DNA from: Microbacteriaceae bacterium
GTDB lineage: Bacteria > Actinomycetota > Actinomycetes > Actinomycetales > Microbacteriaceae
Direction: 5' to 3'
Length of the DNA stretch: 64,000 nucleotides
Assembly: GCA_031177985.1 (NCBI GenBank)
Contig: JAPSJW010000002.1
Coordinates: forward strand, 124,001-188,000
Below the pieces are notes generated by a model, which saw only the letters and a program-made list of their open reading frames with translations, was not told where the DNA came from and did not search any database. Numbering within the stretch: position 1 is the first letter of the stretch; each line of letters begins with the position of its first letter. Below are positions 1 to 64,000 of this stretch, piece after piece. Made by a program: the position numbers and the translations under genes.

Positions 1-464
1 ACCGCGGGCGGGTGCCCGAGCGTCACCCCGTCGAGCCGCACGTGCGTGCCCGACATCGTCACCGTCTCCCCGGCGAGCAGCCGCCGCAGCGCGACCGCGA
101 CCTCCTCGACGGCGGAGAGGCGGCGGGGGACGCCCGCGCCGATCTGGTCCATCCAGTCGGGGATGCCATAGCCGAGGCCGACGGTGAGGCGTCCGGGGGC
201 GATGCGGCAGAGCGTCGCGATCTCCATCGCCGTCGTCGCGACGTTACGGGTGACGACGGGGAGGAGTCCGAGACCGACGTGCAGGCGGGTGGTGTGCGCG
301 AGCGCCGTGGCGGCGAAGGCGATGCCGCCCGACCAGGGGAGGTCCTCGCTGAACCAGAGCTCGTCGAAGCCGGCGTCCTCCGCCCAGCGGGCGAACTCGG
401 GCAGCTGCTCCGGCGGCCAGTCGGGCTCGAAGCGGACGCCGATGCGGGGGAGCGAGGAGGCCAT
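1..464 (-). CDS. LLM-class flavin/F420-dependent oxidoreductase (N-terminal part)
   Basis: Luciferase-like monooxygenase family enzyme, expected to use FMN or F420 in a TIM-barrel fold; the substrate is unknown. The start is inside the window and the gene runs off the left edge, so about 154 residues are visible of a family length near 260-330. Visible family features are the first strand and helix (PRIGVRFEP...FARWAEDAGFDELWFSED), the segment GLGLLPVVTRN and the PGRLTVGLG turn that is very typical of LLM enzymes. The ATG was chosen because a -10-like TAGCCT (476-471) ends six nt before it, which suggests a leaderless transcript; I see no Shine-Dalgarno (SD). The family call is firm, the cofactor is inferred. 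Confidence 0.8.
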   Translation of the reverse strand, partial: MASSLPRIGVRFEPDWPPEQLPEFARWAEDAGFDELWFSEDLPWSGGIAFAATALAHTTRLHVGLGLLPVVTRNVATTAMEIATLCRIAPGRLTVGLGYGIPDWMDQIGAGVPRRLSAVEEVAVALRRLLAGETVTMSGTHVRLDGVTLGHPPA

Positions 465-550
465 GAGGCCAGGCTAGTGAGAGGTGCCGCTGCCTCGACG
501 CGCCGCGCGCTCGAGTCATGAGGGGACTGCTGTCGAAGTACCGTGACGTC

Positions 551-916
551 ATGCCTGCTCGCCGATCCGTTCCCACGTCGGCGGCGGCACGCGCCCGGTA
601 CGCGAAGCGCCGGCAGCGGAGGCTGGCACGCGTCGACAACGACCTCACCGCCGAGCAGTGGGGCGAGCTTCTCGAGGCCTGGGACGGATGCGCCTACTGC
701 CAGGTCGAGGGGCCGGCACTGCAGCGCGACTGCGTCATGCCGATCTCCCGCGGCGGACGCTACACCCTGGGAAACGTCGTGCCGGCCTGCGCCTCCTGCA
801 ATGCCAGCAAGCACAACGACGAGGTCACCGGGTGGCTGCGGCGCAAGCGGCTCGACGAGCGCGCGTTCCTACTCCGCCACGCGACGATCCTGCGTGCGCT
901 GATCGCCGAGGAGTAG
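551..916 (+). CDS. HNH-type zinc-finger endonuclease-like protein with variant catalytic His
   Basis: A 121-residue HNH-fold protein. Zinc ligands are CAYC (C47, C50) and CASC (C80, C83); the core reads RDCVMPISRGG ... LGNVVPAC ... CNASKHN. In canonical HNH nucleases the first motif is D-H-x-x-P; here the His is Cys61, while Asn75 and the late His88 are kept. The N-terminal 30 residues are strongly basic, fitting DNA contact. The ATG was chosen over an in-frame ATG 33 nt upstream because TACCGT (539-544) ends six nt before it, the spacing seen at many starts here. It may be a DNA-binding protein with altered chemistry rather than an active nuclease. Confidence 0.8.
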   Translation: MPARRSVPTSAAARARYAKRRQRRLARVDNDLTAEQWGELLEAWDGCAYCQVEGPALQRDCVMPISRGGRYTLGNVVPACASCNASKHNDEVTGWLRRKRLDERAFLLRHATILRALIAEE

Positions 917-952
917 CTAACCGCATCCCCCGCGGATGCGTCGGGCACACGC

Positions 953-1402
953 TCACGAGCGCCGCGACTCCTCCCAGCGCTCGAGCAGCCGCGGATACTC
1001 GGCGAGGAGGAAGCGGTAGAAGTCGCGCATCCGCTCGACGCGGGCCTGCGCCTCGGGGGCCAGGTCGCCCTGGTCGAGCACCCGCTCGGCGAGGTCGGCG
1101 AAGGCCCCGAGCTCGCCCTGCTTGCTGAAGAAGACGGACTCGAACAGCCCCTCGGTGAGGCGGTAGCGCTCGCGGCGGCTTGCGCCAGGCATCCGCTGCA
1201 CCAGGCCGTAGCGCTCGAGCAGGGCGACGGCGGCGCTGAGGGAGCTCTTGGCGACACCGAGCTGCTCGGTGAGGGTCGGGGCGTCGGCGGTCGCATCGGA
1301 AGCGAGCATGAGGGCACCGATCACCCGGCCACTCGTGCGGCTGAGGCCCAGCCGCTCCAGGTGGAACCCGATGTCATCGATCAGCTCGTTCGCGTTCGCC
1401 AC
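953..1402 (-). CDS. GbsR/MarR-family transcriptional regulator
   Basis: A 149-residue winged-helix regulator. The N-terminal half reads ERLGLSRTSGRVIGALMLAS followed by LTEQLGVAKSSLSAAVALLERYGLVQR, the GbsR-type pattern of a recognition helix and wing. The C-terminal half is helical and acidic and presumably dimerises. The start is GTG with TAGCGT (1414-1409) six nt upstream; GAGGGG abuts the start and could also act as an SD. It is divergent from an SDR gene and the 49-nt gap holds a strong inverted repeat, so it very likely represses itself and the SDR gene. The effector is unknown. Confidence 0.85.
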   Translation of the reverse strand: MANANELIDDIGFHLERLGLSRTSGRVIGALMLASDATADAPTLTEQLGVAKSSLSAAVALLERYGLVQRMPGASRRERYRLTEGLFESVFFSKQGELGAFADLAERVLDQGDLAPEAQARVERMRDFYRFLLAEYPRLLERWEESRRS

Positions 1403-1418
1403 CCCCTCACGCTAGTAT

Positions 1419-1445
1419 GTTCGGTATGTTCCGAACAAACCGAAC
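1419..1445. promoter_or_regulatory. Composite inverted-repeat operator between GbsR-type regulator and SDR gene
   Basis: The outer arms GTTCGGT and ACCGAAC are a perfect 7-bp inverted repeat; nested inside is a second palindrome, TGTTC-C-GAACA. It sits just upstream of the regulator's -10 (1414-1409), overlapping where the -35 would be, and ends seven nt before the SDR start. The placement fits autorepression plus control of the SDR gene. Binding by the adjacent regulator is inferred. Confidence 0.7.
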
Positions 1446-1451
1446 TACGTC

Positions 1452-2312
1452 ATGAAGGTCGCGATCACCGGCGCCAACGCCGGCATCGGGCTCCGCGCCG
1501 CCCGTCTGCTCGCATCCGAGGGCCACCAGGTCATCGCCCTGTGCCGCAGCGTCGAGCGCGGGCGCTCCGCCCTCGGCGATGTCGAGAATGTCGAGGTGCG
1601 CCAGCTGGATCTGTCGTCCCGCGCAAGCGTGCAGGATGCAGCCGCCGCGATCGTCGCGGACGGCCCGCTCGACGCCCTCATCAACAACGCCGCCGTCTTC
1701 GACCAGTCACAGAGGCGCGCCGTCATCACCGCCGACGGGCACGAATCCTTCTGGCAGACCAACCATCTCGGTCCCTTCGAGTTCACCGCCCGCGTGAGCG
1801 GCGCGCTCGCCGCGGCCCGCTCGCCGCGAGTGCTGTTCGTCGGCAGCAAGGGCATCATCACGATGCCCCGCATCCGCATCCGTTATGAGGCGCTCGACTC
1901 GCCCGACTGGTACTCGCCGACCAGGGGCTACTATCACTCGAAGCTCGCCCAGACGATGACGGCGGTGCACCTCGCCGAGCTCGCCGGACCCGCGCTGAGC
2001 GTCGCGTGCCTGCGGGTGCCCGCCGTGCGGCTCGATGCCGACCGGCTCGCCGCGCAGCCCGCCCTGCTGCGGGCGCTGTACGCGCCCAAGAATCGGGCGG
2101 CCGCAGACCCGGCTACCATCGCGGGCATCTACCGAAACCTCATCGCCGACGGCACTCCGCGAGCAGCGGATGCTGTCTACGTCGACGAGCACCGCAAGCC
2201 CGTGGCGCTGCCCCGCTTCGCCGCCGGCCCCACCGAGCGGGCGCGGCTGTGGAGCGAGACCTCCGCCATTGTGGGCGCTCCCGAATGGCACTTCGACGGG
2301 GTGCGCGCCTGA
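1452..2312 (+). CDS. SDR-family NAD(P)-dependent oxidoreductase
   Basis: A 286-residue short-chain dehydrogenase/reductase. It begins directly with the Rossmann motif ITGANAGIG (TGxxxGIG), carries LINNAAVF (the NNAG-like strand) and the catalytic Tyr-x3-Lys as GYYHSKLAQT; Ser is in FVGSKGI. The length and the WQTNHLGPFEFT segment resemble retinol-dehydrogenase-like or oxidoreductase SDRs of unknown substrate. It is divergent from the GbsR/MarR gene with the shared operator seven nt before the ATG; a TAGTAT (1413-1418) could serve as its -10. No clear SD is visible, so the exact start is less certain than the product. Confidence 0.88.
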   Translation: MKVAITGANAGIGLRAARLLASEGHQVIALCRSVERGRSALGDVENVEVRQLDLSSRASVQDAAAAIVADGPLDALINNAAVFDQSQRRAVITADGHESFWQTNHLGPFEFTARVSGALAAARSPRVLFVGSKGIITMPRIRIRYEALDSPDWYSPTRGYYHSKLAQTMTAVHLAELAGPALSVACLRVPAVRLDADRLAAQPALLRALYAPKNRAAADPATIAGIYRNLIADGTPRAADAVYVDEHRKPVALPRFAAGPTERARLWSETSAIVGAPEWHFDGVRA

Positions 2313-2390
2313 GGGGATCCGGTCAGGAATCAAGAAGCCCGACTCGGCGGCCCAGTTCTAGCCTGGGGTCACCAAGAGAAAGGATTCATC

Positions 2391-2819
2391 ATGGGCGACG
2401 CAACACTGTCCGACTTCGAGCGCCAGGCCGTCAAGGAGCGCGCAGCCGAGCTGAAGGCGCAGAAGCGCGGCGGCGGCAAGGCGAAGGAGAAGGATCTCGC
2501 GGCGTTGCTCGAGCGGATCGCCGAGATGCCGGAGTCCGACCGCGTGATCGCTGAGAAGCTGCACGAGATCGTCACCGAGGTCGCCCCCGACCTGCACGCG
2601 AAGACCTGGTACAGCATGCCGGCGTACGCCAAGGACGGGAAGATCGTCGTCTTCTTCCAGGCCGCCGGCAAGTTCGAGACCCGCTACGCGACGATCGGCT
2701 TCAACGACTCCGCGAACCTCGACGACGGCACGATGTGGCCGGTGAGCTACGCGATCACCGAGATCAACGCCGCGAACGCGAAGCGGATCCGTGAGCTGGT
2801 GGAGAAGGCGATCAGCTGA
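2391..2819 (+). CDS. DUF1801 (YdhG-like) domain protein
   Basis: A 142-residue cytosolic protein. The N-terminal 45 residues are charged and Lys-rich (KAQKRGGGKAKEKD), followed by the DUF1801 core: helices around LERIAEMPESDRVIAEKLHEIV, then the hallmark KTWYSMPAYAKDGKIVVFFQ and the ending YAITEINAANAKRIRELV. The family includes proteins annotated as iron chaperone or YdhG-like, but its biochemical role is not settled. The start has an AGAAAGG SD nine nt upstream, and TAGCCT further upstream is a plausible -10, so this gene has a normal leader. It is followed by a stem-loop that should terminate it. Confidence 0.85.
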   Translation: MGDATLSDFERQAVKERAAELKAQKRGGGKAKEKDLAALLERIAEMPESDRVIAEKLHEIVTEVAPDLHAKTWYSMPAYAKDGKIVVFFQAAGKFETRYATIGFNDSANLDDGTMWPVSYAITEINAANAKRIRELVEKAIS

Positions 2820-2860
2820 TTGCCCCGTCGCCATGACGGCCCGTCGATGGCACCCCTACC

Positions 2861-2888
2861 GAAGCCGTAGCCCCAGGGCTGCGGCTTC
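2861..2888. terminator. Stem-loop terminator after DUF1801 gene
   Basis: GAAGCCG...CGGCTTC with further pairing inside (AGCCC with GGGCT) gives about a 12-bp stem with a tiny loop, containing one G-T pair. It lies 42 nt after the stop codon. There is no long T tract, so it could also be an mRNA-stabilising hairpin. It lies between convergent genes and may serve both. Confidence 0.55.
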
Positions 2889-2894
2889 CGGCTT

Positions 2895-3053
2895 CTAACC
2901 GCCCCCGCCGCCGATTCGAGTCCACGCCGTGAGGCCCTCGGCCCGCCGAGTCGCAGTGCGCCGGTCGATATCCCCGGGGCGTCGGTCAGCGGCCGTGAGG
3001 AGGAGACTGCCGGTGATGATCGCCGCCAGGACGCCGAGGAGAACCCAGGTCAT
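2895..3053 (-). CDS. Small single-span membrane protein, unknown function
   Basis: A 52-residue protein: an N-terminal hydrophobic helix (WVLLGVLAAIITGSLLL), then an Arg/Asp-rich stretch with two TARR-like repeats, ending in IGGGGG. I do not recognise the family. Support for its being real is the position of TACGCT (3065-3060) exactly six nt before the ATG, the leaderless arrangement used by many genes here, and its place in an otherwise empty gap. It is convergent with the DUF1801 gene. Confidence 0.5.
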   Translation of the reverse strand: MTWVLLGVLAAIITGSLLLTAADRRPGDIDRRTATRRAEGLTAWTRIGGGGG

Positions 3054-3165
3054 GCGGCGAGCGTATCGACTGGAACTCGCCCCCGATAGTTTTCGTCGCC
3101 GAGAGAACTGAAGCCGACCCATGTGTGCACTCACGGGGAACACGCGGCGCGAGAATTTGTTGGCC

Positions 3166-3194
3166 TTGACTCTAAATGCCCGGCGACTTAGGCT
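3166..3194 (+). promoter_or_regulatory. Promoter of the sugar ABC/GH3 operon
   Basis: TTGACT, a 17-nt spacer and TAGGCT form a good sigma-70-type promoter. Transcription should start near 3201, giving a leader of about 45 nt that contains the CGAAACTTTCG operator and a GGAAGG SD before the binding-protein gene. Confidence 0.7.
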
Positions 3195-3226
3195 GACCGC
3201 GTCCCAATCACTTTCGACGTAGGTGT

Positions 3227-3237
3227 CGAAACTTTCG
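3227..3237. promoter_or_regulatory. LacI-type operator CGAAACTTTCG in the operon leader
   Basis: A perfect 5-1-5 palindrome just downstream of the predicted transcription start and upstream of the SD. Ten of its 11 bases recur (CGAAACTATCG) in front of the LacI-family gene at 9.3-10.3 kb. As I recall, the BxlR regulator of Streptomyces xylobiose operons is described as recognising CGAA-N-TTCG; this site contains CGAAACTTTCG, a longer relative. Repressor binding is inferred. Confidence 0.7.
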
Positions 3238-3246
3238 GAAGGTTCG

Positions 3247-4533
3247 ATGATGAACACACGGAGCATCCGCGCCGTCATGGCGATCGGTGCCGTCGGCGTC
3301 CTCGCGCTCACAGGCTGTGCAGGCGGTGGCGGTGGAGGCGGTGAGGGCGACGACCAGACCCTCACCTTCTGGCACAACTCGACCACCGGCCCCGGCCAGG
3401 AGTTCTGGGAGACGGCTGCCGCCGACTTCGAGGCGGAGTCGGGCGTCACGATCGACATCCAGACCGTTCAGAACGAAGACATGGACGGCAAGCTGCAGAC
3501 CGCCCTGAACTCGGGCGATGCTCCCGACATCTTCATGGCGCGCGGCGGCGGCAAGCTCGCCGACGTCGTGCAGGCCGGTCAGGCGAAGGACCTCACCGAC
3601 CTCATCACCGACGAGACCCGCGAGGCCGTCGGCGAGGCCGCCTTCAGCTCGCTCTCCGTCGAGGGCAAGGTCTACGGCATGCCGATGTCGATCCTCCCCG
3701 GCGGCATCTACTACAACGAGGCGCTGTTCGAGCAGGCCGGCATCGCGGAGGCGCCCACCACCTTCGACGAGCTGAACGACGCCGTCGACGCGCTCAAGGC
3801 CGCCGGCATCCAGCCCATCGCGCTCGGCGCGAAGGACGCCTGGCCCGCCGCGCACTGGTACTACTTCTTCGCCCTGCGCGAGTGCCCGCAGGAGGTCATG
3901 GAAGAGGCCGCCTCGAACCCGTCCTTCGAGGACGAGTGCTGGCTGAAGGCCGGTGAGGCTCTCGAGGAGTTCGTCTCCACCGAGCCCTTCAACGAGGGCT
4001 TCCTCACCACCGCCGCGCAGCAGGGCGCCGGCTCGTCGGCCGGGCTCATCGCCAACGGCCAGGCCGCCATGGAGCTCATGGGCGCCTGGAACCCGGGTGT
4101 GATCGGCTCGCTCACGCCCGACCAGCAGCCGCTCGAGACCCTCAAGTGGTTCCCGTTCCCCGCCACCGACTCGGGTGAGGGCGACCCTGCCGCCATGATG
4201 GGTGGCGTGGACGGCTACAGCTGCCACATCGACGCGCCCGACTCCTGCGCCGACTTCCTGAACTTCGTCATGCAGCAGGAGTACCAGGAGGCCTACGCCG
4301 AGGCGTTCGTCACGCTGCCCGCCAGCCAGGACGCCCAGGGCGTCGTCACCGACCCGGCTCTGCAGGACGTGCTCGCGGCCTACAACGAGGCGCCCTACGT
4401 GAGCGTCTGGCTCGACACCCTCTTCGGTCAGAACGTCGGCAACGCGCTGAACGTCTCCGTCGTCGACCTGCTCGCAGGTCAGGGTGACGCCCAGGCGATC
4501 GTCGACGCCGTCAACTCCGCTGCGGCGAGGTAG
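3247..4533 (+). CDS. Sugar ABC transporter substrate-binding lipoprotein
   Basis: Extracellular solute-binding protein of the carbohydrate (CUT1) type. The signal peptide (TRSIRAVMAIGAVGVLALTGC) carries a lipobox LTGC with Cys24 as the lipidated residue, followed by a glycine-rich linker. The mature part starts LTFWHNSTTGPGQEFW, the usual first strand, and continues as a type-1 sugar-binding fold; it has Cys pairs around 220-240 and 325-335. The start was placed at ATGATG because GGAAGG lies just upstream; the two ATGs in a row leave a one-residue ambiguity. It is the first gene of the operon with two permeases and a GH3 enzyme. Operon content and operator suggest a beta-linked disaccharide such as xylobiose or cellobiose; this is inference. 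Confidence 0.92.
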   Translation: MMNTRSIRAVMAIGAVGVLALTGCAGGGGGGGEGDDQTLTFWHNSTTGPGQEFWETAAADFEAESGVTIDIQTVQNEDMDGKLQTALNSGDAPDIFMARGGGKLADVVQAGQAKDLTDLITDETREAVGEAAFSSLSVEGKVYGMPMSILPGGIYYNEALFEQAGIAEAPTTFDELNDAVDALKAAGIQPIALGAKDAWPAAHWYYFFALRECPQEVMEEAASNPSFEDECWLKAGEALEEFVSTEPFNEGFLTTAAQQGAGSSAGLIANGQAAMELMGAWNPGVIGSLTPDQQPLETLKWFPFPATDSGEGDPAAMMGGVDGYSCHIDAPDSCADFLNFVMQQEYQEAYAEAFVTLPASQDAQGVVTDPALQDVLAAYNEAPYVSVWLDTLFGQNVGNALNVSVVDLLAGQGDAQAIVDAVNSAAAR

Positions 4534-4546
4534 GTACTTCTCACTC

Positions 4547-5554
4547 ATGAGCGTCACCACCAGCTCCCCGGCCTCCACCCGAGGCGAAGCTGCCGACGCG
4601 AACACCGGGGGCGGCCACGTGTCGCCCCCGGTCCGTCGCGTACGGCGTAGGGACTGGGTCAAGACCGCCGAGATCGCCCTGCTCGTGGGCCCGGGTCTCC
4701 TCGTGTTCCTGGCCTTCGTCATCTTCCCGGTCCTCATGGCGGCCTACTACGGCTTCTACCGGTGGCAGGGCTTCGGCGGGCCGACCGACTTCGTCGGCCT
4801 GCAGAACTACGTCACGATCCTCACCGACCCGTCGTTCCACGACGCCCTGCTGCACAACCTGCAGATCGTCCTGCTCTCGCTCATCCTGCAGGGCCCCGCA
4901 GCGCTGCTGATCGCGCTGCTGCTCAACCGCAAGATGCGCGGGCAGTCGCTGATCCGCGTGCTCATCTTCGTGCCGTACGTCATCTCCGAGGTCGTCGTCG
5001 GCACCGGATGGAGCCTGCTGCTGCAGAGCGAGGGTGCCCTCAACGGCATGCTCGAGAACCTCGGACTCGGGGCGCTCCAACAGGACTGGCTGGCCGATCC
5101 GAACATCGCCATCTGGACCCTGATGGGCATCATCACGTGGAAGTACCTCGGCTTCGCCGTGATCCTCTTCCTCGCAGGCATGCAGGGCATCCCGCAGGAG
5201 CTCACCGAGGCGGCTCAGATCGACGGCGCTTCGTTCTGGCAGATCCAGTGGCGGATCACCATCCCGCTGCTCGGGCCGACCCTGCGCATCTGGGCGTTCC
5301 TGTCGATCATCGGATCGCTGCAGCTGTTCGATCTCGTCTACATCATCTGGGGACAGTACGTCGCCTCGACGGCAGGCACCTCGACCATGGCGACCTACAT
5401 GGTCGTCAACGGACGCAACGCCGGCAGCTACGGGTACGGCAACGCCGTCGCCGTGGTGCTGTTCCTCATCTCGCTGATCGTGGCGCTCGTCTACCAGCGC
5501 TACGTGCTGCGCCGCGACACCGCGAGCGCCCTCACCGGAGGTAAGAACCGATGA
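4547..5554 (+). CDS. Sugar ABC transporter permease (MalF-type)
   Basis: A 335-residue inner-membrane permease of the CUT1 family. After a hydrophilic N-terminus (PVRRVRRRDWVKTAE) there are six predicted spans; the EAA loop that docks the ATPase is seen as LTEAAQIDGASFWQIQWRI followed by TIPLLGP. The start lies 13 nt after the binding-protein stop. No ATPase gene is present in this operon, which is usual for actinobacterial CUT1 systems that share a general MsiK-like ATPase encoded elsewhere. It should form a heterodimer with the next permease. Confidence 0.92.
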   Translation: MSVTTSSPASTRGEAADANTGGGHVSPPVRRVRRRDWVKTAEIALLVGPGLLVFLAFVIFPVLMAAYYGFYRWQGFGGPTDFVGLQNYVTILTDPSFHDALLHNLQIVLLSLILQGPAALLIALLLNRKMRGQSLIRVLIFVPYVISEVVVGTGWSLLLQSEGALNGMLENLGLGALQQDWLADPNIAIWTLMGIITWKYLGFAVILFLAGMQGIPQELTEAAQIDGASFWQIQWRITIPLLGPTLRIWAFLSIIGSLQLFDLVYIIWGQYVASTAGTSTMATYMVVNGRNAGSYGYGNAVAVVLFLISLIVALVYQRYVLRRDTASALTGGKNR

Positions 5555-6429
5555 CCGCAGTGTCGGCGGCGCGTCCCGCGTCGTCCGCCCCCGAGAAGCG
5601 CCCGCGCAGGCGAATCAACTGGAGCAGTCCGGTCATCTACTTCGTGGCGATGCTCGTCATCGCGCTGATGCTGGCGCCGATCGCGTACATCATCCTCGGC
5701 GGCTTCCGCACGAACGCGCAGATCACGGTCGATCCGGCAGGCTTCCCCTCGCCCTGGGAGGTGGGCAACTACCTCACTGTGCTCGCCGAGGGCACTTTCT
5801 GGAACCAGGTGCTGAACTCGACGATGGCGGCGCTCGCGACGACGATCGGCGTCGTGGTGCTGGGGCTCATGGCCAGCTACGTGCTCGCCCGTTACAAGTT
5901 CAAGGCGCGCGGATTCCTCTACGCGCTGTTCGCGGCGGGCCTCATGTTCCCGATCACCGTGGCGATCACGCCGCTGTACATCATGGTGCGGAGCCTCGGC
6001 CTGATGAACTCGCTGCCCGGCGTGATCCTGCCGCAGATCGCCTTCGCCCTGCCGACGACCATCATCATCCTCGTGCCGTTCCTGAGGGCGATCCCCGACG
6101 AGATCGAGGAGGCCGCCGCCATCGACGGCGCCTCACGGCTCGGGTTCTTCTGGCGCATGGTCGTGCCGCTGGCGCTTCCCGGCGTCATCACCGTCGGCAT
6201 CCTGGCGTTCATCGGCAGCTGGAACAGCTATCTGCTGCCGCTGTTCATCCTCGGCAACGACGCGTCCTACACGCTGCCGCTCGGAGTGCAGGCGTTCGCG
6301 TCGCAGTACTCCGTCGACACGGCGCGCGTGCTCGCGTTCACGTCGCTGTCGATGATCCCCGCGCTGATCTTCTTCAGCGTGTTCGAGCGACGCATCGTCG
6401 GCGGCCTCACCGGTGCGGTGAAGGGATGA
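5551..6429 (+). CDS. Sugar ABC transporter permease (MalG-type)
   Basis: A 292-residue partner permease with about six transmembrane helices. The EAA motif reads IEEAAAIDGASRLGFFWRM followed by VVPLALPG, as in MalG-like subunits, and the N-terminal Pro/Arg-rich tail is cytoplasmic. The start ATG overlaps the stop of the upstream permease (ATGA), with a GGAGG SD about eight nt upstream, so translation is coupled. Its own stop overlaps the GH3 start in the same way. Confidence 0.92.
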   Translation: MTAVSAARPASSAPEKRPRRRINWSSPVIYFVAMLVIALMLAPIAYIILGGFRTNAQITVDPAGFPSPWEVGNYLTVLAEGTFWNQVLNSTMAALATTIGVVVLGLMASYVLARYKFKARGFLYALFAAGLMFPITVAITPLYIMVRSLGLMNSLPGVILPQIAFALPTTIIILVPFLRAIPDEIEEAAAIDGASRLGFFWRMVVPLALPGVITVGILAFIGSWNSYLLPLFILGNDASYTLPLGVQAFASQYSVDTARVLAFTSLSMIPALIFFSVFERRIVGGLTGAVKG

Positions 6430-8789
6430 CGGCGACGGATGCGACGCGCATCACCGCGGGACCCTGGAACGACTCGACGCTTTCGCTCGAGGAGCGGGTC
6501 TCCGCTCTGATCGCGGAGATGACCACCGAGGAGAAGGTCTCCCAGCTCTACGGGGTCTGGGTCGGCGCCTCCGCGGACGGCGAGGACGTCGCCCCTCACC
6601 AGCACGACATGAGCGAGGAGATCGACCTCGACAACCTGCTGCCGACAGGCCTCGGGCAGCTGACCCGTCCGTTCGGCACGGCCCCGGTCGACCCGGCGGT
6701 CGGTGCGGTCGCGCTGATGCGCGCCCAGCAGCGCATCGCCTCCGCGAACCGCTTCGGCATCCCGGCGCTCGCCCACGAGGAGTGCCTCGCCGGCTTCGCG
6801 ACCTGGGGTGCGACCGCCTACCCGGTGCCGCTCAGCTGGGGTGCGACCTTCGACCCCGACCTCATCCGCGAGATGGGATCGCGCATCGGCGCCGACATGC
6901 GCTCCGTCGGGGTGCACCAGGGCCTCGCACCCGTGCTCGACGTCGTGCGCGACGCCCGCTGGGGGCGGGTCGAGGAGACGATCGGCGAGGACCCGTACCT
7001 CGTCGGCACGACCGCGACCGCCTACATCCAGGGTGTGGAAAGCACGGGCGTCGTCGCGACGCTCAAGCACTTCGTGGGCTACTCGGCCTCCCGCGCCGGA
7101 CGCAACCTCGCGCCCGTCGCAGTCGGGCGTCGGGAGCTGGCGGATGTGCTGCTTCCGCCGTTCGAGATGGCCATCCGCGAGAGCGGGGTGCGCAGCGTCA
7201 TGAACGCGTACACCGACCTCGACGGTGTGCCGACCGCCGCAGACGAGAGCCTGCTCACCGAGCTGCTGCGCAAGGTGTGGGGCTTCGACGGAACCGTCGT
7301 CGCCGACTACTTCTCGATCGCCTTCCTGCGCGACCTGCACCACTCGGTCGCGGACTACACGGCGGCCGCCGAGGCGGCGCTGCGAGCCGGCATCGACGTC
7401 GAGCTGCCGACCGTGAAGACGTTCGGGGCCGCCTTCGTGCGAGCGATCGAGGAGGGGACGGTCGACGTCGCGCTCGTCGACCGTGCGCTGCGTCGAGTGC
7501 TCGTGCAGAAGGGGCAGCTCGGGCTGCTCGATGCCGACTGGTCGCCGGTGCCCTCGGCGCTCGGCTCCCAGGGCGACGCTCCCGAGGATGTGCGGGGCAC
7601 CGTCGACCTCGACTCCGTAGGCAACCGCGACCTGGCCCGGCGCATCGCCGAGCAGGCGGTCGTGCTCGTGCGCAACGACGGCGTGCTGCCGCTCGCCGAG
7701 CCGCGCACGGTCGCCCTCATCGGACCGACCGCCGAGGACCCGCTCGCGGTGCTCGGCTGCTACTCGTTCCCTGCGCACGTGGGGGTGCGGCATCCCGAGA
7801 TCCCGTGGGGCATCGAGCTGCCGACGCTGCGCGAGGCGCTCGAGGAGGAGTTCGCCGACGCCGCCTTCGTGGTGGAGCACGGCACGAGCATCGACGGGGG
7901 CGAGCGCGACGGCTTCGACGCCGCCGTGAGCGCCGCCCGCGAGGCCGACGTCGTCATCCTCGCTCTCGGCGACCGCGCAGGACTCTTCGGCCGCGGCACG
8001 AGCGGCGAGGGCTGCGACGCCGCGTCGCTCGACCTGCCGGGAGCGCAGGCGCAGCTGCTCGAGGCGGTGCTCGACACGGGCACGCCGACTGTCGTGACGC
8101 TGCTCTCCGGGCGTCCGTACGCCCTCGGGCGCGCGGCGACGGATGCTGCGGCGATCGTGCAGACCTTCTTCCCCGGCGAGGAGGGCACCCGCGCGATCGC
8201 GGGCGTGCTGAGCGGGCGCGTGAACCCGAGCGGCCGCCTGCCCGTGTCGATCCCGAAGGACCCGGGCGCGCAGCCGTCGACCTACCTCGCGTCGCCGCTC
8301 GCCCGGCGCACCGAGGTGTCGAACATCGACCCGACGGCCGCATTCCCCTTCGGCCACGGCATCGGCTACACGACGTTCGAGTGGGACGGCGTCTCCTCGA
8401 GCGGTGATTCCCTCGCGACGGATGGTTCGGTTTCGGTCTCGATCACGGTCGCCAACACCGGCTCGCGTGCAGGCGCCGAGGTCGTGCAGCTGTACCTGCA
8501 CGATCCGGTCACGTCGGTCGTGCAACCGGTGCGCCGACTGATCGCCTACCGCCGGCTGACCCTGCAGCCGGGGGAGCGGGTTCGGGCGTCGTTCACGGTT
8601 CCCGCCGACCTCACGAGCTTCACCGGCATCGCCGGCGACCGCATCGTCGAGCCGGGGGAGCTCGCGCTCGAGTTCGGACGCTCCAGCGCTGACATCGTCG
8701 CCTCCGTGCCGATGACAGTCACGGGCGACACGCGGGTGCTCGACCACACGCGCCGCCTCCACGCCGAGGTGACCGTCAGCGGAGAGTGA
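6426..8789 (+). CDS. Glycoside hydrolase family 3 (probable beta-xylosidase/beta-glucosidase)
   Basis: A 787-residue GH3 enzyme without a signal peptide, so it acts in the cytoplasm on imported sugar. The N-terminal GH3 barrel contains RWGRVEETIGEDPYLVG, the K-H pair LKHFVGYS and the nucleophile in VVADYFSIAF (Asp294). The C-terminal alpha/beta domain and a fibronectin-III-like end (LFEFGRSS-type, here LALEFGRSSADI) complete the usual order. The segment GYSASRAGRNLAPVAVGRRE is what I associate with actinobacterial BxlA-like beta-xylosidases, but beta-glucosidase activity cannot be excluded. It is coupled by ATGA overlap to the permease genes, making the operon import-then-hydrolyse. Confidence 0.9.
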   Translation: MTATDATRITAGPWNDSTLSLEERVSALIAEMTTEEKVSQLYGVWVGASADGEDVAPHQHDMSEEIDLDNLLPTGLGQLTRPFGTAPVDPAVGAVALMRAQQRIASANRFGIPALAHEECLAGFATWGATAYPVPLSWGATFDPDLIREMGSRIGADMRSVGVHQGLAPVLDVVRDARWGRVEETIGEDPYLVGTTATAYIQGVESTGVVATLKHFVGYSASRAGRNLAPVAVGRRELADVLLPPFEMAIRESGVRSVMNAYTDLDGVPTAADESLLTELLRKVWGFDGTVVADYFSIAFLRDLHHSVADYTAAAEAALRAGIDVELPTVKTFGAAFVRAIEEGTVDVALVDRALRRVLVQKGQLGLLDADWSPVPSALGSQGDAPEDVRGTVDLDSVGNRDLARRIAEQAVVLVRNDGVLPLAEPRTVALIGPTAEDPLAVLGCYSFPAHVGVRHPEIPWGIELPTLREALEEEFADAAFVVEHGTSIDGGERDGFDAAVSAAREADVVILALGDRAGLFGRGTSGEGCDAASLDLPGAQAQLLEAVLDTGTPTVVTLLSGRPYALGRAATDAAAIVQTFFPGEEGTRAIAGVLSGRVNPSGRLPVSIPKDPGAQPSTYLASPLARRTEVSNIDPTAAFPFGHGIGYTTFEWDGVSSSGDSLATDGSVSVSITVANTGSRAGAEVVQLYLHDPVTSVVQPVRRLIAYRRLTLQPGERVRASFTVPADLTSFTGIAGDRIVEPGELALEFGRSSADIVASVPMTVTGDTRVLDHTRRLHAEVTVSGE

Positions 8790-8791
8790 CG

Positions 8792-8843
8792 CATCCGGGG
8801 AGGCTCGGGCGGGTGCAGTTGTCGCCTCGATCCTCCCCGGATG
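8792..8843. terminator. Large inverted repeat after the GH3 gene
   Basis: CATCCGGGGAGG and CCTCCCCGGATG form a perfect 12-bp inverted repeat with a 28-nt loop, starting three nt after the GH3 stop codon. It probably ends the operon. There is no T tract, so an mRNA-stability or repeat-derived role is also possible. Confidence 0.6.
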
Positions 8844-8927
8844 TTACCCGGGTTCCGCTCACCTTCGGGAGTACGGTGTCCAGCGGCGGGCATGGAGTTC
8901 GCCGCTCGAACCGCCTCGGGAGCCGAC

Positions 8928-9140
8928 ATGACCACAGACACGCAGAACTCGACGCACAGCACCGCATCGCGCCGCACCGACAGACTCTGGGCGGGGATCA
9001 TCGCCTCACTGGTCGTGGTGGGAGTGCTGATGTCGGTGGGGTTCTGGCTGCTCACCGGGTCGTGGGGGTCGTTGTCGCTGGGCGTGCAGGTGCTGCTGGT
9101 CGCCGTGATCGTGGCGGCGATTCGCTCCGTTCGACACTGA
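8928..9140 (+). CDS. Small two-span membrane protein, unknown function
   Basis: A 70-residue protein with a Thr/Ser/Arg-rich N-terminus followed by two hydrophobic segments (WAGIIASLVVVGVLMSVGFWLL and LGVQVLLVAVIVAAI) and a short basic end. The ATG was preferred over an upstream in-frame ATG because a GGGAG SD lies six nt before it. It follows the GH3 operon and its hairpin and is convergent with the LacI gene. Family unknown to me. Confidence 0.6.
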   Translation: MTTDTQNSTHSTASRRTDRLWAGIIASLVVVGVLMSVGFWLLTGSWGSLSLGVQVLLVAVIVAAIRSVRH

Positions 9141-9146
9141 CGCCGC

Positions 9147-9192
9147 GCATCCGTCGTCTCTGACGCGCCGCATCCGTCGTCTCTGACGCGCG
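9147..9192 (+). repeat. Two tandem copies of a 23-nt sequence
   Basis: GCATCCGTCGTCTCTGACGC is followed directly by a near-identical copy, so the word occurs twice in tandem just after the small membrane protein gene. Each copy carries GCATCCG, the heptamer that is common across the window. Confidence 0.6.
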
Positions 9193-9247
9193 AGGTTAGG
9201 GTTTTGGCCCCTATCCGAGACGGATAAGGGCCGAAAGTCGAACCTCG
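9191..9247. terminator. Strong bidirectional stem-loop between convergent genes
   Basis: The outer arms CGAGGTT and AACCTCG enclose an inner hairpin, GGCCCCTATCCG-AGA-CGGATAAGGGCC (11 of 12 pairs). The 5' side carries GGTTTT and the 3' side GAAAG. The position between the rightward small membrane gene and the leftward LacI gene fits a shared terminator. Confidence 0.65.
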
Positions 9248-9255
9248 ATGCGGAG

Positions 9256-9294
9256 TTGGGGTTTCGATACGCCGCGCTTCGCGGGCTACCCAAC
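9256..9294. repeat. REP-like palindromic repeat, copy 1
   Basis: Reads GGGGTTTCGATACGCCGCGC then TTCGCGGGCTACCCAAC. The GTyTCGrTAyGC...GCTAC frame recurs at 11105, 11161 and 12641, each time in or next to a gene end. This copy abuts the LacI stop codon. Confidence 0.5.
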
Positions 9295-9302
9295 GCCGCG
9301 AG

Positions 9303-10325
9303 TCAGGCCGCCGCGGGCGGCGCCGTGCTCGCGCGCACCACGAGGCTCGTCGCCAGGTCCATGCGGGGGATCGTCGCGAGCGGCGCCTTGCTCATCTGCA
9401 GCACGAGCTTCGCGGCCTCGACGGCCATCTGCTTGAGCGGCTGGTGCACCGTCGTGAGTCCGGGGCTCACCCAGCGCGCGAGCGGGATGTCGTCGTAGCC
9501 GACGACCGACAGGTCCTCCGGAACCCGAATGCGCCGCTCCCGCGCCGCCTCCAGCACGCCGAGCGCCTGCAGGTCACTTCCCGCGAAGATCGCGGTCGGA
9601 GGGTTGTCCGAGTCGAGCAGCTCGGACGCGATCCGGTGCCCGCCCTCGACCTGGAAGTCGCCGAACCGCACCCAGCCCTGCTCGATGCGCAGTCCGGCCT
9701 TGTTCATCGCGGAGCGGTATCCGTCGACCCGTGCGAGCGAGCACATCATGTCCTCGGGTCCGCTGATCGTCGCGATGCGGGTGTGGCCGAGCTCGATGAG
9801 ATGACGGATGGCGGAGAGACTCCCCGACCAGTTGGCCGACCCGATCGACGGAACGTCGGGCGACGGGTCGCCCGCGGGGTCGACGATGACGAACGGGATC
9901 GCCCTCGACTTCAGCATCGTGCGGTACTGCGGCGGCAGATCCGAGAACACGAGAACGACGCCGACCGGTCGGCGGCGGAGCACGCCCTCGACCCACTCCG
10001 GTCCGGGGGAGTGGCGGTCGCCGCTCTCGGTCAGCACGACGCTGAGGCCGTTCGCTGCGGCGACGTCCTCGACGCCGCGGATGATCTCCATCGACCACGA
10101 GGCCTGAAGCTCGTGGAACACGACCTCGATGAGCTGGGTGCGAGCCTGCCCGGTGTTGCGGCGGTTGTAGCCCCGCTGCTCGAGCAGTGCCTCCACCCGA
10201 GCTCGGGTTGCGCTCGAAACATCCGTGCGTCCGTTGAGCACTTTCGAGATCGTCGAGAGGCTCACTCCCGCCTCTTCAGCGACAAGGGAGAGGGTCACAC
10301 GCTCGGACGGGTCAGTGGTGCTCAC
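9303..10325 (-). CDS. LacI-family transcriptional repressor of the sugar operon
   Basis: A 340-residue LacI/GalR regulator. The HTH (residues 10-55) reads VTLSLVAEEAGVSLSTISKV then LNGRTDVSSATRARVEALL, including the hinge-helix region; the rest is the periplasmic-binding-like effector domain, ending DLATSLVVRAST as usual. The start is GTG with TACACT (10337-10332) six nt upstream, so probably leaderless. A CGAAACTATCG operator lies between its -35 and -10, and a matching site controls the ABC/GH3 operon, so it most likely represses both itself and the operon until the imported sugar binds. Similar regulators are BxlR and CebR; the effector is not deducible from sequence. Confidence 0.9.
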   Translation of the reverse strand: MSTTDPSERVTLSLVAEEAGVSLSTISKVLNGRTDVSSATRARVEALLEQRGYNRRNTGQARTQLIEVVFHELQASWSMEIIRGVEDVAAANGLSVVLTESGDRHSPGPEWVEGVLRRRPVGVVLVFSDLPPQYRTMLKSRAIPFVIVDPAGDPSPDVPSIGSANWSGSLSAIRHLIELGHTRIATISGPEDMMCSLARVDGYRSAMNKAGLRIEQGWVRFGDFQVEGGHRIASELLDSDNPPTAIFAGSDLQALGVLEAARERRIRVPEDLSVVGYDDIPLARWVSPGLTTVHQPLKQMAVEAAKLVLQMSKAPLATIPRMDLATSLVVRASTAPPAAA

Positions 10326-10344
10326 GGTGAGAGTGTACGCGCGC

Positions 10345-10355
10345 CGAAACTATCG
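10345..10355. promoter_or_regulatory. Operator-like site CGAAACTATCG upstream of the LacI gene
   Basis: Matches the operon operator CGAAACTTTCG at 10 of 11 positions. Two half-site-like TTTCGATGA words follow at 10362 and 10372. It sits about 20 nt upstream of the predicted start of the leaderless LacI transcript, so it fits autorepression. Confidence 0.6.
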
Positions 10356-10470
10356 CGCCTCTTTCGATGATTTTCGATGATCGTGCGGTTTCGTGAACAC
10401 CAGTGTCCGGCCCGTCCCGGAAGCCTTCGCCTCGGGTGAACCTTCCCAGGCCAGCCAGCGATACTCTCCC

Positions 10471-10530
10471 TTTTCCGTTCCTGCCGTCGGAGTCAATTGA
10501 CGCCGACGGCAGATAGAGAAAGGCGAACTA
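10471..10530. repeat. Long palindromic element with CAATTG core, copy 1
   Basis: The 32-bp core (10481-10512) is CTGCCGTCGG-a-GTCAATTGAC-g-CCGACGGCAG, palindromic but for one mismatched pair, with looser pairing in flanks rich in T (left) and A (right). Read on the minus strand it begins at the TAG stop codon of the VTT gene. A second copy, inverted relative to this one, is at 28031-28103. It may act as a terminator, but conservation of core and flanks in two places suggests a dispersed element. Confidence 0.75.
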
Positions 10531-11046
10531 CGATTCGAGCGAGGGTGGTGCGGGAGGTGGGGCGCCCGGAGCCATGTACTCGGGGGCCGAGGCGGCCGCG
10601 CGACGCCGCGCGGTGCACCACCAGAACGCGCCGAGCGCTGCCAGCACGAGCAGCAGTGCTCCGAAGCCCCAGGGCGAGGTGATCGCCGCCCAGATCGCGG
10701 CGAGCCCTACCGTCGCGTAGATGACGCCGTAGAGCGCGCAGCCGGGCAGCATCGCGAGCGTGAAAACCCACCACCGCATCCGGCTCGCACCGGCGACCGC
10801 GTTCATGACCGACTTGAAGCCGATCGTGAAGTAGCTGAGGGTGACGATCGGCGGGCCGTAGCGGCGCAGCAGGTCGCTCGCTCGCTCGGCTTTCGGGCCC
10901 TTCAGCCAGCGTCCCCAGCGGAGGGAGCCGGCGCCGGCGACCGCTCCGCGGGCGATCCAGTAGGTGGCCTGCGACCGGGCGAAGACGATCGCCGTTGCGC
11001 CGACCAGGATCACCCAGAACCCCTGGCCCGCGAGCGCCTCTTCCAT
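10528..11046 (-). CDS. VTT/DedA-type small membrane protein
   Basis: A 172-residue protein with about four hydrophobic spans. The DedA/VTT hallmark is LRRYGPPIVTLSYFTIGFKS followed by VMNAVAGASRMRWWVF, with the re-entrant glycine/arginine pattern of that family (lipid scrambling, undecaprenyl-phosphate or small-molecule transport). It ends in an Ala/Pro-rich tail. The start follows GGAAGG, 11 nt upstream, so it has a leader. The stop codon is the first triplet of the palindromic element copy 1. Exact function unknown. Confidence 0.75.
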   Translation of the reverse strand: MEEALAGQGFWVILVGATAIVFARSQATYWIARGAVAGAGSLRWGRWLKGPKAERASDLLRRYGPPIVTLSYFTIGFKSVMNAVAGASRMRWWVFTLAMLPGCALYGVIYATVGLAAIWAAITSPWGFGALLLVLAALGAFWWCTARRRAAASAPEYMAPGAPPPAPPSLES

Positions 11047-11104
11047 GTCGGTGCCAACCTTCCGTCGCGGGTCGATCATTCCAGTGCGCGGGCGGCGGGG
11101 GAAC

Positions 11105-11153
11105 GGGGTCTCGGTACGCGTGCCGCTGTGCGGCGCGCTACTCGCCCCGCGGG
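11105..11153. repeat. REP-like palindromic repeat, copy 2
   Basis: GGGGTCTCGGTACGCGTGCC followed by GCTGTGCGGCGCGCTACTCG and CCCCGCGGG; it pairs imperfectly with itself. It shares the GGTCTCGrTrcGC...GCGCTaCTCGaCC frame with copies at 11161 and 12641. It lies in the gap between the VTT gene and the MarR gene. Confidence 0.6.
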
Positions 11154-11160
11154 CGGCCGC

Positions 11161-11225
11161 GGTCTCGATATGCGTCCGGCGAAGCCGGGCGCTGCTCGAC
11201 CCGCGCGAGCCGGGCGCTGGTCGAC
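11161..11225. repeat. REP-like palindromic repeat, copy 3 with partial duplicate
   Basis: GGTCTCGATATGCGTCCGGC then GAAGCCGGGCGCTGCTCGAC, followed by a second partial unit GAGCCGGGCGCTGGTCGAC. The stem GCGTCCGGC/GCCGGGCGC surrounds a short loop. It directly precedes the end of the MarR gene. Confidence 0.6.
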
Positions 11226-11233
11226 CGACGGGC

Positions 11234-11725
11234 CTAGTCGCCCTCGTACTCCGCGATCCAGCGGGTGAGGATGCGCTCGAGCGCCGCACGGTCTGTCGCG
11301 CTGAGCGACGACAGCAGTCGCTCTTCGTTGGCGAGGTGCTCGGTGAACGCCCCGTCGATGAGGTCGCGGCCCTTGTCGGTGAGCGCGACGACCCGTCCAC
11401 GCCCGTCGACCTCGCTCACCCGGCGGGTGACGAGACCAGCTCCCTCGAGGCGGTCGAGTCGTTTCGTCATGCCCCCCGTCGTCACCATCGTGTGCGCGGC
11501 GAGCTCTCCCGCGGCGCGCTCGAACGGGGCGCCTGCGCGACGCAGCGTCGCCAGCACGTCGAAGTCGCCCTCGCTCAGCCCGTGCCTGCTGTAGACCGTC
11601 AGGAGCTCCTCGGTGAGGTAGCCAGCGAGGCGGTGCAGGCGTCCGATGATGCCCTGCGGGCTCGGGTCGAGGTCGGGGCGCTCGCGGCGCCACTCCTCCT
11701 GGATCTGCGCGGTTCGATCGGCCAC
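11234..11725 (-). CDS. MarR-family transcriptional regulator
   Basis: A 163-residue winged-helix regulator. It shows the MarR layout: an N-terminal dimer helix (PQGIIGRLHRLAGYLTEELL), the HTH (LSEGDFDVLATLRRAG ... MVTTGGMTKRLDRLEGAGLV) and the wing TRRVSEVDGRGRVVALTDKG with the conserved D-x-R pattern. The start is GTG with an AAGGGG SD. It is divergent from an EamA transporter and the 39-nt gap holds an 18-bp palindrome, so it likely controls that exporter in response to a small molecule. Confidence 0.9.
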   Translation of the reverse strand: MADRTAQIQEEWRRERPDLDPSPQGIIGRLHRLAGYLTEELLTVYSRHGLSEGDFDVLATLRRAGAPFERAAGELAAHTMVTTGGMTKRLDRLEGAGLVTRRVSEVDGRGRVVALTDKGRDLIDGAFTEHLANEERLLSSLSATDRAALERILTRWIAEYEGD

Positions 11726-11735
11726 CCCTTCACTT

Positions 11736-11753
11736 TATCTTCCTGGCAAGATA
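11736..11753. promoter_or_regulatory. MarR-type operator TATCTT-N6-AAGATA
   Basis: A perfect 6-6-6 inverted repeat centred in the MarR/EamA intergenic region. It overlaps TATATT (11752-11757), the likely -10 of the EamA gene, and lies upstream of the MarR SD, so one bound dimer could block both genes. Confidence 0.7.
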
Positions 11754-11764
11754 TATTGTCTTCC

Positions 11765-12883
11765 GTGGAAGGTAATCTGCGCTGGGCTCTCGTCACGGCG
11801 ATCGCGCCGGTGGCATGGGGGTCCACCTACTTTGTCACCCGCGAGTTCCTCCCGGCCGACGCCCCGCTCTGGGGTGCCGTGCTGCGGGCGCTCCCCGCCG
11901 GCATCATGCTGCTGCTCCTGCGACGACGGATGCCGCGCGGCGCCTGGTGGTGGCGGAGCCTCGTGCTCGGCGTGCTCAACGTCGGAGCGTTCTTCGTGCT
12001 CGTGTACCTCGCGGCGCAGCTCCTGCCCTCGAGCATCGCGTCGACCGTGATGGCGACCTCGCCCGTGGCGATGATGCTGCTCGCCTGGCTGCTGATCGCC
12101 GAGCGTCCGCGCTTGCTCTCCCTCGTGGCGGCGGGAGTCGGCATCGCCGGCGTCGCCCTGCTGCTGCTGACGAGCGCCGAAGGCATCCGCTGGGACGGCG
12201 TGCTCGCCTCGGTCGCCGCACTCGCGATGTCGTCGGTCGGCTACATCCTCGCCAAGCGCTGGAACGGGCCGTCGATCGACCTCATCGCGTCGACGTCGTG
12301 GCAGCTCGTCGCCGGAGGGCTCGTGCTCGTGCCGATCGCGGTCGCGGTCGAGGGCGGGCCGCCCGTGCTCGACACCCCCGCGCTGCTCGGCTTCGGGTAC
12401 GTGTCGTTCGTCGCGACGGCGGTCGCCTTCGTCGCCTGGTTCTCGGGCCTGCGAAAGCTCCCCGCCGGCACGGTCGGCATCATCGGGCTGCTCAATCCGG
12501 TGGCGGGCGTGCTGCTCGGGGTGCTGGTCGCCGGAGAGACCCTCGTCGGCCAGCAGATCGGCGGGCTCGGGCTCGTGCTGATGGGCGTCCTCCTCGGGCA
12601 GCCGGCGGTGCAGGAACGGATGCGGGGGCTCGGCGGGCAGGGTCTCGGTGCGCGTCCGGCTGCGCCGGGCGCCACTCGACCCGCGGGTGTTGCGCCGGGC
12701 GCTGCCCGAGCGGCAGAAAAAGGCTACGGCGTGGGGACCGGAGTGGGCTCCGGAACGGTCGTCGGCTCCGGGGTCGGGGTCGGCGCGGGCGCCGGCTCCT
12801 CCGGTGCGGGCTCCTCCTCGACAGGCGCGGGCGCGGTGGGCTCGGGCGCGGGCTCCTCGTCCGCGGGAGCCTCCTCCTCCTGA
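11765..12883 (+). CDS. EamA/DMT-family transporter with repeat-derived C-terminal tail
   Basis: A drug/metabolite transporter-type exporter with ten predicted spans in two EamA halves (PVAWGSTYFVTREFLP in the first; MSSVGYILAKRWNG opening the second). The start is GTG with TATATT ending seven nt upstream, so leaderless. EamA proteins normally stop shortly after the tenth span (about residue 290, LGQPAVQERMRGL). Here the frame stays open for about 80 more residues: first through a REP-like repeat (from 12641), then through DNA antisense to the end of the neighbouring M50 gene, giving a Gly/Ser/Ala-rich tail. The tail is probably an accident of repeat insertion. Confidence 0.85.
   Translation: MEGNLRWALVTAIAPVAWGSTYFVTREFLPADAPLWGAVLRALPAGIMLLLLRRRMPRGAWWWRSLVLGVLNVGAFFVLVYLAAQLLPSSIASTVMATSPVAMMLLAWLLIAERPRLLSLVAAGVGIAGVALLLLTSAEGIRWDGVLASVAALAMSSVGYILAKRWNGPSIDLIASTSWQLVAGGLVLVPIAVAVEGGPPVLDTPALLGFGYVSFVATAVAFVAWFSGLRKLPAGTVGIIGLLNPVAGVLLGVLVAGETLVGQQIGGLGLVLMGVLLGQPAVQERMRGLGGQGLGARPAAPGATRPAGVAPGAARAAEKGYGVGTGVGSGTVVGSGVGVGAGAGSSGAGSSSTGAGAVGSGAGSSSAGASSS
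12641..12710. repeat. REP-like palindromic repeat, copy 4, inside the EamA frame
   Basis: GGTCTCGGTGCGCGTCCGGC then TGCGCCGGGCGCCACTCGAC and CCGCG, followed by a partial second unit TGCGCCGGGCGCTGCCCGAG. It is the same layout as copy 3, including the trailing partial duplicate. It lies where a normal EamA gene would already have stopped. Confidence 0.6.
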
Positions 12884-15006
12884 CCCGGCAGCGGCGCGGG
12901 AGCAGGAGTCGCGGTCCGAGTCGGTGCCGGGGTCGCGGGGGGAGCACCGGGTTCGACCCCGAGCACCTCGAGAATGCGCGCCTTGTACTCCTCGAGCCGC
13001 GCCTGGATCTGCGACAACGGCACATCGCGGATCGAGGCCCCGAACTCCGCGATCTCCTTCCACAACGCCTCGAGCTCGGCCATGACGTCCTCACCGGGTG
13101 CCTCGTCGAGGGTGATGACGAGCTGGCTGGCGAGCGCGTAGGTGACGCACTGAACGCATCCGTAGTTTGCGGCGGCGGAGAGGTTCTCCGGCACGATGAC
13201 GTCGGCCTGCCCGACGATCAGCACCACCTGGAAGGCGACGGCGACGGCCGCGCATCCTTCGCAGCTCGCGAACGCGTAGGCCTCGTTCTGGGTGTCGACG
13301 GTCTCGCCCCCCGCCCAGACGAGCGCGAAGGAGACGTCGTACTCGACCGCGCCGTCCTCGGTGGCGACGGCCAGCGCCTGGTTGTCGCCCTCCTCGGGCG
13401 GCTCGGGCGCGTCGAACGGGAACACCCAGGCCGGCGCATCGGACGACGGGTCCGACGGCACGAGCACAACGGCGAGCTGCGCCTCCTCGGCACTGCTCGC
13501 GAGCTCGATGCCCTCGGGCAGCACAGTCACCATGTCGCCCGACGGCAGGGCCGCCCGCGACGGCGAGTTCAGACCCTCCTGCACCGTGCCGGTCTCGACC
13601 GCGCTGATCGGACGGTAGGCGCCCTCGTGCGGCCACCACGCCCAAGCCAGGCCGGCCGCGATCGCGGCGATCAGCGCGAACGCGAGGGCGCGGCGCACCG
13701 GGCGGCCTTCGGTGCGCGTCCACGCGGCACGGATGCCGCGCGTCGCCACCCGCACGAGCAGGTAGACGACGCCGATGACCGGCAGCGCGATCGCGAGGAG
13801 GGCGAGCCCGCGAGCGGCGGCGCCCGCGAGGTCTCCGCCGTCGGCGTGCGCCGTGAGGGCGGCGTACTGGTCGCCGGCGCTCGCGATCGCGGTTCCGATC
13901 ACCCGCGGAAGAGCGAGCACCAGCAGTGCCAGCGTCAGCAGGAGGAGCGGCACGACGGTGAGCACCCAGACGGTGATGATCGCGCGCGCCCAGGGCTTGA
14001 GCTCCCGCGCTCGCGGGTCGCCCGGACGGACGAGGCCCTTCAGGGTCGGGCCGATGCGCGAGAAGAGGTCGGGCACGCCGGTGAGGTCGGCGAGCAGGTG
14101 GTAGCCGTCGAAGCGGACGAGCGGCAGCAGCTGCCGCAGCATCAGCAGCAGCTGCGCGGCGATGATGAGCAGCAGCGCGTCGTTGCGCGAGAACCACCAC
14201 ACCGCGCCGAGCACGACTGCGACGATCGCGTTGAAGTAGAGGCCGCCCAGGTCGGTGCGCAACCGGCCCCAGCGGTTCAGTCGGTAGGAGTCGGTGACGT
14301 CGGTGTAGAACGCCGGCCAGATCAGGTAGAGCGCCGCGCCCATGGCGCCGGGTTTCGCGCCCGCCCGTGTCGCGGCGGCCGCGTGGCCGAACTCGTGGAA
14401 GCCGGCCGAGAGGATCGTGATCGCGAAGACCAGCAGCAGAAGGCCCGGGTCCTCGAAAGCCTGACGCGTCGCATCCGCCAGCCCCTCGACGAAGAGCAGC
14501 CAGCCCGTGACGAGAACGAAGGCGGCGAGCACCGGCACGACCACGAAGGGGGAGAAGAGCGCCGCGAAGGGCCGCGCGAGACGCTGGGTGGTCTCGGGGC
14601 TCGTCATCCGCATCCGCGCACGCATGCCCAGCAGGGTGTCGCTGCGCTTCACCTCGGGCTCCGAGCCGTCGGCGAGCTTCAGCACGCCGTAGGGCAGCAG
14701 GTGCTGGGAGATGAGGGTCGCGACGTCACCGCGCGTCACGTCCTTGCCGGTGCGCTGGGCGACGGATGCCGCGATCGCGTCGAGATCGCGGCGACCGTCG
14801 ATCGCCTCGAGGGTCGCGTAGAGCAGCGGGGTCAGCTGCACGGTCTGCCCGTCGGCGCGCTGCACGAGCGCCGGCGGGGTGCGGTAGCCGGAGTGCTGCA
14901 GCTCGCCGATCAGCTGCACGCCGTCGGCGCGCTGGGGGACCGGCGGGACGGCATCCGGGACGGCGGGGCCGCCCGAGAGGGGCGACCCCGCCTGGCGGGT
15001 GGTCAT
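12724..15006 (-). CDS. PqqD-like/M50 membrane metalloprotease with CxxC-bearing extracytoplasmic domain
   Basis: A 760-residue multidomain protein. Residues 35-112 look like a PqqD-type winged helix (QLTPLLYATLEAIDGRRDLD) of the kind that binds peptide substrates. Residues 150-460 are membrane-embedded with a site-2-protease signature: HEFGH at 204-208 and FDGYH at 299-303 (third zinc ligand Asp300). Residues 465-640 are extracytoplasmic with two CxxC pairs (C582/C585 and C617/C620). A helical stretch (640-685) and a Pro/Glu/Thr-rich tail follow. It starts three nt after the stop of the repeat-protein gene, so the two are co-translated. Processing or export of that neighbour is inferred. Confidence 0.8.
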   Translation of the reverse strand: MTTRQAGSPLSGGPAVPDAVPPVPQRADGVQLIGELQHSGYRTPPALVQRADGQTVQLTPLLYATLEAIDGRRDLDAIAASVAQRTGKDVTRGDVATLISQHLLPYGVLKLADGSEPEVKRSDTLLGMRARMRMTSPETTQRLARPFAALFSPFVVVPVLAAFVLVTGWLLFVEGLADATRQAFEDPGLLLLVFAITILSAGFHEFGHAAAATRAGAKPGAMGAALYLIWPAFYTDVTDSYRLNRWGRLRTDLGGLYFNAIVAVVLGAVWWFSRNDALLLIIAAQLLLMLRQLLPLVRFDGYHLLADLTGVPDLFSRIGPTLKGLVRPGDPRARELKPWARAIITVWVLTVVPLLLLTLALLVLALPRVIGTAIASAGDQYAALTAHADGGDLAGAAARGLALLAIALPVIGVVYLLVRVATRGIRAAWTRTEGRPVRRALAFALIAAIAAGLAWAWWPHEGAYRPISAVETGTVQEGLNSPSRAALPSGDMVTVLPEGIELASSAEEAQLAVVLVPSDPSSDAPAWVFPFDAPEPPEEGDNQALAVATEDGAVEYDVSFALVWAGGETVDTQNEAYAFASCEGCAAVAVAFQVVLIVGQADVIVPENLSAAANYGCVQCVTYALASQLVITLDEAPGEDVMAELEALWKEIAEFGASIRDVPLSQIQARLEEYKARILEVLGVEPGAPPATPAPTRTATPAPAPLPGQEEEAPADEEPAPEPTAPAPVEEEPAPEEPAPAPTPTPEPTTVPEPTPVPTP

Positions 15007-15009
15007 CGG

Positions 15010-15666
15010 CTACTGCTGCAGGTCGGACTGCTGGTTCGACTCCGCGGTCGCGTCGCCCACGATCGACTGCTCGATGATGACGTCCTGATCCGAGATGGCG
15101 GTCGCGTTGCTGTCGATCGACCCGATGTTCGCGGCCACCGCGGCGTCGATCGGAGCAGCCACGTTGGCGTTCGCCGCGACGGCTCCGTTGATCGGAGCCG
15201 CGATGTCGGCGTCGGCGTTCAGGTCGACGTTCACATTGAGCAGGTTGCCGTCGAGCAGTCCGCCGGTTCCGGTGCCGACGGTGCCGCCGGTCGCGAGGGC
15301 GTCCGGCACGATCTCCTCGTCCGTCGCGGCGCCCTCGTCGGCGGTCTGGTCGATCACGCTGTCCTGCTGGGCGTTAGCGGTCGCGTCACCCTCGATGCCC
15401 TGGGTGATCATCGCGCCCTGGTCGGAGAGCGCCTGAGCCGTCGAGCCCTCCGAGAGGAGGTTGGCCGAAGCCGCGGCGTCGATGGGGGCGGCGACGTTCG
15501 CGTTCGCCGCGATGCCGAGGTCGATGGGAGCCGCAGCTCCGATGTCGAGGTCGAGGTCCGCGTTGAGGTCGAGGATCGACGCGACCTCCTTGTCGGGAAG
15601 GGCCGTGACGCCCTCCGCCTCGAGATCGGCGGCCGAGAGGCCCTTGCTCTGGTTGTCGATCGTCAT
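15010..15666 (-). CDS. Acidic internally repeated protein, putative substrate of the adjacent M50 protein
   Basis: A 218-residue acidic protein with no Cys, no transmembrane helix and no classical signal peptide. It is an internal duplication: residues 33-107 and 145-218 align. Each half has two 14-residue units of the form xAAPI(D/N)xxxAANAN (44-57, 58-71, 155-168, 169-182), then SDQ...ITQ/IEQ...GDATA...Q..S...Q. The halves are joined by a Gly/Thr-rich linker. The ATG was chosen because GGAGGAG lies immediately upstream. I do not recognise a named family. Lying upstream of a PqqD/M50 protein makes it a candidate for a processed or exported product, perhaps a surface or matrix protein. Confidence 0.7.
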   Translation of the reverse strand: MTIDNQSKGLSAADLEAEGVTALPDKEVASILDLNADLDLDIGAAAPIDLGIAANANVAAPIDAAASANLLSEGSTAQALSDQGAMITQGIEGDATANAQQDSVIDQTADEGAATDEEIVPDALATGGTVGTGTGGLLDGNLLNVNVDLNADADIAAPINGAVAANANVAAPIDAAVAANIGSIDSNATAISDQDVIIEQSIVGDATAESNQQSDLQQ

Positions 15667-15833
15667 GTCTCCTCCGGTGTTCCGTCGAGAAATCGCTCTT
15701 GCCCAGGCGTCCACCACCTTAGGGACGGCGGTGTCCCCGGCCCCACCGGTTGCGCGTGCCCCCGCGAAGGGTGCATATTGTGCCGCCTCCGCCCGCTCAG
15801 CAGTCGCCGGATCAGGTCTGCGAGGATGAGTGC

Positions 15834-16103
15834 ATGAGCTTCACAGAGGGACGTCGCGGCAACGCCGCAGCCACCGTGTCACTCCTCACCGGCATCCTGG
15901 GCCTCGTGCTCATGCCGATCCCGCTCTTCGTCGGCGTCATCCTCGGAGCGCCGCTCGCCACGATCGCGATCATCACCGGCATCATCGGCGTGCTCAACGC
16001 CCGTCGCGGACGCCGGGGCGGCACCGCCCGCGCGGTGTGGGGCATCGGCCTCGCCGTCGTCACCTTCCTCGGCATCTCCGCCGGCGGCGGCATCATCTGG
16101 TAG
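15834..16103 (+). CDS. Small membrane protein (DUF4190-like layout)
   Basis: An 89-residue protein with two or three hydrophobic spans: NAAATVSLLTGILGLVLMPI, then FVGVILGAPLATIAIITGII and AVWGIGLAVVTFLGISAGGG. A basic loop (NARRGRRGGTAR) lies between the spans. The alternating Gly-rich helices resemble DUF4190-type proteins, but the match is only by eye. A GAGG lies eight nt before the ATG. Its last 11 nt overlap the convergent potassium channel gene. Confidence 0.6.
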   Translation: MSFTEGRRGNAAATVSLLTGILGLVLMPIPLFVGVILGAPLATIAIITGIIGVLNARRGRRGGTARAVWGIGLAVVTFLGISAGGGIIW

Positions 16104-16770
16104 GAGTGTCCGGCGTCTCCTGGTCGTCCACCGCGCCCTGCTGGATGCGCTCGACGAACCATGACGCGAAGGTGGCGGTGACGCTGCCCAGCAGAGCGAT
16201 GCCCGCGATCATCAGACCAACCGCAGTCAGTCGTCCAGGTGCAGTGACCGGGTAGAAATCGCCGTAGCCGACCGTGGTGATGGTCACGAATGCCCACCAG
16301 ATGGCGTCTCCGAACGAGTGGATGTTCGAGCCCTCCGCGTTCTGCTCCGCGTCGAGAACTGCGAGCGCCGACACCAGCACTAGAAGGGTCGAAGTGGCGA
16401 CGAGATAGATGGTGACCCGTTCCCTCAAGGCGGATCCTGCGGCGCGCTGGAGCGTCGAGATGAGGGACACCAGTCGGAGTAGTCGCAAGGGACGGAATAG
16501 GGGAAGCGCGACGATCGCCAATTCATGGAGGTGCCTGACGAACCAGCGCCGTCGTCGGGTGGCGAGCGACAGGCTCACGATGTACTCGATCGCGAAGAGA
16601 ACCCATACGACCCACATCACCGCCTCGGCGACAGCGTCGTCCGGCGGTCGCAGATTCTGGATGACACTGAACGCGAATGCGCCTAGGAAGACGACGGAAG
16701 CAATCACCATCGGCCATTCGGTCAGGCGCTTCCATGTCGCCAGACGGGTTCCGTAAGGGTGTAAGGGCAT
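16093..16770 (-). CDS. Voltage-sensor-type potassium channel subunit
   Basis: A 225-residue ion channel with six predicted helices. The selectivity filter is TTVGYGD (166-171), preceded by a pore helix (FGDAIWWAFVTIT). The fourth helix has arginines every third residue (R93, R96, R99 in LFRPLRLLRL), the S4 voltage-sensor signature, so this is a compact Kv-like channel rather than a two-span KcsA type. It has no RCK domain; the acidic C-terminus after the last helix is short. The start is the first ATG of the frame that precedes the S1 helix; no clear SD is seen. It is convergent with the small membrane gene (11-nt overlap). Confidence 0.88.
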   Translation of the reverse strand: MPLHPYGTRLATWKRLTEWPMVIASVVFLGAFAFSVIQNLRPPDDAVAEAVMWVVWVLFAIEYIVSLSLATRRRRWFVRHLHELAIVALPLFRPLRLLRLVSLISTLQRAAGSALRERVTIYLVATSTLLVLVSALAVLDAEQNAEGSNIHSFGDAIWWAFVTITTVGYGDFYPVTAPGRLTAVGLMIAGIALLGSVTATFASWFVERIQQGAVDDQETPDTPTR

Positions 16771-16851
16771 GTCGTCCAAGGGTCCGCGAGCAGGTTGACC
16801 GATTCTAGAGCCGCGTTCACCGCCCACGAGCGCCGCGCATAGGCTCGGATC

Positions 16852-17067
16852 GTGGAGATCCTCGCCGCCGTCGTTCTGCTGCTCGGAGCCGTCTTCAACG
16901 TCGTCGCGTGGCCGCAGTTCCTGCGTCGCGTCTCGTCCGACCCACGCGCTCGTGACGCGGAAGGCAAGGCCACCACGTTCCTCACCGTGCACCGCGTGCT
17001 CGTCGCGATCGCGCTCGGCATCGCGGTGCTCTCGGTCGTCGCGGCGGTGGGGTTGCTGATCTCCTAG
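16852..17067 (+). CDS. SCO4848-like small membrane protein
   Basis: A 71-residue protein with two membrane helices separated by a charged loop (LRRVSSDPRARDAEGKATTF) and the pattern VVAWPQFLRR...FLTVHRVLVAIALGI, which resembles the actinobacterial SCO4848 family of unknown function. The start is GTG, with TAGGCT (16840-16845) six nt upstream, so it is probably leaderless. Its TAG stop shares the tetranucleotide CTAG with the stop of the decayed GNAT gene on the other strand. Confidence 0.75.
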   Translation: MEILAAVVLLLGAVFNVVAWPQFLRRVSSDPRARDAEGKATTFLTVHRVLVAIALGIAVLSVVAAVGLLIS

Positions 17068-17858
17068 TCGCCAGGCCGGAACGTGAACAGGTCGATCGCG
17101 GCAGACGGTGCGGAAGCCGAGCGACTCGTAGAGCGGGAGACCCGCCTCTGAGGTCTCGGGACCGGGAGCGCACCCTGCCCACGCGCCTACTGCAGCGCCT
17201 CCTGCATGACGGCGCGACCGATGCCTTCGCGTCTCTGCGACGGCAGACTCATGACGAAGTAGATGCCGGCGACCTGGCCGGTGAGGTGCACGGTCGCCGT
17301 GCCGACCGCACGTCCATCGCGGCGCGCGAGGAAGTGTCGCCAGTCCGGCGTGGTCATGCAGTCCGGTGGAACATCTGACCCCACCCAGTCTGCCTCTCAC
17401 GGCCCTTCACCGAAGCCGAGCCCGAGGGTGTGCGCCCTTTCGTCGAGAACCCGCTCCTGCACCACCTGCTCGACGGCGACCGACGTCGCAGCTGCGGTCG
17501 AGACCGGAGGCAGCACCGCGAGTTATGCCGCCATGCCGGGCTCCGAACCGTCCGGTGTGAAGCCCGCTCGTTGCAGCCTCTGTCCCAGATCGTCCGGCTG
17601 CGTGGACGGACCGACATGCCAGGTGCCCGGCACACCGCGCTCCTCGAGGATGCGCCTGCTCTCAGCGACGCCCTGTCGGCTTCCACGCGACTGAGACGCG
17701 ATGCCACGACCGCGCTGTGGTAGTCGATCGGCGATCCGCCGAGCGCCCAGGTGACGTCGTCGTCACGCAGCACAAACCCCGCCTGCCGTGCCCATGGCGA
17801 GCAGAGCGGAGGCGAGGTTGTGCTCGACGGCGCGGGCGGGGTGGACGTCGCTGTCCAT
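17064..17858 (-). pseudogene. GNAT-family acetyltransferase pseudogene with multiple frameshifts
   Basis: A conceptual protein of about 265 residues can be pieced together only by changing frame several times. Pieces in order are MDSDVHPARAVEHNLASALL... (start with a GGGAGGG SD), SRRILEERGVPGTWHVGPST, an in-frame stop after GSEPGMAA, then AVLPPVSTAAATSVAVEQVV to a stop after GLGFGEGP, then PDWRHFLARRDGRAVGTATV and the acetyl-CoA motif SQRREGIGRAVM with a stop, then LPLYESLGFRTV, and IDLFTFRPGD with the final stop in yet another frame. At least four shifts or stops make assembly error unlikely. The intact ancestor would have been a double-length GNAT enzyme. It lies downstream of the AlaX-like gene. 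Confidence 0.85.
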
Positions 17859-17880
17859 GTCTGAGCCCTCCCTCTCGTTA

Positions 17881-18753
17881 TCAGTCGAGCGGCGTCGCCG
17901 TCGTGCGCATGACGACCTGCACCGCACCCTCGACCTCGGAACGCTGGAGCGTCACGGCGACGGATCCGAGCTCCGAGGTGCTGGTCGCGTGCGTGCCTCC
18001 GCAGGGGATGCGCGTCGTGCCCTCCGGCAGCTCGGCCACCCAGTAACGGCGGTCGGTGAGGCGCTCGCCCTCGCGCTCGATCGACACGGATGCCGCTGCG
18101 ACGACCCACTCGCCGAGCGTCGCGTTGACCGCGGCCTCGATCTCGTCGAGCCGGTCGACGGCGGAGGCGTCGAAGCCCTTGCGCCGCAGCGACTTGCCGA
18201 TGCGGTAGACGTCGGTCGAGCCGAAGGCGCCGATCGTCGAGCTCTCGATCGCGAGCTTGTCGAAGTCGGGGGAGCCCAGCGCATCCGTCGTCGTCTCCTT
18301 GCTCCAGGCACCGGCGAGCGCCAGGTTGAGGGCGAGCGAGGCGAGATGGCAGGCGGTGTGTCCGAGGGAGAGCTCTCGGCGATACTCCTCGTCGGCCACG
18401 ACGGTGACCGTGTCACCCTCGGTGATGTCGGTGTCGCGCGGCACGATGTGGGCGGCGACGAACGCCCAGCCGTCGGTGCCCTTGCGCACGGGCACGTCCG
18501 CCCCGACGAAGAGTGCCACGCCGTCGGTGGCGCCGACGAGGCAGTCGAGCACCTCGATCGCGCCGTCGTCTCCGCAGATTACCGCGCGGTCGGCGCCCTG
18601 GTCGGGCCAGCCGGCGTCGACCGGGTGGCAGGAGGTGCGATCGAGGAGCACGGCGAGACCGCCGGTGACGGGCTCGACGTGCAGCACCGTCGCCTCGGTG
18701 GTGGTGGTGCCGTCGGGGTAGAGCACGGTGGTGTCGACGGAGGGCAGAGTCAC
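17881..18753 (-). CDS. AlaX-like alanyl-tRNA editing domain / metal-dependent hydrolase
   Basis: A 290-residue protein with both zinc motifs of the AlaRS editing fold: HxxxH in LGHTACHLASLAL and CxxxH in PCGGTHATSTSELGS. The N-terminal third is the small beta barrel that precedes the motifs in free-standing AlaX proteins. The expected role is removal of Ser (or Gly) from mischarged tRNA-Ala, though some homologues act on other substrates. The start is GTG with TAGCGT (18766-18761) seven nt upstream, hence leaderless; longer in-frame extensions were rejected because they read through the promoter region of the divergent gene. Confidence 0.85.
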   Translation of the reverse strand: MTLPSVDTTVLYPDGTTTTEATVLHVEPVTGGLAVLLDRTSCHPVDAGWPDQGADRAVICGDDGAIEVLDCLVGATDGVALFVGADVPVRKGTDGWAFVAAHIVPRDTDITEGDTVTVVADEEYRRELSLGHTACHLASLALNLALAGAWSKETTTDALGSPDFDKLAIESSTIGAFGSTDVYRIGKSLRRKGFDASAVDRLDEIEAAVNATLGEWVVAAASVSIEREGERLTDRRYWVAELPEGTTRIPCGGTHATSTSELGSVAVTLQRSEVEGAVQVVMRTTATPLD

Positions 18754-18793
18754 GCCTGGAACGCTATCCGCTTGCCCCGCGGCGGTTCCACGT

Positions 18794-18810
18794 CTATCGT
18801 TTGTCGATAG
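18794..18810. promoter_or_regulatory. Inverted repeat CTATCG-N5-CGATAG upstream of the DUF2975/HTH operon
   Basis: A perfect 6-5-6 palindrome followed by TATACAT, a -10-like element, and a GAGG SD before the DUF2975 gene. Likely operator for the HTH protein encoded as second gene of the operon; that assignment is by position only. Confidence 0.6.
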
Positions 18811-18834
18811 GTATACATCGAGGAACGGTAGAAC

Positions 18835-19338
18835 ATGCAACGGCTGACCATTCGAGGGCTCCAGGCCCTTCTTCTCCTGCTCGGGCTGCTCAGCCTCGTC
18901 ATCCAGTACGGCATCGTGCAAGTCGGCATCCAGGAGCCGATGAACCCGCTCATCGAGGGCCTCCGCGTGCCCTTCATCGTCGGCACCGTGCTGTTCGTCG
19001 TCTGCGCTCAGGTTGTGCTCGTCTGCGTCTGGGTGCTGCTGTCGATGGTCGCCTCGGCGCGCATCTTCAGCGAGCGCGCCTTCCGCTATGTCGACATCAT
19101 CATCGGAGCGGTCCTCGGCGCGACCGTGCTCATCGGCCTCTTCTTCGTCACCCTCATCTGGCTCGACAAGGTGACCTTCGCGAACATGGGCTACGAGGAC
19201 GAGGTCGCTCCCGGCATCGTGCTGCTGGTGCTCGTGGCCGGCATGATCGGCACGGGCCTCACCCTGCTCGTCGTGGTGATGCGCGGGCTGCTGCGCAAGG
19301 CGTCCCAGCTCGAGCAGGACCTGGCGGAGGTCGTCTGA
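18835..19338 (+). CDS. DUF2975 membrane protein
   Basis: A 167-residue protein with four membrane helices, with the segment SMVASARIFSERAFRYVDII between spans two and three that identifies DUF2975. These proteins are almost always encoded next to a small YozG-like HTH protein, as here. Function unknown; a membrane sensor or partner of the regulator is likely. The start has GAGGAACGG upstream. Its TGA overlaps the ATG of the HTH gene (TGATG), so the two are co-translated. Confidence 0.88.
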   Translation: MQRLTIRGLQALLLLLGLLSLVIQYGIVQVGIQEPMNPLIEGLRVPFIVGTVLFVVCAQVVLVCVWVLLSMVASARIFSERAFRYVDIIIGAVLGATVLIGLFFVTLIWLDKVTFANMGYEDEVAPGIVLLVLVAGMIGTGLTLLVVVMRGLLRKASQLEQDLAEVV

Positions 19339-19544
19339 TGCCGATCGTCATCAACCTCGACGTCGAGCTCGCCAAGAAGAAGATGAGCGTCAACGATCTC
19401 GCCGCGGCGATCGACATCACGCCGGTCAACGTGTCGGTGCTGAAGAACGGGCGCGCGAAGGCGATCCGCTTCACTACCCTCGACGCCATCTGCCGGGTGC
19501 TCGACTGCCAGCCGGGCGACATCCTGGAGTATCGGGCGGAGTAG
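19338..19544 (+). CDS. YozG-like Cro/CI helix-turn-helix regulator
   Basis: A 68-residue single-domain HTH_XRE protein. It runs VELAKKKMSVNDLAAAIDIT followed by PVNVSVLKNGRAKAIRFTTL and DAICRVLDCQPGDILEY; the CQPGDILEY ending is the hallmark of the YozG group. It is translationally coupled to the DUF2975 gene and probably controls the palindrome upstream of the pair. Confidence 0.9.
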   Translation: MPIVINLDVELAKKKMSVNDLAAAIDITPVNVSVLKNGRAKAIRFTTLDAICRVLDCQPGDILEYRAE

Positions 19545-19571
19545 CTGTGCGGGTCTCGGTACCGTGGAGCC

Positions 19572-20618
19572 GTGACGGAACCCTCCTACTTCGCCGACCT
19601 GCAGCACCGAGCCGAGGCGCACCTGCCCTGGTACGTGGCGGAGTACTTCGCCGCGACGGCCGGCTCCCGTGAGGGCCGGGATGCGGCGCTCGCCGAATGG
19701 GACGCCCTCCGCTTCCGGCCGCTCGCGCTGCGCGGCGCCCAAGACCTCTCGCTGGCGACCTCGATCCTCGGCACCGAGGTGACCACACCGCTGCTCATCG
19801 CCCCGATGGCGCAGCAGGTCGCGGCGCATCCGCGAGGGGAGCAGGAGACCGCGGAGGCGGCCGGCCGGATCGGTACTCTGCTCGGCGTCTCGACGAACAC
19901 GGCGGTTCCGTTCGCCGACATCGCAGCCGCCGGGGCGCCGTGGTGGTTTCAGGTCTACCTGCTCGCCGATCGCGGAGTGACCGAGGCGCTCGTGCGCCGC
20001 GCGGTCGACGCGGGAGCCGGCGCGATCATCCTCACGATCGACACGACGGCGCTCCTCGTATCCGCGCCGGGAGTCGAGCCGACCGAGTGGCCCGAGGGCC
20101 GGGCGCGCGAGCGCCTCTCGAACCTCACCGACGCCGAACTGCGCGTGCTGCTGGAGGCCGGGCCGCCCGCGCCGCCGACCCTCGACGACATCCGCTGGCT
20201 GGCCGCCATCAGCGGGCTGCCGATCGTGGTGAAGGGCGTCCTGCGCGGCGACGACGCCGCCGCCGTCGTCGAGGCGGGGGCCGCCGGGGTCATCGTCTCG
20301 ACGCACGGCGGGCGACGGATGCCGCAGTCGGTCTCCGCGCTCGCAGCCCTTCCCGAGGTGGTGGCCGCCGTCGACGGCGCCGCGGAGGTGTACGTCGACA
20401 GCGGTATCCGCTCGGGTGCGCACGCGCTCGCGGCGCTCGCCCTCGGAGCCCGGGCCGTGTTCGTGGGGCGTCCGGTAATGTACGCGCTCGCCGCGGGCGG
20501 GGCGGCGGAGGTCGAGGCGACCCTGCGCCGGCTCGACGGCGAGCTGCGGCTCGCGCTGCAGCAGAGCGGCGCGACCTCGCTCGCGGCCCTTCCCCGCGAT
20601 CTCGTCGCCCTGCCGTAG
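19572..20618 (+). CDS. FMN-dependent alpha-hydroxy-acid oxidase/dehydrogenase
   Basis: A 348-residue enzyme of the lactate/glycolate oxidase family (TIM barrel, FMN). Visible motifs are the catalytic Lys strand PIVVKGVLRGDDA, the STHGGRRMPQSVSALAALPE segment (catalytic His and Arg) and the phosphate-binding end YVDSGIRSGAHALAALALGA followed by RAVFVGRP. It oxidises a 2-hydroxy acid to a 2-keto acid; L-lactate is the usual guess. The start is GTG with TACCGT (19560-19565) six nt upstream, i.e. leaderless and independent of the HTH gene 27 nt upstream. Confidence 0.9.
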   Translation: MTEPSYFADLQHRAEAHLPWYVAEYFAATAGSREGRDAALAEWDALRFRPLALRGAQDLSLATSILGTEVTTPLLIAPMAQQVAAHPRGEQETAEAAGRIGTLLGVSTNTAVPFADIAAAGAPWWFQVYLLADRGVTEALVRRAVDAGAGAIILTIDTTALLVSAPGVEPTEWPEGRARERLSNLTDAELRVLLEAGPPAPPTLDDIRWLAAISGLPIVVKGVLRGDDAAAVVEAGAAGVIVSTHGGRRMPQSVSALAALPEVVAAVDGAAEVYVDSGIRSGAHALAALALGARAVFVGRPVMYALAAGGAAEVEATLRRLDGELRLALQQSGATSLAALPRDLVALP

Positions 20619-20722
20619 CCGCCGCACCGCGTGCTCGCAACGGCAGGCGCGCATCCGTCGCGGCCTCTAGCGTCGGATGTGGCCGTGTCTTCGCGGCCGA
20701 GCTCGAAGGAAGAGGACGACGT

Positions 20723-21631
20723 ATGCAGCAGCGCACAATCGGCGATGTCGAGGTCTCGGCGATCGGACTCGGCGGCATGCCGATGTCGATCGAAGGCCGG
20801 CCCGACGAGGAGCGGTCGATCGCGACGATCCACGCCGCTCTCGAGGAGGAGGTCACCTTCATCGACACGGCCGACGCGTACCACCTGCACGCGGACGAGG
20901 TCGGTCACAACGAGACCCTGATCGCGCGGGCGCTGCGCAGCTGGGGTGGCGACACCTCCGACATCATCGTCGCGACCAAGGGTGGGCACCTGCGCCCGGG
21001 CGACGGCAGCTGGACCCTCAACGGCCGTCCCGAGTACCTCAAGGAGGCCGCCAAGGCATCGGCCAAGCGCCTCGGCGTCGAGGCGATCGGCCTGTACCAG
21101 TTCCACCGGCCCGACCCCGAGGTGACCTACGCGGACTCGGTCGGGGCGCTCGCCGAGCTGCTCGACGAGGGCGTCATCCGCATGGCCGGCATCTCGAATG
21201 CGAACCCCGACCAGATCCACGAGGCCAACGAGGTGCTCGGCGGGCGTCTCGTCTCGGTGCAGAACCAGTTCTCGCCGCGGTTCCTGTCGAGCCGCCCCGA
21301 GCTCGAACTGTGCAACCACCTCGGCATCGCGTTCCTGCCCTGGAGCCCGCTCGGCGGCATCGCCCGCGCGTCTGAACTCGGCGGGGAGTTCGGCGCCTTC
21401 CAGTCGCTCGCCGACAAGCACGGCGTCAGCCCGCATCAGGTGGCCCTCGCCTGGGAGCTCGCGCTCGCGCCCATCGTCATCCCGATCCCGGGAGCATCGC
21501 GACCCGAGAGCATCCGCGACTCGGTGAAGGCCGCGCACCTCGAGCTCACGGCCGACGAGATCGCCGAGCTGTCGGAGGTCGTCGGCGGCGGCGGTGTTTC
21601 GGAGACCGATGCATCCGAATCCGAGCGGTAG
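20723..21631 (+). CDS. Aldo/keto reductase
   Basis: A 302-residue NADPH-dependent AKR barrel. Catalytic residues appear as FIDTADAYHLH (Asp, Tyr), ATKGGHLRPG (Lys) and LYQFHRPDPEV (His); the cofactor loop is IPIPGASRPESIRDSVKA. The group resembles AKR11/YghZ-like enzymes acting on small aldehydes or ketones. The start follows GGAAGAGG, and TAGCGT about 60 nt upstream could be the -10 of a leadered transcript. The SDR gene follows two nt after the stop, so they form an operon. Confidence 0.9.
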   Translation: MQQRTIGDVEVSAIGLGGMPMSIEGRPDEERSIATIHAALEEEVTFIDTADAYHLHADEVGHNETLIARALRSWGGDTSDIIVATKGGHLRPGDGSWTLNGRPEYLKEAAKASAKRLGVEAIGLYQFHRPDPEVTYADSVGALAELLDEGVIRMAGISNANPDQIHEANEVLGGRLVSVQNQFSPRFLSSRPELELCNHLGIAFLPWSPLGGIARASELGGEFGAFQSLADKHGVSPHQVALAWELALAPIVIPIPGASRPESIRDSVKAAHLELTADEIAELSEVVGGGGVSETDASESER

Positions 21632-21633
21632 CC

Positions 21634-22569
21634 ATGGCCGACTGGACGACCGACGACATGCCGTCGCAGGTCGGTCGCACCGTCGTGGTCACCGGCTCGA
21701 CGACGGGGCTCGGGCTGCACACCGCCATCGCGTTCGCCGAGCGGGGCGCCCGCGTGCTGCTGGCGAACCGACCGAGCGAACGAGCGGATGCCGCGCTCCG
21801 GCGGGTGCGCGGCATCGGCACCGCGGTCGACGCCTCGTCGGTCGAGCTGGACCTCGCGAGCCCTGACTCGGTGCGGGAGGCGGCGGACGAGATCCGCGAC
21901 CTCGCGCCCGGCGGCATCGACGTGCTCATCAACAACGCGGGCGTCATGGCGCCGCCGCTGCGCATCACCGCTGAGGGCTTCGAGTCGCAGTGGGCGACGA
22001 ACGTGCTCGGTCCGGTCGCGCTGACCTGGATGCTGCTGCCCCTGATGCGGGACCGCGCCGGCGCGCGGGTCGTCACGGTCAGCAGCCTGGCGCACCGCAG
22101 CGGCGACTTCGATCCGGTCGGTGTGCAGACGGTGATGCGCGGCCACGACTATCGCGCGAGCCTCGTCTACAGCCAGACGAAGCTCGCGGACCTCGTGTTC
22201 GCCCGCCAGCTCGACCGTCGGCTGCGGAGGGCCGGATGGGGCGTGCGCAGCGTCGCCGCGCACCCGGGCATCGCACGATCGCAGATCGCAGCCGGTCCGG
22301 TGGCGGATGCCCCGGTCGCCGTGCAGCGCACCGTGCAGGCGCTCTGGAACGCGATCGCCCAGCCGACGCACAAGGCGGTCTGGCCGATCCTGTTCGCCGC
22401 GACCTTCCCCGGCGTGCGCGGCGGCTACTTCATCGGCCCGCGCGGACCCTTCGCGCTGCGCGGCAAGCCGACCGCGTCGCAGGGCTCACCGCGCTCCCGC
22501 GACGAGGAGTTCGCGGCGGAGGTCTGGGAGCTGCTCGAGCGGACGACCGGGGTGACGTCGCCGGTGTGA
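21634..22569 (+). CDS. SDR-family oxidoreductase
   Basis: A 311-residue classical/extended-length SDR similar in layout to retinol dehydrogenase-like enzymes. Motifs: TGSTTGLG cofactor site, INNAGVM, Ser in TVSSLAHRSG, and the YSQTK catalytic Tyr/Lys. The C-terminal third (KAVWPILFAATFPGVRGGYF) is the substrate lid. It starts two nt after the aldo/keto reductase stop and probably acts on related carbonyl compounds, though no pathway is evident. Confidence 0.88.
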   Translation: MADWTTDDMPSQVGRTVVVTGSTTGLGLHTAIAFAERGARVLLANRPSERADAALRRVRGIGTAVDASSVELDLASPDSVREAADEIRDLAPGGIDVLINNAGVMAPPLRITAEGFESQWATNVLGPVALTWMLLPLMRDRAGARVVTVSSLAHRSGDFDPVGVQTVMRGHDYRASLVYSQTKLADLVFARQLDRRLRRAGWGVRSVAAHPGIARSQIAAGPVADAPVAVQRTVQALWNAIAQPTHKAVWPILFAATFPGVRGGYFIGPRGPFALRGKPTASQGSPRSRDEEFAAEVWELLERTTGVTSPV

Positions 22570-22612
22570 GGAGCGGGCACCTCCGGCTCGCGCGGCGCTG
22601 CTCGCGCGCGCT

Positions 22613-23863
22613 TCAGCGGGCGAGAGCCTCCGCGTCTCGCGCGTGGGTCGCCGCGCGGCGGGCGGCGTCGAGGGCGAGCACCGGATCCGCCTCGGCCTCG
22701 GCGAGGGCGAGCTGCCGTTCCGCCTCGGCGAGCCAGGACCTGGCGCGCACGTCGCGGCTGCCGCGCACGACCGACTCGGCGACCCCGATCTGGCTGCGCG
22801 CGGTGACGAGCGCTCCGGCGAGGGCGGCCCGGGCGTGCTCCAGACGGTCGCGCTGGTTGCGGGCCGAGGCGAGCGCCGCGTCGAGGCGGGCTCCGGCGAC
22901 CTGGAAGCGCTCGAGCTCCGCGAACGGATCCAGCGGGTCTGCGGGGCGCTTCGCGAGCTCCGCATCGAGCGCGGCGACCGCCTCGGCGATCTCGGACGCG
23001 GTCTCCGGATCCGGCGCGGACACCGCGCGCGCCTCCGCCACATCCGCTGCGGCACGGGTGCGCTCGGTGCGCGCCGCCTCCGCCGCACTGTCCAGTTCCC
23101 GCGCGATTCGCTCCGCGGTGTCGAGGGCGACCGTCGCGCGGTGCAGCGCGTCGGCGGCGCGGTCGAGGTGCTCGGTCAGCGGGGCGCGACCGCCGAGGCC
23201 GGCGGACGCCGCATCCGTCGACGACCGCGCCTCGGCGAGCTGCGTCTCGGCCTCAGCGACGGCGGCGGATGCGGGGGCCACGAGGGCGGGCGCGTAACGC
23301 AGCGCCGAGACGGCGTCGCGCACGGCGGCGAGCCGTCGCTCCTGCTCGGTGCTCCGCGCCCGCAGCGACTCCACCGCCGACGGTGCATCCGCTTCACGGC
23401 GTCGGAGCTCCGCGAAGGACCGCTCCTGCTCCGTCAGCGACCGCAGGGCGCGGTCGGTGAGGGCGATGATCTGCAGCGTCCACTCCCGGGTGCGGGTGAC
23501 CGATTCCGGGTAGGGGTCCTGGAGGGCGTGCTGCAGGCGGAACGCCTCCGTCACGTCGGCGCGCGCGGCCGCGATCGTCTCGGCGAAGGGGCGGGTGGCG
23601 TCGTCGCCGAACTGGGCCTGCGCGAAGCCGAGCTCCTGCGTGGCGCCGGCGAGCGCGTCATCCGCTCGCACCAGCTGTATCCCCGCGCGCTGGCCGAGGA
23701 CGGCGGCGGCCGACTCCGGCCGGGACGCGCCGCGACGGCGGAAGAGCACCACCAGCCCGACGACCAGCAGCGCCGCGAGCAGCACGACGAGGGTGGCGAC
23801 GAACAGGGTCGCGTTGCGCGCGACCTCGGATGCGGCGAGTGCGAGGAAGGGACCGCGCGGCAT
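22613..23863 (-). CDS. Membrane-anchored long coiled-coil protein
   Basis: A 416-residue protein: an N-terminal membrane helix (ATLFVATLVVLLAALLVVGL), a short RRRG cytoplasmic clamp, then about 370 residues of Ala/Glu/Arg-rich heptads. The region QRAGIQLVRADDALAGATQE ... FGDDATRPFAETIAAARADV is what I associate with the C-terminal part of actinobacterial TPM-domain proteins, but here no TPM domain precedes it. The start is ATG with TACACT (23875-23870) six nt upstream. It is divergent from the pseudo-helicase gene. Probably a structural protein of the envelope; function unknown. Confidence 0.8.
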   Translation of the reverse strand: MPRGPFLALAASEVARNATLFVATLVVLLAALLVVGLVVLFRRRGASRPESAAAVLGQRAGIQLVRADDALAGATQELGFAQAQFGDDATRPFAETIAAARADVTEAFRLQHALQDPYPESVTRTREWTLQIIALTDRALRSLTEQERSFAELRRREADAPSAVESLRARSTEQERRLAAVRDAVSALRYAPALVAPASAAVAEAETQLAEARSSTDAASAGLGGRAPLTEHLDRAADALHRATVALDTAERIARELDSAAEAARTERTRAAADVAEARAVSAPDPETASEIAEAVAALDAELAKRPADPLDPFAELERFQVAGARLDAALASARNQRDRLEHARAALAGALVTARSQIGVAESVVRGSRDVRARSWLAEAERQLALAEAEADPVLALDAARRAATHARDAEALAR

Positions 23864-23994
23864 GGCGCCAGTGTACGGCGGGCGGATGTCGCGAAACTCC
23901 CTGTTCCTGCCCGGTTTCACGCGGTTGTCGACCTAGGGTGACCGGTGTGTGGCGTGCCGATAGACATCACGACGACTTCCTGCAGGAGGATGAC

Positions 23995-26900
23995 GTGCAC
24001 GACGACGCCCTGAACCCGGTGTCGAACGCGACGGCCCCTCATGTCCTCAGCCTCGGTGACCCGAAGCTCGCGGCGGCGAACATCGCCGAGCCGCAGTGGG
24101 ACGCCTGGCGCCACGAGCTTGCCTCGCTCGGCGGCCGCTCACCGCTGCTGCACTTCGACGACTCCCCACGCACCCGCATCGAGCTGAGCACGACCCACCC
24201 CGGCGGTCTCGCCCAGTTCATCACCGGCAAGACGACGCTGCTGTCGAACCTCATCCGCGACGACCTCGCCCTGCGAGCCGCCCGGGTCGCCGCGGAGGCG
24301 ATCGCCGCCAAGGGTCTCGAGCTGCAGTCCACACGCGGCATCGACTCCGTCCGGCTCGGCATCGGCATCGCCGAGTGGACGGTCGACGAGGAGGACTTCC
24401 GCGCTCCGGTGCTGCTGCGCCCGCTCGCCATCCGTCGTCACGGTCGCGACTTCGAGGTCAAGCTGCGCGGACGCCCGTACCTCAACCCCGCACTCGCACG
24501 CGCCCTGTCGCGGCAGTTCGGCATCCAGCTCGACCCCGACGCCTTCGTCGCGCTGACCGAGGAGGACGGCAGCTTTAAGCCGAACCCGGTCATCGACCGG
24601 CTGCGCGGACTCACCGGCCACCTCGAGTGGTTCAACGTGCAGCCGCGCCTCGTGGTCTCGTCGTTCGCCGAGGTCGCGGAGCCACTCGTCGCCGACGCCC
24701 GCACCTTCGAGCACCCTGTGCTGGATGCGCTGGCCGGCAACACGAGCGCCCGCTGGGCGGTCGAGGAGTCGTTCAACCCGACCGAGGCGGCTCCGGCCGA
24801 CGAGCGTCCGCCGCAGACCGACAACCTGCTGCTCGACGCCGACGCGGAGCAGGAGCACGTGCTCGCGCAGATCGCCGCCGGCAACTCGGTCGTCGTGAAG
24901 ACCCTGCCCGGCACGGGCGGAACCCAGACGATCGTCAACGCGATCGGGGCCCTCGTCGCGCAGAACAAGCGCGTGCTCGTCACGAGCCCGCGCCGCGCCT
25001 CTCTCGACGGCGTCGTGGAGCGACTCGGCGACATCGGCCTGCCGGGGCTCGCAGTCGCCCCGGCGACCCTGCGCCGGGACCTGCTGAAGTCGATCTCGCG
25101 CAACGAGAAGGCGAAGAAACCGAACCTCGGCGAGGTCGACGACGCGCTCGTGCGCCTGCGCAAGGTGCTCCTCGACTACCGCGGAGCGCTGGCCAAGGCC
25201 GACCCGGTGCTCGGCGTGAGCGTGCTCGACTGCGTCACCGAGCTCAGCCGCCTGGCCCTGCTGCCGACTCCGCCGAGCACGACCGCGCGGCTCAGCCGCC
25301 GATCGGTCGAGGCCCTCGCCACCAACCGCAAGCGCGTCGCGGAGACGATGGTGCAGGCTGCCCGCCTCGGCGAGTTTAAGTACGGGCCGGGCGACTCGCC
25401 CTGGTACGGCGCCCAGTTCGCGACCGGTGAGGCCGCCACACGCGCTCACGAGCTCGCGAAGCAGCTGCACGCCGAGACCCTGCCGCGCCTGCTCGTGCGG
25501 GCCGAGGCCCTGCTCTCGCAGACCCGGCTGCGCCCGTTCCAGAACCTGCACGAGCTGGGCGTCTACCTGCGCCTGCTCGTCGACACCCGGGACACGCTCG
25601 ACCGTTTCCTGCCGGTCGTCTACGACCGCTCGCTCAGCGAGCTCATCGCCGCGACCGCGTCCCGCCGGGAGACGCCCGAGATGTCGGGCGCGAACCGACG
25701 TCGGTTGCGCAAGCTCGCCAAGGAGTACGTGCGCCCGGGCGTGCACGTCAGCGATCTGCACGAGGCGCTCATGCGCATCCAGCAGCAGCGCATCCTCTGG
25801 CAGCGTTACGTCGCCGATGGCGTGAACCCCGACGTGCCGGTGGGCATCGCGGATGTGCAGGTCGCCTACCAGCAGGTGACGCAGGACCTCGCGGCACTCG
25901 ACGACCCGCTGGGTCGCCACACCCGCGAAGAGCAGCTCGCGTCGCTGCCGATCCACCAGCTCTCGCAGATCATCGAGGGGCTCGCCGCCGAGTCCGACGT
26001 GCTGCACAACCTCCAGGAGCGCACGCAGCTCATGGCGACGCTGCGCGACCTCGAGGTGACGCCGCTGATCTCCGACCTCGCCATCCGTCACGTGCCAGAG
26101 GAGGAGGTCGCGCACGAGCTCGAGCTCGCCTGGTGGACCTCCGCGCTCGAGTCGCTGCTCGAAGCGGACCGCGCGCTGCTCGGCGCGAACACCTCGGTGC
26201 TCGACCGGCTCGAGGCCGACTTCCGGCTCGTCGACGAGGCGCACGTCTCGGGCAGCGCCCAGCTGCTCGCCTGGCAGCTCGCGGAGAACTGGAAGATCGG
26301 GCTCGTCGACTGGCCCGACGAAGCGCAGGCGCTGCGCAAGACCCTGCTGCGCGAGAACGTCACGGCGTTCGGCCTGCAGATCAGCGCGCCGCACCTGTCG
26401 CGCGCCGTCGCGCCCGTCTGGGTCGCGTCGCCCTACGAGGTGCCCCTGATCGCCGACACCATGCCGTTCGACACGGTGGTGCTCGTCGACGCCGGAGCCA
26501 CGACCCTGACGGAGAACGTCGCGGCCATCCGCCGCGGCAAGCAGGTCGTCGCCTTCGGCGACCCCGTGACGCAGACCCCGGCACCGTTCGAGGTGGCGGT
26601 CGCGGCCGAGCCCGCGGCATCCGCCCCCGTCGACCTGCATACCGAGTCGGCGCTCGCGAAGCTCTCCACGCTCATGCCGACGCTCTCGCTCACGCGCAGC
26701 TACCGGCCGGGCGGCGAGGACCTCGCGGAGCTCGTCAACCGGCGGTTCTACGGCGGACGGATCGTGTCGATCCCGTGGGCCGGGAGCTTCCTCGGCCACG
26801 GCAGCCTCGCGCTCGAGTACGTCGAGAACGGGCAGGGCCTGCCCGACCCTGACAGCGGCGCCGTCGAGAGCACGGATGCCGAAGTGAACCGCGTCGTCGA

Positions 26901-27687
26901 GCTCGTGCTCGAGCACGCCCGCCGTCGGCCGCACGAGTCGCTCATGGTCATCACCGCGAGCGAGAAGCACGCCGTGCGCGTGCAGCAGGCCGTGTTCCAG
27001 GCGGCCTCGTCGCGCGGCGAGGTCACCGAGTTCCTGCTGCGCGACGGCGCCGAGCCGTTCGCCGTGCTCACGATCGAGCAGGCGACCGCGCTCAGCCGTG
27101 ACAGGGTCATCTTCTCGATCGGCTTCGGGCGCACCCCGCACGGCCGCGTGCTCAGCGACTTCGGCGCTCTCGGCGCCCCCGGCGGCGACCGCCTGCTCGC
27201 GGTCGCGATGACCAGGGCCAGGCGCTCGATGGTGATCGTGAGCTGCTTCCGCTCGTCCGACATCGACGAGACACGGATGCAGAACGGCGCGATCGCCCTC
27301 GCCGAGATCCTCGACGACATCGGAGCCCGTGCCGAGCTGCAGTCGCCCGCGGACGAGAGCGACCCCATGCTCGTCGATCTCGGTCGTCGCCTCGAGGCCC
27401 GGGGCATCCGTGTCGCTCTTGGGCACCGGGGCAAGCTCGGCCTCGTCGCGGCGAACGGCGGCGTGTGCGCCACGATCGAGACCGACACCCTGCTGCACAG
27501 GTCGAGCCTGCGCGAGTCGCTGCGGCTGCGCCCCGAGGTGCTGCGGCGGCTCGGCTGGCACTACGTGAGGGTGCACTCGTTCGAGCTCTTCAGCGACCCG
27601 GAGTCGGTAGCGTCGCGCGTCGCCGAGATGCTCGGCGTCGACCCGGCGCCCCGCACGGAGCCGATCTCGGTTGTCCGACAGGGCTGA
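23995..27687 (+). CDS. Superfamily-1 helicase-like protein with degenerate ATPase motifs
   Basis: A 1,230-residue protein with Upf1/Dna2-like (AAA_11/AAA_12) layout. Walker A reads LPGTGGTQT (304-312), with Gly309 where the catalytic Lys belongs. Walker B reads FDTVVLVDAGA (825-835), with Ala833 where the Glu belongs. Later motifs persist: TRSYRPGGEDLAELVNRRFY (motif IV-like) and VAMTRARRS (motif VI, R1074/R1076). The last 130 residues resemble a decayed PD-(D/E)xK/Vsr-like nuclease domain (CATIETD ... RPEVLRRLGWHYVRVHSFELF), which is tentative. The start is GTG because AGGAGG precedes it by five nt. The long conserved frame says it is expressed; catalysis is doubtful. Confidence 0.75.
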   Translation: MHDDALNPVSNATAPHVLSLGDPKLAAANIAEPQWDAWRHELASLGGRSPLLHFDDSPRTRIELSTTHPGGLAQFITGKTTLLSNLIRDDLALRAARVAAEAIAAKGLELQSTRGIDSVRLGIGIAEWTVDEEDFRAPVLLRPLAIRRHGRDFEVKLRGRPYLNPALARALSRQFGIQLDPDAFVALTEEDGSFKPNPVIDRLRGLTGHLEWFNVQPRLVVSSFAEVAEPLVADARTFEHPVLDALAGNTSARWAVEESFNPTEAAPADERPPQTDNLLLDADAEQEHVLAQIAAGNSVVVKTLPGTGGTQTIVNAIGALVAQNKRVLVTSPRRASLDGVVERLGDIGLPGLAVAPATLRRDLLKSISRNEKAKKPNLGEVDDALVRLRKVLLDYRGALAKADPVLGVSVLDCVTELSRLALLPTPPSTTARLSRRSVEALATNRKRVAETMVQAARLGEFKYGPGDSPWYGAQFATGEAATRAHELAKQLHAETLPRLLVRAEALLSQTRLRPFQNLHELGVYLRLLVDTRDTLDRFLPVVYDRSLSELIAATASRRETPEMSGANRRRLRKLAKEYVRPGVHVSDLHEALMRIQQQRILWQRYVADGVNPDVPVGIADVQVAYQQVTQDLAALDDPLGRHTREEQLASLPIHQLSQIIEGLAAESDVLHNLQERTQLMATLRDLEVTPLISDLAIRHVPEEEVAHELELAWWTSALESLLEADRALLGANTSVLDRLEADFRLVDEAHVSGSAQLLAWQLAENWKIGLVDWPDEAQALRKTLLRENVTAFGLQISAPHLSRAVAPVWVASPYEVPLIADTMPFDTVVLVDAGATTLTENVAAIRRGKQVVAFGDPVTQTPAPFEVAVAAEPAASAPVDLHTESALAKLSTLMPTLSLTRSYRPGGEDLAELVNRRFYGGRIVSIPWAGSFLGHGSLALEYVENGQGLPDPDSGAVESTDAEVNRVVELVLEHARRRPHESLMVITASEKHAVRVQQAVFQAASSRGEVTEFLLRDGAEPFAVLTIEQATALSRDRVIFSIGFGRTPHGRVLSDFGALGAPGGDRLLAVAMTRARRSMVIVSCFRSSDIDETRMQNGAIALAEILDDIGARAELQSPADESDPMLVDLGRRLEARGIRVALGHRGKLGLVAANGGVCATIETDTLLHRSSLRESLRLRPEVLRRLGWHYVRVHSFELFSDPESVASRVAEMLGVDPAPRTEPISVVRQG

Positions 27688-27967
27688 CGACGCTGCGTCG
27701 TCGGGGCAGGCTTCGCCGCCGTCGTCTGGCGACGCTCTGCCGTCGTCTGGCGACGCTCCGCCGTCGTCTGGCGACGCTCCGCCGTCGTCTGGCGACTCTT
27801 CGCCGCCGCCGTCCGGCGAGGCCTCTCCTGCACCGCGGCGTCGACCGCGGCGGGTGCGGACGGAACCGCCGCCCGGCAGCGATCCGTCCCCCCTGCCCGA
27901 GCCTGAACGTCACTCGGAGACGGAGAACGACGACCGCCTGAAGGCGGACAAGCCCCCGCACTACTGA
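27671..27967 (+). CDS. Low-complexity protein with 21-bp repeat expansion and charged C-terminus
   Basis: A 98-residue protein starting at TTG, overlapping the helicase-like gene by 17 nt. Residues 15-50 are repeats of SSGDAPP encoded by 21-bp units; the C-terminal half is Pro/Arg-rich and ends ENDDRLKADKPPHY. I associate that ending with small hypothetical proteins of Microbacteriaceae, so the repeats look inserted in a real gene. A GGAG lies nine nt before the TTG. Function unknown, likely disordered. Confidence 0.6.
   Translation: MSDRADDAASSGQASPPSSGDALPSSGDAPPSSGDAPPSSGDSSPPPSGEASPAPRRRPRRVRTEPPPGSDPSPLPEPERHSETENDDRLKADKPPHY
27713..27820 (+). repeat. Five tandem units of a 21-bp coding minisatellite
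   Basis: Units 27713-27733, 27734-27754, 27755-27775 and 27776-27796 are 21 bp each, differing at one to three positions (type unit GCTCCGCCGTCGTCTGGCGA plus C). The fifth (27797-27820) is 24 bp and diverged. The length keeps the reading frame, so copy number can change without breaking the gene. Confidence 0.9.
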
Positions 27968-28030
27968 ACGGGCTCGGCCGCGTCTGGCCTCTTCCTGCGG
28001 ATGGTGCGCCGCCCGAGCCAGGAATCGCTC

Positions 28031-28103
28031 CATAGTTCTTTTTTCGCTTCCTGCCGTCCGCGTCAATTGACTCCGACGGCAGAGACGGGAAAAGAAACTA
28101 TCG
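28031..28103. repeat. Long palindromic element with CAATTG core, copy 2
   Basis: The core at 28051-28082 is CTGCCGTC-c-GCGTCAATTGA... closing with CGACGGCAG; flanks add AGTT-C-TTTT on the left pairing with AAAAGAAACT on the right. Relative to copy 1 (10471-10530) it is inverted and matches it along about 70 nt, including flank words TAGTTC and ACGG-AAAAG. It lies between two convergent gene ends, about 35 nt past the mscL stop. Confidence 0.75.
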
Positions 28104-28139
28104 AGCCGGAACGGCGGCGGCTCGGCGATCATGCGGGCG

Positions 28140-28664
28140 CTACGCCGGCTTGCGGGTCTCCGGTGAGCTCTCGTTCGCGAGCGCACCCGCAGCGGCGGGG
28201 TAGGCACCTGCCGAGGCCGGGTCGGCGTGCTTGCCGGGGCCGGCGGCATCCGTGCGGGAGAGCAGGTCGCGGATCTCGGTGAGCAGCTCGACCTCGGACG
28301 GGGGCGTCGTCGCCTTCTCCGCCTCCGACGCTTCCTGCTGCTTCTTGAAGGCCTTCTTGGTGAGGTAGTTGATCGGCGTGACGAGCGCGAAGTAGACGAC
28401 CGCGGCGACCAGCACGAAGTTGATGACGGCCGCGATGACCGCGCCGAAGTACAGCACGGCGGGGTCGCCGCCCATCAGCTTCGGAACGTAGACCGGCAGC
28501 GCCTCGCTGAGGGTGTCCGCGCTGAACAGCGCCCCGATCAGCGGGTTGATCACGCTGTTGACGATCGAGTTGACGATGGCGGTGAACGCCGCGCCGATCA
28601 CCACGGCGACCGCGAGGTCGATCACATTGCCGCGCAGCAGGAACTCGCGGAAACCCTTCAGCAT
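28140..28664 (-). CDS. mscL: Large-conductance mechanosensitive channel MscL
   Basis: A 174-residue osmotic safety valve of the cytoplasmic membrane. It starts with the family signature MLKGFREFLLRGNVIDLAVA followed by VVIGAAFTAIVNSIVNSVI (first span); the periplasmic loop and second span (FGAVIAAVINFVLVAAVVYF) follow. The cytoplasmic helix EVELLTEIRDLLS is the usual bundle. The tail after it is longer than in E. coli (136 residues) and low-complexity. A GAGGGACAGC sequence before the ATG provides the SD. Single gene, convergent with the low-complexity protein gene. Confidence 0.96.
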   Translation of the reverse strand: MLKGFREFLLRGNVIDLAVAVVIGAAFTAIVNSIVNSVINPLIGALFSADTLSEALPVYVPKLMGGDPAVLYFGAVIAAVINFVLVAAVVYFALVTPINYLTKKAFKKQQEASEAEKATTPPSEVELLTEIRDLLSRTDAAGPGKHADPASAGAYPAAAGALANESSPETRKPA

Positions 28665-28713
28665 GCTGTCCCTCTCGTTCGGTGACGGCGGATGGGCGGG
28701 GGACGACGGAGCG

Positions 28714-29094
28714 TCAGCTCGCGGCGGCGCTCGACCCGGACGAGCTCGAGGAGCCGGAGCCCTTGGAGCCCGAGCCCTTGGAGCCCGAGCCCTTCGAGCC
28801 GGAGGACGACGACCCGGACGACGACGACCCGGACGAGGACGACCCGGACGAGGACGCCCCCGAGTCCGACGATCCCGACGAGGAGGACGACGACCCGCCC
28901 TCCGACGACTTCGCTGCCGCGCGCGAGTCGGTGCGGTAGAAGCCCGAGCCCGAGAAGGTCACCCCGACGGGAGAGAACACCTTGCGCAGCACTCCGCCGC
29001 AGTTGGGGCACTCGGTGAGCGCGTCGTCGGTGAACGACTGGTGGATGTCGAAGGCGTGGCTGCACTCTGTGCAGCGGTACGAATAGGTGGGCAC
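28714..29094 (-). CDS. FmdB-type zinc-ribbon protein with long Ser/Gly tail
   Basis: Residues 1-55 are the FmdB regulatory zinc ribbon: MPTYSYRCTECSHAFDIHQS and TECPNCGGVLRKVFSPVGV, with two CxxC pairs. FSGSGFYRTDSR follows, also typical. The remaining 60 residues are Ser/Gly-rich (SSGSSSSGSSSSG, then SKGSG repeated three times from a 15-bp DNA repeat), far longer than in most members. It lies 25 nt downstream of the cyclo-ligase gene, probably co-transcribed. FmdB-like proteins are poorly understood. Confidence 0.88.
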   Translation of the reverse strand: MPTYSYRCTECSHAFDIHQSFTDDALTECPNCGGVLRKVFSPVGVTFSGSGFYRTDSRAAAKSSEGGSSSSSSGSSDSGASSSGSSSSGSSSSGSSSSGSKGSGSKGSGSKGSGSSSSSGSSAAAS

Positions 29095-29119
29095 TGAAGT
29101 CCTCGCGAGAAGGGCGGTG

Positions 29120-29698
29120 TCAGAAGGCGGTGATGCCGGAGGGGGTCACGACGCCGTTCACACGCTGGTCGTGCCGCTCGCTCGGCACCTCGTCGACGAG
29201 TTCGCTGTCGAAGATCACAGCATAGACGGGAGGGCAGCGCTCCATCGAACCGAGGGTCTTGTCGAAGTAGCCGAGGCCCCACCCCATCCGCATGCCGCTG
29301 CGGTCGACGGATGCCGCCGGCACCACAATCAAGTCCACGTCGTTGATCGCCAGGGGGCTCAGCAGCTCGGTCGTCGGCTTCGGCATGCCGAGCACGTCGA
29401 GCTCCTCGTCCTCTCCGTCGTACGGCGCCCAGTCGAGCAGGCCGTCCGCGCGGGAGACGGGGAGGAGCACGCGGAGGCCGCGCGAGGCCGCCCAGTCGAG
29501 GAAGTCCCTGGTGCTCGGCTCGTCAGGCGTCGAGAGGTAGCAGGCGAGGGAGCCGACTCCGAGATCCGTCGTGAGCTTCACCAGGTTGCGGGTGAGGGAG
29601 TCCGTGAACTCCTCGCGCTGGGTCGAGGTGAGGATGCGGCGTCGTTCCCGCAGCTCGGCGCGGAGCGCTCGCTTCTCGGATCCCACGTCGGCGGGCAT
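29120..29698 (-). CDS. 5-formyltetrahydrofolate cyclo-ligase
   Basis: A 192-residue enzyme that converts 5-formyl-THF to 5,10-methenyl-THF with ATP. Family marks are the basic N-terminus (KRALRAELRERRRILTS), VDLIVVPAASVDRSGMRMGW followed by GLGYFDKTL (the nucleotide/folate loop G-x-G-x-G-Y-D/Y) and the end HDQRVNGVVTPSGI, where HDxxV is diagnostic. The start is ATG with TACACT (29710-29705) six nt upstream. It is divergent from galU, a pairing commonly seen in actinobacteria. Confidence 0.95.
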   Translation of the reverse strand: MPADVGSEKRALRAELRERRRILTSTQREEFTDSLTRNLVKLTTDLGVGSLACYLSTPDEPSTRDFLDWAASRGLRVLLPVSRADGLLDWAPYDGEDEELDVLGMPKPTTELLSPLAINDVDLIVVPAASVDRSGMRMGWGLGYFDKTLGSMERCPPVYAVIFDSELVDEVPSERHDQRVNGVVTPSGITAF

Positions 29699-29764
29699 GG
29701 CATAAGTGTAGGTCCCCCGAAAAGCCCACCGCGCTGTTCATCCGGGCCGGATAGGTTGAGTCGC

Positions 29765-30658
29765 ATGGCATTTCGACTGAGCAAGGCCGTTATTCCTGCT
29801 GCGGGCCTCGGCACCCGCTTCCTCCCGGCAACGAAGGCGATGCCCAAGGAAATGCTCCCCGTCGTCGACAAGCCCGCGATCCAGTACGTCGTCGAGGAGG
29901 CCGTCGCGGCCGGGCTCACGGACGTGCTCATGATCACCGGGCGCAACAAGAACGCGCTCGAGAATCACTTCGACCGGGTGGCCGAGCTCGAGACGACCCT
30001 CGAGAAGAAGGGCGACACCGACAAGCTTCAGAAGGTGAACTTCTCCACCGACCTCGCCGACATGCACTACGTGCGTCAGGGCGACCCGAAGGGTCTCGGG
30101 CACGCTGTGCTCCGGGCGCGGATGCACGTCGGCCGCGAGCCGTTCGCCGTGCTGCTCGGCGACGACATCATCGACCACCGCGACGTGCTGCTCTCGCGGA
30201 TGATCGAGGTGCAGGAACAGCGCCACGCGTCCGTCGTCGCCCTGCTCGAGGTCGACCCGTCGGTGGCCCACATGTACGGCATCGCGACCGTCGAAGCGAC
30301 CGACGAGGAGGACGTCGTCAAGATCAACGGCCTCGTCGAGAAGCCCTCGCCCGGCACCGCCCCCTCGAACCTCGCGATCATCGGCCGCTACGTGCTGCGG
30401 CCCGAGGTGTTCGACGTGCTCGAGACGACCGCACCGGGCAAGGGCGGCGAGATCCAGCTGACGGATGCGCTGCAGGAGATGGCGAACGGACCCTCGTGGA
30501 CCGGCGGCGTCTACGGCGTCGTCTTCCGCGGCCGACGCTACGACACGGGCGACCGTCTCGACTACATCAAGGCGATCGTGCAGCTCGCGGTCGAGCGTGA
30601 GGACCTCGGGCCCGAGCTGCGCCCCTGGTTGCGGGACTTCGCCGCCGATCTAGACTGA
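29765..30658 (+). CDS. galU: UTP--glucose-1-phosphate uridylyltransferase
   Basis: A 297-residue nucleotidyltransferase making UDP-glucose for cell-envelope glycans. It opens with AVIPAAGLGTRFLPATKAMP followed by KEMLPVVDKPAIQYVVEEA, the GalU pyrophosphorylase signature; GDPKGLGHAVLRA, LLGDDIIDH (metal-binding Asp) and FRGRRYDTGDRLDYIKAIVQ are also canonical. The start is ATG with TAGGTT (29752-29757) seven nt upstream and no SD, so leaderless. The GNAT gene's -10 lies inside its 3' end. Confidence 0.97.
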   Translation: MAFRLSKAVIPAAGLGTRFLPATKAMPKEMLPVVDKPAIQYVVEEAVAAGLTDVLMITGRNKNALENHFDRVAELETTLEKKGDTDKLQKVNFSTDLADMHYVRQGDPKGLGHAVLRARMHVGREPFAVLLGDDIIDHRDVLLSRMIEVQEQRHASVVALLEVDPSVAHMYGIATVEATDEEDVVKINGLVEKPSPGTAPSNLAIIGRYVLRPEVFDVLETTAPGKGGEIQLTDALQEMANGPSWTGGVYGVVFRGRRYDTGDRLDYIKAIVQLAVEREDLGPELRPWLRDFAADLD

Positions 30659-30662
30659 CGCG

Positions 30663-31319
30663 GTGGCCCCACTCATCCCGACGCTGCGCGAGGGGCGGGT
30701 GTCGATCCGTCCGATCCGGCTGCGGGATGCGCGAGCTCTCGAACGAGAGCTGATCAGCAACCGTCCGTGGCTGCGGCAGTGGGAGGCGACCCTCCCGAAC
30801 GCGCCGCTGTCGGTCGACGTGCGCTCCAGCGTCCGCAATCTGCAGGCGAACTCGCGGGCCGGGCTCGGCCTGCCGTTCGTGCTCGAGTGGGACGGCGAGT
30901 TCGCCGGCCAGCTGAACGTGTCGAGCATCACCTGGGGGTCGCTCTCGTCGGCGACGATCGGCTACTGGGTGAGCGAGCGGTTCGCCGGCCGGAACATCAC
31001 CCCGACGGGCGTCGCGCTCGCGACCGACCACTGCTTCTTCTCGCTGGGGTTGCACCGCATGGAGATCTGCATCCGGCCGGAGAACGCTCCGTCGCTGCGC
31101 GTCGTCGAGAAGCTCGGGTTCCGCTACGAGGGCCTGCGCCGGCGGTACATCCACATCAACGGCGACTGGCGCGACCACTTCTGCTTCGCGCTGACCGTCG
31201 AGGAGGTGCCGGCTGGGGTGCTCCGGCGTTGGCTCGACGGCCAGGCCGACGAGCAGGCTGCGGCGATCCCGCCCGTCGACCGGGCGCGCGCGGCGACCCC
31301 TCTGAAGCCCGGCAGCTAG
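30663..31319 (+). CDS. GNAT-family (RimJ/RimL-like) N-acetyltransferase
   Basis: A 218-residue acetyltransferase. RVSIRPIRLRDARALERELI is the usual start, GYWVSERFAGRNITPTGVAL the acetyl-CoA loop, and NAPSLRVVEKLGFRYEGLRR the terminal motif B, all typical of RimJ/RimL-like enzymes that modify protein or small-molecule amines. The start is GTG, four nt after the galU stop, yet TAGACT (30651-30656) six nt upstream suggests it also has its own leaderless promoter. The stop forms a CTAG shared with the convergent membrane protein gene. Confidence 0.9.
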   Translation: MAPLIPTLREGRVSIRPIRLRDARALERELISNRPWLRQWEATLPNAPLSVDVRSSVRNLQANSRAGLGLPFVLEWDGEFAGQLNVSSITWGSLSSATIGYWVSERFAGRNITPTGVALATDHCFFSLGLHRMEICIRPENAPSLRVVEKLGFRYEGLRRRYIHINGDWRDHFCFALTVEEVPAGVLRRWLDGQADEQAAAIPPVDRARAATPLKPGS

Positions 31320-31975
31320 ATCGACGCGACCGGCACCAGCAGCAGGATCACTCCCGCGACGAGGTAGGTCACGACCGCGAACCCGACCAGCAGCCAGCGC
31401 AGAGCACGGCGCTTGAACACGTTCGTGATGCCGAGCAGGAACAGCGCGATGGCCATCATGACGGTCGACAGGGTCAGGTAGTCGCTGAAGACGTTGTACC
31501 TGGCGGCGTCGCGGATGTGCTGCTCGGTCTCGGCGTACTTCGCCTCGGAGGGGCCGTAGAGCTCGTCGAGGTAGGTCGGGTCCTCGAGCGGGTTGTCGCC
31601 CGGAGTGATGCGGTCGATCGCCTCCTGCAGCCGCACCGACGTGCCGTTGAACAGCAGGGTGTCGAAGCGCGATTCGGCCGCGGCGACGACCGCGGGGTCG
31701 GGGGAATCGAAGTCGACCGTCACCTCGGTGAGTCGGCCCCACATCAGCTGGTCCATGCCCTGGGCCTGCGAGGCCTCGAGGTAGAGGCTGTCGGCCTCGG
31801 TGCGGGAGACCTGGCTGAGGCTGAGCTCGGTCGAGTTGAGTCCCGAGTACAGCGACGCCTGGAAGGCGGCCCAGGCGCTCGTCACGGAGACGACGCCGAG
31901 CAGGATCGCGACGACGACCTCGACGGCTCGCCCCGATCGCTCGTCGGTGCTGACGGATGCTGGCGCGTCGCTCAC
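31316..31975 (-). CDS. Membrane protein with large extracytoplasmic domain, unknown function
   Basis: A 219-residue protein: one N-terminal span (VVVAILLGVVSVTSAWAAFQ), about 110 polar residues rich in Asp/Glu/Ser, then two C-terminal spans (LSTVMMAIALFLLGITNVF and WLLVGFAVVTYLVAGVILLL). The AAFQASLYSG and R-x-EADSLYLEASQAQ segments recall DUF4337-type proteins, but I cannot confirm the family. The start is GTG with a strong AGGAGGA SD, so it is leadered. It shares a CTAG stop with the GNAT gene. Confidence 0.75.
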   Translation of the reverse strand: MSDAPASVSTDERSGRAVEVVVAILLGVVSVTSAWAAFQASLYSGLNSTELSLSQVSRTEADSLYLEASQAQGMDQLMWGRLTEVTVDFDSPDPAVVAAAESRFDTLLFNGTSVRLQEAIDRITPGDNPLEDPTYLDELYGPSEAKYAETEQHIRDAARYNVFSDYLTLSTVMMAIALFLLGITNVFKRRALRWLLVGFAVVTYLVAGVILLLVPVASI

Positions 31976-32067
31976 GGCTCCTCCTGCGGCGGATGACGCC
32001 GCCAGTCTAGGAACGCGCGACCCCGTTCGGGGGCCCCGGACGCCCCCAGTTCTGGTGACCGGTGCGA

Positions 32068-32164
32068 GCATCCGTCGCGCGGGGGAGTGCTGTCACCGCG
32101 GGGGAGCGGTGTAACGCTCGCCGTAGGCGACAACACTCCCCGAAGCGGAAACAGCGACGGATGC
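32068..32164. repeat. Clover-like palindromic repeat, copy 1
   Basis: The outer arms GCATCCGTCGC and GCGACGGATGC (11 bp, perfect) enclose GGGGAGTGcTGTC/GACAaCACTCCCC (12 of 13 pairs) and an inner GAGCG/CGCTC hairpin around GTGTAA. The inner 69 nt align with 61893-61966. It lies in a 257-nt gap between divergent genes that holds nothing else recognisable apart from the -10 of the next gene. Confidence 0.75.
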
Positions 32165-32232
32165 TCCCGATCCGCTGCATCGTTCCGCGCGTCGTGTGTC
32201 GCTGCGGGCTCCACGCTCGTACCTTGGGGGGC

Positions 32233-33123
32233 ATGGAGTTCCCGGGAGCGTTCAGTGGGCTGATGCTCGCCGCTGCCGCCGGGCTCTGGATGCTCTACCT
32301 CGTGCCGAGCTGGCTGCGCCGCCGCGAGTACCTCGCGACCGAGCGGAACGCGGTGCGCCTGCAGCAGACCCTGCGCGTGCTGGCCGAGACGGCGGAGGTG
32401 CCGGTCGAGGTGCGGGCGGAGGCGACGGCGAAGAGCGTCGCGGAGCAGCAGCGGATCGTGCGCGCCGAGCTGCAGAAGGCCGAGGCGATCGCGCGTGCGC
32501 GCGACGCCGCCGCAGCGCGCGAGGCCGCCCGTCGGCTGGCGAAGCTCGAGCCCGTCGTCACGGCGATCGACGACTCGAAGCTCCGCGCGGTGAAGCGCCT
32601 GCGCCGCACCCGTGCCGTGACGGCGTTGCTGCTCTTCGGCAGTCTCGGCGTCGCCGGGACGCAGGTCGCACTGCTCGCGACCGCGGGCGCCTCCTGGCTG
32701 GTGCTCGGCGCATCCGTCGGCATGGCGTCGCTCTCGACCGCGATGCTCGCGCGCCTTGCGAAGGTGCGGAGGCCGCGCATCCGCGTCGAGGCGCAGCTCC
32801 AGCAGCGTTCCGCGCCGCAACGGGTCGCCCAGCGGCAGCCGCAACGCCAGCAGACCCGCGAGTGGACCCCCGTGCCGCTGCCGAAGCCGCTGTACCTCGG
32901 GCGCCCCGACATGCAGAAGGTCGTGCGGTTCGACCCGTCCGCCGAGCTGCGGGAGGCTGCGGAGCGTGCCGCCGCGGCGATCCGCGAGGCGGAGAAGGAG
33001 CCCGAGGTCACCCCGTTCAAGCGCCCCGAGAAGAGCGGGTACGCGGCGATGGGCATCGTCGACGTCGAGGTGCGCCCGACCGACCTCGACGCGGTGCTGC
33101 GGAGGCGCCGCGCTGCCGGCTGA
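32233..33123 (+). CDS. Membrane protein with coiled-coil and basic tail, unknown function
   Basis: A 296-residue protein: an N-terminal span (FSGLMLAAAAGLWMLYLVPS), about 100 residues of Ala/Glu/Arg heptads, two more spans (AVTALLLFGSLGVAGTQVAL and ASWLVLGASVGMASLSTAML), then a Gln/Arg-rich cytoplasmic tail ending in VDVEVRPTDLDAVLRRRRAAG. Proteins of this shape near galU in this family are often annotated large exoprotein; I see no real basis for a function. TACCTT ends seven nt before the ATG (leaderless), although the six G residues in between could act as an SD. Confidence 0.78.
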   Translation: MEFPGAFSGLMLAAAAGLWMLYLVPSWLRRREYLATERNAVRLQQTLRVLAETAEVPVEVRAEATAKSVAEQQRIVRAELQKAEAIARARDAAAAREAARRLAKLEPVVTAIDDSKLRAVKRLRRTRAVTALLLFGSLGVAGTQVALLATAGASWLVLGASVGMASLSTAMLARLAKVRRPRIRVEAQLQQRSAPQRVAQRQPQRQQTREWTPVPLPKPLYLGRPDMQKVVRFDPSAELREAAERAAAAIREAEKEPEVTPFKRPEKSGYAAMGIVDVEVRPTDLDAVLRRRRAAG

Positions 33124-34264
33124 GCGGTACGACCTCGTCGTCGTGGGAGCCGGTCCGGCCGGATCCGCGGCGGCGATCGCAGCGCTCAGGGCCCGCCCCG
33201 ATGCCAGGGTGCTGCTGCTCGACCGGGCGGCTCCCGGACGCGACAAGGTGTGCGGCGACGGCATCGCGCCGCACGCCGTGGCGGAGCTCGCACGGCTCGG
33301 CATCGACGCCGTCCAGCCCGCCGAGCATGTGGCGGCGGTGCGCCTCATCGCGCCGCGCGGTCGCAGCTCCGGCGCCGTGACCGCCTCGCCCGGCTACGTC
33401 GTGCCGCGCCGCGAGTTCGACGAGCGGATGCTGCGCGCCGCGATCGCCGCGGGCGCCCGGTTCGAGCAGCACCGGGTCGCGACCGTGCAGACGGATGCCG
33501 AAGGCGCCGTCGTCGACGGCCGCTGGCGTGCTCCCGCCGTGATCGGCGCCGACGGTGCGACTGGCGTCGTGCGCAGGGCGGTCGGGGAGCGACCCAATCG
33601 CGGGCGGGAGCTCGCGGTGGCCCTGCGGGGCTACGCGCCGACGCCCTCCGGCACAGCGCGTGAGCTCGTCATCCGCTGGGACACTCATCGGGCAGGCGGC
33701 CTCTGCTACGCGTGGGCGTTCCCCACGGCGCACGGCACGACGAACGTGGGCTACGGCATGTCGGCCGCCGCGCTCACCGGCGGGCGGGCCCAGCTCGAGC
33801 GGCGGATGCGGGAGCTGCTTCCCGAGTACGACCTCGAGGGTGTCGCCCTCACCGGCCACACGCTGCCCCTGTCGGTCGCTCGGCCCGCTGCTGCTGTCGG
33901 CCCCGTGCTGCTCGTCGGGGACGCCGCGAGCCTCATCAATCCGCTGACGGGTGAGGGGATCTACACGGCGATCGCCTCGGGGGCGCTCGCCGGTGCCGCG
34001 GCGGTGCAGCATCCGTCTGACGCGGGTCGCCGGTACTCCGAGGCGCTCGAGGCGCGCTTCGGGAGGCAGTTCCGGCAGCTCAGGCGGCTCTACCCGCTCG
34101 TGGACTCGCGGCTCGCCCTCGACGTCGTGCTGCGGGCGACCGAGCGCCGGCCCGAGCTCTTCGACCGGCTGCTCGACGTGGGACTCGGCGACCGGGCGTT
34201 CCGGGCGCGCGATGTCGTCGCGTTCGCCGCCGCGGGATGGCGCCCGGGCGGGCGTGCCGCCTAG
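33113..34264 (+). CDS. Geranylgeranyl-reductase-family FAD oxidoreductase with apparent CTG start
   Basis: A flavoprotein of about 383 residues. It begins almost at once with the FAD-binding YDLVVVGAGPAGSAAAIAAL, then GRDKVCGDGI (the family's conserved Cys-Gly-Asp-Gly), PRREFDERM, VIGADGATGVVRRA and LLVGDAASLINPLTGEGI, all in the usual order. Substrates of relatives include geranylgeranyl chains and menaquinone. No ATG, GTG or TTG exists in frame before the first strand; the only candidate is CTG at 33113, which has GGAGG seven nt upstream and overlaps the previous gene by 11 nt. The enzyme identity is firm; the start codon is inferred. Confidence 0.88.
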   Translation: MPAERYDLVVVGAGPAGSAAAIAALRARPDARVLLLDRAAPGRDKVCGDGIAPHAVAELARLGIDAVQPAEHVAAVRLIAPRGRSSGAVTASPGYVVPRREFDERMLRAAIAAGARFEQHRVATVQTDAEGAVVDGRWRAPAVIGADGATGVVRRAVGERPNRGRELAVALRGYAPTPSGTARELVIRWDTHRAGGLCYAWAFPTAHGTTNVGYGMSAAALTGGRAQLERRMRELLPEYDLEGVALTGHTLPLSVARPAAAVGPVLLVGDAASLINPLTGEGIYTAIASGALAGAAAVQHPSDAGRRYSEALEARFGRQFRQLRRLYPLVDSRLALDVVLRATERRPELFDRLLDVGLGDRAFRARDVVAFAAAGWRPGGRAA

Positions 34265-34273
34265 CGTCGGAGG

Positions 34274-35245
34274 ATGACCTCCGTACCCGCACCCTCGTCC
34301 GACAGCTGGCTCCGACCGCTCGGCCCCACCGGGCTCACCGTCTCCGCGATCACCGCGGGGGGCGGGCCGCTCGGCAGCATGCCCGAGACCTTCGGGTACG
34401 AGGTCGCGGAGCGCGACGCCGTCGACCTCGTGCACGCGATCCTCGAGAGCCCGGTGCGCACGATCGACACCTCGAACGGGTACAGCGACGGCGAGAGCGA
34501 GCGACGGATCGGCACGGCGATCGCCGAGGCGGGCGGGCTGCCCGACGGGCGGCTCGTGCTCACCAAGACGGATCCGAAGGACGGCGACTACTCCGGGCGC
34601 CGGGTGCGCGAGTCGGTCTGGGAGAGCGAGCGGCGCCTCGGCATCGGCCACCTGCCGATGGTCTTCCTGCACGACCCCGAGTTCCACCACTTCGACCGGA
34701 TGACGGAGGCCGGCGGTGCCGTCGACACCCTGGCCGAGCTGCAGCGGGAGGGACGGGTCGGGGCGATCGGGCTGGCCGGCGGCGACGTGCATGAGATGCG
34801 TCGGTACCTCGACCTCGGCGTCTTCCAGGTGCTGCTCGTGCACAACCGGCTCACCCTCGTCGACCGCAGCGCCTCCGGCCTCGTCGACACCGCGATCGAG
34901 CGCGGACTCGGCGTCGTCAACGCCGCGATCTACGGCGGCGGGATCCTCGCCGCTCCCCGCTCGGGCTCGACGACCTATGCGTACCGGCCCGCGCATCCGT
35001 CGACCCTCGCGGCGGTCGAAGCCATGGCCGACGTCTGCGAGCGGCACGGCACCGACCTCGGCACCGCGGCGCTGCAGTTCTCGCTGCGAGACGCCCGCGT
35101 CGCGACCACCGTGGTCGGCATGAGCAAGAAGCGCAGCCTCGAGCGGGCGCTGGCCTCGGCCGAGGCCGAGCTGCCCGAGGAGCTGTGGGACGAGCTCGAG
35201 GCGCTCGTTCCGCCCGAGGAGGCGTGGGTGGACCACCAGGGCTAG
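34274..35245 (+). CDS. Aldo/keto reductase (aldose dehydrogenase-like)
   Basis: A 323-residue AKR. RTIDTSNGYSDGESERRIG contains the catalytic Asp and Tyr, LVLTKTDPKDGDY the Lys and VFLHDPEFHH the His; the layout matches D-threo-aldose/L-fucose dehydrogenase-like AKRs. The cofactor loop near the end (TTVVGMSKKRSLERALASAE) has the Ser/Arg pattern. The ATG has TAGCGT (34262-34267) six nt upstream; that hexamer overlaps the stop of the preceding gene. GGAGG directly abuts the ATG. Its stop shares CTAG with the convergent desaturase-like gene. Confidence 0.88.
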   Translation: MTSVPAPSSDSWLRPLGPTGLTVSAITAGGGPLGSMPETFGYEVAERDAVDLVHAILESPVRTIDTSNGYSDGESERRIGTAIAEAGGLPDGRLVLTKTDPKDGDYSGRRVRESVWESERRLGIGHLPMVFLHDPEFHHFDRMTEAGGAVDTLAELQREGRVGAIGLAGGDVHEMRRYLDLGVFQVLLVHNRLTLVDRSASGLVDTAIERGLGVVNAAIYGGGILAAPRSGSTTYAYRPAHPSTLAAVEAMADVCERHGTDLGTAALQFSLRDARVATTVVGMSKKRSLERALASAEAELPEELWDELEALVPPEEAWVDHQG

Positions 35246-36672
35246 CGGAAGCTCACCCTCCGCACCCCGAACTGCTCGTTGAGCGCCAGCTTCGCCGCGA
35301 GGTAGCCGTTCATGCCGTGCACGGCGGGACCGGGGGAGGTCGACGCGGAGCACAGGTAGAGCCCCCTCACCGGAGTGCGCCACGGCGTCGGCGAGATGAT
35401 CGGGCGCTTGAGCAGCTGCAGCATGCTGAACTCGCCGCTGAACACGTCGCCTCCGGGGTAGCTCGCGTTGTGCCGTTCGAAGTCGGCGGGCGCCATCGAG
35501 GTGCTGCCGACGATGAGGTCGCGGATGCCGGGGGCGAACCGCTCGATCTGGGCGATCATCGCCTCGGTCAGGTCGCCCTGCCAGCCGTAGGGCACATGCG
35601 TGTAGGCCCAGAGCACGGCGCCGCCGGCGGGAGCTCTCGTCCGGTCGACGACCGTCGGCTGCACGAGCAGCACGTAGGGCCGGTCGGGGATGCGTCCGCG
35701 CGAGACCTCGTGTTCCGCCGCCACGATCTCGTCGTAGCTGCCGCCCACGTGCACGGTCGGCGCCTTGGCGACCTCGGGGTTCGTCCAGGGGATCGGGCCG
35801 GAGAGGGCCAGGTCGATCTTGAACACCGCCTGTCCGGACTTGAACCGCTCGAGCGCGCGCACGTAGCGGCCGGGCAGCTCGGTGAAGCCGGCGAGATGCT
35901 TCGGTGTCGTGTCGAGCAGCGTCACCCGCGAGGGCTCCAGCTGGTCAGCGGTGTCGATGTGGGTGCCCAACCGGATGCGCCCGCCGTGCGCCTCGAAGTC
36001 GGCGGCGAGGGCGTCGGCGATCGCCTGCGAGCCGCCCTCGGGCACCGGCCAGCCGCGGGCGTGCCCGTGCGTCGCGAGCAGCAGCGCCGCGCCGGCCGTC
36101 GCGAGGGTCGGCTGGCGGTGATTCGAGTGCGCGGCGACCCCGGCGATGAGCGCCTGGGCCTCGGCGGTCTGGAACCGCTGGGTGGCGAGGGCGGTCGTGC
36201 CGAACTCGAGGGCGCGAGCGCCCGTCCAGATCGCGGCGACCGGGTCCCTCGGAATGCGCAGGAGCGGGTGCCCGGTGAAGTCGACGAGACCGTCGACGTG
36301 CTTCACGAGCGGCGCGAACACCCGGCGCCACTGCGGCCCGTCGACCCCGAGCCCGTCGGCGGTGCGGTCGAGGTCGCGCCAGGCGATGCCCGCCCTGCCG
36401 TCGTCGAGCGGGTGGGCGTACGAGAGCTCGGGCACGATCATCCGCACCCGCTTCTCGAGGCCCCAGGCCCGGAAGAACGGCGACGCGATGCCGGCGGGAT
36501 GCACGGCGGAGCAGACGTCGTAGCGGTAGCCCGGCACGAGCTCCCGGGTCTGCGTGCCGCCGCCGACGCGGTCGGAGGCCTCCGTCAGCACCACGTCGAG
36601 CCCGGCGCGCGCCAGAGTCACCGCCGCGGCGAGACCGTTCGGTCCTGCGCCTACGACGTTCGCGTCGATCAT
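35242..36672 (-). CDS. Phytoene desaturase-like NAD(P)/FAD oxidoreductase
   Basis: A 476-residue flavoprotein of the CrtI/phytoene-dehydrogenase superfamily (PYROXD2-like). The N-terminal dinucleotide site is ANVVGAGPNGLAAAVTLARA and the following strand VVLTEASDRVGGGTQTRE; the C-terminal FAD clamp is VRGLYLCSASTSPGPAVHGM followed by NGYLAA. No carotenoid genes are nearby, so the substrate is unknown. Its ATG overlaps the stop of the upstream lipase-maturation-factor gene (same strand), so the two are co-translated. Confidence 0.88.
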   Translation of the reverse strand: MIDANVVGAGPNGLAAAVTLARAGLDVVLTEASDRVGGGTQTRELVPGYRYDVCSAVHPAGIASPFFRAWGLEKRVRMIVPELSYAHPLDDGRAGIAWRDLDRTADGLGVDGPQWRRVFAPLVKHVDGLVDFTGHPLLRIPRDPVAAIWTGARALEFGTTALATQRFQTAEAQALIAGVAAHSNHRQPTLATAGAALLLATHGHARGWPVPEGGSQAIADALAADFEAHGGRIRLGTHIDTADQLEPSRVTLLDTTPKHLAGFTELPGRYVRALERFKSGQAVFKIDLALSGPIPWTNPEVAKAPTVHVGGSYDEIVAAEHEVSRGRIPDRPYVLLVQPTVVDRTRAPAGGAVLWAYTHVPYGWQGDLTEAMIAQIERFAPGIRDLIVGSTSMAPADFERHNASYPGGDVFSGEFSMLQLLKRPIISPTPWRTPVRGLYLCSASTSPGPAVHGMNGYLAAKLALNEQFGVRRVSFR

Positions 36673-38096
36673 CCGCGCCCCTTCAGCCGAGTGGGAGGCA
36701 CGAGCACTCCTCGCGGCTCCCTCACCCAGATCATGCCAGTCTCGCGGCGTTCAGCCCGGGTGGCGAACCGGTACCTGAAGACCCGGGCCCGCACGAACCG
36801 CGCGGGAGCATCCGGGAACGGGTTCACGCGCAGCAGTCGCAGGGTCGCCCTGTCGCCCTCGAGGAGCCGCAGTAGGAACACGGTGAACCAGTCCGCCCGC
36901 ATGCCGAGGGCGAGGAACCACATCAGCCAGTCGAGCCGCAGGTGATACGGGGCGAACTGCCGCGGGATCCGCGTCGGATCACCCGGCTTGCCCTTGAACT
37001 CGTACTCGCGCCATCCGCTCTCGTTCTCCGGCGCGTCGTCCGTGCCCTCGACGACGATCTCGTCGCGGCGCTTCGTGACCGTGCCGAACGCGCCGTAGGC
37101 GTTCACGAGGTGCAGCGGGTTGAAGCTCGCGTTCATCAGTTGGCGGCGAGACACCAGGTTCTTCGCGGGCCACCAGCTGAGCACGACGAGCACCGCCGTC
37201 ACGGCGACCACGATCATCAGCCACCAGAACGGTGTCGACGGATGGGCGACGTCGAGCGGCAGGAACGGCAGCAGCCACTGCACCGCCTCGTCGCTCACCG
37301 CCGAGAAGGTGAGGATGACCGTGAGCACGTTGAGCCAGGCGAAGTTGCCCGAGACGACGAGCCAGCCCTGCGTGACGATGAGCAGCAGGGCGGCGATGCT
37401 GGCGATCGGCTGCGGCGCGAACAGCAGCCAGGGCAGCCCGAGCTGGGCGACGTGATTGCCGATCACCTCGAGCCGGTGCACCGGCTTCGGCAGCAGGTGC
37501 GCGAAGCGGCTCACCGGGTTCGGCATCGGCTGCGTCTCGTGGTGGTAGTCGAGCGCGGTGAGGTCGCGCCACTCCCGACCGCCTCGCATCTTGATCATCC
37601 CGGCGCCGAACTCGAGCCGGAACACGAGCCACCAGAGGAACACGAGGATCGGCATCGGCGGCTCGACCTGGTCGGAGCCGAGGAACGCGACGACGAACCC
37701 CGCCTCGAGCAGCAGTGACTCCCAGCCGAAGGCGTAGAAGGTCTGGCCCACGGTCACGATCGAGAGGTACAGCGCCCAGAGCACCAGGAAGGCGATCAGC
37801 GGGAGCCACGGCGGGCCGAGCTGCGGGATGCCCAGCACCAGGAGCGCGGCGACGCCTATGCCGATGAGGCAGACGAGCCGCAGGAACCGGTCGGAGTAGT
37901 GCCAGCGGAAGATGCTCGGCGCCTGGCGCCACGTGGTCGCGTCGAGGAACCTCCGCACCGGCAGCAGTCCGCGCTCGCCGAGCAGCGCGGGGAACTGGTT
38001 GAACGTGGACAGGAAGGCGACCAGGAACACGAGGGCGACGCCGCGCTGCAGCACCTGGCGTGCCAGGTCGTAGTCGGCGGGGTCGAGCCAGTCCAC
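36669..38096 (-). CDS. Lipase maturation factor family membrane protein
   Basis: A 475-residue multi-span protein of the LMF1/LMF2 family. Recognisable features are VFLVAFLSTFNQFPALLGER then GLLPVRRFL near the N-terminus, FGWESLLLEAGF, RLEFGAGMIKMRGGREWRDL, ALDYHHETQPMPNPVSRFAH and the C-terminal RQFAPYHLRLDWLMWFLAL, all strongly conserved in the family. In animals LMF1 helps fold lipases; the bacterial role is unknown. The start is GTG with TAGCGT (38108-38103) six nt upstream. It forms an operon with the desaturase-like gene. Confidence 0.93.
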   Translation of the reverse strand: MDWLDPADYDLARQVLQRGVALVFLVAFLSTFNQFPALLGERGLLPVRRFLDATTWRQAPSIFRWHYSDRFLRLVCLIGIGVAALLVLGIPQLGPPWLPLIAFLVLWALYLSIVTVGQTFYAFGWESLLLEAGFVVAFLGSDQVEPPMPILVFLWWLVFRLEFGAGMIKMRGGREWRDLTALDYHHETQPMPNPVSRFAHLLPKPVHRLEVIGNHVAQLGLPWLLFAPQPIASIAALLLIVTQGWLVVSGNFAWLNVLTVILTFSAVSDEAVQWLLPFLPLDVAHPSTPFWWLMIVVAVTAVLVVLSWWPAKNLVSRRQLMNASFNPLHLVNAYGAFGTVTKRRDEIVVEGTDDAPENESGWREYEFKGKPGDPTRIPRQFAPYHLRLDWLMWFLALGMRADWFTVFLLRLLEGDRATLRLLRVNPFPDAPARFVRARVFRYRFATRAERRETGMIWVREPRGVLVPPTRLKGRG

Positions 38097-38203
38097 CGTT
38101 CCACGCTAGGACGGGCGGCTGACGGCCGGGAGGGGTTGCACCGTGACGGCCTCCTGCGAGCGGTCCCGGCCTCCGCCATCGTGGTAATGTTGCTTCCCGA
38201 CTC

Positions 38204-38279
38204 GGGGCTATGGCGCAGTTGGTAGCGCGTCTCGTTCGCAATGAGAAGGTCAGGGGTTCGAATCCCCTTAGCTCCACCA
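38204..38279 (+). tRNA. tRNA-Ala (anticodon CGC), CCA encoded
   Basis: The cloverleaf folds: acceptor GGGGCTA with TAGCTCC (one G-U), D-loop AGTTGGTA, anticodon stem TCTCG/TGAGA with loop TTCGCAA (anticodon CGC), T-arm AGGGG-TTCGAAT-CCCCT. The 3' CCA is in the DNA. A strong stem-loop terminator follows seven nt later. Confidence 0.96.
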
Positions 38280-38285
38280 CCGAGA

Positions 38286-38310
38286 GGCCCGGCACGTCGC
38301 CGGGCCTTTC
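38286..38310 (+). terminator. Intrinsic terminator after tRNA-Ala
   Basis: GGCCCGGC-acgtc-GCCGGGCC (8-bp perfect stem) followed by TTTCG, directly downstream of the tRNA. Confidence 0.85.
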
Positions 38311-38367
38311 GCGTCTCACCAGTCATAGGGCGCCGGCCACTGGTCAGAGGCGAGCTGATCCGGCATC

Positions 38368-38634
38368 ATGTCGAGCGTGCATCAGCGTCGGCGCCTCGAG
38401 CTCCCGGCGCGCTACGCCATTCTCGAACAGGAGCTCGCCCTCCTGGCGCAGTCGGGTTGGGTTCCGGTGCACAAGTCGCGCGTGCAGGCGGTGCTGCGGC
38501 GCCGAGTGCGTCGCGGTTTCCTCCGCGGTCGTCAGACCGAAGGGCTCGTCGTCTTCGTGGACGGCCACGGAGACGTCCAGCGCACCGAGGAGCCGTTCAG
38601 CTCTGCTGAAGAGCCTGGGCGAGCATCACGATGA
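38368..38634 (+). CDS. Small basic protein, unknown function
   Basis: An 88-residue hypothetical protein, RRRLELPARYAILEQELALL then QSGWVPVHKSRVQAVLRRRV, then a short strand GLVVFVDGHGDV and an acidic end. G/C-rich third positions favour this frame over the opposite strand. There is no clear SD or -10 near the ATG, so the start is uncertain. The 3' end overlaps the convergent VOC gene by 38 nt. No family recognised. Confidence 0.45.
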   Translation: MSSVHQRRRLELPARYAILEQELALLAQSGWVPVHKSRVQAVLRRRVRRGFLRGRQTEGLVVFVDGHGDVQRTEEPFSSAEEPGRASR

Positions 38635-39034
38635 TGCCGCTCGGACCACGCAGGTAGGTGAGCTTGTACACGTCCTGGTAGTTCGCGACGCCGCGCAGCG
38701 GGTGACAGCCGTGCTTCGCCGCGATCGCCAGTGCCTCGTCGATGTCGTCCACGGAGAACGCGACGCGATGCATGCCGATCTCGTGGGGAAGCGTCGGCTC
38801 GGTCTCGATGGCCTCGGGGTGGAGGTACTCGAACAGCTCGAGCCGGCCCTGGCCGTCGGGTGTCTGCAGCATCGCGATCCGCGCGTGATTGCCGTCGAGC
38901 CCGACGGCGATGTCGGTCCACTCCCCGCTGACCGTGTCCCGGCCGACGACCGTGAGTCCGAGGTCGGTGAAGAAGGCGATCGTCGCCTCCAGGTCGCGAA
39001 CCGCGATGCCGACGTTCTCGAGTGTGATGGGCAT
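38597..39034 (-). CDS. VOC-family (glyoxalase/bleomycin-resistance fold) protein
   Basis: A 145-residue single VOC module. ENVGIAVRDLEATIAFFTDL starts the first beta-alpha-beta unit and MHRVAFSVDDIDEALAIAAK the second; metal ligands at His (MHRVAF) and Glu (LELFEY) fit. The ATG nearer the core was chosen over one nine nt upstream because TAGCAT (39047-39042) ends seven nt before it. Substrate unknown; the KLTYLRGPSGIIVML ending is typical of methylmalonyl-CoA epimerase/glyoxalase-like members. Confidence 0.85.
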   Translation of the reverse strand: MPITLENVGIAVRDLEATIAFFTDLGLTVVGRDTVSGEWTDIAVGLDGNHARIAMLQTPDGQGRLELFEYLHPEAIETEPTLPHEIGMHRVAFSVDDIDEALAIAAKHGCHPLRGVANYQDVYKLTYLRGPSGIIVMLAQALQQS

Positions 39035-39158
39035 GTTCCGCATGCTAGCGAGCGGATGAGCGGGTCCGGCGCCCCCGTCCCTGGGGCTTTGAACGGACGG
39101 CGAAGCGAAAAGTCAATACCCACGCGGCCAACCCGAAGGTCGGAGTAGCGTCGCTGCC

Positions 39159-39413
39159 ATGAGTATCGGAACTGGTGTAGTGCTCTTCGTCATCGGGGCG
39201 ATTCTCGTTTGGGGGCTCGACTTCGTCCTCCCGAACGTGAACCTCGACACCATCGGGTACATCCTGATGGTCGCCGGTGTTGTGGTCTTCATCGTGGGGC
39301 TGATCCTCGCGACCCGTCGCCGCACCGCCGTCTCCACCACCCGCACGGCAGAGGCCGCGCCGGTCACGCGTGAGCGCATCGTCGAGCGTCGCACGGACGC
39401 CGACCCGCTCTGA
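39159..39413 (+). CDS. DUF6458-type small membrane protein
   Basis: An 84-residue protein with two spans: MSIGTGVVLFVIGAILVWGL, and IGYILMVAGVVVFIVGLILA, followed by a basic/acidic cytoplasmic tail (RERIVERRTDADPL). This MSIGTG...NVNLDTIGYILM pattern is the DUF6458 family, common in Microbacteriaceae and related actinobacteria and of unknown function. The start has TAGCGT (39146-39151) seven nt upstream. A very strong terminator follows. Confidence 0.88.
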   Translation: MSIGTGVVLFVIGAILVWGLDFVLPNVNLDTIGYILMVAGVVVFIVGLILATRRRTAVSTTRTAEAAPVTRERIVERRTDADPL

Positions 39414-39430
39414 CCGTCCAGATCGACAGG

Positions 39431-39461
39431 GAACGCCCGGGCCGCGATGGCCCGGGCGTTC
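39431..39461. terminator. Intrinsic terminator after the DUF6458 gene
   Basis: GAACGCCCGGGCC-gcgat-GGCCCGGGCGTTC, a perfect 13-bp stem with a 5-nt loop, followed by GTCGTT. Confidence 0.9.
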
Positions 39462-39541
39462 GTCGTTCCACGGGCCTCCGTCGAACCCGGGTTCGAGGCG
39501 CGGCCTGGCGGGCCAGAGCGACTCGTCGCGCGCACCCTCGA

Positions 39542-39742
39542 CTACCCACCGTTCCTTCGTCGTATGGCCCGGGTCATGAAGAAGGCTCCAGCTACGACAA
39601 GCCCAACGGCCACGACGCCTACGACAACCGTCCACGTCGGGTGGAATGGCCGCGTGCTGATTGCCATAAGTCCAATCACCCCGGAAAGCATCGCGGGTAC
39701 CCAGATTAAAGCCGCGGTTGAAGGGTCGGCCTGTCGACTCAT
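39542..39742 (-). CDS. Small two-span membrane protein, unknown function
   Basis: A 66-residue protein with two hydrophobic helices (AALIWVPAMLSGVIGLMAI and WTVVVGVVAVGLVVAGAFFM) and a basic C-terminus (TRAIRRRNGG). The DNA has noticeably more A/T and less biased third positions than its neighbours (for example runs around 39655-39715), so it may have been acquired. No clear SD or -10; no family recognised. Confidence 0.5.
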   Translation of the reverse strand: MSRQADPSTAALIWVPAMLSGVIGLMAISTRPFHPTWTVVVGVVAVGLVVAGAFFMTRAIRRRNGG

Positions 39743-39878
39743 GTCTTCACTCTGCCAGTTCTGCTCGGGGACGAGGACCCATCGTGATCGCGGACGGCAG
39801 CGAGGCGAGCTCTAGGCACGCAGGCGAGCGGAAGGCAACCCCTGCTCGGCTCTCAGTCACGGCGCCTACCGTGCTCCA

Positions 39879-40217
39879 ATGAAGCACGTCACGTTCGCCG
39901 ACAAGCACCTGCTGCTCGACGACACGACCGCGGACCTCCTCCTCGAGTACGCCGCGGTGCTCGCCAACGGGCAGGCTGCCGACACTGTCGAGGTGACCGC
40001 CTACGGGATGGAGGGGCGCCCCGTGCGCGCGAGGCTGCTGCTGGCCCCGGGTTCACCCCTGATGTCGGAGTCGTCGACGTCGGAGCTTCCGGACCCCGAC
40101 AATCTCGGCCTCATCGACGATTTGCGCCGCCGGATCGCACGGCGAGTGTCGCCGCCGCCGGTCGGCCCGGAGCACGCGGACCACTCGCCGGTCGCCTACG
40201 ACGACCTCGACCTGTAG
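39879..40217 (+). CDS. Small acidic protein, unknown function
   Basis: A 112-residue protein. An N-terminal domain of beta/alpha character (KHVTFADKHLLLDDTTADLL, DTVEVTAYGMEGRPVRARLL) is followed by an acidic, Pro-rich tail. It seems soluble. TACCGT (39867-39872) six nt before the ATG supports both the gene and its start. It ends seven nt before the convergent LigD gene's stop. No family recognised. Confidence 0.65.
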   Translation: MKHVTFADKHLLLDDTTADLLLEYAAVLANGQAADTVEVTAYGMEGRPVRARLLLAPGSPLMSESSTSELPDPDNLGLIDDLRRRIARRVSPPPVGPEHADHSPVAYDDLDL

Positions 40218-40223
40218 CCGCGC

Positions 40224-41192
40224 TCAGTCCTCGTCCGGCTCGGGAGGCGGCCCATGGCCCTCCCGCTCGTCGCGCTCGGCCCACTCGAGGAGGGGTGCGA
40301 GGTCGAACACCGCGTCGTCGATCCCGGCGTGCAGGTCGCCCAGCTCGGCGAACCTCCCCGGAACCGTCGCGATCGTCAGCTCCTGCGGCTGCACGTCGTC
40401 GACCTCGTCCCACCGGAGGGGCGTCGACACGGTCCCCAGGGGATTGCCGCGCACCGAGTAGGCGGCCGCGATGGTGTGGTCGCGCGCGTTCTGGTTGTAG
40501 TCGACGAAGAGCGCGGAGGGGTCGCGGTCGCGGCGCCACCATTCCGTCGTCACGTCCCGCGGCGCTCGCCGCTCCACCTCGCGGGCGAAGGCGAGCGCGG
40601 CACGGCGCACGTCATCGAACCCGTGCTCGGGGCGGATGCGGACGTAGATGTGGAGGCCGTCGCCTCCCGAGGTCTTCACCCAGCCGGTGGCGCCGAGCTC
40701 GTCGAGCACCTCGTGGGCGACGTGCGCCACCGTGCGTACGCGGTCGAAGGGGCAGTCGGGCATCGGGTCGAGGTCGATGCGCCACTCGTCCGGTTTCTCG
40801 GTGTCGGCTCGGCGGCTGTTCCACGGATGGAACTCGACCGTCGACATCTGCACGGCCCAGATCACGTGCGCGAGCTCGGTCACGCACAGCTCGTCGGCGG
40901 TGCGCTTGTAGCGCGGGAAGAAGACCCGCACGGTCTCCATCCAGTCGGGCGCGCCGGCCGGCAGCCGCTTCTGGTGCACCTTCTCGCCCGTCACCCCCGT
41001 GGGGTAGCGGTGCAGCATCGTCGGCCGCTCGAGCAGTGCATTCACGATGCCGTCGCCCACCGAGAGGTAGTAGTTCACGAGATCGAGCTTCGTCTCACCG
41101 CGCGCGGGGAAGTACACCCGGTCGGGGTTGCTCACCCTGACAGTGTGCCCGCCGACCTCGATCTCGACCGCCGGTGTGCTCGCCTTGGCCAT
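40224..41192 (-). CDS. LigD-type polymerase (PolDom) protein
   Basis: A 322-residue stand-alone primase-polymerase of the LigD PolDom family, which in bacterial end joining adds NTPs to DNA ends. It shows the order VRVSNPDRVYFP, MLHRYPTGVTGEKVHQKRLP, the catalytic metal pair in RIDLDPMP (D140, D142), the SGGDGLHIYVRI motif (175-186) and the late R-G-N-P-L-G-T-V-S-T-P-L-R-W-D-E motif. There is no ligase or nuclease domain and no Ku gene in the window. The ATG has GAGG close upstream, with TTGAAT as a weak -10. Confidence 0.93.
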   Translation of the reverse strand: MAKASTPAVEIEVGGHTVRVSNPDRVYFPARGETKLDLVNYYLSVGDGIVNALLERPTMLHRYPTGVTGEKVHQKRLPAGAPDWMETVRVFFPRYKRTADELCVTELAHVIWAVQMSTVEFHPWNSRRADTEKPDEWRIDLDPMPDCPFDRVRTVAHVAHEVLDELGATGWVKTSGGDGLHIYVRIRPEHGFDDVRRAALAFAREVERRAPRDVTTEWWRRDRDPSALFVDYNQNARDHTIAAAYSVRGNPLGTVSTPLRWDEVDDVQPQELTIATVPGRFAELGDLHAGIDDAVFDLAPLLEWAERDEREGHGPPPEPDED

Positions 41193-41283
41193 GCCTCATT
41201 CAAGCCGTTGCGGCGGCTGGGCGGGTAGCACCCTGCACGCACCTCGAGATCCGGGGAGCGTTCGTGGTAGAGCCGGAGCAGCG

Positions 41284-43161
<1,878 letters not shown>

Positions 43162-44571
43162 CTAGTCGAGAGCCCCTGGCCAGCGCTGCTCGATGCGGTT
43201 GCGCAGCCGCCTCCCGGCCTCGAGGGCGTGCACCTCGAACCCGAGCCCCGCCAGGAAGGCGAGAGCGGATGCGCCGAGCGCCACCGTCAGGGAGGTCTCA
43301 GCCCCGACGAACGGGACGACCCGCTGGAGCGCGAAGGCGAGGCTCAGCCCCGAGAGCAGAAACCCGGCGCCGCCGAGCGCTGTCAGGAGCAGGGCCCACT
43401 CCGCGGAGGCGGGGCGGGCGGCGCGCTGGAGCAGACGGTGCTTCGGCCGTTTCGCCCGTTCGTCGTCCATCGCGCTCTCGAGCTCGGCCATGTCGCGCTG
43501 CCGCCCCACGCGGGTGAGCAGAACGCCGACGAGCAGGGCCAGCGCGCCGAGGGCTGCCGTCGCCACCGCGCCCACCATGACGGCCGACAGGAACCCCTCG
43601 ACCGCATCGGAGTAGTACTGCGTGCCGGTCGAGAAGCGGCCCCCCGGCTTGCGGAAGATCGTGACCAGCATGAGGAGTGTGCCGGTCGCGATGAGTGCCA
43701 CGGTGCCGATGCGAGTCGTGATCGCTCCGGCTCGCGGAACGCCCGCTCGGCGCTTCTCGGAGCGCTCGACCTGCACCTCTCGCCGTTCCGCGGTGGATCG
43801 CTGCTCGGTGCTCCAGAGCACCGTGTTCCAATGATCGGAGGCGATGATGCGGTCGCGGGCGTGGGCCTTTCGCAGCGGCTTGGTGGCGAGCATCGCGCCG
43901 ACGACGAGCGCGAGAAAGCCGACCACGACGGCGACTGCGATTCCGCCCACCGGATCGTCGGGATCCTCGAAGTAGACGAGGACGGTGATCAGCAGAGCGA
44001 GCAGCGCGAACAGCAGCAGCCAGCCCGACATGATGAGGAACGCCCCGAACGACCGGCCCGCGACCCTGCGCCGCTGGGCGGTGACCGGACGGGCGAGGGT
44101 CGGGGCTCCGGCTCGGGCCGCCCGGGCGAGCGCGGCCGACGTCGCGCGATCGACGATGCCGCGGGCGAGGGTGACGATGATGCCCCCGGCGACCGCGATC
44201 AGCGAGACCGCGCCGATGCCCGCACGGCTCCAGGCGTCGATGCCCTGGTTGGTGTCGTAGTCGAAGAGATTCTCCTCGGCCGCGAGACCCAGCATGAAGA
44301 TGGTTCCGGCCGCGAGCAGGCACCCGAGCAGGAAGGACAGGGTCGTCGCGCGCACCGCCTCGACGACGCGGCCCGCGAGGCTGAGCGGGTACTCGACCGT
44401 GTAGGCGCCGGGGAGCGGCTTCACGAGCGACCGCGTGGGCTCCAGCGGCTCCGCCTGCTCCCGGTCACGGCGACGGCGCTCGAGATACTCCTCCTTGGTG
44501 AGCTTCTGCGGCGCCGCCGCGGGTTCGGGCAGCGGTTGCGGCGGTTGCGGCTCGCGGGAGGGCTCAGGCAC
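43162..44571 (-). CDS. Large multi-span membrane protein, unknown function
   Basis: A 469-residue protein. The Pro/Glu-rich cytoplasmic N-terminus (PEPSREPQPPQPLPEPAAA, then KLTKEEYLERRRRDREQAEP) is followed by about ten hydrophobic helices in pairs, with basic cytoplasmic loops (AERREVQVERSEKRRAG; ESAMDDERAKRPKHRLLQRA). No catalytic motif or known family is evident to me. The start is GTG with TAGGAT (44584-44579) seven nt upstream, back to back with the divergent oxidase-like gene. Confidence 0.75.
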   Translation of the reverse strand: MPEPSREPQPPQPLPEPAAAPQKLTKEEYLERRRRDREQAEPLEPTRSLVKPLPGAYTVEYPLSLAGRVVEAVRATTLSFLLGCLLAAGTIFMLGLAAEENLFDYDTNQGIDAWSRAGIGAVSLIAVAGGIIVTLARGIVDRATSAALARAARAGAPTLARPVTAQRRRVAGRSFGAFLIMSGWLLLFALLALLITVLVYFEDPDDPVGGIAVAVVVGFLALVVGAMLATKPLRKAHARDRIIASDHWNTVLWSTEQRSTAERREVQVERSEKRRAGVPRAGAITTRIGTVALIATGTLLMLVTIFRKPGGRFSTGTQYYSDAVEGFLSAVMVGAVATAALGALALLVGVLLTRVGRQRDMAELESAMDDERAKRPKHRLLQRAARPASAEWALLLTALGGAGFLLSGLSLAFALQRVVPFVGAETSLTVALGASALAFLAGLGFEVHALEAGRRLRNRIEQRWPGALD

Positions 44572-44578
44572 CTGAGCG

Positions 44579-44609
44579 ATCCTACGACGTCGGTGGCGGC
44601 GCCTACCCT
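44579..44609. promoter_or_regulatory. Back-to-back leaderless promoters
   Basis: TAGGAT on the minus strand (44584-44579) serves the membrane protein GTG and TACCCT on the plus strand (44604-44609) serves the PNPOx-like ATG, each ending seven nt before its start codon. The two genes are only 45 nt apart. Confidence 0.6.
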
Positions 44610-44616
44610 GTGCGCC

Positions 44617-45075
44617 ATGGCTGCCTGGCATGAACTCGAACACGACGCCGCCGATCTCGCCGCACGCATCCGCGCCCGCTTCGAGCAGGGCCGCGACCAC
44701 GTGCTCGCCACCCTGCGCCGCGACGGCTCGCCGCGGGTGAGTGGCACCGAGGTCGAGTTCCTCGACGGAGAGGTGCAATTCGGCATGATGCCCGACTCCC
44801 AGAAGCTCGCCGACGTGCGGCGCGACCCCCGCGTCGCCGTGCACGCGGCGACCCTCGTGCGCCGAGGTGAGCAGGGCGGTCTTCCGGGCGACGCGAAGCT
44901 CGCCGGTCGTGCCCTCGAGTACGTCGGCCGGGTCGATCCGCAGCACCCGGGTGCTGGGCAGTTCCACCTCGACATCACCGAGGCGGTGCTGACGTCGGTG
45001 GACGAGGAGCGCCAGCTGCTCGTCATCGAGTCATGGCACGAGGGCCGCGGCTACCGCAGGCGCGAACGCGCCTGA
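44617..45075 (+). CDS. Pyridoxamine-5-phosphate-oxidase-like flavin/F420-binding protein
   Basis: A 152-residue split-barrel protein. GRDHVLATLRRDGSPRVSGT then EVEFLDGEVQFGMMPDSQKL and DVRRDPRVAVHA follow the PNPOx-fold pattern of F420- or FMN-dependent reductases of unknown substrate. The C-terminal strand FHLDITEAVLTSVDEE and the end WHEGRGYRRRERA are usual. The start is ATG with TACCCT seven nt upstream. Confidence 0.85.
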   Translation: MAAWHELEHDAADLAARIRARFEQGRDHVLATLRRDGSPRVSGTEVEFLDGEVQFGMMPDSQKLADVRRDPRVAVHAATLVRRGEQGGLPGDAKLAGRALEYVGRVDPQHPGAGQFHLDITEAVLTSVDEERQLLVIESWHEGRGYRRRERA

Positions 45076-45079
45076 GCGA

Positions 45080-45691
45080 TCAGCGCTCGGGAACGGCGAG
45101 CCTCGCGGCCAAGGCGACATACGCGGCTGCGAAGGTGCGCCGCATCCACTGCACGACCCGAGGGCGACGGATGACGTGCGTGCGGAACGCGGCGGCGAAG
45201 ACCCCGTAGGCGGCGAAGACCACGAAGGTCGCCAGCATGAAGATGGCGCTGAGCAGCAGCATCTGCAGCACTGTGTCCGCACGGTCGGGTCGCACGAACT
45301 GCGGCAGAAACGCGAAGAAGAAGATCGTCAGCTTCGGGTTCAGCAGGTTGATGAGCACGCCGGTGCGGATGACCGACCAGGCCGACTGCGGCGAGTGGTC
45401 GGGCTCCACGGCGAGCGAGCTGCGATCGCGCCAGGTCTTCCAGGCAAGGTAGAGCAGGTACGCGACCCCGGCGTACTTGAGCAGGTTGAAGGCGACGGCG
45501 CTCGTGTGCAGCACGGCTGCAAGTCCCGTGACGGCCGCGAGGATATGCGGCACGATGCCGATCGTGCCGGCGAGCGAGGCGAGGAGGCTCGCCCGCGTGC
45601 CCCGCGAGAGGCCCGCGGCGATCGTGTAGAGGGCACCCGTGCCGGGCGTCGCGACGACGACGAGCGTCGTGATCCAGAACTCCGGCGTCAT
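45080..45691 (-). CDS. LysE/RhtB-family amino-acid exporter
   Basis: A 203-residue exporter with six spans. The first span WITTLVVVATPGTGALYTIA contains the family motif P-G-P/T-x-x; RGTRASLLASLAGTIGI and YAGVAYLLYLAWKTWRDR also fit, and LINLLNPKLTIFFFAFLPQF is the LysE hallmark. Likely exports neutral or basic amino acids or homoserine lactone-like compounds. Convergent with the PNPOx-like gene, four nt between the stops. Confidence 0.93.
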   Translation of the reverse strand: MTPEFWITTLVVVATPGTGALYTIAAGLSRGTRASLLASLAGTIGIVPHILAAVTGLAAVLHTSAVAFNLLKYAGVAYLLYLAWKTWRDRSSLAVEPDHSPQSAWSVIRTGVLINLLNPKLTIFFFAFLPQFVRPDRADTVLQMLLLSAIFMLATFVVFAAYGVFAAAFRTHVIRRPRVVQWMRRTFAAAYVALAARLAVPER

Positions 45692-45743
45692 CCGCCCATG
45701 CTGGCAGGGGACCGGCCGAGGGGGAAGAGAGTGTGTCGTCCCC

Positions 45744-45761
45744 TAGGCTGTGAACGTTCAC
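45744..45761 (+). promoter_or_regulatory. -10 box with overlapping LacI-type operator before the beta-galactosidase
   Basis: TAGGCT (45744-45749) is directly followed by the perfect 12-bp palindrome GTGAACGTTCAC, covering the expected transcription start. This is a classical position for a LacI-family repressor, but no such gene is adjacent, and the sequence differs from the CGAAAC-type operator of the 9.3 kb regulator. Confidence 0.65.
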
Positions 45762-45779
45762 GACTCGACGAGGAGACCC

Positions 45780-47801
45780 ATGCACTACGGCGGCGACTAC
45801 AACCCGGAGCAGTGGCCCGAGGAGGTGTGGCTCGACGATGTGCGTCTCATGCGCGAGGCGAACGTGACGATGGTGAGCCTCGGCATCTTCGCCTGGTCGC
45901 GCATCCAGCGCGCCGAGGGCGTCTTCGACTTCGAGTGGCTCGACCGCGTCATCGACCTGCTGCACGAGAACGGCATCTCCGTGGACCTCGCCACCGCGAC
46001 CGCGTCTCCGCCGCCGTGGGCGACCGCCGCCTACCCCGAGATGCTCCCTCAGGACGAGAACGGCGCGACCTACTGGCCGGGCAGCCGGCAGCACTTCGCG
46101 CCCAGCTCGCCGGTGTACCGCCGCCTCGCCTCGGAACTCGTGACCGCACTGGCGGAGCGGTACGCGCAGCATCCGGCCGTCGTTCTGTGGCACGTGAACA
46201 ACGAGTACGGCTGCCACCTGCACTACGACTACAGCGACAACGCGCGGGACGCGTTCCGGGTGTGGCTGCGCGAGAAGTACGGCACGATGGACGCGCTCAA
46301 CGAGGCGTGGGGGACCGCCTTCTGGTCGCAGCTGTACGGATCGTTCGACGAGATCCTCCCGCCGCGCAAGGCACCGTACAGCCGCAACCCCGCGGGCATG
46401 GTCGACTTCCGCCGGTTCACCTCCGACACGCTGCTCTCGCTCTACACGATGGAGCGCGACATCATCCGGGCGGCCGGTGCGACGCAGCCGATCACCACCA
46501 ACTTCATGGGCGCCTTCCCTCCGGCCGACTATGCCAAGTGGGCCGCGGAGCTCGACGTCATCTCCGACGACTCCTACCCCGACCCGAACGACCCGGAGTC
46601 GTTCCGCAACGCCGCCTTCGCGCGCGACCTCATGCGCTCGCTCAAGCCCGATGTGCCGTGGATCCTCATGGAGCAGTCCTCCAACGCCGTGAACTGGCGG
46701 CCGTCGAACGCGCCGAAGGCGCCGGGGCAGATGGCCGCGCTGTCGGCGCAGGCGGTCGGTCGGGGCGCCGACGGCATCCTCTTCTTCCAATGGCGCCAGT
46801 CACGACGCGGAAGCGAGAAGTTCCACTCCGCGATGGTCCCGCACGCGGGTGAGCACACCCGCACCCGCCGGGAGGTCGTGGACCTCGGAAGGACGCTCGC
46901 CGCCCTGCCGCAGCTTCCGGTCGGCAGAAGGGATGCGCGGGTCGCGCTGCTGTTCGACTGGGAGAACTGGTGGGCGATCCAGAACCCCGACCATCCGGTC
47001 GTGCTCGACTACGCCGTGCTCGTGCAGCGCTGGTACAACGCGCTGCACCGTCAGCACCTGCAGGTCGACATCGTTCGGCCCGCCGACGACCTCTCGCAGT
47101 ACTCGGTGATCGTCGGACCCCAGCTCTACCTGCTGACGGATGCGGCCGCCGAGAACGTGGCGGCGTTCGTCGAGCGGGGCGGCCACCTGCTCGTCTCCGC
47201 GTTCTCCGACGTCGTCGACGAGACCGACGCCTTCCTCGAGGGCGGGTTCCTCACCCGGCTCGGCGACACCCTCGGAGTGCGCGTCGACGACTTCGGCGCG
47301 CTGGTGGCGCCCTCGCTGGTCGTCGGCGCGTCCTCGGCCGGCGAGATCGCAGCGGCGGTCGGCGGCGGTGGCCCCGGCCAGGCGCACGCGACCCTCGACT
47401 CACCCGCGGGTCCGATCGTCGGCACCTACTTCGCCGAGGAGGTGCGGGTGGTCGACGCCGAGGTGCTCGGCTCCTTCACCGACGGTCGCACGGCGGGTTC
47501 CCCCGCCCTGACGGTGCGGAGCACGGGTGCCGGCCGCGGCTACTACCTGGGCACCATCCCGGATGACGCTGGCATGACCGCCCTCACCGGGTGGGTCGCG
47601 CGCGAGGCGGGCGTCGAGCCCGTGCTGGCGGGCCTCGGCGAGTTCGTGGAGGCGGCTCGTCGCGGCGACGTGCTCACGCTGATCAACCACGGCGGCGACA
47701 CCGTGACGGTCGACGTCACGGGCACCGACCTGCTCTCGGGGCAGGCCGTGACGAGCGTGACCCTCGGCAGCTTCGACTGGGTGATGCTGCGCACGCCCTG
47801 A
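45780..47801 (+). CDS. GH42 beta-galactosidase
   Basis: A 673-residue cytoplasmic GH42 enzyme. It opens HYGGDYNPEQWPEEVWLDDV; the acid/base Glu is E142 in WHVNNEYGC and the nucleophile E298 in PWILMEQSSNAVNWRP. A trimerisation domain (around 390-600) and a small C-terminal beta domain follow. The ATG was chosen because GAGGAG lies four nt upstream; an in-frame GTG 30 nt earlier is inside the operator palindrome and would start a poor N-terminus. Expected to release galactose from beta-galactosides. It stands alone, so uptake must be encoded elsewhere. Confidence 0.95.
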   Translation: MHYGGDYNPEQWPEEVWLDDVRLMREANVTMVSLGIFAWSRIQRAEGVFDFEWLDRVIDLLHENGISVDLATATASPPPWATAAYPEMLPQDENGATYWPGSRQHFAPSSPVYRRLASELVTALAERYAQHPAVVLWHVNNEYGCHLHYDYSDNARDAFRVWLREKYGTMDALNEAWGTAFWSQLYGSFDEILPPRKAPYSRNPAGMVDFRRFTSDTLLSLYTMERDIIRAAGATQPITTNFMGAFPPADYAKWAAELDVISDDSYPDPNDPESFRNAAFARDLMRSLKPDVPWILMEQSSNAVNWRPSNAPKAPGQMAALSAQAVGRGADGILFFQWRQSRRGSEKFHSAMVPHAGEHTRTRREVVDLGRTLAALPQLPVGRRDARVALLFDWENWWAIQNPDHPVVLDYAVLVQRWYNALHRQHLQVDIVRPADDLSQYSVIVGPQLYLLTDAAAENVAAFVERGGHLLVSAFSDVVDETDAFLEGGFLTRLGDTLGVRVDDFGALVAPSLVVGASSAGEIAAAVGGGGPGQAHATLDSPAGPIVGTYFAEEVRVVDAEVLGSFTDGRTAGSPALTVRSTGAGRGYYLGTIPDDAGMTALTGWVAREAGVEPVLAGLGEFVEAARRGDVLTLINHGGDTVTVDVTGTDLLSGQAVTSVTLGSFDWVMLRTP

Positions 47802-47816
47802 ACGCGAGGAGGGGGT

Positions 47817-47840
47817 GGGGCGGGTCGGGCTGCCCGCCCC
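47817..47840. terminator. Stem-loop between GH42 and DUF4242 genes
   Basis: GGGGCGGG-tcgggctg-CCCGCCCC (8-bp stem) located 16 nt after the GH42 stop and eight nt from the convergent stop; likely a shared terminator. Confidence 0.6.
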
Positions 47841-47848
47841 GCCCCGGC

Positions 47849-48097
47849 TCACACCTCGACGGCGAGCTCGTAGACCTGGTCCGTCGGGTGGCCGGCCCTC
47901 TCGTGGATGCGCATGACCGCCTCCTTCGACGGGCCGGTCGACAGGCAGAACACCTTGCCCGACTCCGGGTCGAGCCACGCCTGCTCGAAGTGCACACCCT
48001 CCTCTCCCTCGATCGCGAGGTCGGCCTCGTGAGCCTCGGCGAGCTGCTCCTTCGTCACTCCGACGAAGCCATCGTGGACATCCATGAATCGTGCCAT
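47849..48097 (-). CDS. DUF4242 (SCO4226-like nickel-binding) protein
   Basis: An 82-residue protein, ferredoxin-like fold. MARFMDVHDGFVGVTKEQLA followed by EAHEADLAIEGEEGVHFEQA and ESGKVFCLSTGPSKEAVMRI then HERAGHPTDQVYE closely follows SCO4226 of Streptomyces, reported as nickel-binding. Possible metal-binding residues are His8, His23 and the HERAGH pair. GGGAG precedes the ATG by about six nt. Its physiological role is unclear. Confidence 0.9.
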   Translation of the reverse strand: MARFMDVHDGFVGVTKEQLAEAHEADLAIEGEEGVHFEQAWLDPESGKVFCLSTGPSKEAVMRIHERAGHPTDQVYELAVEV

Positions 48098-48197
48098 CGG
48101 GCACTCCCTTCTCTCGGTCTCAGCGTGCCGCCGCCGGGCTGCACCGGACATCGGTCATTCGACCCATCAAGACCCCCACGGTGGCTAGAATCCGGCC

Positions 48198-51014
48198 ATG
48201 ACGGGCGAGCGAACGCCTGACCGCAGCCGTGTCAGCCCGGTGCTCGTAGCACGGGAGGATGCGCTCGCCCTGGTGGAGCGGCGCTGGGCATCCGCCCGAA
48301 GCGGGGCGGGCCACCTGCTGCTGGTCGCCGGCGAGGCGGGCATCGGCAAGACCCGCATGCTGCACGAGGCCATCTCGGCGCTCGCGGCGCGGGAGGCGGT
48401 CGTGGCCGCATCGGCTTTCCCCTCCGACTCCGGCGCGCCCGGGGCGCTGCTGTACTCCCTCGCGGCAGACCTGATGCGACGGGGGCGGGTCGGCGAGGGC
48501 CGTGCCCTCGAGGGCGTGCTCCTCGACGAACGGTCCGACAAGGACGCACCGCGCCGCCGTCGCCTCCTCGTCGCCGAGCTGGCGCTGCAGGTGGAGCGGG
48601 TGCTGGGGAAGCATCCGACCCTCCTCGCAGTCGAGGACGTGCACTGGGCGGACGAGCTCAGCCTCGACGTGCTCGATCGACTCGCCACGGCGCTCCCCGT
48701 CACCAGCACTCTCATGCTCGCCACCTACCGCAGCGACGAGGTCGCGCCGGGATCCGCGCTCCGCAGCTGGCGCGCGCGGCTCCTCGCCCAGCGGCGCGCG
48801 GAGGAGCTGCGGCTCGCACGCCTCGAGCCTTCCGCCATCGCCGACGTGGCTGAGGCGATCGTGGGGTCACGCCCCGACCCCGCGATGCTGGACCTGCTCG
48901 TGGAACGCAGCGACGGCATCCCCCTGCACATCGAGGAACTGCTCGCAGCCGGATCCGTCGACGCGGTGCCCGAGACGGTCGCGGATGCGGTGCTCGCGCG
49001 GGTGCGGGAGCTCGCCACGGAGGAGCGCGCCACGCTCGCGGCGGCATCGGTGGTCGGCCGCTCCTTCGACGCCCGCACCCTCGCCGGCGCTCTCGGCGAG
49101 ACGGAGGCCTCGGTGCTCGCGCTGCTGGCTCCCTCCGTCGACCGGCAGCTGCTCGTCGCGAGACAGGGCGGCTGGGCGTTCGACTTCCGGCACGCCCTGA
49201 TCCGTGACGCCGTCTACGCCGGGATCCCGGCGGCGCGACGTCGCGAGCTGCACGCCGCCATCGCGGCCGCCGGATCCGGCATGCGGCCGGCGGTGCTCTC
49301 GTCGCACTGGGAGCACGCGGGCCGCAGCGAGGATGCCCATCGCACCGCGCTGCAGGCGGCGCTCGAGGCCGCTCGCGTGTCGGCGCATCGTGAGGCGGTC
49401 GAGTGTCTCCGGCGCGCGGCGCGGACCATCGATCCCGAGGCGTCGATCGTCGAGCGGGCCGCACTCGGCGCGAGGCTCGGCACGGAGCTCGCGGCGGTCG
49501 ACGACAACCGCGCTGCAGCGGAGGAGCTGGAACGGTCCGCCGACCTGTACCGGCGGGCGGGAGACGCGGTCGCAGCGGCGGAGCTCGTGCCGAGGCTGAT
49601 GGCGGTGCGTCACCTTCTCGGCGACGGCCTGGAGGCTCGGATCTCGCTCGCCCGCGATGCGCTCGCCGACCTCGATGGAGTCCGCCCGCGCCGTCAGGAC
49701 CTCGAGGCGGAACTGCTCGCCGCGATGGCGGCCGCGCACATGCTCGACCGCCGACTGGAACCGGCGGCCGACCTCGCCCGACGAGCTCGGGCGCTGGCCC
49801 CGACCGGAGCGTCGGGTGCCGCGCTGCGGTCGGCGATCGACACGACGCTCGGCTCCGTGCTGGTCTTCGCCGGCGAAGGGGACGAGGGCTGGGCCCTGCT
49901 CGAGGCGGCGTCGACCGAGGCCGAGCAGGCTGGACTGGAGGCGGAGGCTGCCAGAGCTCACCGCATGCACGCGTCCTGCGCGTCGGTGCTCGTCGAGCAC
50001 GAGCGAGCGGAACGCGCCCTGACCGTGGGACTGCCGTACACCGCATCGGTGGAGCGCTGGAACGACCACCACTACCTCGTGGCGCACCTCGCCCACGTCC
50101 GCTGGGCGGCGGGGGAGTGGCGGGAGAGCGAGCGGCAGGCGCGGCTGGCGCTCGCCGCAGGCGACGGCGTCACGACCCGCATCACCGCCCTGCACGTGCT
50201 CGGCTTCCTCGCGCTCGGACATGGGCGGGGCGCCGAAGCGGCCGAGCACCTCCATGAGGCCCTTCGGCTCGGCGAGCGGATGGGGGAGCTTCAGCGGGTG
50301 TCGCCGGCCCTCTGGGGCCTCGCCGAGCTGGCTGCCCAGCGGAGCGAGTTCGAGGCGGCCGAGGAGCTGTGCCGTCGCGGCCAGCGAGCGTCGGCCGAGG
50401 TGGACGATGCCGCCTACCTGTTCCCCTTCGTCGCGCTCGGTACTCGCGTCCTGCTGGCGAAGCGCCAGCTCGACGAGGCCGCGAGCTGGGTGAGCGACTG
50501 CTCCGAGGCGCTGCGGCGGCGAGCCATCCCGGGCACCCTGCCCGCCGTTCCTCACGCTGAGGGGTTGCTGCGCCTCGCCGAGGGCAGGACGGGCGAAGCC
50601 GCAACGCTGCTCGGAGAGGCCGCCGAGGGATGGCGAGCCAGGCGGCGGTTCTGGGAGGGCTCCTGGGCGGCGCTCGATCTGGCGGGATGCCTGGTGCGCT
50701 CGAGGCGGCCGTCCGCCGCGCACTCCCTGGCATCGGAGGTCGCCGCTGCGGCAGCGGCGGTCGGATCGGGTCCGCTGCAGTCCGCCGCCGCGAGGATCAG
50801 GGCCGCAGGCTCCGGCTCCCCGCTCTCGCCGCGCGAGCGCGCCGTGGCCGAGCTCGTGGCCGACGGCGCCACCAATCGGCAGATCGCCGCGGCTCTTGTG
50901 CTCTCGGTCAGCACGGTCGCCGCGCACGTCGAGCACATCCTCGCGAAGCTCGGGGCGGCGCGCAGGGCCGAGATCGCCGCCTGGGTCGCCACCGAACGGC
51001 GGGAGGGGCGCTAG
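48198..51014 (+). CDS. LuxR-family ATP-binding (LAL/MalT-like) transcriptional regulator
   Basis: A 938-residue regulator. Residues 15-300 are an AAA/STAND-type ATPase with Walker A GEAGIGKT (45-52) and Walker B LLAVEDVHWADE; residues 300-860 are TPR-like helical repeats; residues 870-938 are the LuxR HTH (LSPRERAVAELVADGATNRQ, then IAAALVLSVSTVAAHVEHIL). Such proteins sense a small ligand and activate distant or adjacent operons. The start is ATG with TAGAAT (48186-48191) six nt upstream, the closest -10 to consensus in this set. Its targets are not evident; the divergent DUF4242 and the convergent LLM genes are neighbours. It shares a CTAG stop with the LLM gene. Confidence 0.93.
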   Translation: MTGERTPDRSRVSPVLVAREDALALVERRWASARSGAGHLLLVAGEAGIGKTRMLHEAISALAAREAVVAASAFPSDSGAPGALLYSLAADLMRRGRVGEGRALEGVLLDERSDKDAPRRRRLLVAELALQVERVLGKHPTLLAVEDVHWADELSLDVLDRLATALPVTSTLMLATYRSDEVAPGSALRSWRARLLAQRRAEELRLARLEPSAIADVAEAIVGSRPDPAMLDLLVERSDGIPLHIEELLAAGSVDAVPETVADAVLARVRELATEERATLAAASVVGRSFDARTLAGALGETEASVLALLAPSVDRQLLVARQGGWAFDFRHALIRDAVYAGIPAARRRELHAAIAAAGSGMRPAVLSSHWEHAGRSEDAHRTALQAALEAARVSAHREAVECLRRAARTIDPEASIVERAALGARLGTELAAVDDNRAAAEELERSADLYRRAGDAVAAAELVPRLMAVRHLLGDGLEARISLARDALADLDGVRPRRQDLEAELLAAMAAAHMLDRRLEPAADLARRARALAPTGASGAALRSAIDTTLGSVLVFAGEGDEGWALLEAASTEAEQAGLEAEAARAHRMHASCASVLVEHERAERALTVGLPYTASVERWNDHHYLVAHLAHVRWAAGEWRESERQARLALAAGDGVTTRITALHVLGFLALGHGRGAEAAEHLHEALRLGERMGELQRVSPALWGLAELAAQRSEFEAAEELCRRGQRASAEVDDAAYLFPFVALGTRVLLAKRQLDEAASWVSDCSEALRRRAIPGTLPAVPHAEGLLRLAEGRTGEAATLLGEAAEGWRARRRFWEGSWAALDLAGCLVRSRRPSAAHSLASEVAAAAAAVGSGPLQSAAARIRAAGSGSPLSPRERAVAELVADGATNRQIAAALVLSVSTVAAHVEHILAKLGAARRAEIAAWVATERREGR

Positions 51015-52024
51015 CCCAGCGCCGGTCGGATCTCCTTGACGATCGTGGCCAGCATCCGCGCGTTGAAGTCGACGCCGAGCTGGTTCGGCACCGTCACGAG
51101 CACCGTGTCGGCGGCTCGCACTGCCTCGTCGCGCGCGAGCTCCTCGGCGATGCGGTCGGGCTCGCCGAGGTAGCTGCGTCCGAAGCGCGAGACGGCGCCG
51201 TCGAGGTAGCCGACCTGGTCCTGGGCGTCGGCCTGCGCGCGCAGACCGAAGTAGTGCCGGCTCTCGTCGTCGAAGAGCGGCAGGACGCTGCGGCTCACCG
51301 ACACGCGAGGCTCCCGCTCCCAGCCGGCCTCCTTCCAGGCCGCTCGGTAGAGCGCGATCTGCTCGGCCTGGAGCTGGTCGAACGGCACCCCGGTGTCCTC
51401 GGTGAGCAGCGTCGAGCTCATCAGGTTCATGCCCTGCTCGGCGGTCCAGACGGCCGTCGCGCGGGTGCCTGCGCCCCACCAGATCCGGTCGGGCAGACCC
51501 GGCGACCGTGGCTCGATCGCGAGCGGACCCGACGTGCCGGTGAACTGGGGGTTGGCCTGCGCGACCCCGGCTCCTGCGATCGCCGCGCGGAACACCTCGG
51601 TGTGCTGCCGCGCCATGTCGGCATCCGTCTGGCCCTCCTCGGGCACGTACCCGAAGGACTCGAAGCCGCGCAGCGCGGTCTCGGGTGAACCGCGGCTGAT
51701 GCCGAGCTGCAGACGCCCGCCGCCGAGCAGGTCGGTCGCGGCGGCCTCCTCGGCGAGATAGAGGGGATTCTCGTACCGCATGTCGACGACGCCGGTGCCG
51801 AACTCGATGCGCGAGGTGCGGGCGGCGACCGCCGCGAGCAGCGGGAAGGGTGATGCGAACTGCCGAGCGAAGTGGTGCACCCGGTAGAAGGCGCCGTCCG
51901 CGCCGACCTCCTCCGCCGCCACGGCCAGCTCGAGGCCCTGCAGCAGCGCGTCCGCCGCCGTGCGAGAGCGCGACCCGCGCACGTCCTGCCAGTGTCCGAA
52001 GGAGAGGAATCCGATGCGCTTCAC
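51011..52024 (-). CDS. LLM-class flavin-dependent monooxygenase
   Basis: A 337-residue bacterial-luciferase-like enzyme. KRIGFLSFGHWQDVRGSRSR is the first strand, HHFARQFASPFPLLAAVAAR the FMN region, then IEFGTGVVDMRYENPLYLAE, GGRLQLGISRG (the GR-x-x-x-G-x-G turn) and FVPEEGQ-type linker (here GYVPEEGQT). Substrate unknown. The start is GTG preceded by GAGGGG as SD; in-frame upstream codons were rejected because they lack a signal. Confidence 0.9.
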   Translation of the reverse strand: MKRIGFLSFGHWQDVRGSRSRTAADALLQGLELAVAAEEVGADGAFYRVHHFARQFASPFPLLAAVAARTSRIEFGTGVVDMRYENPLYLAEEAAATDLLGGGRLQLGISRGSPETALRGFESFGYVPEEGQTDADMARQHTEVFRAAIAGAGVAQANPQFTGTSGPLAIEPRSPGLPDRIWWGAGTRATAVWTAEQGMNLMSSTLLTEDTGVPFDQLQAEQIALYRAAWKEAGWEREPRVSVSRSVLPLFDDESRHYFGLRAQADAQDQVGYLDGAVSRFGRSYLGEPDRIAEELARDEAVRAADTVLVTVPNQLGVDFNARMLATIVKEIRPALG

Positions 52025-52101
52025 CCCCTCTTCAGCAACGCGGCAGGGTTCTCGCATTCCCCGCGCAGATTCGGATCCTCAGTGCCCACCAGAATGGGCG
52101 G

Positions 52102-52530
52102 ATGACATTGCGACGCCTCGCCCTCGTCGGGATCGTCCTCTACGCCGGTCTCATCGGGTGGGCGACCCTCGGGCCTGTGCCCTGGCGCAACCCGGCCAAC
52201 GAGGCGGCGAACGGCGTCTTCAGCTTCGGACTGTGGACCGACGCCACGACCTGGAGTCAGGGCACGCTGCGCGAGTTCGTGGCCAACGTGCTGATGTTCC
52301 TGCCGCTCGGTGCGCTGCTCGTCGTGGCGGTGGGCATCCGTCGCTGGTGGCTCGCCGTGCTGATTGCGATCGGCGCCACTCTGGCGATCGAGGTGGCCCA
52401 GCTGCCGATGGACGACCGCATCTCCGACCCCCGCGACCTGGTGGCGAACACCGTGGGCGCGCTCGTCGGCGTCGCCCTGGCCGCCCGCCTGGCCAGGCGC
52501 CGACCGGCGCTCAACGCAGCGGCTCGATGA
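52102..52530 (+). CDS. VanZ-family membrane protein
   Basis: A 142-residue protein with four spans. The VanZ pattern is visible: GPVPWRNPANEAANGVFSFG, REFVANVLMFLPLGALLVVA (N-x-x-x-F-x-P-x-G), AIGATLAIEVAQLPMDDRIS and DPRDLVANTVGALVGVALA (D-x-x-D-x-x-x-N-x-x-G). VanZ in enterococci gives teicoplanin resistance; distant homologues have unknown roles. CAGAAT lies six nt before the ATG. The 3' end overlaps the convergent SRAP gene by 20 nt. Confidence 0.92.
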   Translation: MTLRRLALVGIVLYAGLIGWATLGPVPWRNPANEAANGVFSFGLWTDATTWSQGTLREFVANVLMFLPLGALLVVAVGIRRWWLAVLIAIGATLAIEVAQLPMDDRISDPRDLVANTVGALVGVALAARLARRRPALNAAAR

Positions 52531-53191
52531 GCTCCTGGTAGTCGTTGCGGGGGCTGTTCACGTCTCTCGACACCTCGTAGTGGGTCAGGGAGTGCGCCAC
52601 CTCGAACGATGAGCGGTCGAGCAGGGCGACGAGCTCCGTCGCGTCGAGGCCCTCGCCGAGCCAGTCGTCGATGGCCTCGGGGGTGAGGCAGGCGGGCATC
52701 CGGTCGTGCACCTCGCCCGGTGCCACATGCGCATCGCGGGTGATGATCGACATCGAGAGCCGCCAGCGGTCGGGGTCGTCCTCATCCTTGGCCGGGTCCG
52801 CCCAGGCGCGGATGAGGCCCGCCATGGCGAGAGCTCCCTCGGGCTCGTGGATGAAGAACGGCTGCTTGCCCGTCTCGCGCTGCTGCCACTCGTAGTAGCC
52901 GAGCGCCGGCACGACGCACCGGGCCTTCAGCAGCGGACCCTTGAACATGCCGTTGGTGGCGATCGTCTCGATGCGGGCGTTGATCACGGGGCGCCCCTTG
53001 CCGAACTCCTTCGCTCGCGGAGCCACCATGCCCCAGTGCACGCTGGCGAGTTCGCGCTCGCCTCCGCGCTCGCGCACGACCGCGACGTCCTGCGTCGGCG
53101 AGACGTTGTAGCTCTCGGGAAGATCGAAGCCCTCGACGAGCGAGGGGAGGTACTGCTTCACGGTCTGGTTGACCACGAATCGGCCGCACAT
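52511..53191 (-). CDS. SOS-response-associated (SRAP/HMCES-like) protein
   Basis: A 226-residue SRAP protein (YedK/HMCES family), which crosslinks to abasic sites in single-stranded DNA through its N-terminal Cys2. The start MCGRFVVNQT places Cys2 correctly and so fixes the start codon. Further motifs: YNVSPTQDVAVV, INARIETIATNGMFKGPLLK then ARCVVPALGYYEWQQ (Glu), and MSIITRDAHVAPGEVHDRMP (His). CACAAT lies six nt upstream. Single gene, convergent with VanZ. Confidence 0.96.
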   Translation of the reverse strand: MCGRFVVNQTVKQYLPSLVEGFDLPESYNVSPTQDVAVVRERGGERELASVHWGMVAPRAKEFGKGRPVINARIETIATNGMFKGPLLKARCVVPALGYYEWQQRETGKQPFFIHEPEGALAMAGLIRAWADPAKDEDDPDRWRLSMSIITRDAHVAPGEVHDRMPACLTPEAIDDWLGEGLDATELVALLDRSSFEVAHSLTHYEVSRDVNSPRNDYQELIEPLR

Positions 53192-53229
53192 GTCCCCATT
53201 GTGACCGACACCGCCGACGGCGCACCGGA

Positions 53230-53577
53230 TCAGGGCACGAGCACCTTCGCGAGCGCTTCGAGGGACCCGGGCACGAGGGTGTACCAGGCCCAGGTGCCGC
53301 GCTTCTCGCGGACGAGGAAACCCGCCTCGACGAGCTGCTTGAGGTGATGCGAGACGGTCGGCTGGCTCAGCTCGAGCGCGTCCACCAGGTCGCAGACGCA
53401 GGCCTCGGACTCCGGTGAGGCGGCGATCAGCGAGATGACCCTCAGCCGGGCGGGATCCGCGAGCACCTTGAGAGCCCTCGCGAGGGTCTCCGCGTCCGGG
53501 GCGCTCAGCGCCCCCTGGGTGATCGGAGTGCAGTACTCCGCGACATCGCGCAGGGGGAGCAGTACGGGCGTGGACAT
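53230..53577 (-). CDS. arsR: ArsR-type arsenic-responsive repressor
   Basis: A 115-residue winged-helix repressor. ALKVLADPARLRVISLIAAS is the first helix pair, SEACVCDLVDALELSQPTVS then HHLKQLVEAGFLVREKRGTW the recognition helix and wing. Cys60 and Cys62 (ACVC) are the classical metal pair; Cys15 in AEYC could be the third ligand, as in the Corynebacterium-type ArsR where an N-terminal Cys takes part. The start is ATG with TATACT (53589-53584) six nt upstream, which overlaps a 20-bp palindrome, so it is autorepressed. Divergent from the rest of the ars locus. Confidence 0.93.
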   Translation of the reverse strand: MSTPVLLPLRDVAEYCTPITQGALSAPDAETLARALKVLADPARLRVISLIAASPESEACVCDLVDALELSQPTVSHHLKQLVEAGFLVREKRGTWAWYTLVPGSLEALAKVLVP

Positions 53578-53586
53578 CTTGGCAGT

Positions 53587-53606
53587 ATATCGACGCAAAT
53601 CGATAT
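53587..53606. promoter_or_regulatory. ArsR operator ATATCGA-N6-TCGATAT
   Basis: A perfect 7-6-7 inverted repeat overlapping the arsR -10 (minus strand) and abutting the -35 TTGACG of the divergent ars genes. Two CATCGATG palindromes at 53614-53621 and 53647-53654 could be extra half-sites. Confidence 0.8.
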
Positions 53607-53635
53607 TGACGAGCATCGATGCGATCCGCCATACT
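53606..53635 (+). promoter_or_regulatory. Promoter of the rightward ars genes
   Basis: TTGACG (53606-53611), an 18-nt spacer and CATACT (53630-53635). Transcription would start near 53642, giving a leader of about 25 nt that carries AAGGAGG before the small Cys-containing gene. Confidence 0.65.
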
Positions 53636-53665
53636 CCATCGACAGACATCGATGAAGGAGGTCGG

Positions 53666-53854
53666 ATGCTTCCCGCCAGCCCCGAATACGTCCTGCGAGC
53701 CCACGCGATCGAGTCCGCGATCGCCCGCACCGAGCGCGCCCGCCGCCGCCCCGCGGCCCTCGAGTCGGAGCCGCCCGCGCCTTCTCGACGCACGCTTCCC
53801 GTCGTCTCGCTCTGTGCCGGAATGGTGCCCGCTGCAGGTCCGTCGTGCTGCTGA
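53666..53854 (+). CDS. Small protein with C-terminal Cys-Cys in the ars locus
   Basis: A 62-residue protein whose start is backed by a strong AAGGAGG SD and which overlaps the flavoprotein gene by 10 nt, so it is translated as the first gene of the ars transcript. The N-terminal 35 residues form a basic amphipathic helix (EYVLRAHAIESAIARTERARRR), the middle is Pro-rich, and the end LCAGMVPAAGPSCC holds three cysteines (C50, C61, C62). I know no family for it. Cys residues and context suggest As(III) or thiol chemistry, for instance a metallochaperone-like donor, but this is inference. Confidence 0.65.
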   Translation: MLPASPEYVLRAHAIESAIARTERARRRPAALESEPPAPSRRTLPVVSLCAGMVPAAGPSCC

Positions 53855-54996
53855 GCGGAAGCGCGCCGGTCGCCGTCATCGGCGCGGGGCCCATCGGTCT
53901 CGCGGCCGCGGCGCGGCTCGCCGCGTCGCAGACACCCTTCGTCCTGCTCGAGGCCGGTCCCCGCGCGGCGGCCTCGGTCGCGGCGTGGTCGCACGTGCGG
54001 ATGTTCTCGCCCTGGTCGGAGGTCGTGGACGAGATCGCGGCCGCAGCCCTCCGCGACTCGGGCTGGATCGAGCCCGACCGGAAGGAGCTGCCGACCGGCG
54101 GCGAACTGGTGGCCCGCTACCTGCAGCCCCTCGCCGAGCTTCCGCAGCTGGCGCCCCGCATCCGCTACGACGCCCGGGTGGTGTCGGTGTCGCGGAGTCC
54201 GCAGGGGTTCGACCTCGAACTCGCGACCGGCGAGGTCGTGAACGCCTCCCTGGTGCTCGACTGCTCGGGGACCTTCGCCACGCCGGTCCCGCCGCCCGCA
54301 GGCGCCCGGGAGCTCGCGGACCGCGTCGGCGGCGCCGTCCCCGACGTGCTGGGTGCCGATCGCGAGCGCTTCGCCGACCGGCACACCGCCGTCGTCGGCG
54401 CCGGCCACTCCGCTGCGCAGGCGCTGCTCGCCCTCGTGGCGCTGCGCGCGGCGCATCCGTCGACGAGGGCGACATGGGTGCTGCGCCGCGCCGACGCTGC
54501 TCGGCTGAAGCCCGACGGTGACGACGCGGTGTCGGCGCGCGTCGCGCTCGAACGGAGGCTGGAGGCCGCCGTCGACGCCGCGGACATCGACGTCGTCCGG
54601 GGATTCGCGATCGGCTCGATGCGGGCGGACGGCGACGGTGTCGCGATGGTCGCCGCGGACGGTGGCGAACTGGTCGCCGATCGCGTCGTGCTCGCGACGG
54701 GGTTCGCTCCCGACCTGCGGATGCTCGACGCCCTCGCCCTCGACCTCGACCCGGTGCTCGAGTGCCCGCGCCTCCTGGCGCCGATCATCGATCCCACGAT
54801 CCACACCTGCGGCACCGTCGCGCGCCACGGAGCCGAGGTGCTGCGTCACCCGGAACCAGGGCTCTGGGTGCTCGGCATGAAGAGCTACGGCCGCGCGCCG
54901 TCGTTCCTGCTGAGCACCGGCTACGGCCAGCTCGACTCGGTCCTCGCGCAGTCGTCCACTCACCGGCCCGTTCCGGCAGGTACTCTCGTCCCGTGA
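53845..54996 (+). CDS. Ars-locus NAD(P)/FAD flavoprotein (ArsO-like)
   Basis: A 383-residue flavin oxidoreductase. The FAD site PVAVIGAGPIGLAAAARLA, an NADPH site HTAVVGAGHSAAQALLALVA in the middle, and LATGFAPDLRMLDAL near the end follow the flavin-monooxygenase/ThiF-free trimethylamine oxidase-like layout seen in flavoproteins of actinobacterial ars operons. The start is GTG, inside the end of the small Cys gene. Its TGA overlaps the arsC GTG (GTGA). Its chemistry in arsenic metabolism is not established. Confidence 0.85.
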   Translation: MLLSGSAPVAVIGAGPIGLAAAARLAASQTPFVLLEAGPRAAASVAAWSHVRMFSPWSEVVDEIAAAALRDSGWIEPDRKELPTGGELVARYLQPLAELPQLAPRIRYDARVVSVSRSPQGFDLELATGEVVNASLVLDCSGTFATPVPPPAGARELADRVGGAVPDVLGADRERFADRHTAVVGAGHSAAQALLALVALRAAHPSTRATWVLRRADAARLKPDGDDAVSARVALERRLEAAVDAADIDVVRGFAIGSMRADGDGVAMVAADGGELVADRVVLATGFAPDLRMLDALALDLDPVLECPRLLAPIIDPTIHTCGTVARHGAEVLRHPEPGLWVLGMKSYGRAPSFLLSTGYGQLDSVLAQSSTHRPVPAGTLVP

Positions 54997-55397
54997 CCGA
55001 GCGCCCCACCGTCCTCTTCGTCTGCGTCCACAATGCCGGGCGCTCCCAGATGGCCGCCGGCTATCTCCGCCACCTGGCAGGCGACCGCGTCGAGGTGCTC
55101 TCGGCCGGATCCGAGCCGAAGGACGCCATCAACGCCGTCGCCGTCGAGGCGATGGCCGAGGAGGGCATCGACATCGCGGGCAGCACGCCGAAGGTGCTGA
55201 CCGTGGATGCGGTGCGCGAGTCGGATGTCGTCATCACGATGGGCTGCGGCGACGCCTGCCCGATCTTCCCGGGCAAGCGCTACGAGGACTGGACCCTCGA
55301 CGACCCGGCCGGGCAGCCCCTCGAGGCGGTCCGCCCGATCCGGGACGACATCCGTCGGCGGGTGGAATCGCTCCTGGAGGAGATCCTCCCGGCCTGA
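54993..55397 (+). CDS. arsC: Arsenate reductase, low-molecular-weight phosphatase fold
   Basis: A 134-residue arsenate reductase of the LMW-PTPase/thioredoxin- or mycothiol-linked type. The P-loop is CVHNAGRS (Cys11) and the shuttle cysteines are likely C85 and C89 in MGCGDACPIF; the WTLDDPAG segment supplies the Asp. TACTCT (54981-54986) six nt before the GTG hints at an extra internal leaderless promoter besides coupling to the flavoprotein gene. No arsB or acr3 follows. Confidence 0.95.
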   Translation: MTERPTVLFVCVHNAGRSQMAAGYLRHLAGDRVEVLSAGSEPKDAINAVAVEAMAEEGIDIAGSTPKVLTVDAVRESDVVITMGCGDACPIFPGKRYEDWTLDDPAGQPLEAVRPIRDDIRRRVESLLEEILPA

Positions 55398-55431
55398 TCC
55401 CGCCGCTACGCTGAACGCGGAAGGGACGCTC

Positions 55432-56481
55432 ATGACCGATCCGAATCAGCCGCCCCAGCAGCCCGGCTATCCGACTCAGGGGCAGCCCGGCGTCCCTCAG
55501 CCGCCCTATCCGCCTCAGGGGCCGCCCCAGCAGGCTCAGCCGGCCGGTCCACAGCAGCCGCCGTACCCGCAGCAGCCGTACGGCGCCCCCGGGCAGCAGC
55601 CGTCGTATCCGCCGGCCGCCTCTCAGCCGCCGCAGCAGCCGCCCCAGCCACAGGGTCCGTACCAGCCCACGCAGCAGTATCCGCAGGGTCCCTACCAGCC
55701 CACGCAGCAGTATCCGCAGCAGCCCTACCCCGGCCAGCAGCAGTACGGCCCCCCGCCAGGAGGGCCCCGGCCGCCGAAGCGCGGTTTCCCGGCGTGGGCC
55801 TGGTGGCTGATCGGCGGGGGCGTGCTCCTGGTGATCCTGCTCATCGTCGGCGCGGTGATCGTCGCGAACGCGTTCGGCAACCTCGCGCGGCCGGCGCCGG
55901 TCCCCACGCCTGCGCCCACGGCGACGGAGAGTGCGCCGAGCCCGAGCGAGCCCGACGCTCCGGACACCGCGGGCGATCTGCCCGACCCCGTCACGATGGA
56001 GGCTGGTTCCGAGCTCCCGGCCGACCTGCAGCCCGGATTCTCGGCCACCTTCGGCGACACCGGCTGGGACTACGACCTGGAGAAGGAGAACTTCACCAAC
56101 GGCACCGGCAACTACCTCGACGAGGAGACCGGCTGCACCGCGTACTCGTACCAGACCCTCGCGACGGACCTCGACTTCGTCGAGGGCGACGACCACGGCA
56201 ACTCGATCCAGATCCTCGAGACCTGGTTCGAGGAGACGGACCTCCCCGAGCCCGGGTCGTACTTCATCGAGGACAGCTTCGACGGCACCTCGGTCGAGTT
56301 CCTGGCGATCCAGAGCGACTACGACGACGGCTCGTCGACCGTGACGATCTCGCGCGGGTTCGCCGCGACGAACATCGCCATGATCGCCGAGGTCACCTGT
56401 CCCTCGGGCACGGATGTGGTCGAGCAGTTCGAGCAGGAGGCGCTCGTCTGGCTGGGGGTCTCCTTCCTCCCCGCTCCGTAG
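55432..56481 (+). CDS. Pro/Gln/Tyr-rich single-span membrane protein
   Basis: A 349-residue protein. Residues 1-120 are a cytoplasmic PQPGYP-type repeat tract including two copies of GPYQPTQQYPQ; one span follows (WAWWLIGGGVLLVILLIVGA), then a Pro/Ser/Thr linker and a 170-residue extracytoplasmic domain with a Cys pair (ETGC...TCPSG) and acidic strands. This shape is common in actinobacterial DUF-type envelope proteins. GGAAGGGACGC precedes the ATG, and TACGCT is a likely -10 21 nt upstream. Function unknown. Confidence 0.8.
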   Translation: MTDPNQPPQQPGYPTQGQPGVPQPPYPPQGPPQQAQPAGPQQPPYPQQPYGAPGQQPSYPPAASQPPQQPPQPQGPYQPTQQYPQGPYQPTQQYPQQPYPGQQQYGPPPGGPRPPKRGFPAWAWWLIGGGVLLVILLIVGAVIVANAFGNLARPAPVPTPAPTATESAPSPSEPDAPDTAGDLPDPVTMEAGSELPADLQPGFSATFGDTGWDYDLEKENFTNGTGNYLDEETGCTAYSYQTLATDLDFVEGDDHGNSIQILETWFEETDLPEPGSYFIEDSFDGTSVEFLAIQSDYDDGSSTVTISRGFAATNIAMIAEVTCPSGTDVVEQFEQEALVWLGVSFLPAP

Positions 56482-56489
56482 GCGGAGCC

Positions 56490-57308
56490 GTGCCCGTCGC
56501 CCGCATCGGCATCTCCGGCTGGAGGTACGCGCCCTGGCGCGGTGAGTTCTACCCGAAGGGTCTGCCTCAGCGCCGCGAACTGGAGTACGCCGCTTCGAAG
56601 CTGAACTCGATCGAGCTCAACGGCACGTTCTACTCGCTGCAGAAGCCGGAGTACTTCCGAGCCTGGGCGGCTCAGACGCCCGACGACTTCGTCTTCCCCG
56701 TCAAGGCGCCGCGGTACATCACGCACCTCCTGAAGCTCAAGCGCAGCCGCGTGCCGGTCGCGAACTTCCTGGCCTCCGGCCCGCTCGCGCTCGGCGCGAA
56801 GCTCGGTCCGGTGCTCTGGCAGCTGCCGCCGCAGCTCGCCTTCGACGAGGCGCTGCTCGACGATTTCCTCGGAATGCTGCCGCACACCACGACCGACGCA
56901 GCGCGACTCGCGACCGAGCACGACGAGCGCCTCGACGGGCGAGACTGGGTGACGACGGATGCGGAGCGCCCGCTGCGGCACGCGGTGGAGGTGCGGCATC
57001 CGTCGTTCGTCGACGACCGCTGGTACGCGCTGCTCGAGAAGCACGGCGTGGCGTCCGTCGTCGCGGATACCGCGGGCAAGTGGCCGAAGCTCGACCGGGT
57101 GACCGCCGACTTCGCGTACGCCCGGCTGCATGGCGACACCGAGCTGTACGTCAGCGGCTACGACGACGAGGCCCTCGACCGCTGGGCGGCGACCGTGCAG
57201 GGCTGGCTCGACTCGGGGCGCGACGCCTACGTCTACTTCGACAACGACGTCAAGGTGAGGGCTCCGTTCGACGCCATCGGTCTGCAGGAGCGACTGCGCG
57301 GATCCTGA
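56490..57308 (+). CDS. DUF72 TIM-barrel protein
   Basis: A 272-residue DUF72 (YecE-like) protein: RIGISGWRYAPWRGEFYPKG then LPQRRELEYAASKLNSIELN with GTFYSLQKPEYFRAWA, FVFPVKAPRYITHL, VLWQLPPQLAFD, HAVEVRHPSFVD and the C-terminal ARLHGDTELYVSGYDDEALD. All are standard for the family, whose activity is unknown. The GTG start has GGCGGAG just upstream and sits nine nt after the previous gene, so they share a transcript. Its TGA abuts the convergent stop (TGATCA). Confidence 0.95.
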   Translation: MPVARIGISGWRYAPWRGEFYPKGLPQRRELEYAASKLNSIELNGTFYSLQKPEYFRAWAAQTPDDFVFPVKAPRYITHLLKLKRSRVPVANFLASGPLALGAKLGPVLWQLPPQLAFDEALLDDFLGMLPHTTTDAARLATEHDERLDGRDWVTTDAERPLRHAVEVRHPSFVDDRWYALLEKHGVASVVADTAGKWPKLDRVTADFAYARLHGDTELYVSGYDDEALDRWAATVQGWLDSGRDAYVYFDNDVKVRAPFDAIGLQERLRGS

Positions 57309-58223
57309 TCAGGGGGCCGGAGCCTCATCCTGGCGGGCGGCCGTCACCGGACCCTCTGCGGCCGGTGCTCCCACCGCCCGGGCGCGCTTCCGCCTGCGCC
57401 TGAGCACGAGCAGCACGATCAGCCCGAGCAGACCGAGCAGCAGCAGCCACGGCAGCAGCACTCCGAGCACCACCAGGAGCCCGGTGAGGAATGCGAGCAG
57501 CGACTCCCAGCCGGCGATGAGGCCGGTCAGGAAGGTGTCCGGCTCGTCGACGGGCGACTCCGCCTCGGAGATGAGGTCGAGGGTCACCGTGGACAGCGAG
57601 ACCTGGTCGTCGAGCCCCCGGCGCTGCGCCTGCAACGACTCGAGCTCGGCCTGCCGTTCGCTGATCGCGCTCTCCAGCTCGATGAGCGCCTTGGTGTCCG
57701 TTGCGGTCGCCATCAGAGTCAGCAGACGCTCGGTCGAGGCCTCGAGGGCGGTGATGCGGGCGTCGAGATCCTGCACCTCGCGGGTCACGTCGTCGGACTG
57801 GATCGACACCTCCTCGACCTCGCCGAGCTCCTCGAGCGCGTCGAGCGTCCCGGTCAGCTCGTCCGCCGGGATGCGGAGGGTCAGCGACGCCCTGCCGTCG
57901 TCGCCGTCGACCGGCGCGTACTCGGTGCGGCTGTCGATCCGCCCGCCGACGCCCTCGACGATCGCGACGGCCTCATCCGCTGCTTCGACGGGCGACTCGG
58001 CGGTGATCGTGAGGTAGCCGTTGGTGATGACCTCGCGGTCGTCTCCGGCGTCCTCGCCGACCGCTCCGCCGCCGTCCTCGGCGACGCCCTCGTCGGGCGC
58101 CGGTGCGGCCGGAACGGGCATGTCGCCCTGCTCGGATGCGCTGCCTCCCCCTGCCGCGGAGCATCCCGCGAGCCCCAGGCACGCGGCCAGCAGTGCTGCT
58201 GTGACAATCGGGGTTCGCCTCAT
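57309..58223 (-). CDS. DUF4349 lipoprotein
   Basis: A 304-residue lipoprotein. The signal peptide ends in LGLAGC (lipobox; Cys21), an acidic linker follows, then the DUF4349 core REVITNGYLTITAESPVEAA ... GGRIDSRTEYAPVDGDDGRA ... TREVQDLDARITALEASTER with a central coiled coil, one membrane span (LLVVLGVLLPWLLLLGLLGL) and a basic tail. It is anchored outside by lipid and by the C-terminal span. The ATG has TACCGT ending six nt upstream. The role is unknown; relatives are envelope-stress-type proteins. Confidence 0.92.
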   Translation of the reverse strand: MRRTPIVTAALLAACLGLAGCSAAGGGSASEQGDMPVPAAPAPDEGVAEDGGGAVGEDAGDDREVITNGYLTITAESPVEAADEAVAIVEGVGGRIDSRTEYAPVDGDDGRASLTLRIPADELTGTLDALEELGEVEEVSIQSDDVTREVQDLDARITALEASTERLLTLMATATDTKALIELESAISERQAELESLQAQRRGLDDQVSLSTVTLDLISEAESPVDEPDTFLTGLIAGWESLLAFLTGLLVVLGVLLPWLLLLGLLGLIVLLVLRRRRKRARAVGAPAAEGPVTAARQDEAPAP

Positions 58224-58445
58224 GACCACACGGTAGGCCCGCTGACCGGCAGAGAAACACCCAACGAAGGTCACGTTTCGCGCGTCCGCCGGTCACGAAC
58301 GGGTCACGAGTATGGAGAAGTCCTCCGCCCACTTCAAGGTCTTACGAGAACTGCCGAACGGTGTTCGAGTGGAAGTCGAACGCGCCGGACGTGGTGTTCG
58401 ACGCGCACAGGCCCCGCCCCTGAGCGGGAGAACGAGGAGAAGAAC

Positions 58446-58637
58446 ATGTCCGACGCCCCCAACCCCATCGAGGTGCAGAAGTACTTGTCCGGCATCGACT
58501 ACCCCGCGAGCAAGGAGGACGTCGTCTCGAAGGCCGAGGAGCACGGCGCCCCGGACGAGGTGCTCGAGGCGCTGCGCGGCATCGACGACCGCGAGTACGA
58601 CGGACCCACGGCGGTCAGCCAGGCCGTCGCCGGCTAG
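58446..58637 (+). CDS. DUF2795 protein
   Basis: A 63-residue acidic helical protein: IEVQKYLSGIDYPASKEDVV then SKAEEHGAPDEVLEALRGID and EYDGPTAVSQAVAG, the DUF2795 pattern of unknown function, common and usually highly expressed in actinobacteria. GAGGAGAAG precedes the ATG. It has an unusually long upstream region (about 220 nt). Confidence 0.92.
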   Translation: MSDAPNPIEVQKYLSGIDYPASKEDVVSKAEEHGAPDEVLEALRGIDDREYDGPTAVSQAVAG

Positions 58638-58739
58638 CAGAGCTGTGCGATCGGGCTGAACCGCGCCGTCGGCGGGCCCGAAGCTCTGCGATCAGCAGAA
58701 CCGCCGTCGCGGGTCGGGAGGCGCGCCTAGGCTGAGGGC

Positions 58740-59738
58740 ATGGAGAAGCGCGTTCTCGGTCGCACCGGTGCGACCGTCTCGGTCATCGGTCTCGGAACCT
58801 GGCAGCTCGGCGCCGACTGGGGCGATGTGAGCGAGGCGGAGGCCTTCGCCGTGCTCGAGGCGTCGGTGCAGGCCGGCGTCACCCTCTTCGACACCGCGGA
58901 TGTCTACGGCGACGGCCGCAGCGAGAGCCTGATCGGGCGCTTCCTCGCCTCGAACCCGGGGCTCGAAGTCTTCGTCGCGACCAAGATGGGCCGCCGGGTC
59001 GAGCAGGAGCCGGGCAACTACACGCTCGACAACTTCAGGGCCTGGACCGACCGCTCCCGCCGCAACCTGGGTGTCGACGCCCTCGACCTCGTGCAGCTGC
59101 ACTGCCCGCCGACCCCGGTCTTCGGCAGCGACCCGGTGTACGACGCCCTCGACACCCTCGTCGAGGAGGGCGCCATCCGCGCCTACGGCGTCAGCGTCGA
59201 GACGACCGCGCAGGCACTCGAGGCGATCGCGCGGCCCGGCATCGCGAGCGTGCAGATCATCCTCAACGCGTTCCGGCTGAAGCCGATCGACGAGGTGCTG
59301 CCCGCCGCATCCGCCGCTGGTGTCGGCATCCTGGCCCGCGTGCCTCTCGCCTCGGGGCTGCTCAGCGGAAAGTACGACACGACGACCACCTTCGCCGAGA
59401 ACGACCACCGCAACTACAACCGGCAGGGTGACGCGTTCGACGTCGGCGAGACCTTCTCGGGCGTCGACTACGAGACCGGCGTCGCTGCCGCCCAGGACTT
59501 CGCCGCCCTCGTCGCCGCCGAGCCCGCACTCGAGGGACGCAGCACAGCGCAGGCCGCGCTCGCCTGGGTCGCCCAGCTCGAGGGCGTCACGACCGTGATC
59601 CCTGGAGCTCGCTCGATCGAGCAGGCTACGTCCAACGCGCAGGCGGGCGACGTGCCTCAGCTCAGCGAGGGCTTCCGCTCGGGCGTGCGCGACCTGTACG
59701 ACCGCTACTTCCGCGCCACGGTGCATCCGCGCTGGTGA
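58740..59738 (+). CDS. Aldo/keto reductase
   Basis: A 332-residue AKR. KRVLGRTGATVSVIGLGTWQ is the typical N-terminus; catalytic residues are in LFDTADVYGDGRSE (Asp, Tyr), FVATKMGRR (Lys) and DLVQLHCPP (His); the cofactor loop is TTVIPGARSIEQATSNA. TAGGCT (58728-58733) lies six nt before the ATG, a clear leaderless promoter. Its stop overlaps the GTG of the MFS gene (GTGA), so exporter and enzyme are co-translated. Confidence 0.92.
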   Translation: MEKRVLGRTGATVSVIGLGTWQLGADWGDVSEAEAFAVLEASVQAGVTLFDTADVYGDGRSESLIGRFLASNPGLEVFVATKMGRRVEQEPGNYTLDNFRAWTDRSRRNLGVDALDLVQLHCPPTPVFGSDPVYDALDTLVEEGAIRAYGVSVETTAQALEAIARPGIASVQIILNAFRLKPIDEVLPAASAAGVGILARVPLASGLLSGKYDTTTTFAENDHRNYNRQGDAFDVGETFSGVDYETGVAAAQDFAALVAAEPALEGRSTAQAALAWVAQLEGVTTVIPGARSIEQATSNAQAGDVPQLSEGFRSGVRDLYDRYFRATVHPRW

Positions 59739-61006
59739 CCGCGCGGCGGGGCGGCCTCGGCACCGCCTTCACCAACGTCTACGTCGCGAGCCTCGCCTCC
59801 AACCTTGGCGACGGCATCGCGCGGATCGCGAGTCCGCTGCTCGCGGTGCGGCTGACCGACGACGCGCTCCTCGTCGCAGGCGTCGCGGCGATCGCGATGG
59901 TGCCGTGGCTGCTCTTCGCGATCCCCGCCGGCATGATCGTCGACCGGATCGACCGTCGCACGGCGCTCGCGGCGGCCAACTTCCTCCGCGGGGCGCTCGG
60001 CGTCGTGCTGCTCGTGCTCGCGGCGACGGGAACCCTCACCATCTGGTGGCTCTACGTGGTCATCTTCATCTACGGCATGGGGGAGACGGTCTACGACACC
60101 GCCGCCAGGGCGGTGATCCCGAGCGTCGTGGCGAAGCCCGACCTGCCTCGCGCGAACGGGCGCATGGAAGCCGGCGAGCTCGTCGTGCAGAACTTCCTCG
60201 CCGGCCCGTTCACCTCCGTGCTCTTCGCGGTGTCCGTGCTCATCCCGCTCGGCACCAACGCACTGGTGTTCGCCGCATCCGCCGTGCTCGCCCTGCTGCT
60301 GCCTCGCGCCGCCGCGGGCTCGCACGTGGACTCCGCGACGGAGCGGACGACTCTCCGCCGTCAGTACACCGACGGCTTCCGATTCATCTTCTCGAACCGC
60401 ATGCTCGCCACCCTGCTGCTGCTGAGCACCTTCATCGGGTTCTGGTTCTCGGCGTCCACCGCAAGCTTCGCGCTCTTCCTCATCGACGACCTGGGGCTGC
60501 CGGAGGCTCTGTTCGGGGTGTTCATGCTCTCGGGTGCCGTCGGCGGCATCCTCGGCAGCGTGCTGGCGCCACGGCTCAAGGCGCGGTTCGGCGCGGGCTC
60601 CACCATGGCGGGGGCGAATCTGCTCGCGACCGTGACGTTCCTGGTGCTCGGCCTCTTCCCGTCGCTCGTCATGGCGGCGGTCGTCTACTTCCTCTCGTCG
60701 GCGGCCGTCATCGTGTGGAACGTGCTCGTCATGTCCCTGCGGCAGAGCATCATCCCGGGTCGGCTGCTGGGGCGCGTGCACGGGTCGTGGCGCACCCTGC
60801 TGTGGGGCACGATGCCGCTCGGGTCGCTCGTGGGCGGCCTGCTCGGGCGAGTGGACCTCGCCCTGCCGTTCGCGGTCGGCGGCGGGGTGGCGACGGTCGC
60901 GGCGCTCGTGTACTTCCGCTTCCTCACAACCCTGCCGAACCCCGAGGACGTCGACAACGGCGACGACGCACAGCCCTCAGCCGGAACGGTGCCGCCGGTC
61001 GTCTGA
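59735..61006 (+). CDS. MFS transporter
   Basis: A 423-residue 12-span MFS protein of the MFS_3/enterobactin-exporter-like group: FTNVYVASLASNLGDGIARI then ASPLLAVRLT, the loop IPAGMIVDRIDRRTALAAAN, and IIPGRLLGRVHGSWRTLLWG in the second half. Probably a drug or metabolite exporter. The start GTG overlaps the stop of the aldo/keto reductase. Confidence 0.9.
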   Translation: MTARRGGLGTAFTNVYVASLASNLGDGIARIASPLLAVRLTDDALLVAGVAAIAMVPWLLFAIPAGMIVDRIDRRTALAAANFLRGALGVVLLVLAATGTLTIWWLYVVIFIYGMGETVYDTAARAVIPSVVAKPDLPRANGRMEAGELVVQNFLAGPFTSVLFAVSVLIPLGTNALVFAASAVLALLLPRAAAGSHVDSATERTTLRRQYTDGFRFIFSNRMLATLLLLSTFIGFWFSASTASFALFLIDDLGLPEALFGVFMLSGAVGGILGSVLAPRLKARFGAGSTMAGANLLATVTFLVLGLFPSLVMAAVVYFLSSAAVIVWNVLVMSLRQSIIPGRLLGRVHGSWRTLLWGTMPLGSLVGGLLGRVDLALPFAVGGGVATVAALVYFRFLTTLPNPEDVDNGDDAQPSAGTVPPVV

Positions 61007-61008
61007 CC

Positions 61009-61836
61009 TCAGTCGTGGTTGTCGGGGTCGAGGCCCGTGCGGTGTCCGGAGTCGAGCGCGGCGATCTTCTCCAGGTCGTCGGCGTCGAGCTCGAAGTCGA
61101 ACACGTCGGCGTTCTCACGGATGCGGTCGATCGACGTCGACTTCGGGATAACGACGAGCCCCGACTGCACGTGCCAGCGCAGCACGACCTGAGCGGGCGT
61201 CTTGCCGTGCTTCTGCGCGAGCCCCGCGAGGGTCTCGTCGTCGAGCACGCGGCCGCGGGCCAGCGGCGACCACGACTCGGTGAGGATGCCGTGCTGCTCG
61301 TCGAAGGCGCGCACCTCGCGCTGCTGCAGCCATGGATGCAGCTCCACCTGGTTGAGCACCGGCACGACGTCGGTCTCGTCGAACAGGCGCTGGAGGTGAT
61401 GGGTGTGGAAGTTGCTGACACCGATCGAGCGGGCGCGGCCCTCCTCGCGCAGGCGCTGCAGGGCGCGCCAGGTGTCGACGTACTTGTCCTGCGTCGGCGC
61501 CGGCCAGTGGATGAGGTAGAGGTCCACGTAGTCGAGGGCGAGCTTGCCGATGCTCTCGTCGAAGGCGCGCAGGGTCTCGTCGTAGCCCTGGCGGTCGTTC
61601 CACACCTTGGTGGTCACGAACAGCTCGCTGCGGTCGACGCCGCTGCGGCGCATGCCCTCTCCCACGCCGCGCTCGTTGTGGTACAGCGCAGCCGTGTCGA
61701 TGTGGCGGTAGCCGTGCTCGATGGCGGCGGACACCACCTCGGCGGCCGAGTCGTCGGTGATCTTGTAGACGCCGAGTCCCAGCTGGGGGATGCGGTGGCC
61801 GTCGTTGAGGTCGAGGAGCGGGGAGAAGGCAGTCAC
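61009..61836 (-). CDS. 2,5-didehydrogluconate reductase-like aldo/keto reductase
   Basis: A 275-residue AKR of the AKR5 type. PQLGLGVYKITDDSAAEVVS, HIDTAALYHNERGVGEGMRR (Asp, Tyr), FVTTKVWNDRQGY (Lys), YLIHWPAP (His), GVSNFHTHHLQRL, NQVELHPWLQQ and VIPKSTSIDRIRENADVFDF are all canonical for DkgA/B-like enzymes. The start is GTG, with AAGAAT six nt upstream. Convergent with the MFS gene. Confidence 0.95.
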   Translation of the reverse strand: MTAFSPLLDLNDGHRIPQLGLGVYKITDDSAAEVVSAAIEHGYRHIDTAALYHNERGVGEGMRRSGVDRSELFVTTKVWNDRQGYDETLRAFDESIGKLALDYVDLYLIHWPAPTQDKYVDTWRALQRLREEGRARSIGVSNFHTHHLQRLFDETDVVPVLNQVELHPWLQQREVRAFDEQHGILTESWSPLARGRVLDDETLAGLAQKHGKTPAQVVLRWHVQSGLVVIPKSTSIDRIRENADVFDFELDADDLEKIAALDSGHRTGLDPDNHD

Positions 61837-61892
61837 CGTTCCATTCTTCCAGGCTGAGCTGGTGCACCAGTCGCGTTGCGTGACCCGAAGGT

Positions 61893-61966
61893 GCGCCGGG
61901 AGGAGCATTGTCGTCCGGGCGGGGCGGTGTACCGCTCCCACGGTGCGACAGCGCTCCCCGGGGCGC
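61893..61966. repeat. Clover-like palindromic repeat, copy 2
   Basis: GCGCCGGGAGGAGCATTGTC and CGACAGCGCTCCCCGGGGCG are imperfect arms around an inner GCGGTGTACCGCTC hairpin. It aligns with the inner part of the element at 32068-32164 (shared GCGGTGTA-CGCTC and GCGACA-C-CTCCCCG words). It lies between the start of the AKR gene and the end of the next leftward gene. Confidence 0.7.
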
Positions 61967-61982
61967 CTTCGACCGAGTCGAC

Positions 61983-63191
61983 CTAGCTCGGCTGGGTGGC
62001 CACCGCATCCGTGTCGGGCAGGGGCGACGCGTCCCGGCCGCGCAGGTCGGGGTGCGCCCGATGGAACACCGCGGGCACCACGAACCCGACCGCCGCGATG
62101 ACCGCCGCAGCCCAGAAGCCGCCGTCGGGGCCGTAGCCGTCGATGAGGAACCCGGCGACGGCCGACCCGACGGCGGCGCCGATCAGCTGACCGGTGCCGA
62201 CCCATCCGTAGGCCTCCGCCGTGTCACTGAACTTCACGCTCGCGGAGACGATCGCGAACATGACGGCGAGGGCGGGCGCGATGCACAGCCCGGCGATGAC
62301 GAGGGCGAGGGAGAGCGACCAGAACTCCCACGCGAGGGCGGCGAGCACCGACCCGATGAAGATGACGAGCATGCGGCGGGCGAGCGCCCAGGGCCCGATC
62401 GGGATGTGCCCGAAGGCGAATCCGCCGCCGAGCGAGGCGACGGCCCAGATCGCGAGCACGATGCCGGCCTCGGGGCCGTGGTCGCCGAAGGTCGCCACGA
62501 CGGAGGCCTCGGTCGCCGCAGCCGCACCGACGAGCAGGAAGCCGACGACGGTCGCGAGCACCACGGGCGGCCGGCGCAGCACGGCTCCGAGGCGCCGCTT
62601 CGAGCGGGGGATCCGCACCCGGCCGACCTCCGGCGAGGCGATGAACCAGGCGCCGCCCGCGATGAGGAAGAAGGCGGCGACGAGGATGCCGAGAACGGTC
62701 GACACCTGCGTCGCGATGACGGTGATGACGACGGGTCCCGCGATCCAGATGAGCTCCTGCGCGGAGGCGTCGAGCGAGAAGAGCGGCGTGAGCTGCCTGG
62801 AGGTCACCATCTTGGGATAGATCGTGCGGACGGCCGGCTGCACGGGTGGCTGACTGAGACCGCCCACCAGCCCGACGACCATGTATGCCCAGAGCGGCAT
62901 GGGAGCCAGCGCGATCGTGAGCATCGACAGGGCGGCTATCGCGGTGGTGAGGATGAGCACGGGACGCATGCCCCAGACGCCCATCCACCGGCTGGTGAGC
63001 GGCCCGGCGACGGCCTGGCCGACGCTCGTCGCTGCGAGCACGAGGCCGGCGGCGCCGTACGATCCGAACACGAACTCGACGTGCAGCAGGTAGGCGAGCG
63101 AGAGCATTCCCGAGGGGAAACGGGCGGTCAGCTGGGCAGCGATGATCCGCGCCACGCCGGGCGTTCTCAACAGGCTGCCGTAGGTGCTCAC
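61983..63191 (-). CDS. MFS transporter
   Basis: A 402-residue 12-span MFS protein. RIIAAQLTARFPSGMLSLAY starts the first span; the loop 2-3 motif is LTSRWMGVWGMRPVLIL; SLGGGFAFGHIPIGPWALAR and AYGWVGTGQLIGAAVGSAVA are in the second half. Similar to sugar-efflux or drug-exporter MFS members in actinobacteria. The start is GTG with TAAGCT nine nt upstream. The divergent ribonucleotide reductase promoter region follows. Confidence 0.88.
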   Translation of the reverse strand: MSTYGSLLRTPGVARIIAAQLTARFPSGMLSLAYLLHVEFVFGSYGAAGLVLAATSVGQAVAGPLTSRWMGVWGMRPVLILTTAIAALSMLTIALAPMPLWAYMVVGLVGGLSQPPVQPAVRTIYPKMVTSRQLTPLFSLDASAQELIWIAGPVVITVIATQVSTVLGILVAAFFLIAGGAWFIASPEVGRVRIPRSKRRLGAVLRRPPVVLATVVGFLLVGAAAATEASVVATFGDHGPEAGIVLAIWAVASLGGGFAFGHIPIGPWALARRMLVIFIGSVLAALAWEFWSLSLALVIAGLCIAPALAVMFAIVSASVKFSDTAEAYGWVGTGQLIGAAVGSAVAGFLIDGYGPDGGFWAAAVIAAVGFVVPAVFHRAHPDLRGRDASPLPDTDAVATQPS

Positions 63192-63265
63192 GAAGGAACC
63201 AGCTTAGTCCGCGCTGAGCGCTCAGGAATGTGCTGGTCACGGGCCCGCAGACCCCGTGTCGGAGG

Positions 63266-63314
63266 TCCTCCACAGACTGTGGGGAAGTCCGCGGAGTTGT
63301 CCACACCTGTGGAC
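63266..63314. promoter_or_regulatory. Cluster of DnaA-box-like sites upstream of the nrd gene
   Basis: TTGTCCACA (63297-63305) is the actinobacterial DnaA box; TGTGGACGA just after it is an 8-of-9 match on the other strand, together forming GTCCACA-CC-TGTGGAC. A second pair, CCACA-GAC-TGTGG at 63270-63282, adds weaker matches. The cluster fits DnaA-linked control of dNTP synthesis. Confidence 0.6.
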
Positions 63315-63320
63315 GACACG

Positions 63321-63368
63321 CCACTACATCTAGGGCCATTGCAATGTCGGTGGCCCGATATATAGTGA
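63321..63368. promoter_or_regulatory. Two NrdR-box-like sites
   Basis: CCACTACATCTAGGGC (63321-63336) and GCCCGATATATAGTGA (63353-63368) match the NrdR consensus acaCwATATaTwGtgt at about 11 and 12 of 16 positions. Their starts are 32 bp apart, the three-turn spacing expected for tandem NrdR boxes. The ribonucleotide reductase gene begins 66 nt further. Confidence 0.7.
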
Positions 63369-63433
63369 TTCAACGCCCAGGCCGGGGGTCGATCCGACCG
63401 CAGTTCTGATGGGGAATTCGAGGAGTCCAACCG

Positions 63434-64000
63434 ATGTCGATCACTGTCGTCAAGCGCAACGGCGAGCGCGAGCCGTACGACGCCAACAAGATCAATCTGG
63501 CGATCGAGCACGCCACGCGCGGTCTCGACGAGAACGTCGCCTGGGTCACCCAGATCGCGACCGAGCTCGAGATCACCCTCTTCGACGGCATCACGACGCA
63601 GCAGCTCGACGAGGCCGTCATCCAGGTCGCGCTGCAGAACGTCAAGGACGACCCGGCGTTCGACACGGTCGCCGCCCGCCTCCTCCTCAAGACCATCTAC
63701 AAGCGCGTGCTCGGTGACTACGAGAACGAGGCCGAGCTGAAGGCGCTGCACGCGGCGCACTTCGCCCCCAACGTGACCCGCGGCGTCGACGAGGGCCTGC
63801 TCGACCCGCGCCTGACGACGATGTTCGACCTCGAGGAGCTCTCGCGCCACCTCGAGCCCGCGCACGACGAGCTGCTCAAGTACATCGGCGTCGTGACCCT
63901 CAACAACCGCTACGGCATCAAGGGCCGCAACGGCGACGCCCTCGAGGTGCCGCAGTACTTCTGGATGCGCATCGCCATGGGTCTCAGCCTCAACGAGGCC
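63434..64000 (+). CDS. nrdA: Ribonucleoside-diphosphate reductase, large (alpha) subunit, N-terminal part
   Basis: The first 189 residues of a class I ribonucleotide reductase alpha chain; the gene continues past the right edge. It opens with an ATP-cone allosteric domain, ITVVKRNGEREPYDANKINL then AIEHATRGLDENVAWVTQIA, followed by the all-helical start of the catalytic domain (FDTVAARLLLKTIYKRVLGD and the LNNRYGIKG, VPQYFWMRIAMGLSLNE segments). An ATP cone favours NrdA-type (Ia) over NrdE (Ib). GAGG lies about eleven nt before the ATG. Upstream NrdR-like and DnaA-like boxes predict repression by NrdR and coupling to replication. Confidence 0.93.
   Translation, partial: MSITVVKRNGEREPYDANKINLAIEHATRGLDENVAWVTQIATELEITLFDGITTQQLDEAVIQVALQNVKDDPAFDTVAARLLLKTIYKRVLGDYENEAELKALHAAHFAPNVTRGVDEGLLDPRLTTMFDLEELSRHLEPAHDELLKYIGVVTLNNRYGIKGRNGDALEVPQYFWMRIAMGLSLNEA

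Follow-up and report, generated by a model that had tools for sequence, protein, structure and literature searches.

What does an intramembrane protease do with a long, strongly acidic repeat protein that is encoded directly ahead of it? The window, which is the whole 64,000-nucleotide stretch of actinobacterial DNA analyzed here, raises this question with two genes on its minus strand. ORF calls place a 218-residue acidic repeat protein first and a 760-residue PqqD-like/M50 protein second. The repeat gene ends in TAG at 15010-15012 and, after three spacer bases (15007-15009), the M50 gene starts with ATG at 15004-15006 in the same frame, which is the three-nucleotide spacing given in the original prediction. 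We found no paper on this pair in the literature outside subscription journals.

15010 to 15666, minus strand: repeat gene (putative cargo or precursor), 218 residues; an ORF with an HMM match upstream of M50 in 80 of 80 related loci
12724 to 15006, minus strand: RRE (PqqD-like)-M50 membrane protease with fused CxxC domain, 760 residues; from ORF, profile scores, alignment, structure model, and fold comparison

The repeat protein has a putative leader and two core blocks

The repeat protein had been described as two aligned halves built on AAPI units, and the alignment bears this out. The halves match without gaps at an offset of 111 over 78 residues (about 29-107 versus 140-218), with a BLOSUM62 score of 194; shuffling the protein 200 times gave at most 65. 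Four AAPI units are present (P47, P61, P158, and P172). With 36 D/E residues versus 2 K, the protein is strongly acidic, and it contains no Cys, Trp, Phe, Tyr, His, or Arg. It also lacks a hydrophobic stretch, which is unusual for the substrate of an intramembrane protease.

15538 to 15666, minus strand: putative leader, residues 1-43, with LPDKEVxSxLDLN near-invariant at 23-35; from conservation, and common to short single-core peptides and unrelated cores
15496 to 15537, minus strand: 14-residue unit 1, AAAPIDLGIAANAN; internal repeat analysis
15454 to 15495, minus strand: 14-residue unit 2, VAAPIDAAASANLL; internal repeat analysis
15346 to 15444, minus strand: predicted beta segment of half 1, residues 75-107 (S-A-A-Q-I-Q-I-A-A-Q-S-I-Q, alternate residues conserved); conservation and AlphaFold
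15163 to 15204, minus strand: 14-residue unit 3, IAAPINGAVAANAN; internal repeat analysis
15121 to 15162, minus strand: 14-residue unit 4, VAAPIDAAVAANIG; internal repeat analysis
15013 to 15111, minus strand: predicted beta segment of half 2, residues 186-218, alternating as in half 1; conservation and AlphaFold

In both beta segments, every second residue is conserved over 33 residues. Mean column entropy is 0.56 versus 1.52 in the first half (permutation p 0.0007) and 0.38 versus 1.79 in the second (p below 1e-4). An extended strand whose functional residues all face one side would show this pattern. For the cargo on its own, AlphaFold predicts 31-residue strands at 76-106 and 187-217 with pLDDT 60-69. 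Foldseek found no match to this low-confidence model, a result that carries little weight. Searches of Pfam, NCBIfam, and PDB sequences returned nothing above cut-off for the cargo, for the short precursors described below, or for the CxxC domain. Among 30 cargo members there was no Pfam curlin match at E values up to 10, and other amyloid families were likewise unmatched. We attribute weak matches to Gasdermin, GLTT, Rhodopsin, and Hsp33 to sequence composition and discount them.

The protease joins a PqqD-like domain, an M50 core, and a CxxC domain

The larger protein had been read as a PqqD-like domain, an M50 protease with HEFGH and FDG motifs, and two CxxC pairs. All of these motifs are present, and fold comparison backs both named domains.

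14677 to 14934, minus strand: PqqD-like/RRE domain, residues 25-110; bbb-aaa topology at pLDDT about 90, and a match to 5v1u_B TbiB1 at Z 4.2
13630 to 14580, minus strand: membrane region with the M50 site-2-protease core, residues 143-459; hydropathy and fold comparison
14383 to 14397, minus strand: HEFGH zinc motif, residues 204-208; invariant in the first four proteins aligned
14104 to 14112, minus strand: FDG motif, residues 299-301; invariant in the first four proteins aligned
13036 to 13374, minus strand: putative extracytoplasmic domain, residues 545-657, with two N.A.A...CxxC...A.A.Q repeats; alignment, and split forms in other lineages
12727 to 12954, minus strand: Pro/Thr-rich C-terminal tail; from sequence, and like the tails of relatives and of several split M50 proteins

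The HExxH and DG catalytic motifs of an M50 site-2 protease are both intact. Over 42 aligned rows, the H, E, G, and H of HEFGH and the D and G of FDG are invariant, and the CxxC pairs (582/585 and 617/620) are invariant among the first four aligned proteins. Pfam scores are below the gathering cut-offs for both PqqD (PF05402, 13.1 versus 23.4 bits) and M50 (PF02163, 16.1 versus 27.2 bits). Despite these scores, comparison of the predicted folds supports both assignments. For the M50 core, RseP, SpoIVFB, and mjS2P fill the top six rows (Z 7.2-7.7), and Foldseek placed 3b4r first, with a probability of 0.95 but an E value of 0.24. The N-terminal domain has the bbb-aaa winged-helix topology by which an RRE is defined here (PMC12710340). 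It matches TbiB1 (5v1u_B) over 82 of 86 residues at an rmsd of 2.9, with a Z of 4.2 that is modest and is exceeded by other winged-helix domains. The region thus folds, in the model, as the PqqD-like winged helix that had been proposed.

The repeat gene accompanies the protease across actinobacteria

We scanned named genomes with the M50 alignment and kept the best 80 of 273 relatives. Arthrobacter and Pseudarthrobacter dominate these 80 loci; further hosts are Agromyces, Naasia, Mycetocola, Pedococcus, Phycicoccus, Nocardioides, Mycolicibacterium, Kribbella, Actinokineospora, Saccharothrix, and others. A repeat gene lies directly upstream on the same strand in every one of the best 80, and none of the 80 upstream proteins contains Cys or Trp. 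In 41 of them the cargo and M50 frames are continuous, with the cargo stop as the sole interruption. Viewed from the other gene, sampling of the order and the phylum gave 19 full-length repeat genes, each with an M50 gene adjoining; the order sample contributed such genes from 13 of its 396 genomes. The expected co-occurrence of the two genes is therefore complete among these relatives, and more distant M50 genes stand beside other leader peptides, as described below.

Several loci deserve separate mention. Two cargo-HMM matches in the order sample (L110 and L111, E about 0.003) have no adjoining M50 gene and lie in long low-complexity frames, and we do not count them as members. One Arthrobacter genome carries a second, partial M50 relative (254 bits; L042 4304-5101, plus strand) upstream of a normal pair. 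The pair also occurs in a MAG labelled Chloroflexi (L079), reflecting either transfer or a binning error. A phage search gave no relatives, and the only plasmid relatives are on two Streptomyces plasmids.

The neighborhoods bear on whether the cargo is a true RiPP, in which enzymes from other parts of the genome would act on it ahead of leader removal by the M50 protease. An RRE, a conserved leader, a variable core, and an M50 leader peptidase are together RiPP-like, and the nearest named families are the daptide and epipeptide proteases. However, the 80 loci share no recurrent modifying enzyme within about 6 kb, and none was seen in the distant loci that we inspected; the same holds for the daptide-type oxidative decarboxylase, aminotransferase, and methyltransferase. 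The protease scores below the daptide and epipeptide equivalog cut-offs, and the residues missing from the window's cargo leave few common modification targets. We consider a true RiPP unlikely. The original prediction is partly supported: neither of its two refuting conditions held, but the pair does not look like a classical RiPP system, since no modifying enzyme recurs.

We saw no recurring ABC transporter and no exporter encoded near the pair. The recurrent neighbors in the 80 loci, named by eye, are prolyl oligopeptidase-like, acetate kinase-like, and phosphotransacetylase-like genes; we rejected these as operon partners because they reflect synteny within one genus.

Distant relatives pair one leader with many cores

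A phylum search with the repeat profile led to arrays of short ORFs. Most encode peptides of 64-77 residues in runs of two to four, mostly beside an M50 gene. Each peptide consists of one leader (like LSAEELEAQxGExLPDREEMSLINAN) and one core (like VAAPVNAAVAANVLSDDSVAYANAEQDVDIDQST), and the two to four peptides that accompany a protease are near-identical. The original prediction had remarked that the window's precursor is far longer than usual. These short leader-plus-one-core relatives account for its odd length: the window holds a fused form, with two core blocks per precursor and with the protease and CxxC domain in one chain, of what distant lineages encode as single-core arrays and a separate CxxC protein.

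A single-protein M50 query of a 296-genome phylum sample gave 26 matches at 197 bits or more. We read eleven of these loci closely, picked mainly where no AAPI-type array had been seen. A leader-motif peptide, recognized by HMM or by eye, stands beside the M50 gene in ten of the eleven, and the cores differ widely. Three loci (L176, L177, and L181) have a Cys-containing core of the VPIGVAANVCG type; no CxxC partner was detected in their genomes, G660 (L176 and L177) and G555 (L181). Four (L172, L175, L179, and L180) have the hydrophobic core LLGIPLLG...GPNWLL beside the protease, and these peptides look membrane-active. The remaining cores are basic and Tyr-containing (L173), AVAQSQATQAINVHQ (L174), and of a further type (L178). 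Only L182 departs from this: the peptide there is basic and leaderless, and the AAPI array of that genome is on another contig. Two leader-motif peptides were also found at L130, where the PqqD-M50 frame (8467-11256, plus strand) runs stop-free into ParA/MinD-like ATPase sequence, as a fusion or an overlapping start.

The leader motif kept in distant relatives is ELE.Q...LPxRE. A leader-only HMM trained solely on AAPI-type precursors ranked peptides near M50 genes, with unrelated cores, in its nine top places among 929 ORFs from 12 distant loci; the best unrelated ORF among 5366 flank ORFs had an E value of 0.012. The leaders of L179 and L180 were recognized by eye only. Two Streptomyces plasmids, found independently, have the same layout. 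One encodes a MNTDQLDAETAELLPGREAL... peptide followed in order by the protease and a CxxC protein, each carrying a hypothetical-protein annotation; the other encodes FEELNKLAGELLPERAVL... peptides ahead of a protease. A conserved leader with a free core is the hallmark of precursor peptides, and this RiPP-type trait is present here in small precursors.

These arrays also bear on a regulatory role, in which the leader of the repeat protein would occupy the RRE and gate M50 cleavage of another membrane substrate by regulated intramembrane proteolysis. The cargo lacks a hydrophobic segment, and the obligate 1:1 pairing and close spacing would suit an inhibitor or adaptor. Moreover, M50 proteases such as RseP, among the closest solved folds here, perform regulated cleavage. 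However, two to four near-identical short peptides per protease look like products, as do unrelated cores behind one leader type, and no shared second substrate recurs in the neighborhoods. We judge a regulator unlikely.

The CxxC domain tracks one type of cargo

The CxxC domain consists of two N.A.A...CxxC...A.A.Q repeats. Five array loci encode it as a protein of its own, and wherever the start can be placed clearly, the N-terminus is hydrophobic and signal-like. This split form and the hydropathy of the fused one support an extracytoplasmic placement. A small lipoprotein-like gene without a Pfam match directly follows the CxxC gene in three loci (L132 4997-5842, plus strand; L138 5666-6442, minus strand; L140 5961-6764, minus strand). 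Among 21 genomes, a CxxC partner is present in 11 of 15 whose cargo has the A.A..Q.I.Q face and in none of 6 with other cores (Fisher p 0.004, shared ancestry ignored). Three MAGs of one family (G555, G608, and G746) and G549 have this cargo type and no detectable CxxC protein; distant genomes are often incomplete, and absence from such genomes is weak evidence. The CxxC pairs would not serve to form disulphides in the cargo, which is free of Cys. We infer that the domain handles extended cargo segments outside the cell.

The cargo might be an amyloid- or beta-solenoid-like surface material, in which the extended segments, once processed, would lie edge against edge and the CxxC domain would act as template or anchor. 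The part that CsgB plays for CsgA is a loose parallel. The alternate-residue conservation in both halves, the long predicted strands, and the N.A.A / A.A.Q face of the CxxC repeats, with its tie to cargo type, all point this way. So do the basic leaderless peptides of the same core pattern encoded at several distant loci. Against it stand the low pLDDT of the strands and their unmatched fold, the lack of a match to curlin or any other amyloid family, and the four genomes with this cargo type and no detectable CxxC protein. We hold this proposal to be possible but tentative. It extends leader-guided processing and partly overlaps with it, and is not an exclusive rival.

The basic leaderless proteins are small, have the core pattern AGAVNAVVAANVNEPGRSVSRVSSRQRIVQR, and adjoin acidic peptide arrays or the protease. 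They occur at L135 (10607-10897, minus strand), L138 (9828-10055, minus strand), L134 (1804-2064, plus strand), L133 (8740-8988, plus strand), and L182 (4263-4520, minus strand). Such a protein is a possible, oppositely charged partner of the cargo. A search of the window's genome, run without a positive control, found none.

The leader is more ordered when modeled with the protease

We modeled cargo and protease as one AlphaFold chain, reading the TAG as Gln, together with the 41 relatives of the same arrangement. In this fusion model the leader has a defined helix (12-17), strand (20-23), and second helix (25-34), and residues 34-237 are below pLDDT 50. The RRE has strands at 251-255, 266-269, and 275-278 and helices at 280-288, 295-306, and 312-326 (fusion numbering). 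Of the leader elements, only helix 12-17 appears when the cargo is folded alone, and the 20-23 and 25-34 blocks have pLDDT 85 and 70 in the fusion versus 70 and 54 in the cargo. Since a DSSP strand needs a partner and the remaining cargo is disordered in the model, the leader likely docks onto the protease. That this helix forms without the protease, leaving the leader partly ordered on its own, counts against the processing model given below.

A proposed model of leader-guided processing

Taken together, these results favor a self-contained module for leader-guided propeptide processing, in which an RRE guides M50 cleavage and the cargo is released. We put its probability at about 70%. The cargo would be synthesized in the cytosol with an N-terminal leader, at about residues 8-35 (L..EL.A...ALPDKEVxSxLDLN), that is captured by the PqqD-like RRE at the N-terminus of the protease. 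The site-2-type core would cut just past the leader, putatively around residues 33-45, and the freed cargo would exit to the outer side. There it may be received or organized by the CxxC domain, which the last transmembrane helix and the Pro/Thr-rich tail would keep on the outside. In this lineage the cargo would comprise two fused core blocks, each with its AAPI stretch in duplicate and a 33-residue extended beta segment behind it; protease and CxxC protein form one fused chain.

Binding, cleavage, export, and the role of the CxxC domain are what we infer; the computation itself gives gene coupling, leader conservation with core variability, the RRE and S2P folds, the catalytic motifs, split and fused forms, and the beta alternation. 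The cargo itself probably stays unmodified and acts as a structural or surface peptide, in contrast to a classical RiPP antibiotic. A bolder and doubtful version is an undescribed, large class of actinobacterial leader peptides served by one RRE-M50 protease without modifying enzymes. One branch would have multi-core polyproteins and a CxxC template, and a single membrane protein there would recognize, cut, and export the cargo and nucleate a beta-rich surface polymer.

With one protease, one cargo, and no further parts, the pair would be a minimal testable system, and nature supplies, in its split and fused forms, constructs with which to take RRE-directed intramembrane proteolysis apart. The leader motif offers a genome-mining handle for many unrelated short cores, and proteins so far annotated just as hypothetical gain a name and a hypothesis.

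Comparison with known systems

The closest parallels are two peptide-maturing proteases. MpaP is described as an RRE-dependent intramembrane peptidase responsible for removing the daptide leader, and a C-terminal Thr is invariant in daptide precursors (PMC10036551). Like MpaP/DapP (NF041824), the window protease has an N-terminal RRE fused to an intramembrane site-2 protease, and small leader peptides, with ELE in the leader motif, are encoded beside such proteases. However, it scores 101.9 against a cut-off of 300 bits, its cargo has 218 residues in two halves without a conserved C-terminal Thr, it carries an additional CxxC domain, and no BCDM enzymes or transporter are nearby. For EpeP, a role in both cleavage and export of EpeX has been proposed (PMC10885120). 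The EpeP/YydH/LiaK family (NF058609) shares an M50 protease with proposed cleavage and export of its own peptide, but the score here is 37.2 against 225 bits, and the radical-SAM epimerase and EpeAB-like transporter are absent nearby. On sequence, the window protease is outside both families by the curated cut-offs.

Individual parts have other counterparts. Its predicted bbb-aaa winged helix resembles the RRE domains of PqqD and TbiB1, which bind leaders in known systems, but it is under the Pfam PqqD cut-off and shares its chain with a protease and an outer CxxC domain. RseP, SpoIVFB, and mjS2P share the HExxH and DG motifs and the membrane core fold; the window sequence, in contrast, is under the Pfam M50 gathering score. 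The substrates of those proteases are membrane regulators or pro-sigma factors. Curli CsgA/CsgB serve as an analogy only, with alternating Gln/Ala/Ile extended segments and a possible template partner; here, there is no sequence family match, the hosts are Gram-positive, and no curli secretion genes were seen nearby.

The genomic pattern, seen in many soil actinobacteria, suggests that the protease releases the repeat cargo and hands it on to the cell surface, a maturation close to that of some antibiotic peptides, with a new cargo and without chemical-modification enzymes. If this is right, RRE-guided recognition and M50 cleavage would reach beyond modified antibiotics, as a widespread two-gene module for protein maturation in Arthrobacter, Pseudarthrobacter, Nocardioides, Mycolicibacterium, Streptomyces, and other actinobacteria.

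Follow-up and report, generated by a model that had tools for sequence, protein, structure and literature searches.

A candidate ArsR-controlled microprotein ending in Cys-Cys in an arsenic resistance locus of a Microbacteriaceae bacterium

Introduction

A short, unannotated open reading frame (ORF) separates a divergent arsR gene from genes for an ArsO-like flavoprotein and an arsenate reductase in a bacterium of the Microbacteriaceae, and its deduced product ends in two adjacent cysteines. Is this ORF a gene and, if so, what could such a protein do in arsenic defence? We examined it in a window of 64,000 nt, the whole stretch of DNA that was analyzed, and searched for counterparts in other genomes. 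The relevant features of the window are:

53230..53577, reverse strand: divergent ArsR-family repressor (HTH_5; the nearest NCBIfam entry is the Rv2640c family, below its cut-off)
53599..53622, no strand: first ATCGAT-type inverted repeat, overlapping the -35 hexamer, a likely ArsR operator judging from its sequence
53606..53635, forward strand: sigma-70-type promoter TTGACG-18-CATACT, from a promoter scan
53637..53654, no strand: second repeat, ATCGAC...ATCGATG, downstream of the -10 hexamer, also a likely ArsR operator
53655..53662, forward strand: Shine-Dalgarno (SD) sequence of the microprotein, AAGGAGGT, an 8-base match 3 nt upstream of the ATG
53666..53854, forward strand: microprotein ORF, 62 residues, with an N-terminal helix and a C-terminal Cys-Cys (from sequence, models and counterparts)
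53845..54996, forward strand: FAD/NAD(P)-dependent oxidoreductase, ArsO-like (Pyr_redox_3)
54993..55397, forward strand: ArsC, arsenate reductase of the low-molecular-weight phosphatase type (domain match; GTG start at 54993)

Organization of the locus

The ORF runs from an ATG at 53666 to the end of a TGA at 53854, and its product, MLPASPEYVLRAHAIESAIARTERARRRPAALESEPPAPSRRTLPVVSLCAGMVPAAGPSCC, contains cysteines at residues 50, 61 and 62. The original prediction had described a frame of 62 residues that overlaps the flavoprotein gene by 10 nt and ends in GPSCC, with a third cysteine 11 residues earlier, and all of this was confirmed in the sequence; its proposal of a basic helix also agrees with AlphaFold2 models which, without and with a five-row alignment, predicted a high-confidence helix (residues 6–27) followed by a disordered tail. 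The protein matched no known domain in Pfam or NCBIfam, and the ArsD profiles of both collections matched neither it nor any of the counterparts described below.

The promoter hexamers TTGACG and CATACT sit between the two ATCGAT-type repeats, and the 501-base region contained three promoter-like sites, against a mean of 0.1 after shuffling. The first ORF behind this ArsR-divergent promoter is that of the microprotein, which occupies a slot of 267 nt from arsR (scanned as 53236–53577) to the flavoprotein start; we infer that it is translated. Since the flavoprotein gene, starting at GTG 53845 within the ORF, is preceded by a weak SD match of only 4 bases and arsC (scanned as 54996–55394) overlaps the flavoprotein gene by 4 nt, translation of the three genes appears to be coupled. 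The flavoprotein scored 56.9 bits with the NCBIfam ArsO equivalog, far under the cut-off of 425, and we therefore limit its name to ArsO-like; among solved structures, entries 4usr and 4usq are the closest to it in sequence.

We also considered a chaperone for an arsenite pump. Neither Acr3 (TIGR00832) nor ArsB (PF02040) had a match in the genome that contains the window, which is 99.5 % complete (controls were positive in 7/14 and 6/14), and a chaperone for either pump was thus rejected for this genome.

Counterparts in other Microbacteriaceae

The flavoprotein is present in 151 of the 398 genomes of the family. Besides the window, we examined the best 89 loci by score from these 151 genomes, and 65 of them have a divergent arsR upstream of the flavoprotein. 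The gap between both genes is only 75–178 nt in 48 of these, and in another 16 arsC lies in between, with 68–133 nt separating it from arsR, so that 64 of the 65 loci have no room for such an ORF. In 16 ORF-less loci with promoters that were inspected (L106 among them having no TTGAC match), the spacing between promoter and flavoprotein start is close to that between promoter and small ORF elsewhere. The one locus with a larger gap (L042, 287 nt) contains an ORF of 56 codons, preceded by the SD TAAGGAG, with the C-terminus VCATC and touching the flavoprotein ATG.

A search with the L042 protein in 27 genomes of a genus yielded a third member, L131, with 49 residues and the ending ELACC; it lies between arsR and the flavoprotein gene, and its stop codon precedes the next ATG. 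A profile made from the window, L042 and L131 identified two further clean matches in the 398 family genomes, L135 (6e-9) and L136 (4e-6), both directly behind a divergent arsR. L135 has 55 residues, ends in PACC and is followed after 172 nt by arsC, and L136 has 54 residues, ends in MACC and is followed by a VOC/glyoxalase-like gene, named by eye from its sequence; neither ArsC nor the flavoprotein was detected near L136. Among the 50 loci from profile searches (L132–L181), only L135 and L136 (identical to L151) have an arsR within ca. 1.5 kb. The three-member profile found no convincing member in 396 genomes of the order. The five-member profile added no convincing one in the class (197 genomes), in two genera (3 and 8 genomes) or in the 398 family genomes themselves, and helix-type proteins gave nothing convincing against plasmid and viral sequences. 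The family is therefore sparse, with members in 4/398 family genomes plus L131 from the genus search; the genus of the window is represented by a single genome.

The five loci share a layout in which TTGAC lies 60–78 nt upstream of the start codon, surrounded by ATCGAT-type repeats, and the divergent arsR is the only gene besides the small ORF common to all of them. The four counterparts, each from another species of the family and defined, like the window ORF, as the first ORF behind an ArsR-divergent promoter, end in CC in three cases (L131, L135 and L136) and in CATC in one (L042); a third cysteine occurs only in the window and in L136. The SD match spans 8 bases in the window, 7 in L042, 6 in L131 and 4 in both L135 and L136. 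Terminal CC is rare, ending 32 of 8335 stop-terminated frames of at least 30 codons (0.4 %) in the set of sequences searched for this, a count in which loci overlap and the members themselves are included. Two of 122 distinct ORFs of 40–80 codons with an SD match of at least 6 bases end in CC, and these are the window ORF and its L131 counterpart, L135 and L136 being below the SD limit and L042 having the CATC ending.

At three loci, the window, L042 and L136, the end of the ORF overlaps the start of the following gene or abuts it. The Cys-Cys is nevertheless not forced by this overlap, because the L131 stop codon precedes the next ATG and the next gene in L135 is 172 nt away, which rules out an overlap artefact as the whole explanation. 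The neighboring gene also varies: it is the flavoprotein gene for two of the counterparts, arsC for one and the VOC/glyoxalase-like gene for one; in the window, as in L042 and L131, arsC comes after the flavoprotein gene. L135, followed by arsC, and L136, followed by the VOC-like gene, led us to reject an exclusive flavoprotein partner and make a fixed partnership of the microprotein with this enzyme unlikely. Given the variation of the next gene among loci, the task that the microproteins have in common probably concerns As(III) itself or ArsR and not a single enzyme.

The ArsR of the window (53230–53577, reverse strand) has a single cysteine (EYCTP) where those of L131 and L135 have CC, together with a CVC motif. 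Because of this replacement, its metalloid site may differ from theirs.

Sequence kinship and selection

We evaluated the kinship of the five proteins with leave-one-out models ranked against 11016 frames, a test set enriched for chance profile matches, which makes the ranks stricter. With full-length models L042, L131, L135 and L136 each ranked 1; with the last five training residues removed, the first three still ranked 1 and L136 ranked 3. Since each of the four is recovered at rank 1, at the sequence level they form a real family, L136 less firmly, as it falls to rank 5 once the window protein leaves the training set. The helix pattern of these four, [NS]-P-x3-L-x2-H-x2-E, is not strict even among them (L131 has no His, and L135 neither Pro nor Leu).

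The window protein was not matched by the full-length model of the other four and ranked 484 when the last 5 residues were removed. In a phmmer search with it, L136 alone preceded the bulk of the noise, at rank 13. Identity to the window over 19 residues of the helix region is 5 for L042, 5 for L131, 3 for L135 and 7 for L136; the last value was reached by 1 of 20000 shuffles, L136 having originally been found by a profile that contained the window protein. The original prediction had made conservation of the C-terminal cysteines in neighboring species decisive, and the outcome was positive: four other species have a small ORF in the same slot, with three CC endings and one CATC. The prediction as a whole is supported in part, being weakened by the failure of their model to retrieve the window ORF. 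The kinship of the window copy, an outlier, thus rests mainly on position and build, that is, on its place behind the promoter, SD, size, helix-tail architecture and terminal CC, together with the weak helix similarity.

Nucleotide comparisons of codons 2–20, based on small counts, gave pS 0.67 and pN 0.21 for L042/L135, and pS 0.68 and pN 0.28 for L042/L131. With pN below pS among L042, L131 and L135, these counts suggest purifying selection on their N-terminal helix region; pairs with the window (pN 0.53–0.68) are too diverged to judge selection.

Cysteine-rich ORFs in other loci

Among seven flavoprotein matches on plasmids, five are on ars plasmids of Arthrobacter/Paenarthrobacter, and all five of these loci have an ORF of 12–20 codons between trxB and the gene for the ArsO-like flavoprotein:

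L187, 2257–2316: microORF
L188, 2253–2315: microORF
L189, 2278–2316: microORF
L190, 2262–2315: microORF
L191, 2255–2317: microORF

The deduced peptides, MTNGCCGDSGCCDDDQDCC and variants, contain two or three Cys-Cys pairs, all end in CC, and differ in ORF length by multiples of three. None of the five has its own gene in the records, illustrating that microproteins this small can escape annotation, and the TC1 record starts the flavoprotein approximately there, far upstream of the others. A strong hairpin lies 3′ of the microORF in the four of the five that were folded (z -3.2 to -6.2). These microORFs are unrelated to the helix-tail microproteins. According to annotation only, arsR and the flavoprotein gene are 92 nt apart in the Herbiconiux plasmid match, and the preceding gene overlaps the flavoprotein gene in that from Pseudomonas.

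Two peptides of 21 residues with 8 cysteines and a strong SD were seen in L059 (1250–1315, forward strand; MDTCCDGSCCTGACADGCTCC) and in L183, the extended L131 locus (reverse strand from 8717; MAECCNASCCTADCVDGCTCC). Both follow the end of an ArsR-family gene whose product has a Cys-rich C-terminus and is CmtR-like by eye, and each is a possible mini-metallothionein. Downstream of the flavoprotein gene, L182 (5564–6478) and L183 (6227–7177) encode long proteins that, as read by eye, join an ArsR domain to one resembling ArsC, and ArsR-ArsC fusions are mentioned for Microbacterium (PMC6205960).

Alternative explanations

The arrangement of the ORF raises the possibility of a cysteine-responsive leader, in which arsenite would deplete cysteine or thiols, ribosomes would slow at the terminal Cys codons and translation of the overlapping flavoprotein gene would change, the peptide itself being inert. 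The two contiguous Cys codons of the window ORF lie within the 10-nt overlap with the next gene; four of the five ORFs have two such codons immediately ahead of the stop, the following gene begins within or close behind the ORF at four of the five loci, and the SD of the next gene is weak or absent in the window, L042 and L136. In mycobacteria, moreover, contiguous-Cys leaderless upstream ORFs mediate attenuation in response to cysteine (Canestrari et al., 2020, cited in PMC9031893). The window ORF is, however, SD-led rather than leaderless, as far as the transcript start can be placed from the promoter, and 49–62 residues are long for a leader peptide; the N-terminal protein sequence is also conserved, with pN below pS, among L042, L131 and L135. 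RNA folding gave nothing unusual around the overlap in the window (z 0.9) or for the gap of L135 (z -0.5), where the next gene is also distant. For the helix-tail ORFs we rank a leader second, less likely than the carrier proposed below but still a serious rival; the hairpins that follow the Arthrobacter-type microORFs make this reading stronger there. A chance ORF in a GC-rich leader, whose final TGC TGC would simply follow from the GTG CTG CTG of the overlapping start, would be compatible with the contact between the last codons and the next start in three loci and with the failure of the other four to recover the window peptide, but it is very unlikely in view of the 8-base SD, the homologous ORFs filling the same slot elsewhere, and a Cys-Cys that is kept in L131 and L135 free of overlap and ends just 0.4 % of frames.

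If the protein is real, its tail could also act in ways other than carrying As(III). In a thiol redox shuttle, the terminal Cys-Cys would cycle between dithiol and disulfide and relay electrons between ArsC and a reductase, either the thioredoxin/mycoredoxin system or the flavoprotein. Similar CC tails occur in flavoprotein disulfide reductases, but adjacent cysteines form strained disulfides. The proximity of arsC, next gene in L135 and downstream of the flavoprotein gene in three other loci, fits this role, as does the gene for a DUF2703 protein with CXXC that precedes arsO in Rhodococcus (PMC6514093). Nevertheless, L136 has neither enzyme detected nearby, the disulfide reductase activity of the ArsO-like protein is only putative and the peptide is absent from most close loci that encode these enzymes, all of which makes a shuttle, the third-ranked reading, improbable. 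The peptide might instead bind ArsR, or take As(III) from it, and reset repression, as an ArsD-like second repressor; the divergent arsR is the sole companion gene common to the five loci and the basic tail could touch DNA, yet 64 of the related loci examined have a divergent arsR and manage without the peptide, and such feedback has little chance of being the explanation.

Proposed function

The ArsR control, the position of the ORF and the thiol tail all suggest a link to arsenite, and the reading that we prefer, tentatively and at just short of an even chance, is that of an ArsR-induced mini carrier or buffer of As(III), formed by a docking helix and a vicinal-thiol tail. Arsenite would release ArsR and lead to synthesis of a small cytoplasmic protein; with its ORF the first to be translated and overlapping the next start, it would be produced along with the enzymes. 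The predicted helix at residues 6–27 has a conserved face (9, 10, 13 and 16) that would serve for docking, and the rest of the protein would be a flexible Pro/Ala/Arg-rich tail with the thiol pair at its end. The terminal Cys-Cys would capture As(III) coming from ArsC or entering the cell, Cys50 being a possible third thiolate. The helix would then deliver As(III) to an acceptor or keep it off other thiols. As(III) binding and a docking partner are both putative, and so are the roles that the original prediction had suggested, hand-off to another protein or protection of the thiols of ArsC or the flavoprotein. Several points speak against a carrier, namely the sparseness of the family, the failure of the other four to retrieve the window protein, the variable next gene and the lack of an Acr3 or ArsB match in this genome that would offer an acceptor. 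A pair of thiols should also hold As(III) more weakly than a set of three, and a third cysteine is confined to the window and L136.

As similarly built small proteins share the slot in four other species, the microprotein is probably an unrecognized part of some bacterial arsenic defences. A broader proposal, possible but held more loosely, is that actinobacterial ars operons carry overlooked ArsR-induced microproteins ending in vicinal cysteines, invented more than once (the helix-tail and the all-Cys Arthrobacter type) to serve as expendable As(III) carriers supplying or shielding ars enzymes. If it binds As(III), the protein would be a minimal metalloid carrier, a possible biosensor part and a handle on the movement of As(III) between cytosolic proteins, in a bacterium where neither Acr3 nor ArsB was found. 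If the ORF encodes a leader peptide instead, cysteine-coupled attenuation would extend to arsenic defence.

Comparison with known systems

The original prediction knew of no such component in described ars systems, and we likewise found no description of an ars-operon microprotein with a C-terminal Cys-Cys in the titles and abstract openings covered by our literature search, most subscription journals being outside this coverage. ArsD has a thioredoxin-like fold, whereas the microprotein is predicted to be one helix and a tail. Both are small ars-operon proteins with vicinal cysteine pairs, and the R773-type ArsD has Cys119-Cys120 in its C-terminal region, but ArsD differs in its essential N-terminal site, Cys12-Cys13-Cys18, and in working with ArsA (PMC4562236). 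The role proposed for the tail resembles that of the C-terminal cysteine pair of MerA, which passes Hg(II), a soft metal, to the active site (PMC4500099), although that pair belongs to the enzyme itself and the microprotein is a separate protein. The mycobacterial polycysteine upstream ORFs are likewise short, contain contiguous Cys codons and lie upstream of an operon (PMC9031893), whereas the window ORF is SD-led, longer and belongs to proteins conserved outside the Cys codons. In Rhodococcus aetherivorans BCP1, a gene for a thioredoxin-like DUF2703 protein immediately precedes that of an ArsO-type flavoprotein in one operon; this protein has a thioredoxin fold with CXXC, instead of a helix with a terminal CC (PMC6514093). 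With this DUF2703-arsO pair and the Arthrobacter microORFs joining the case of the window, thiol-bearing small proteins have been repeatedly placed before an ArsO-type flavoprotein.
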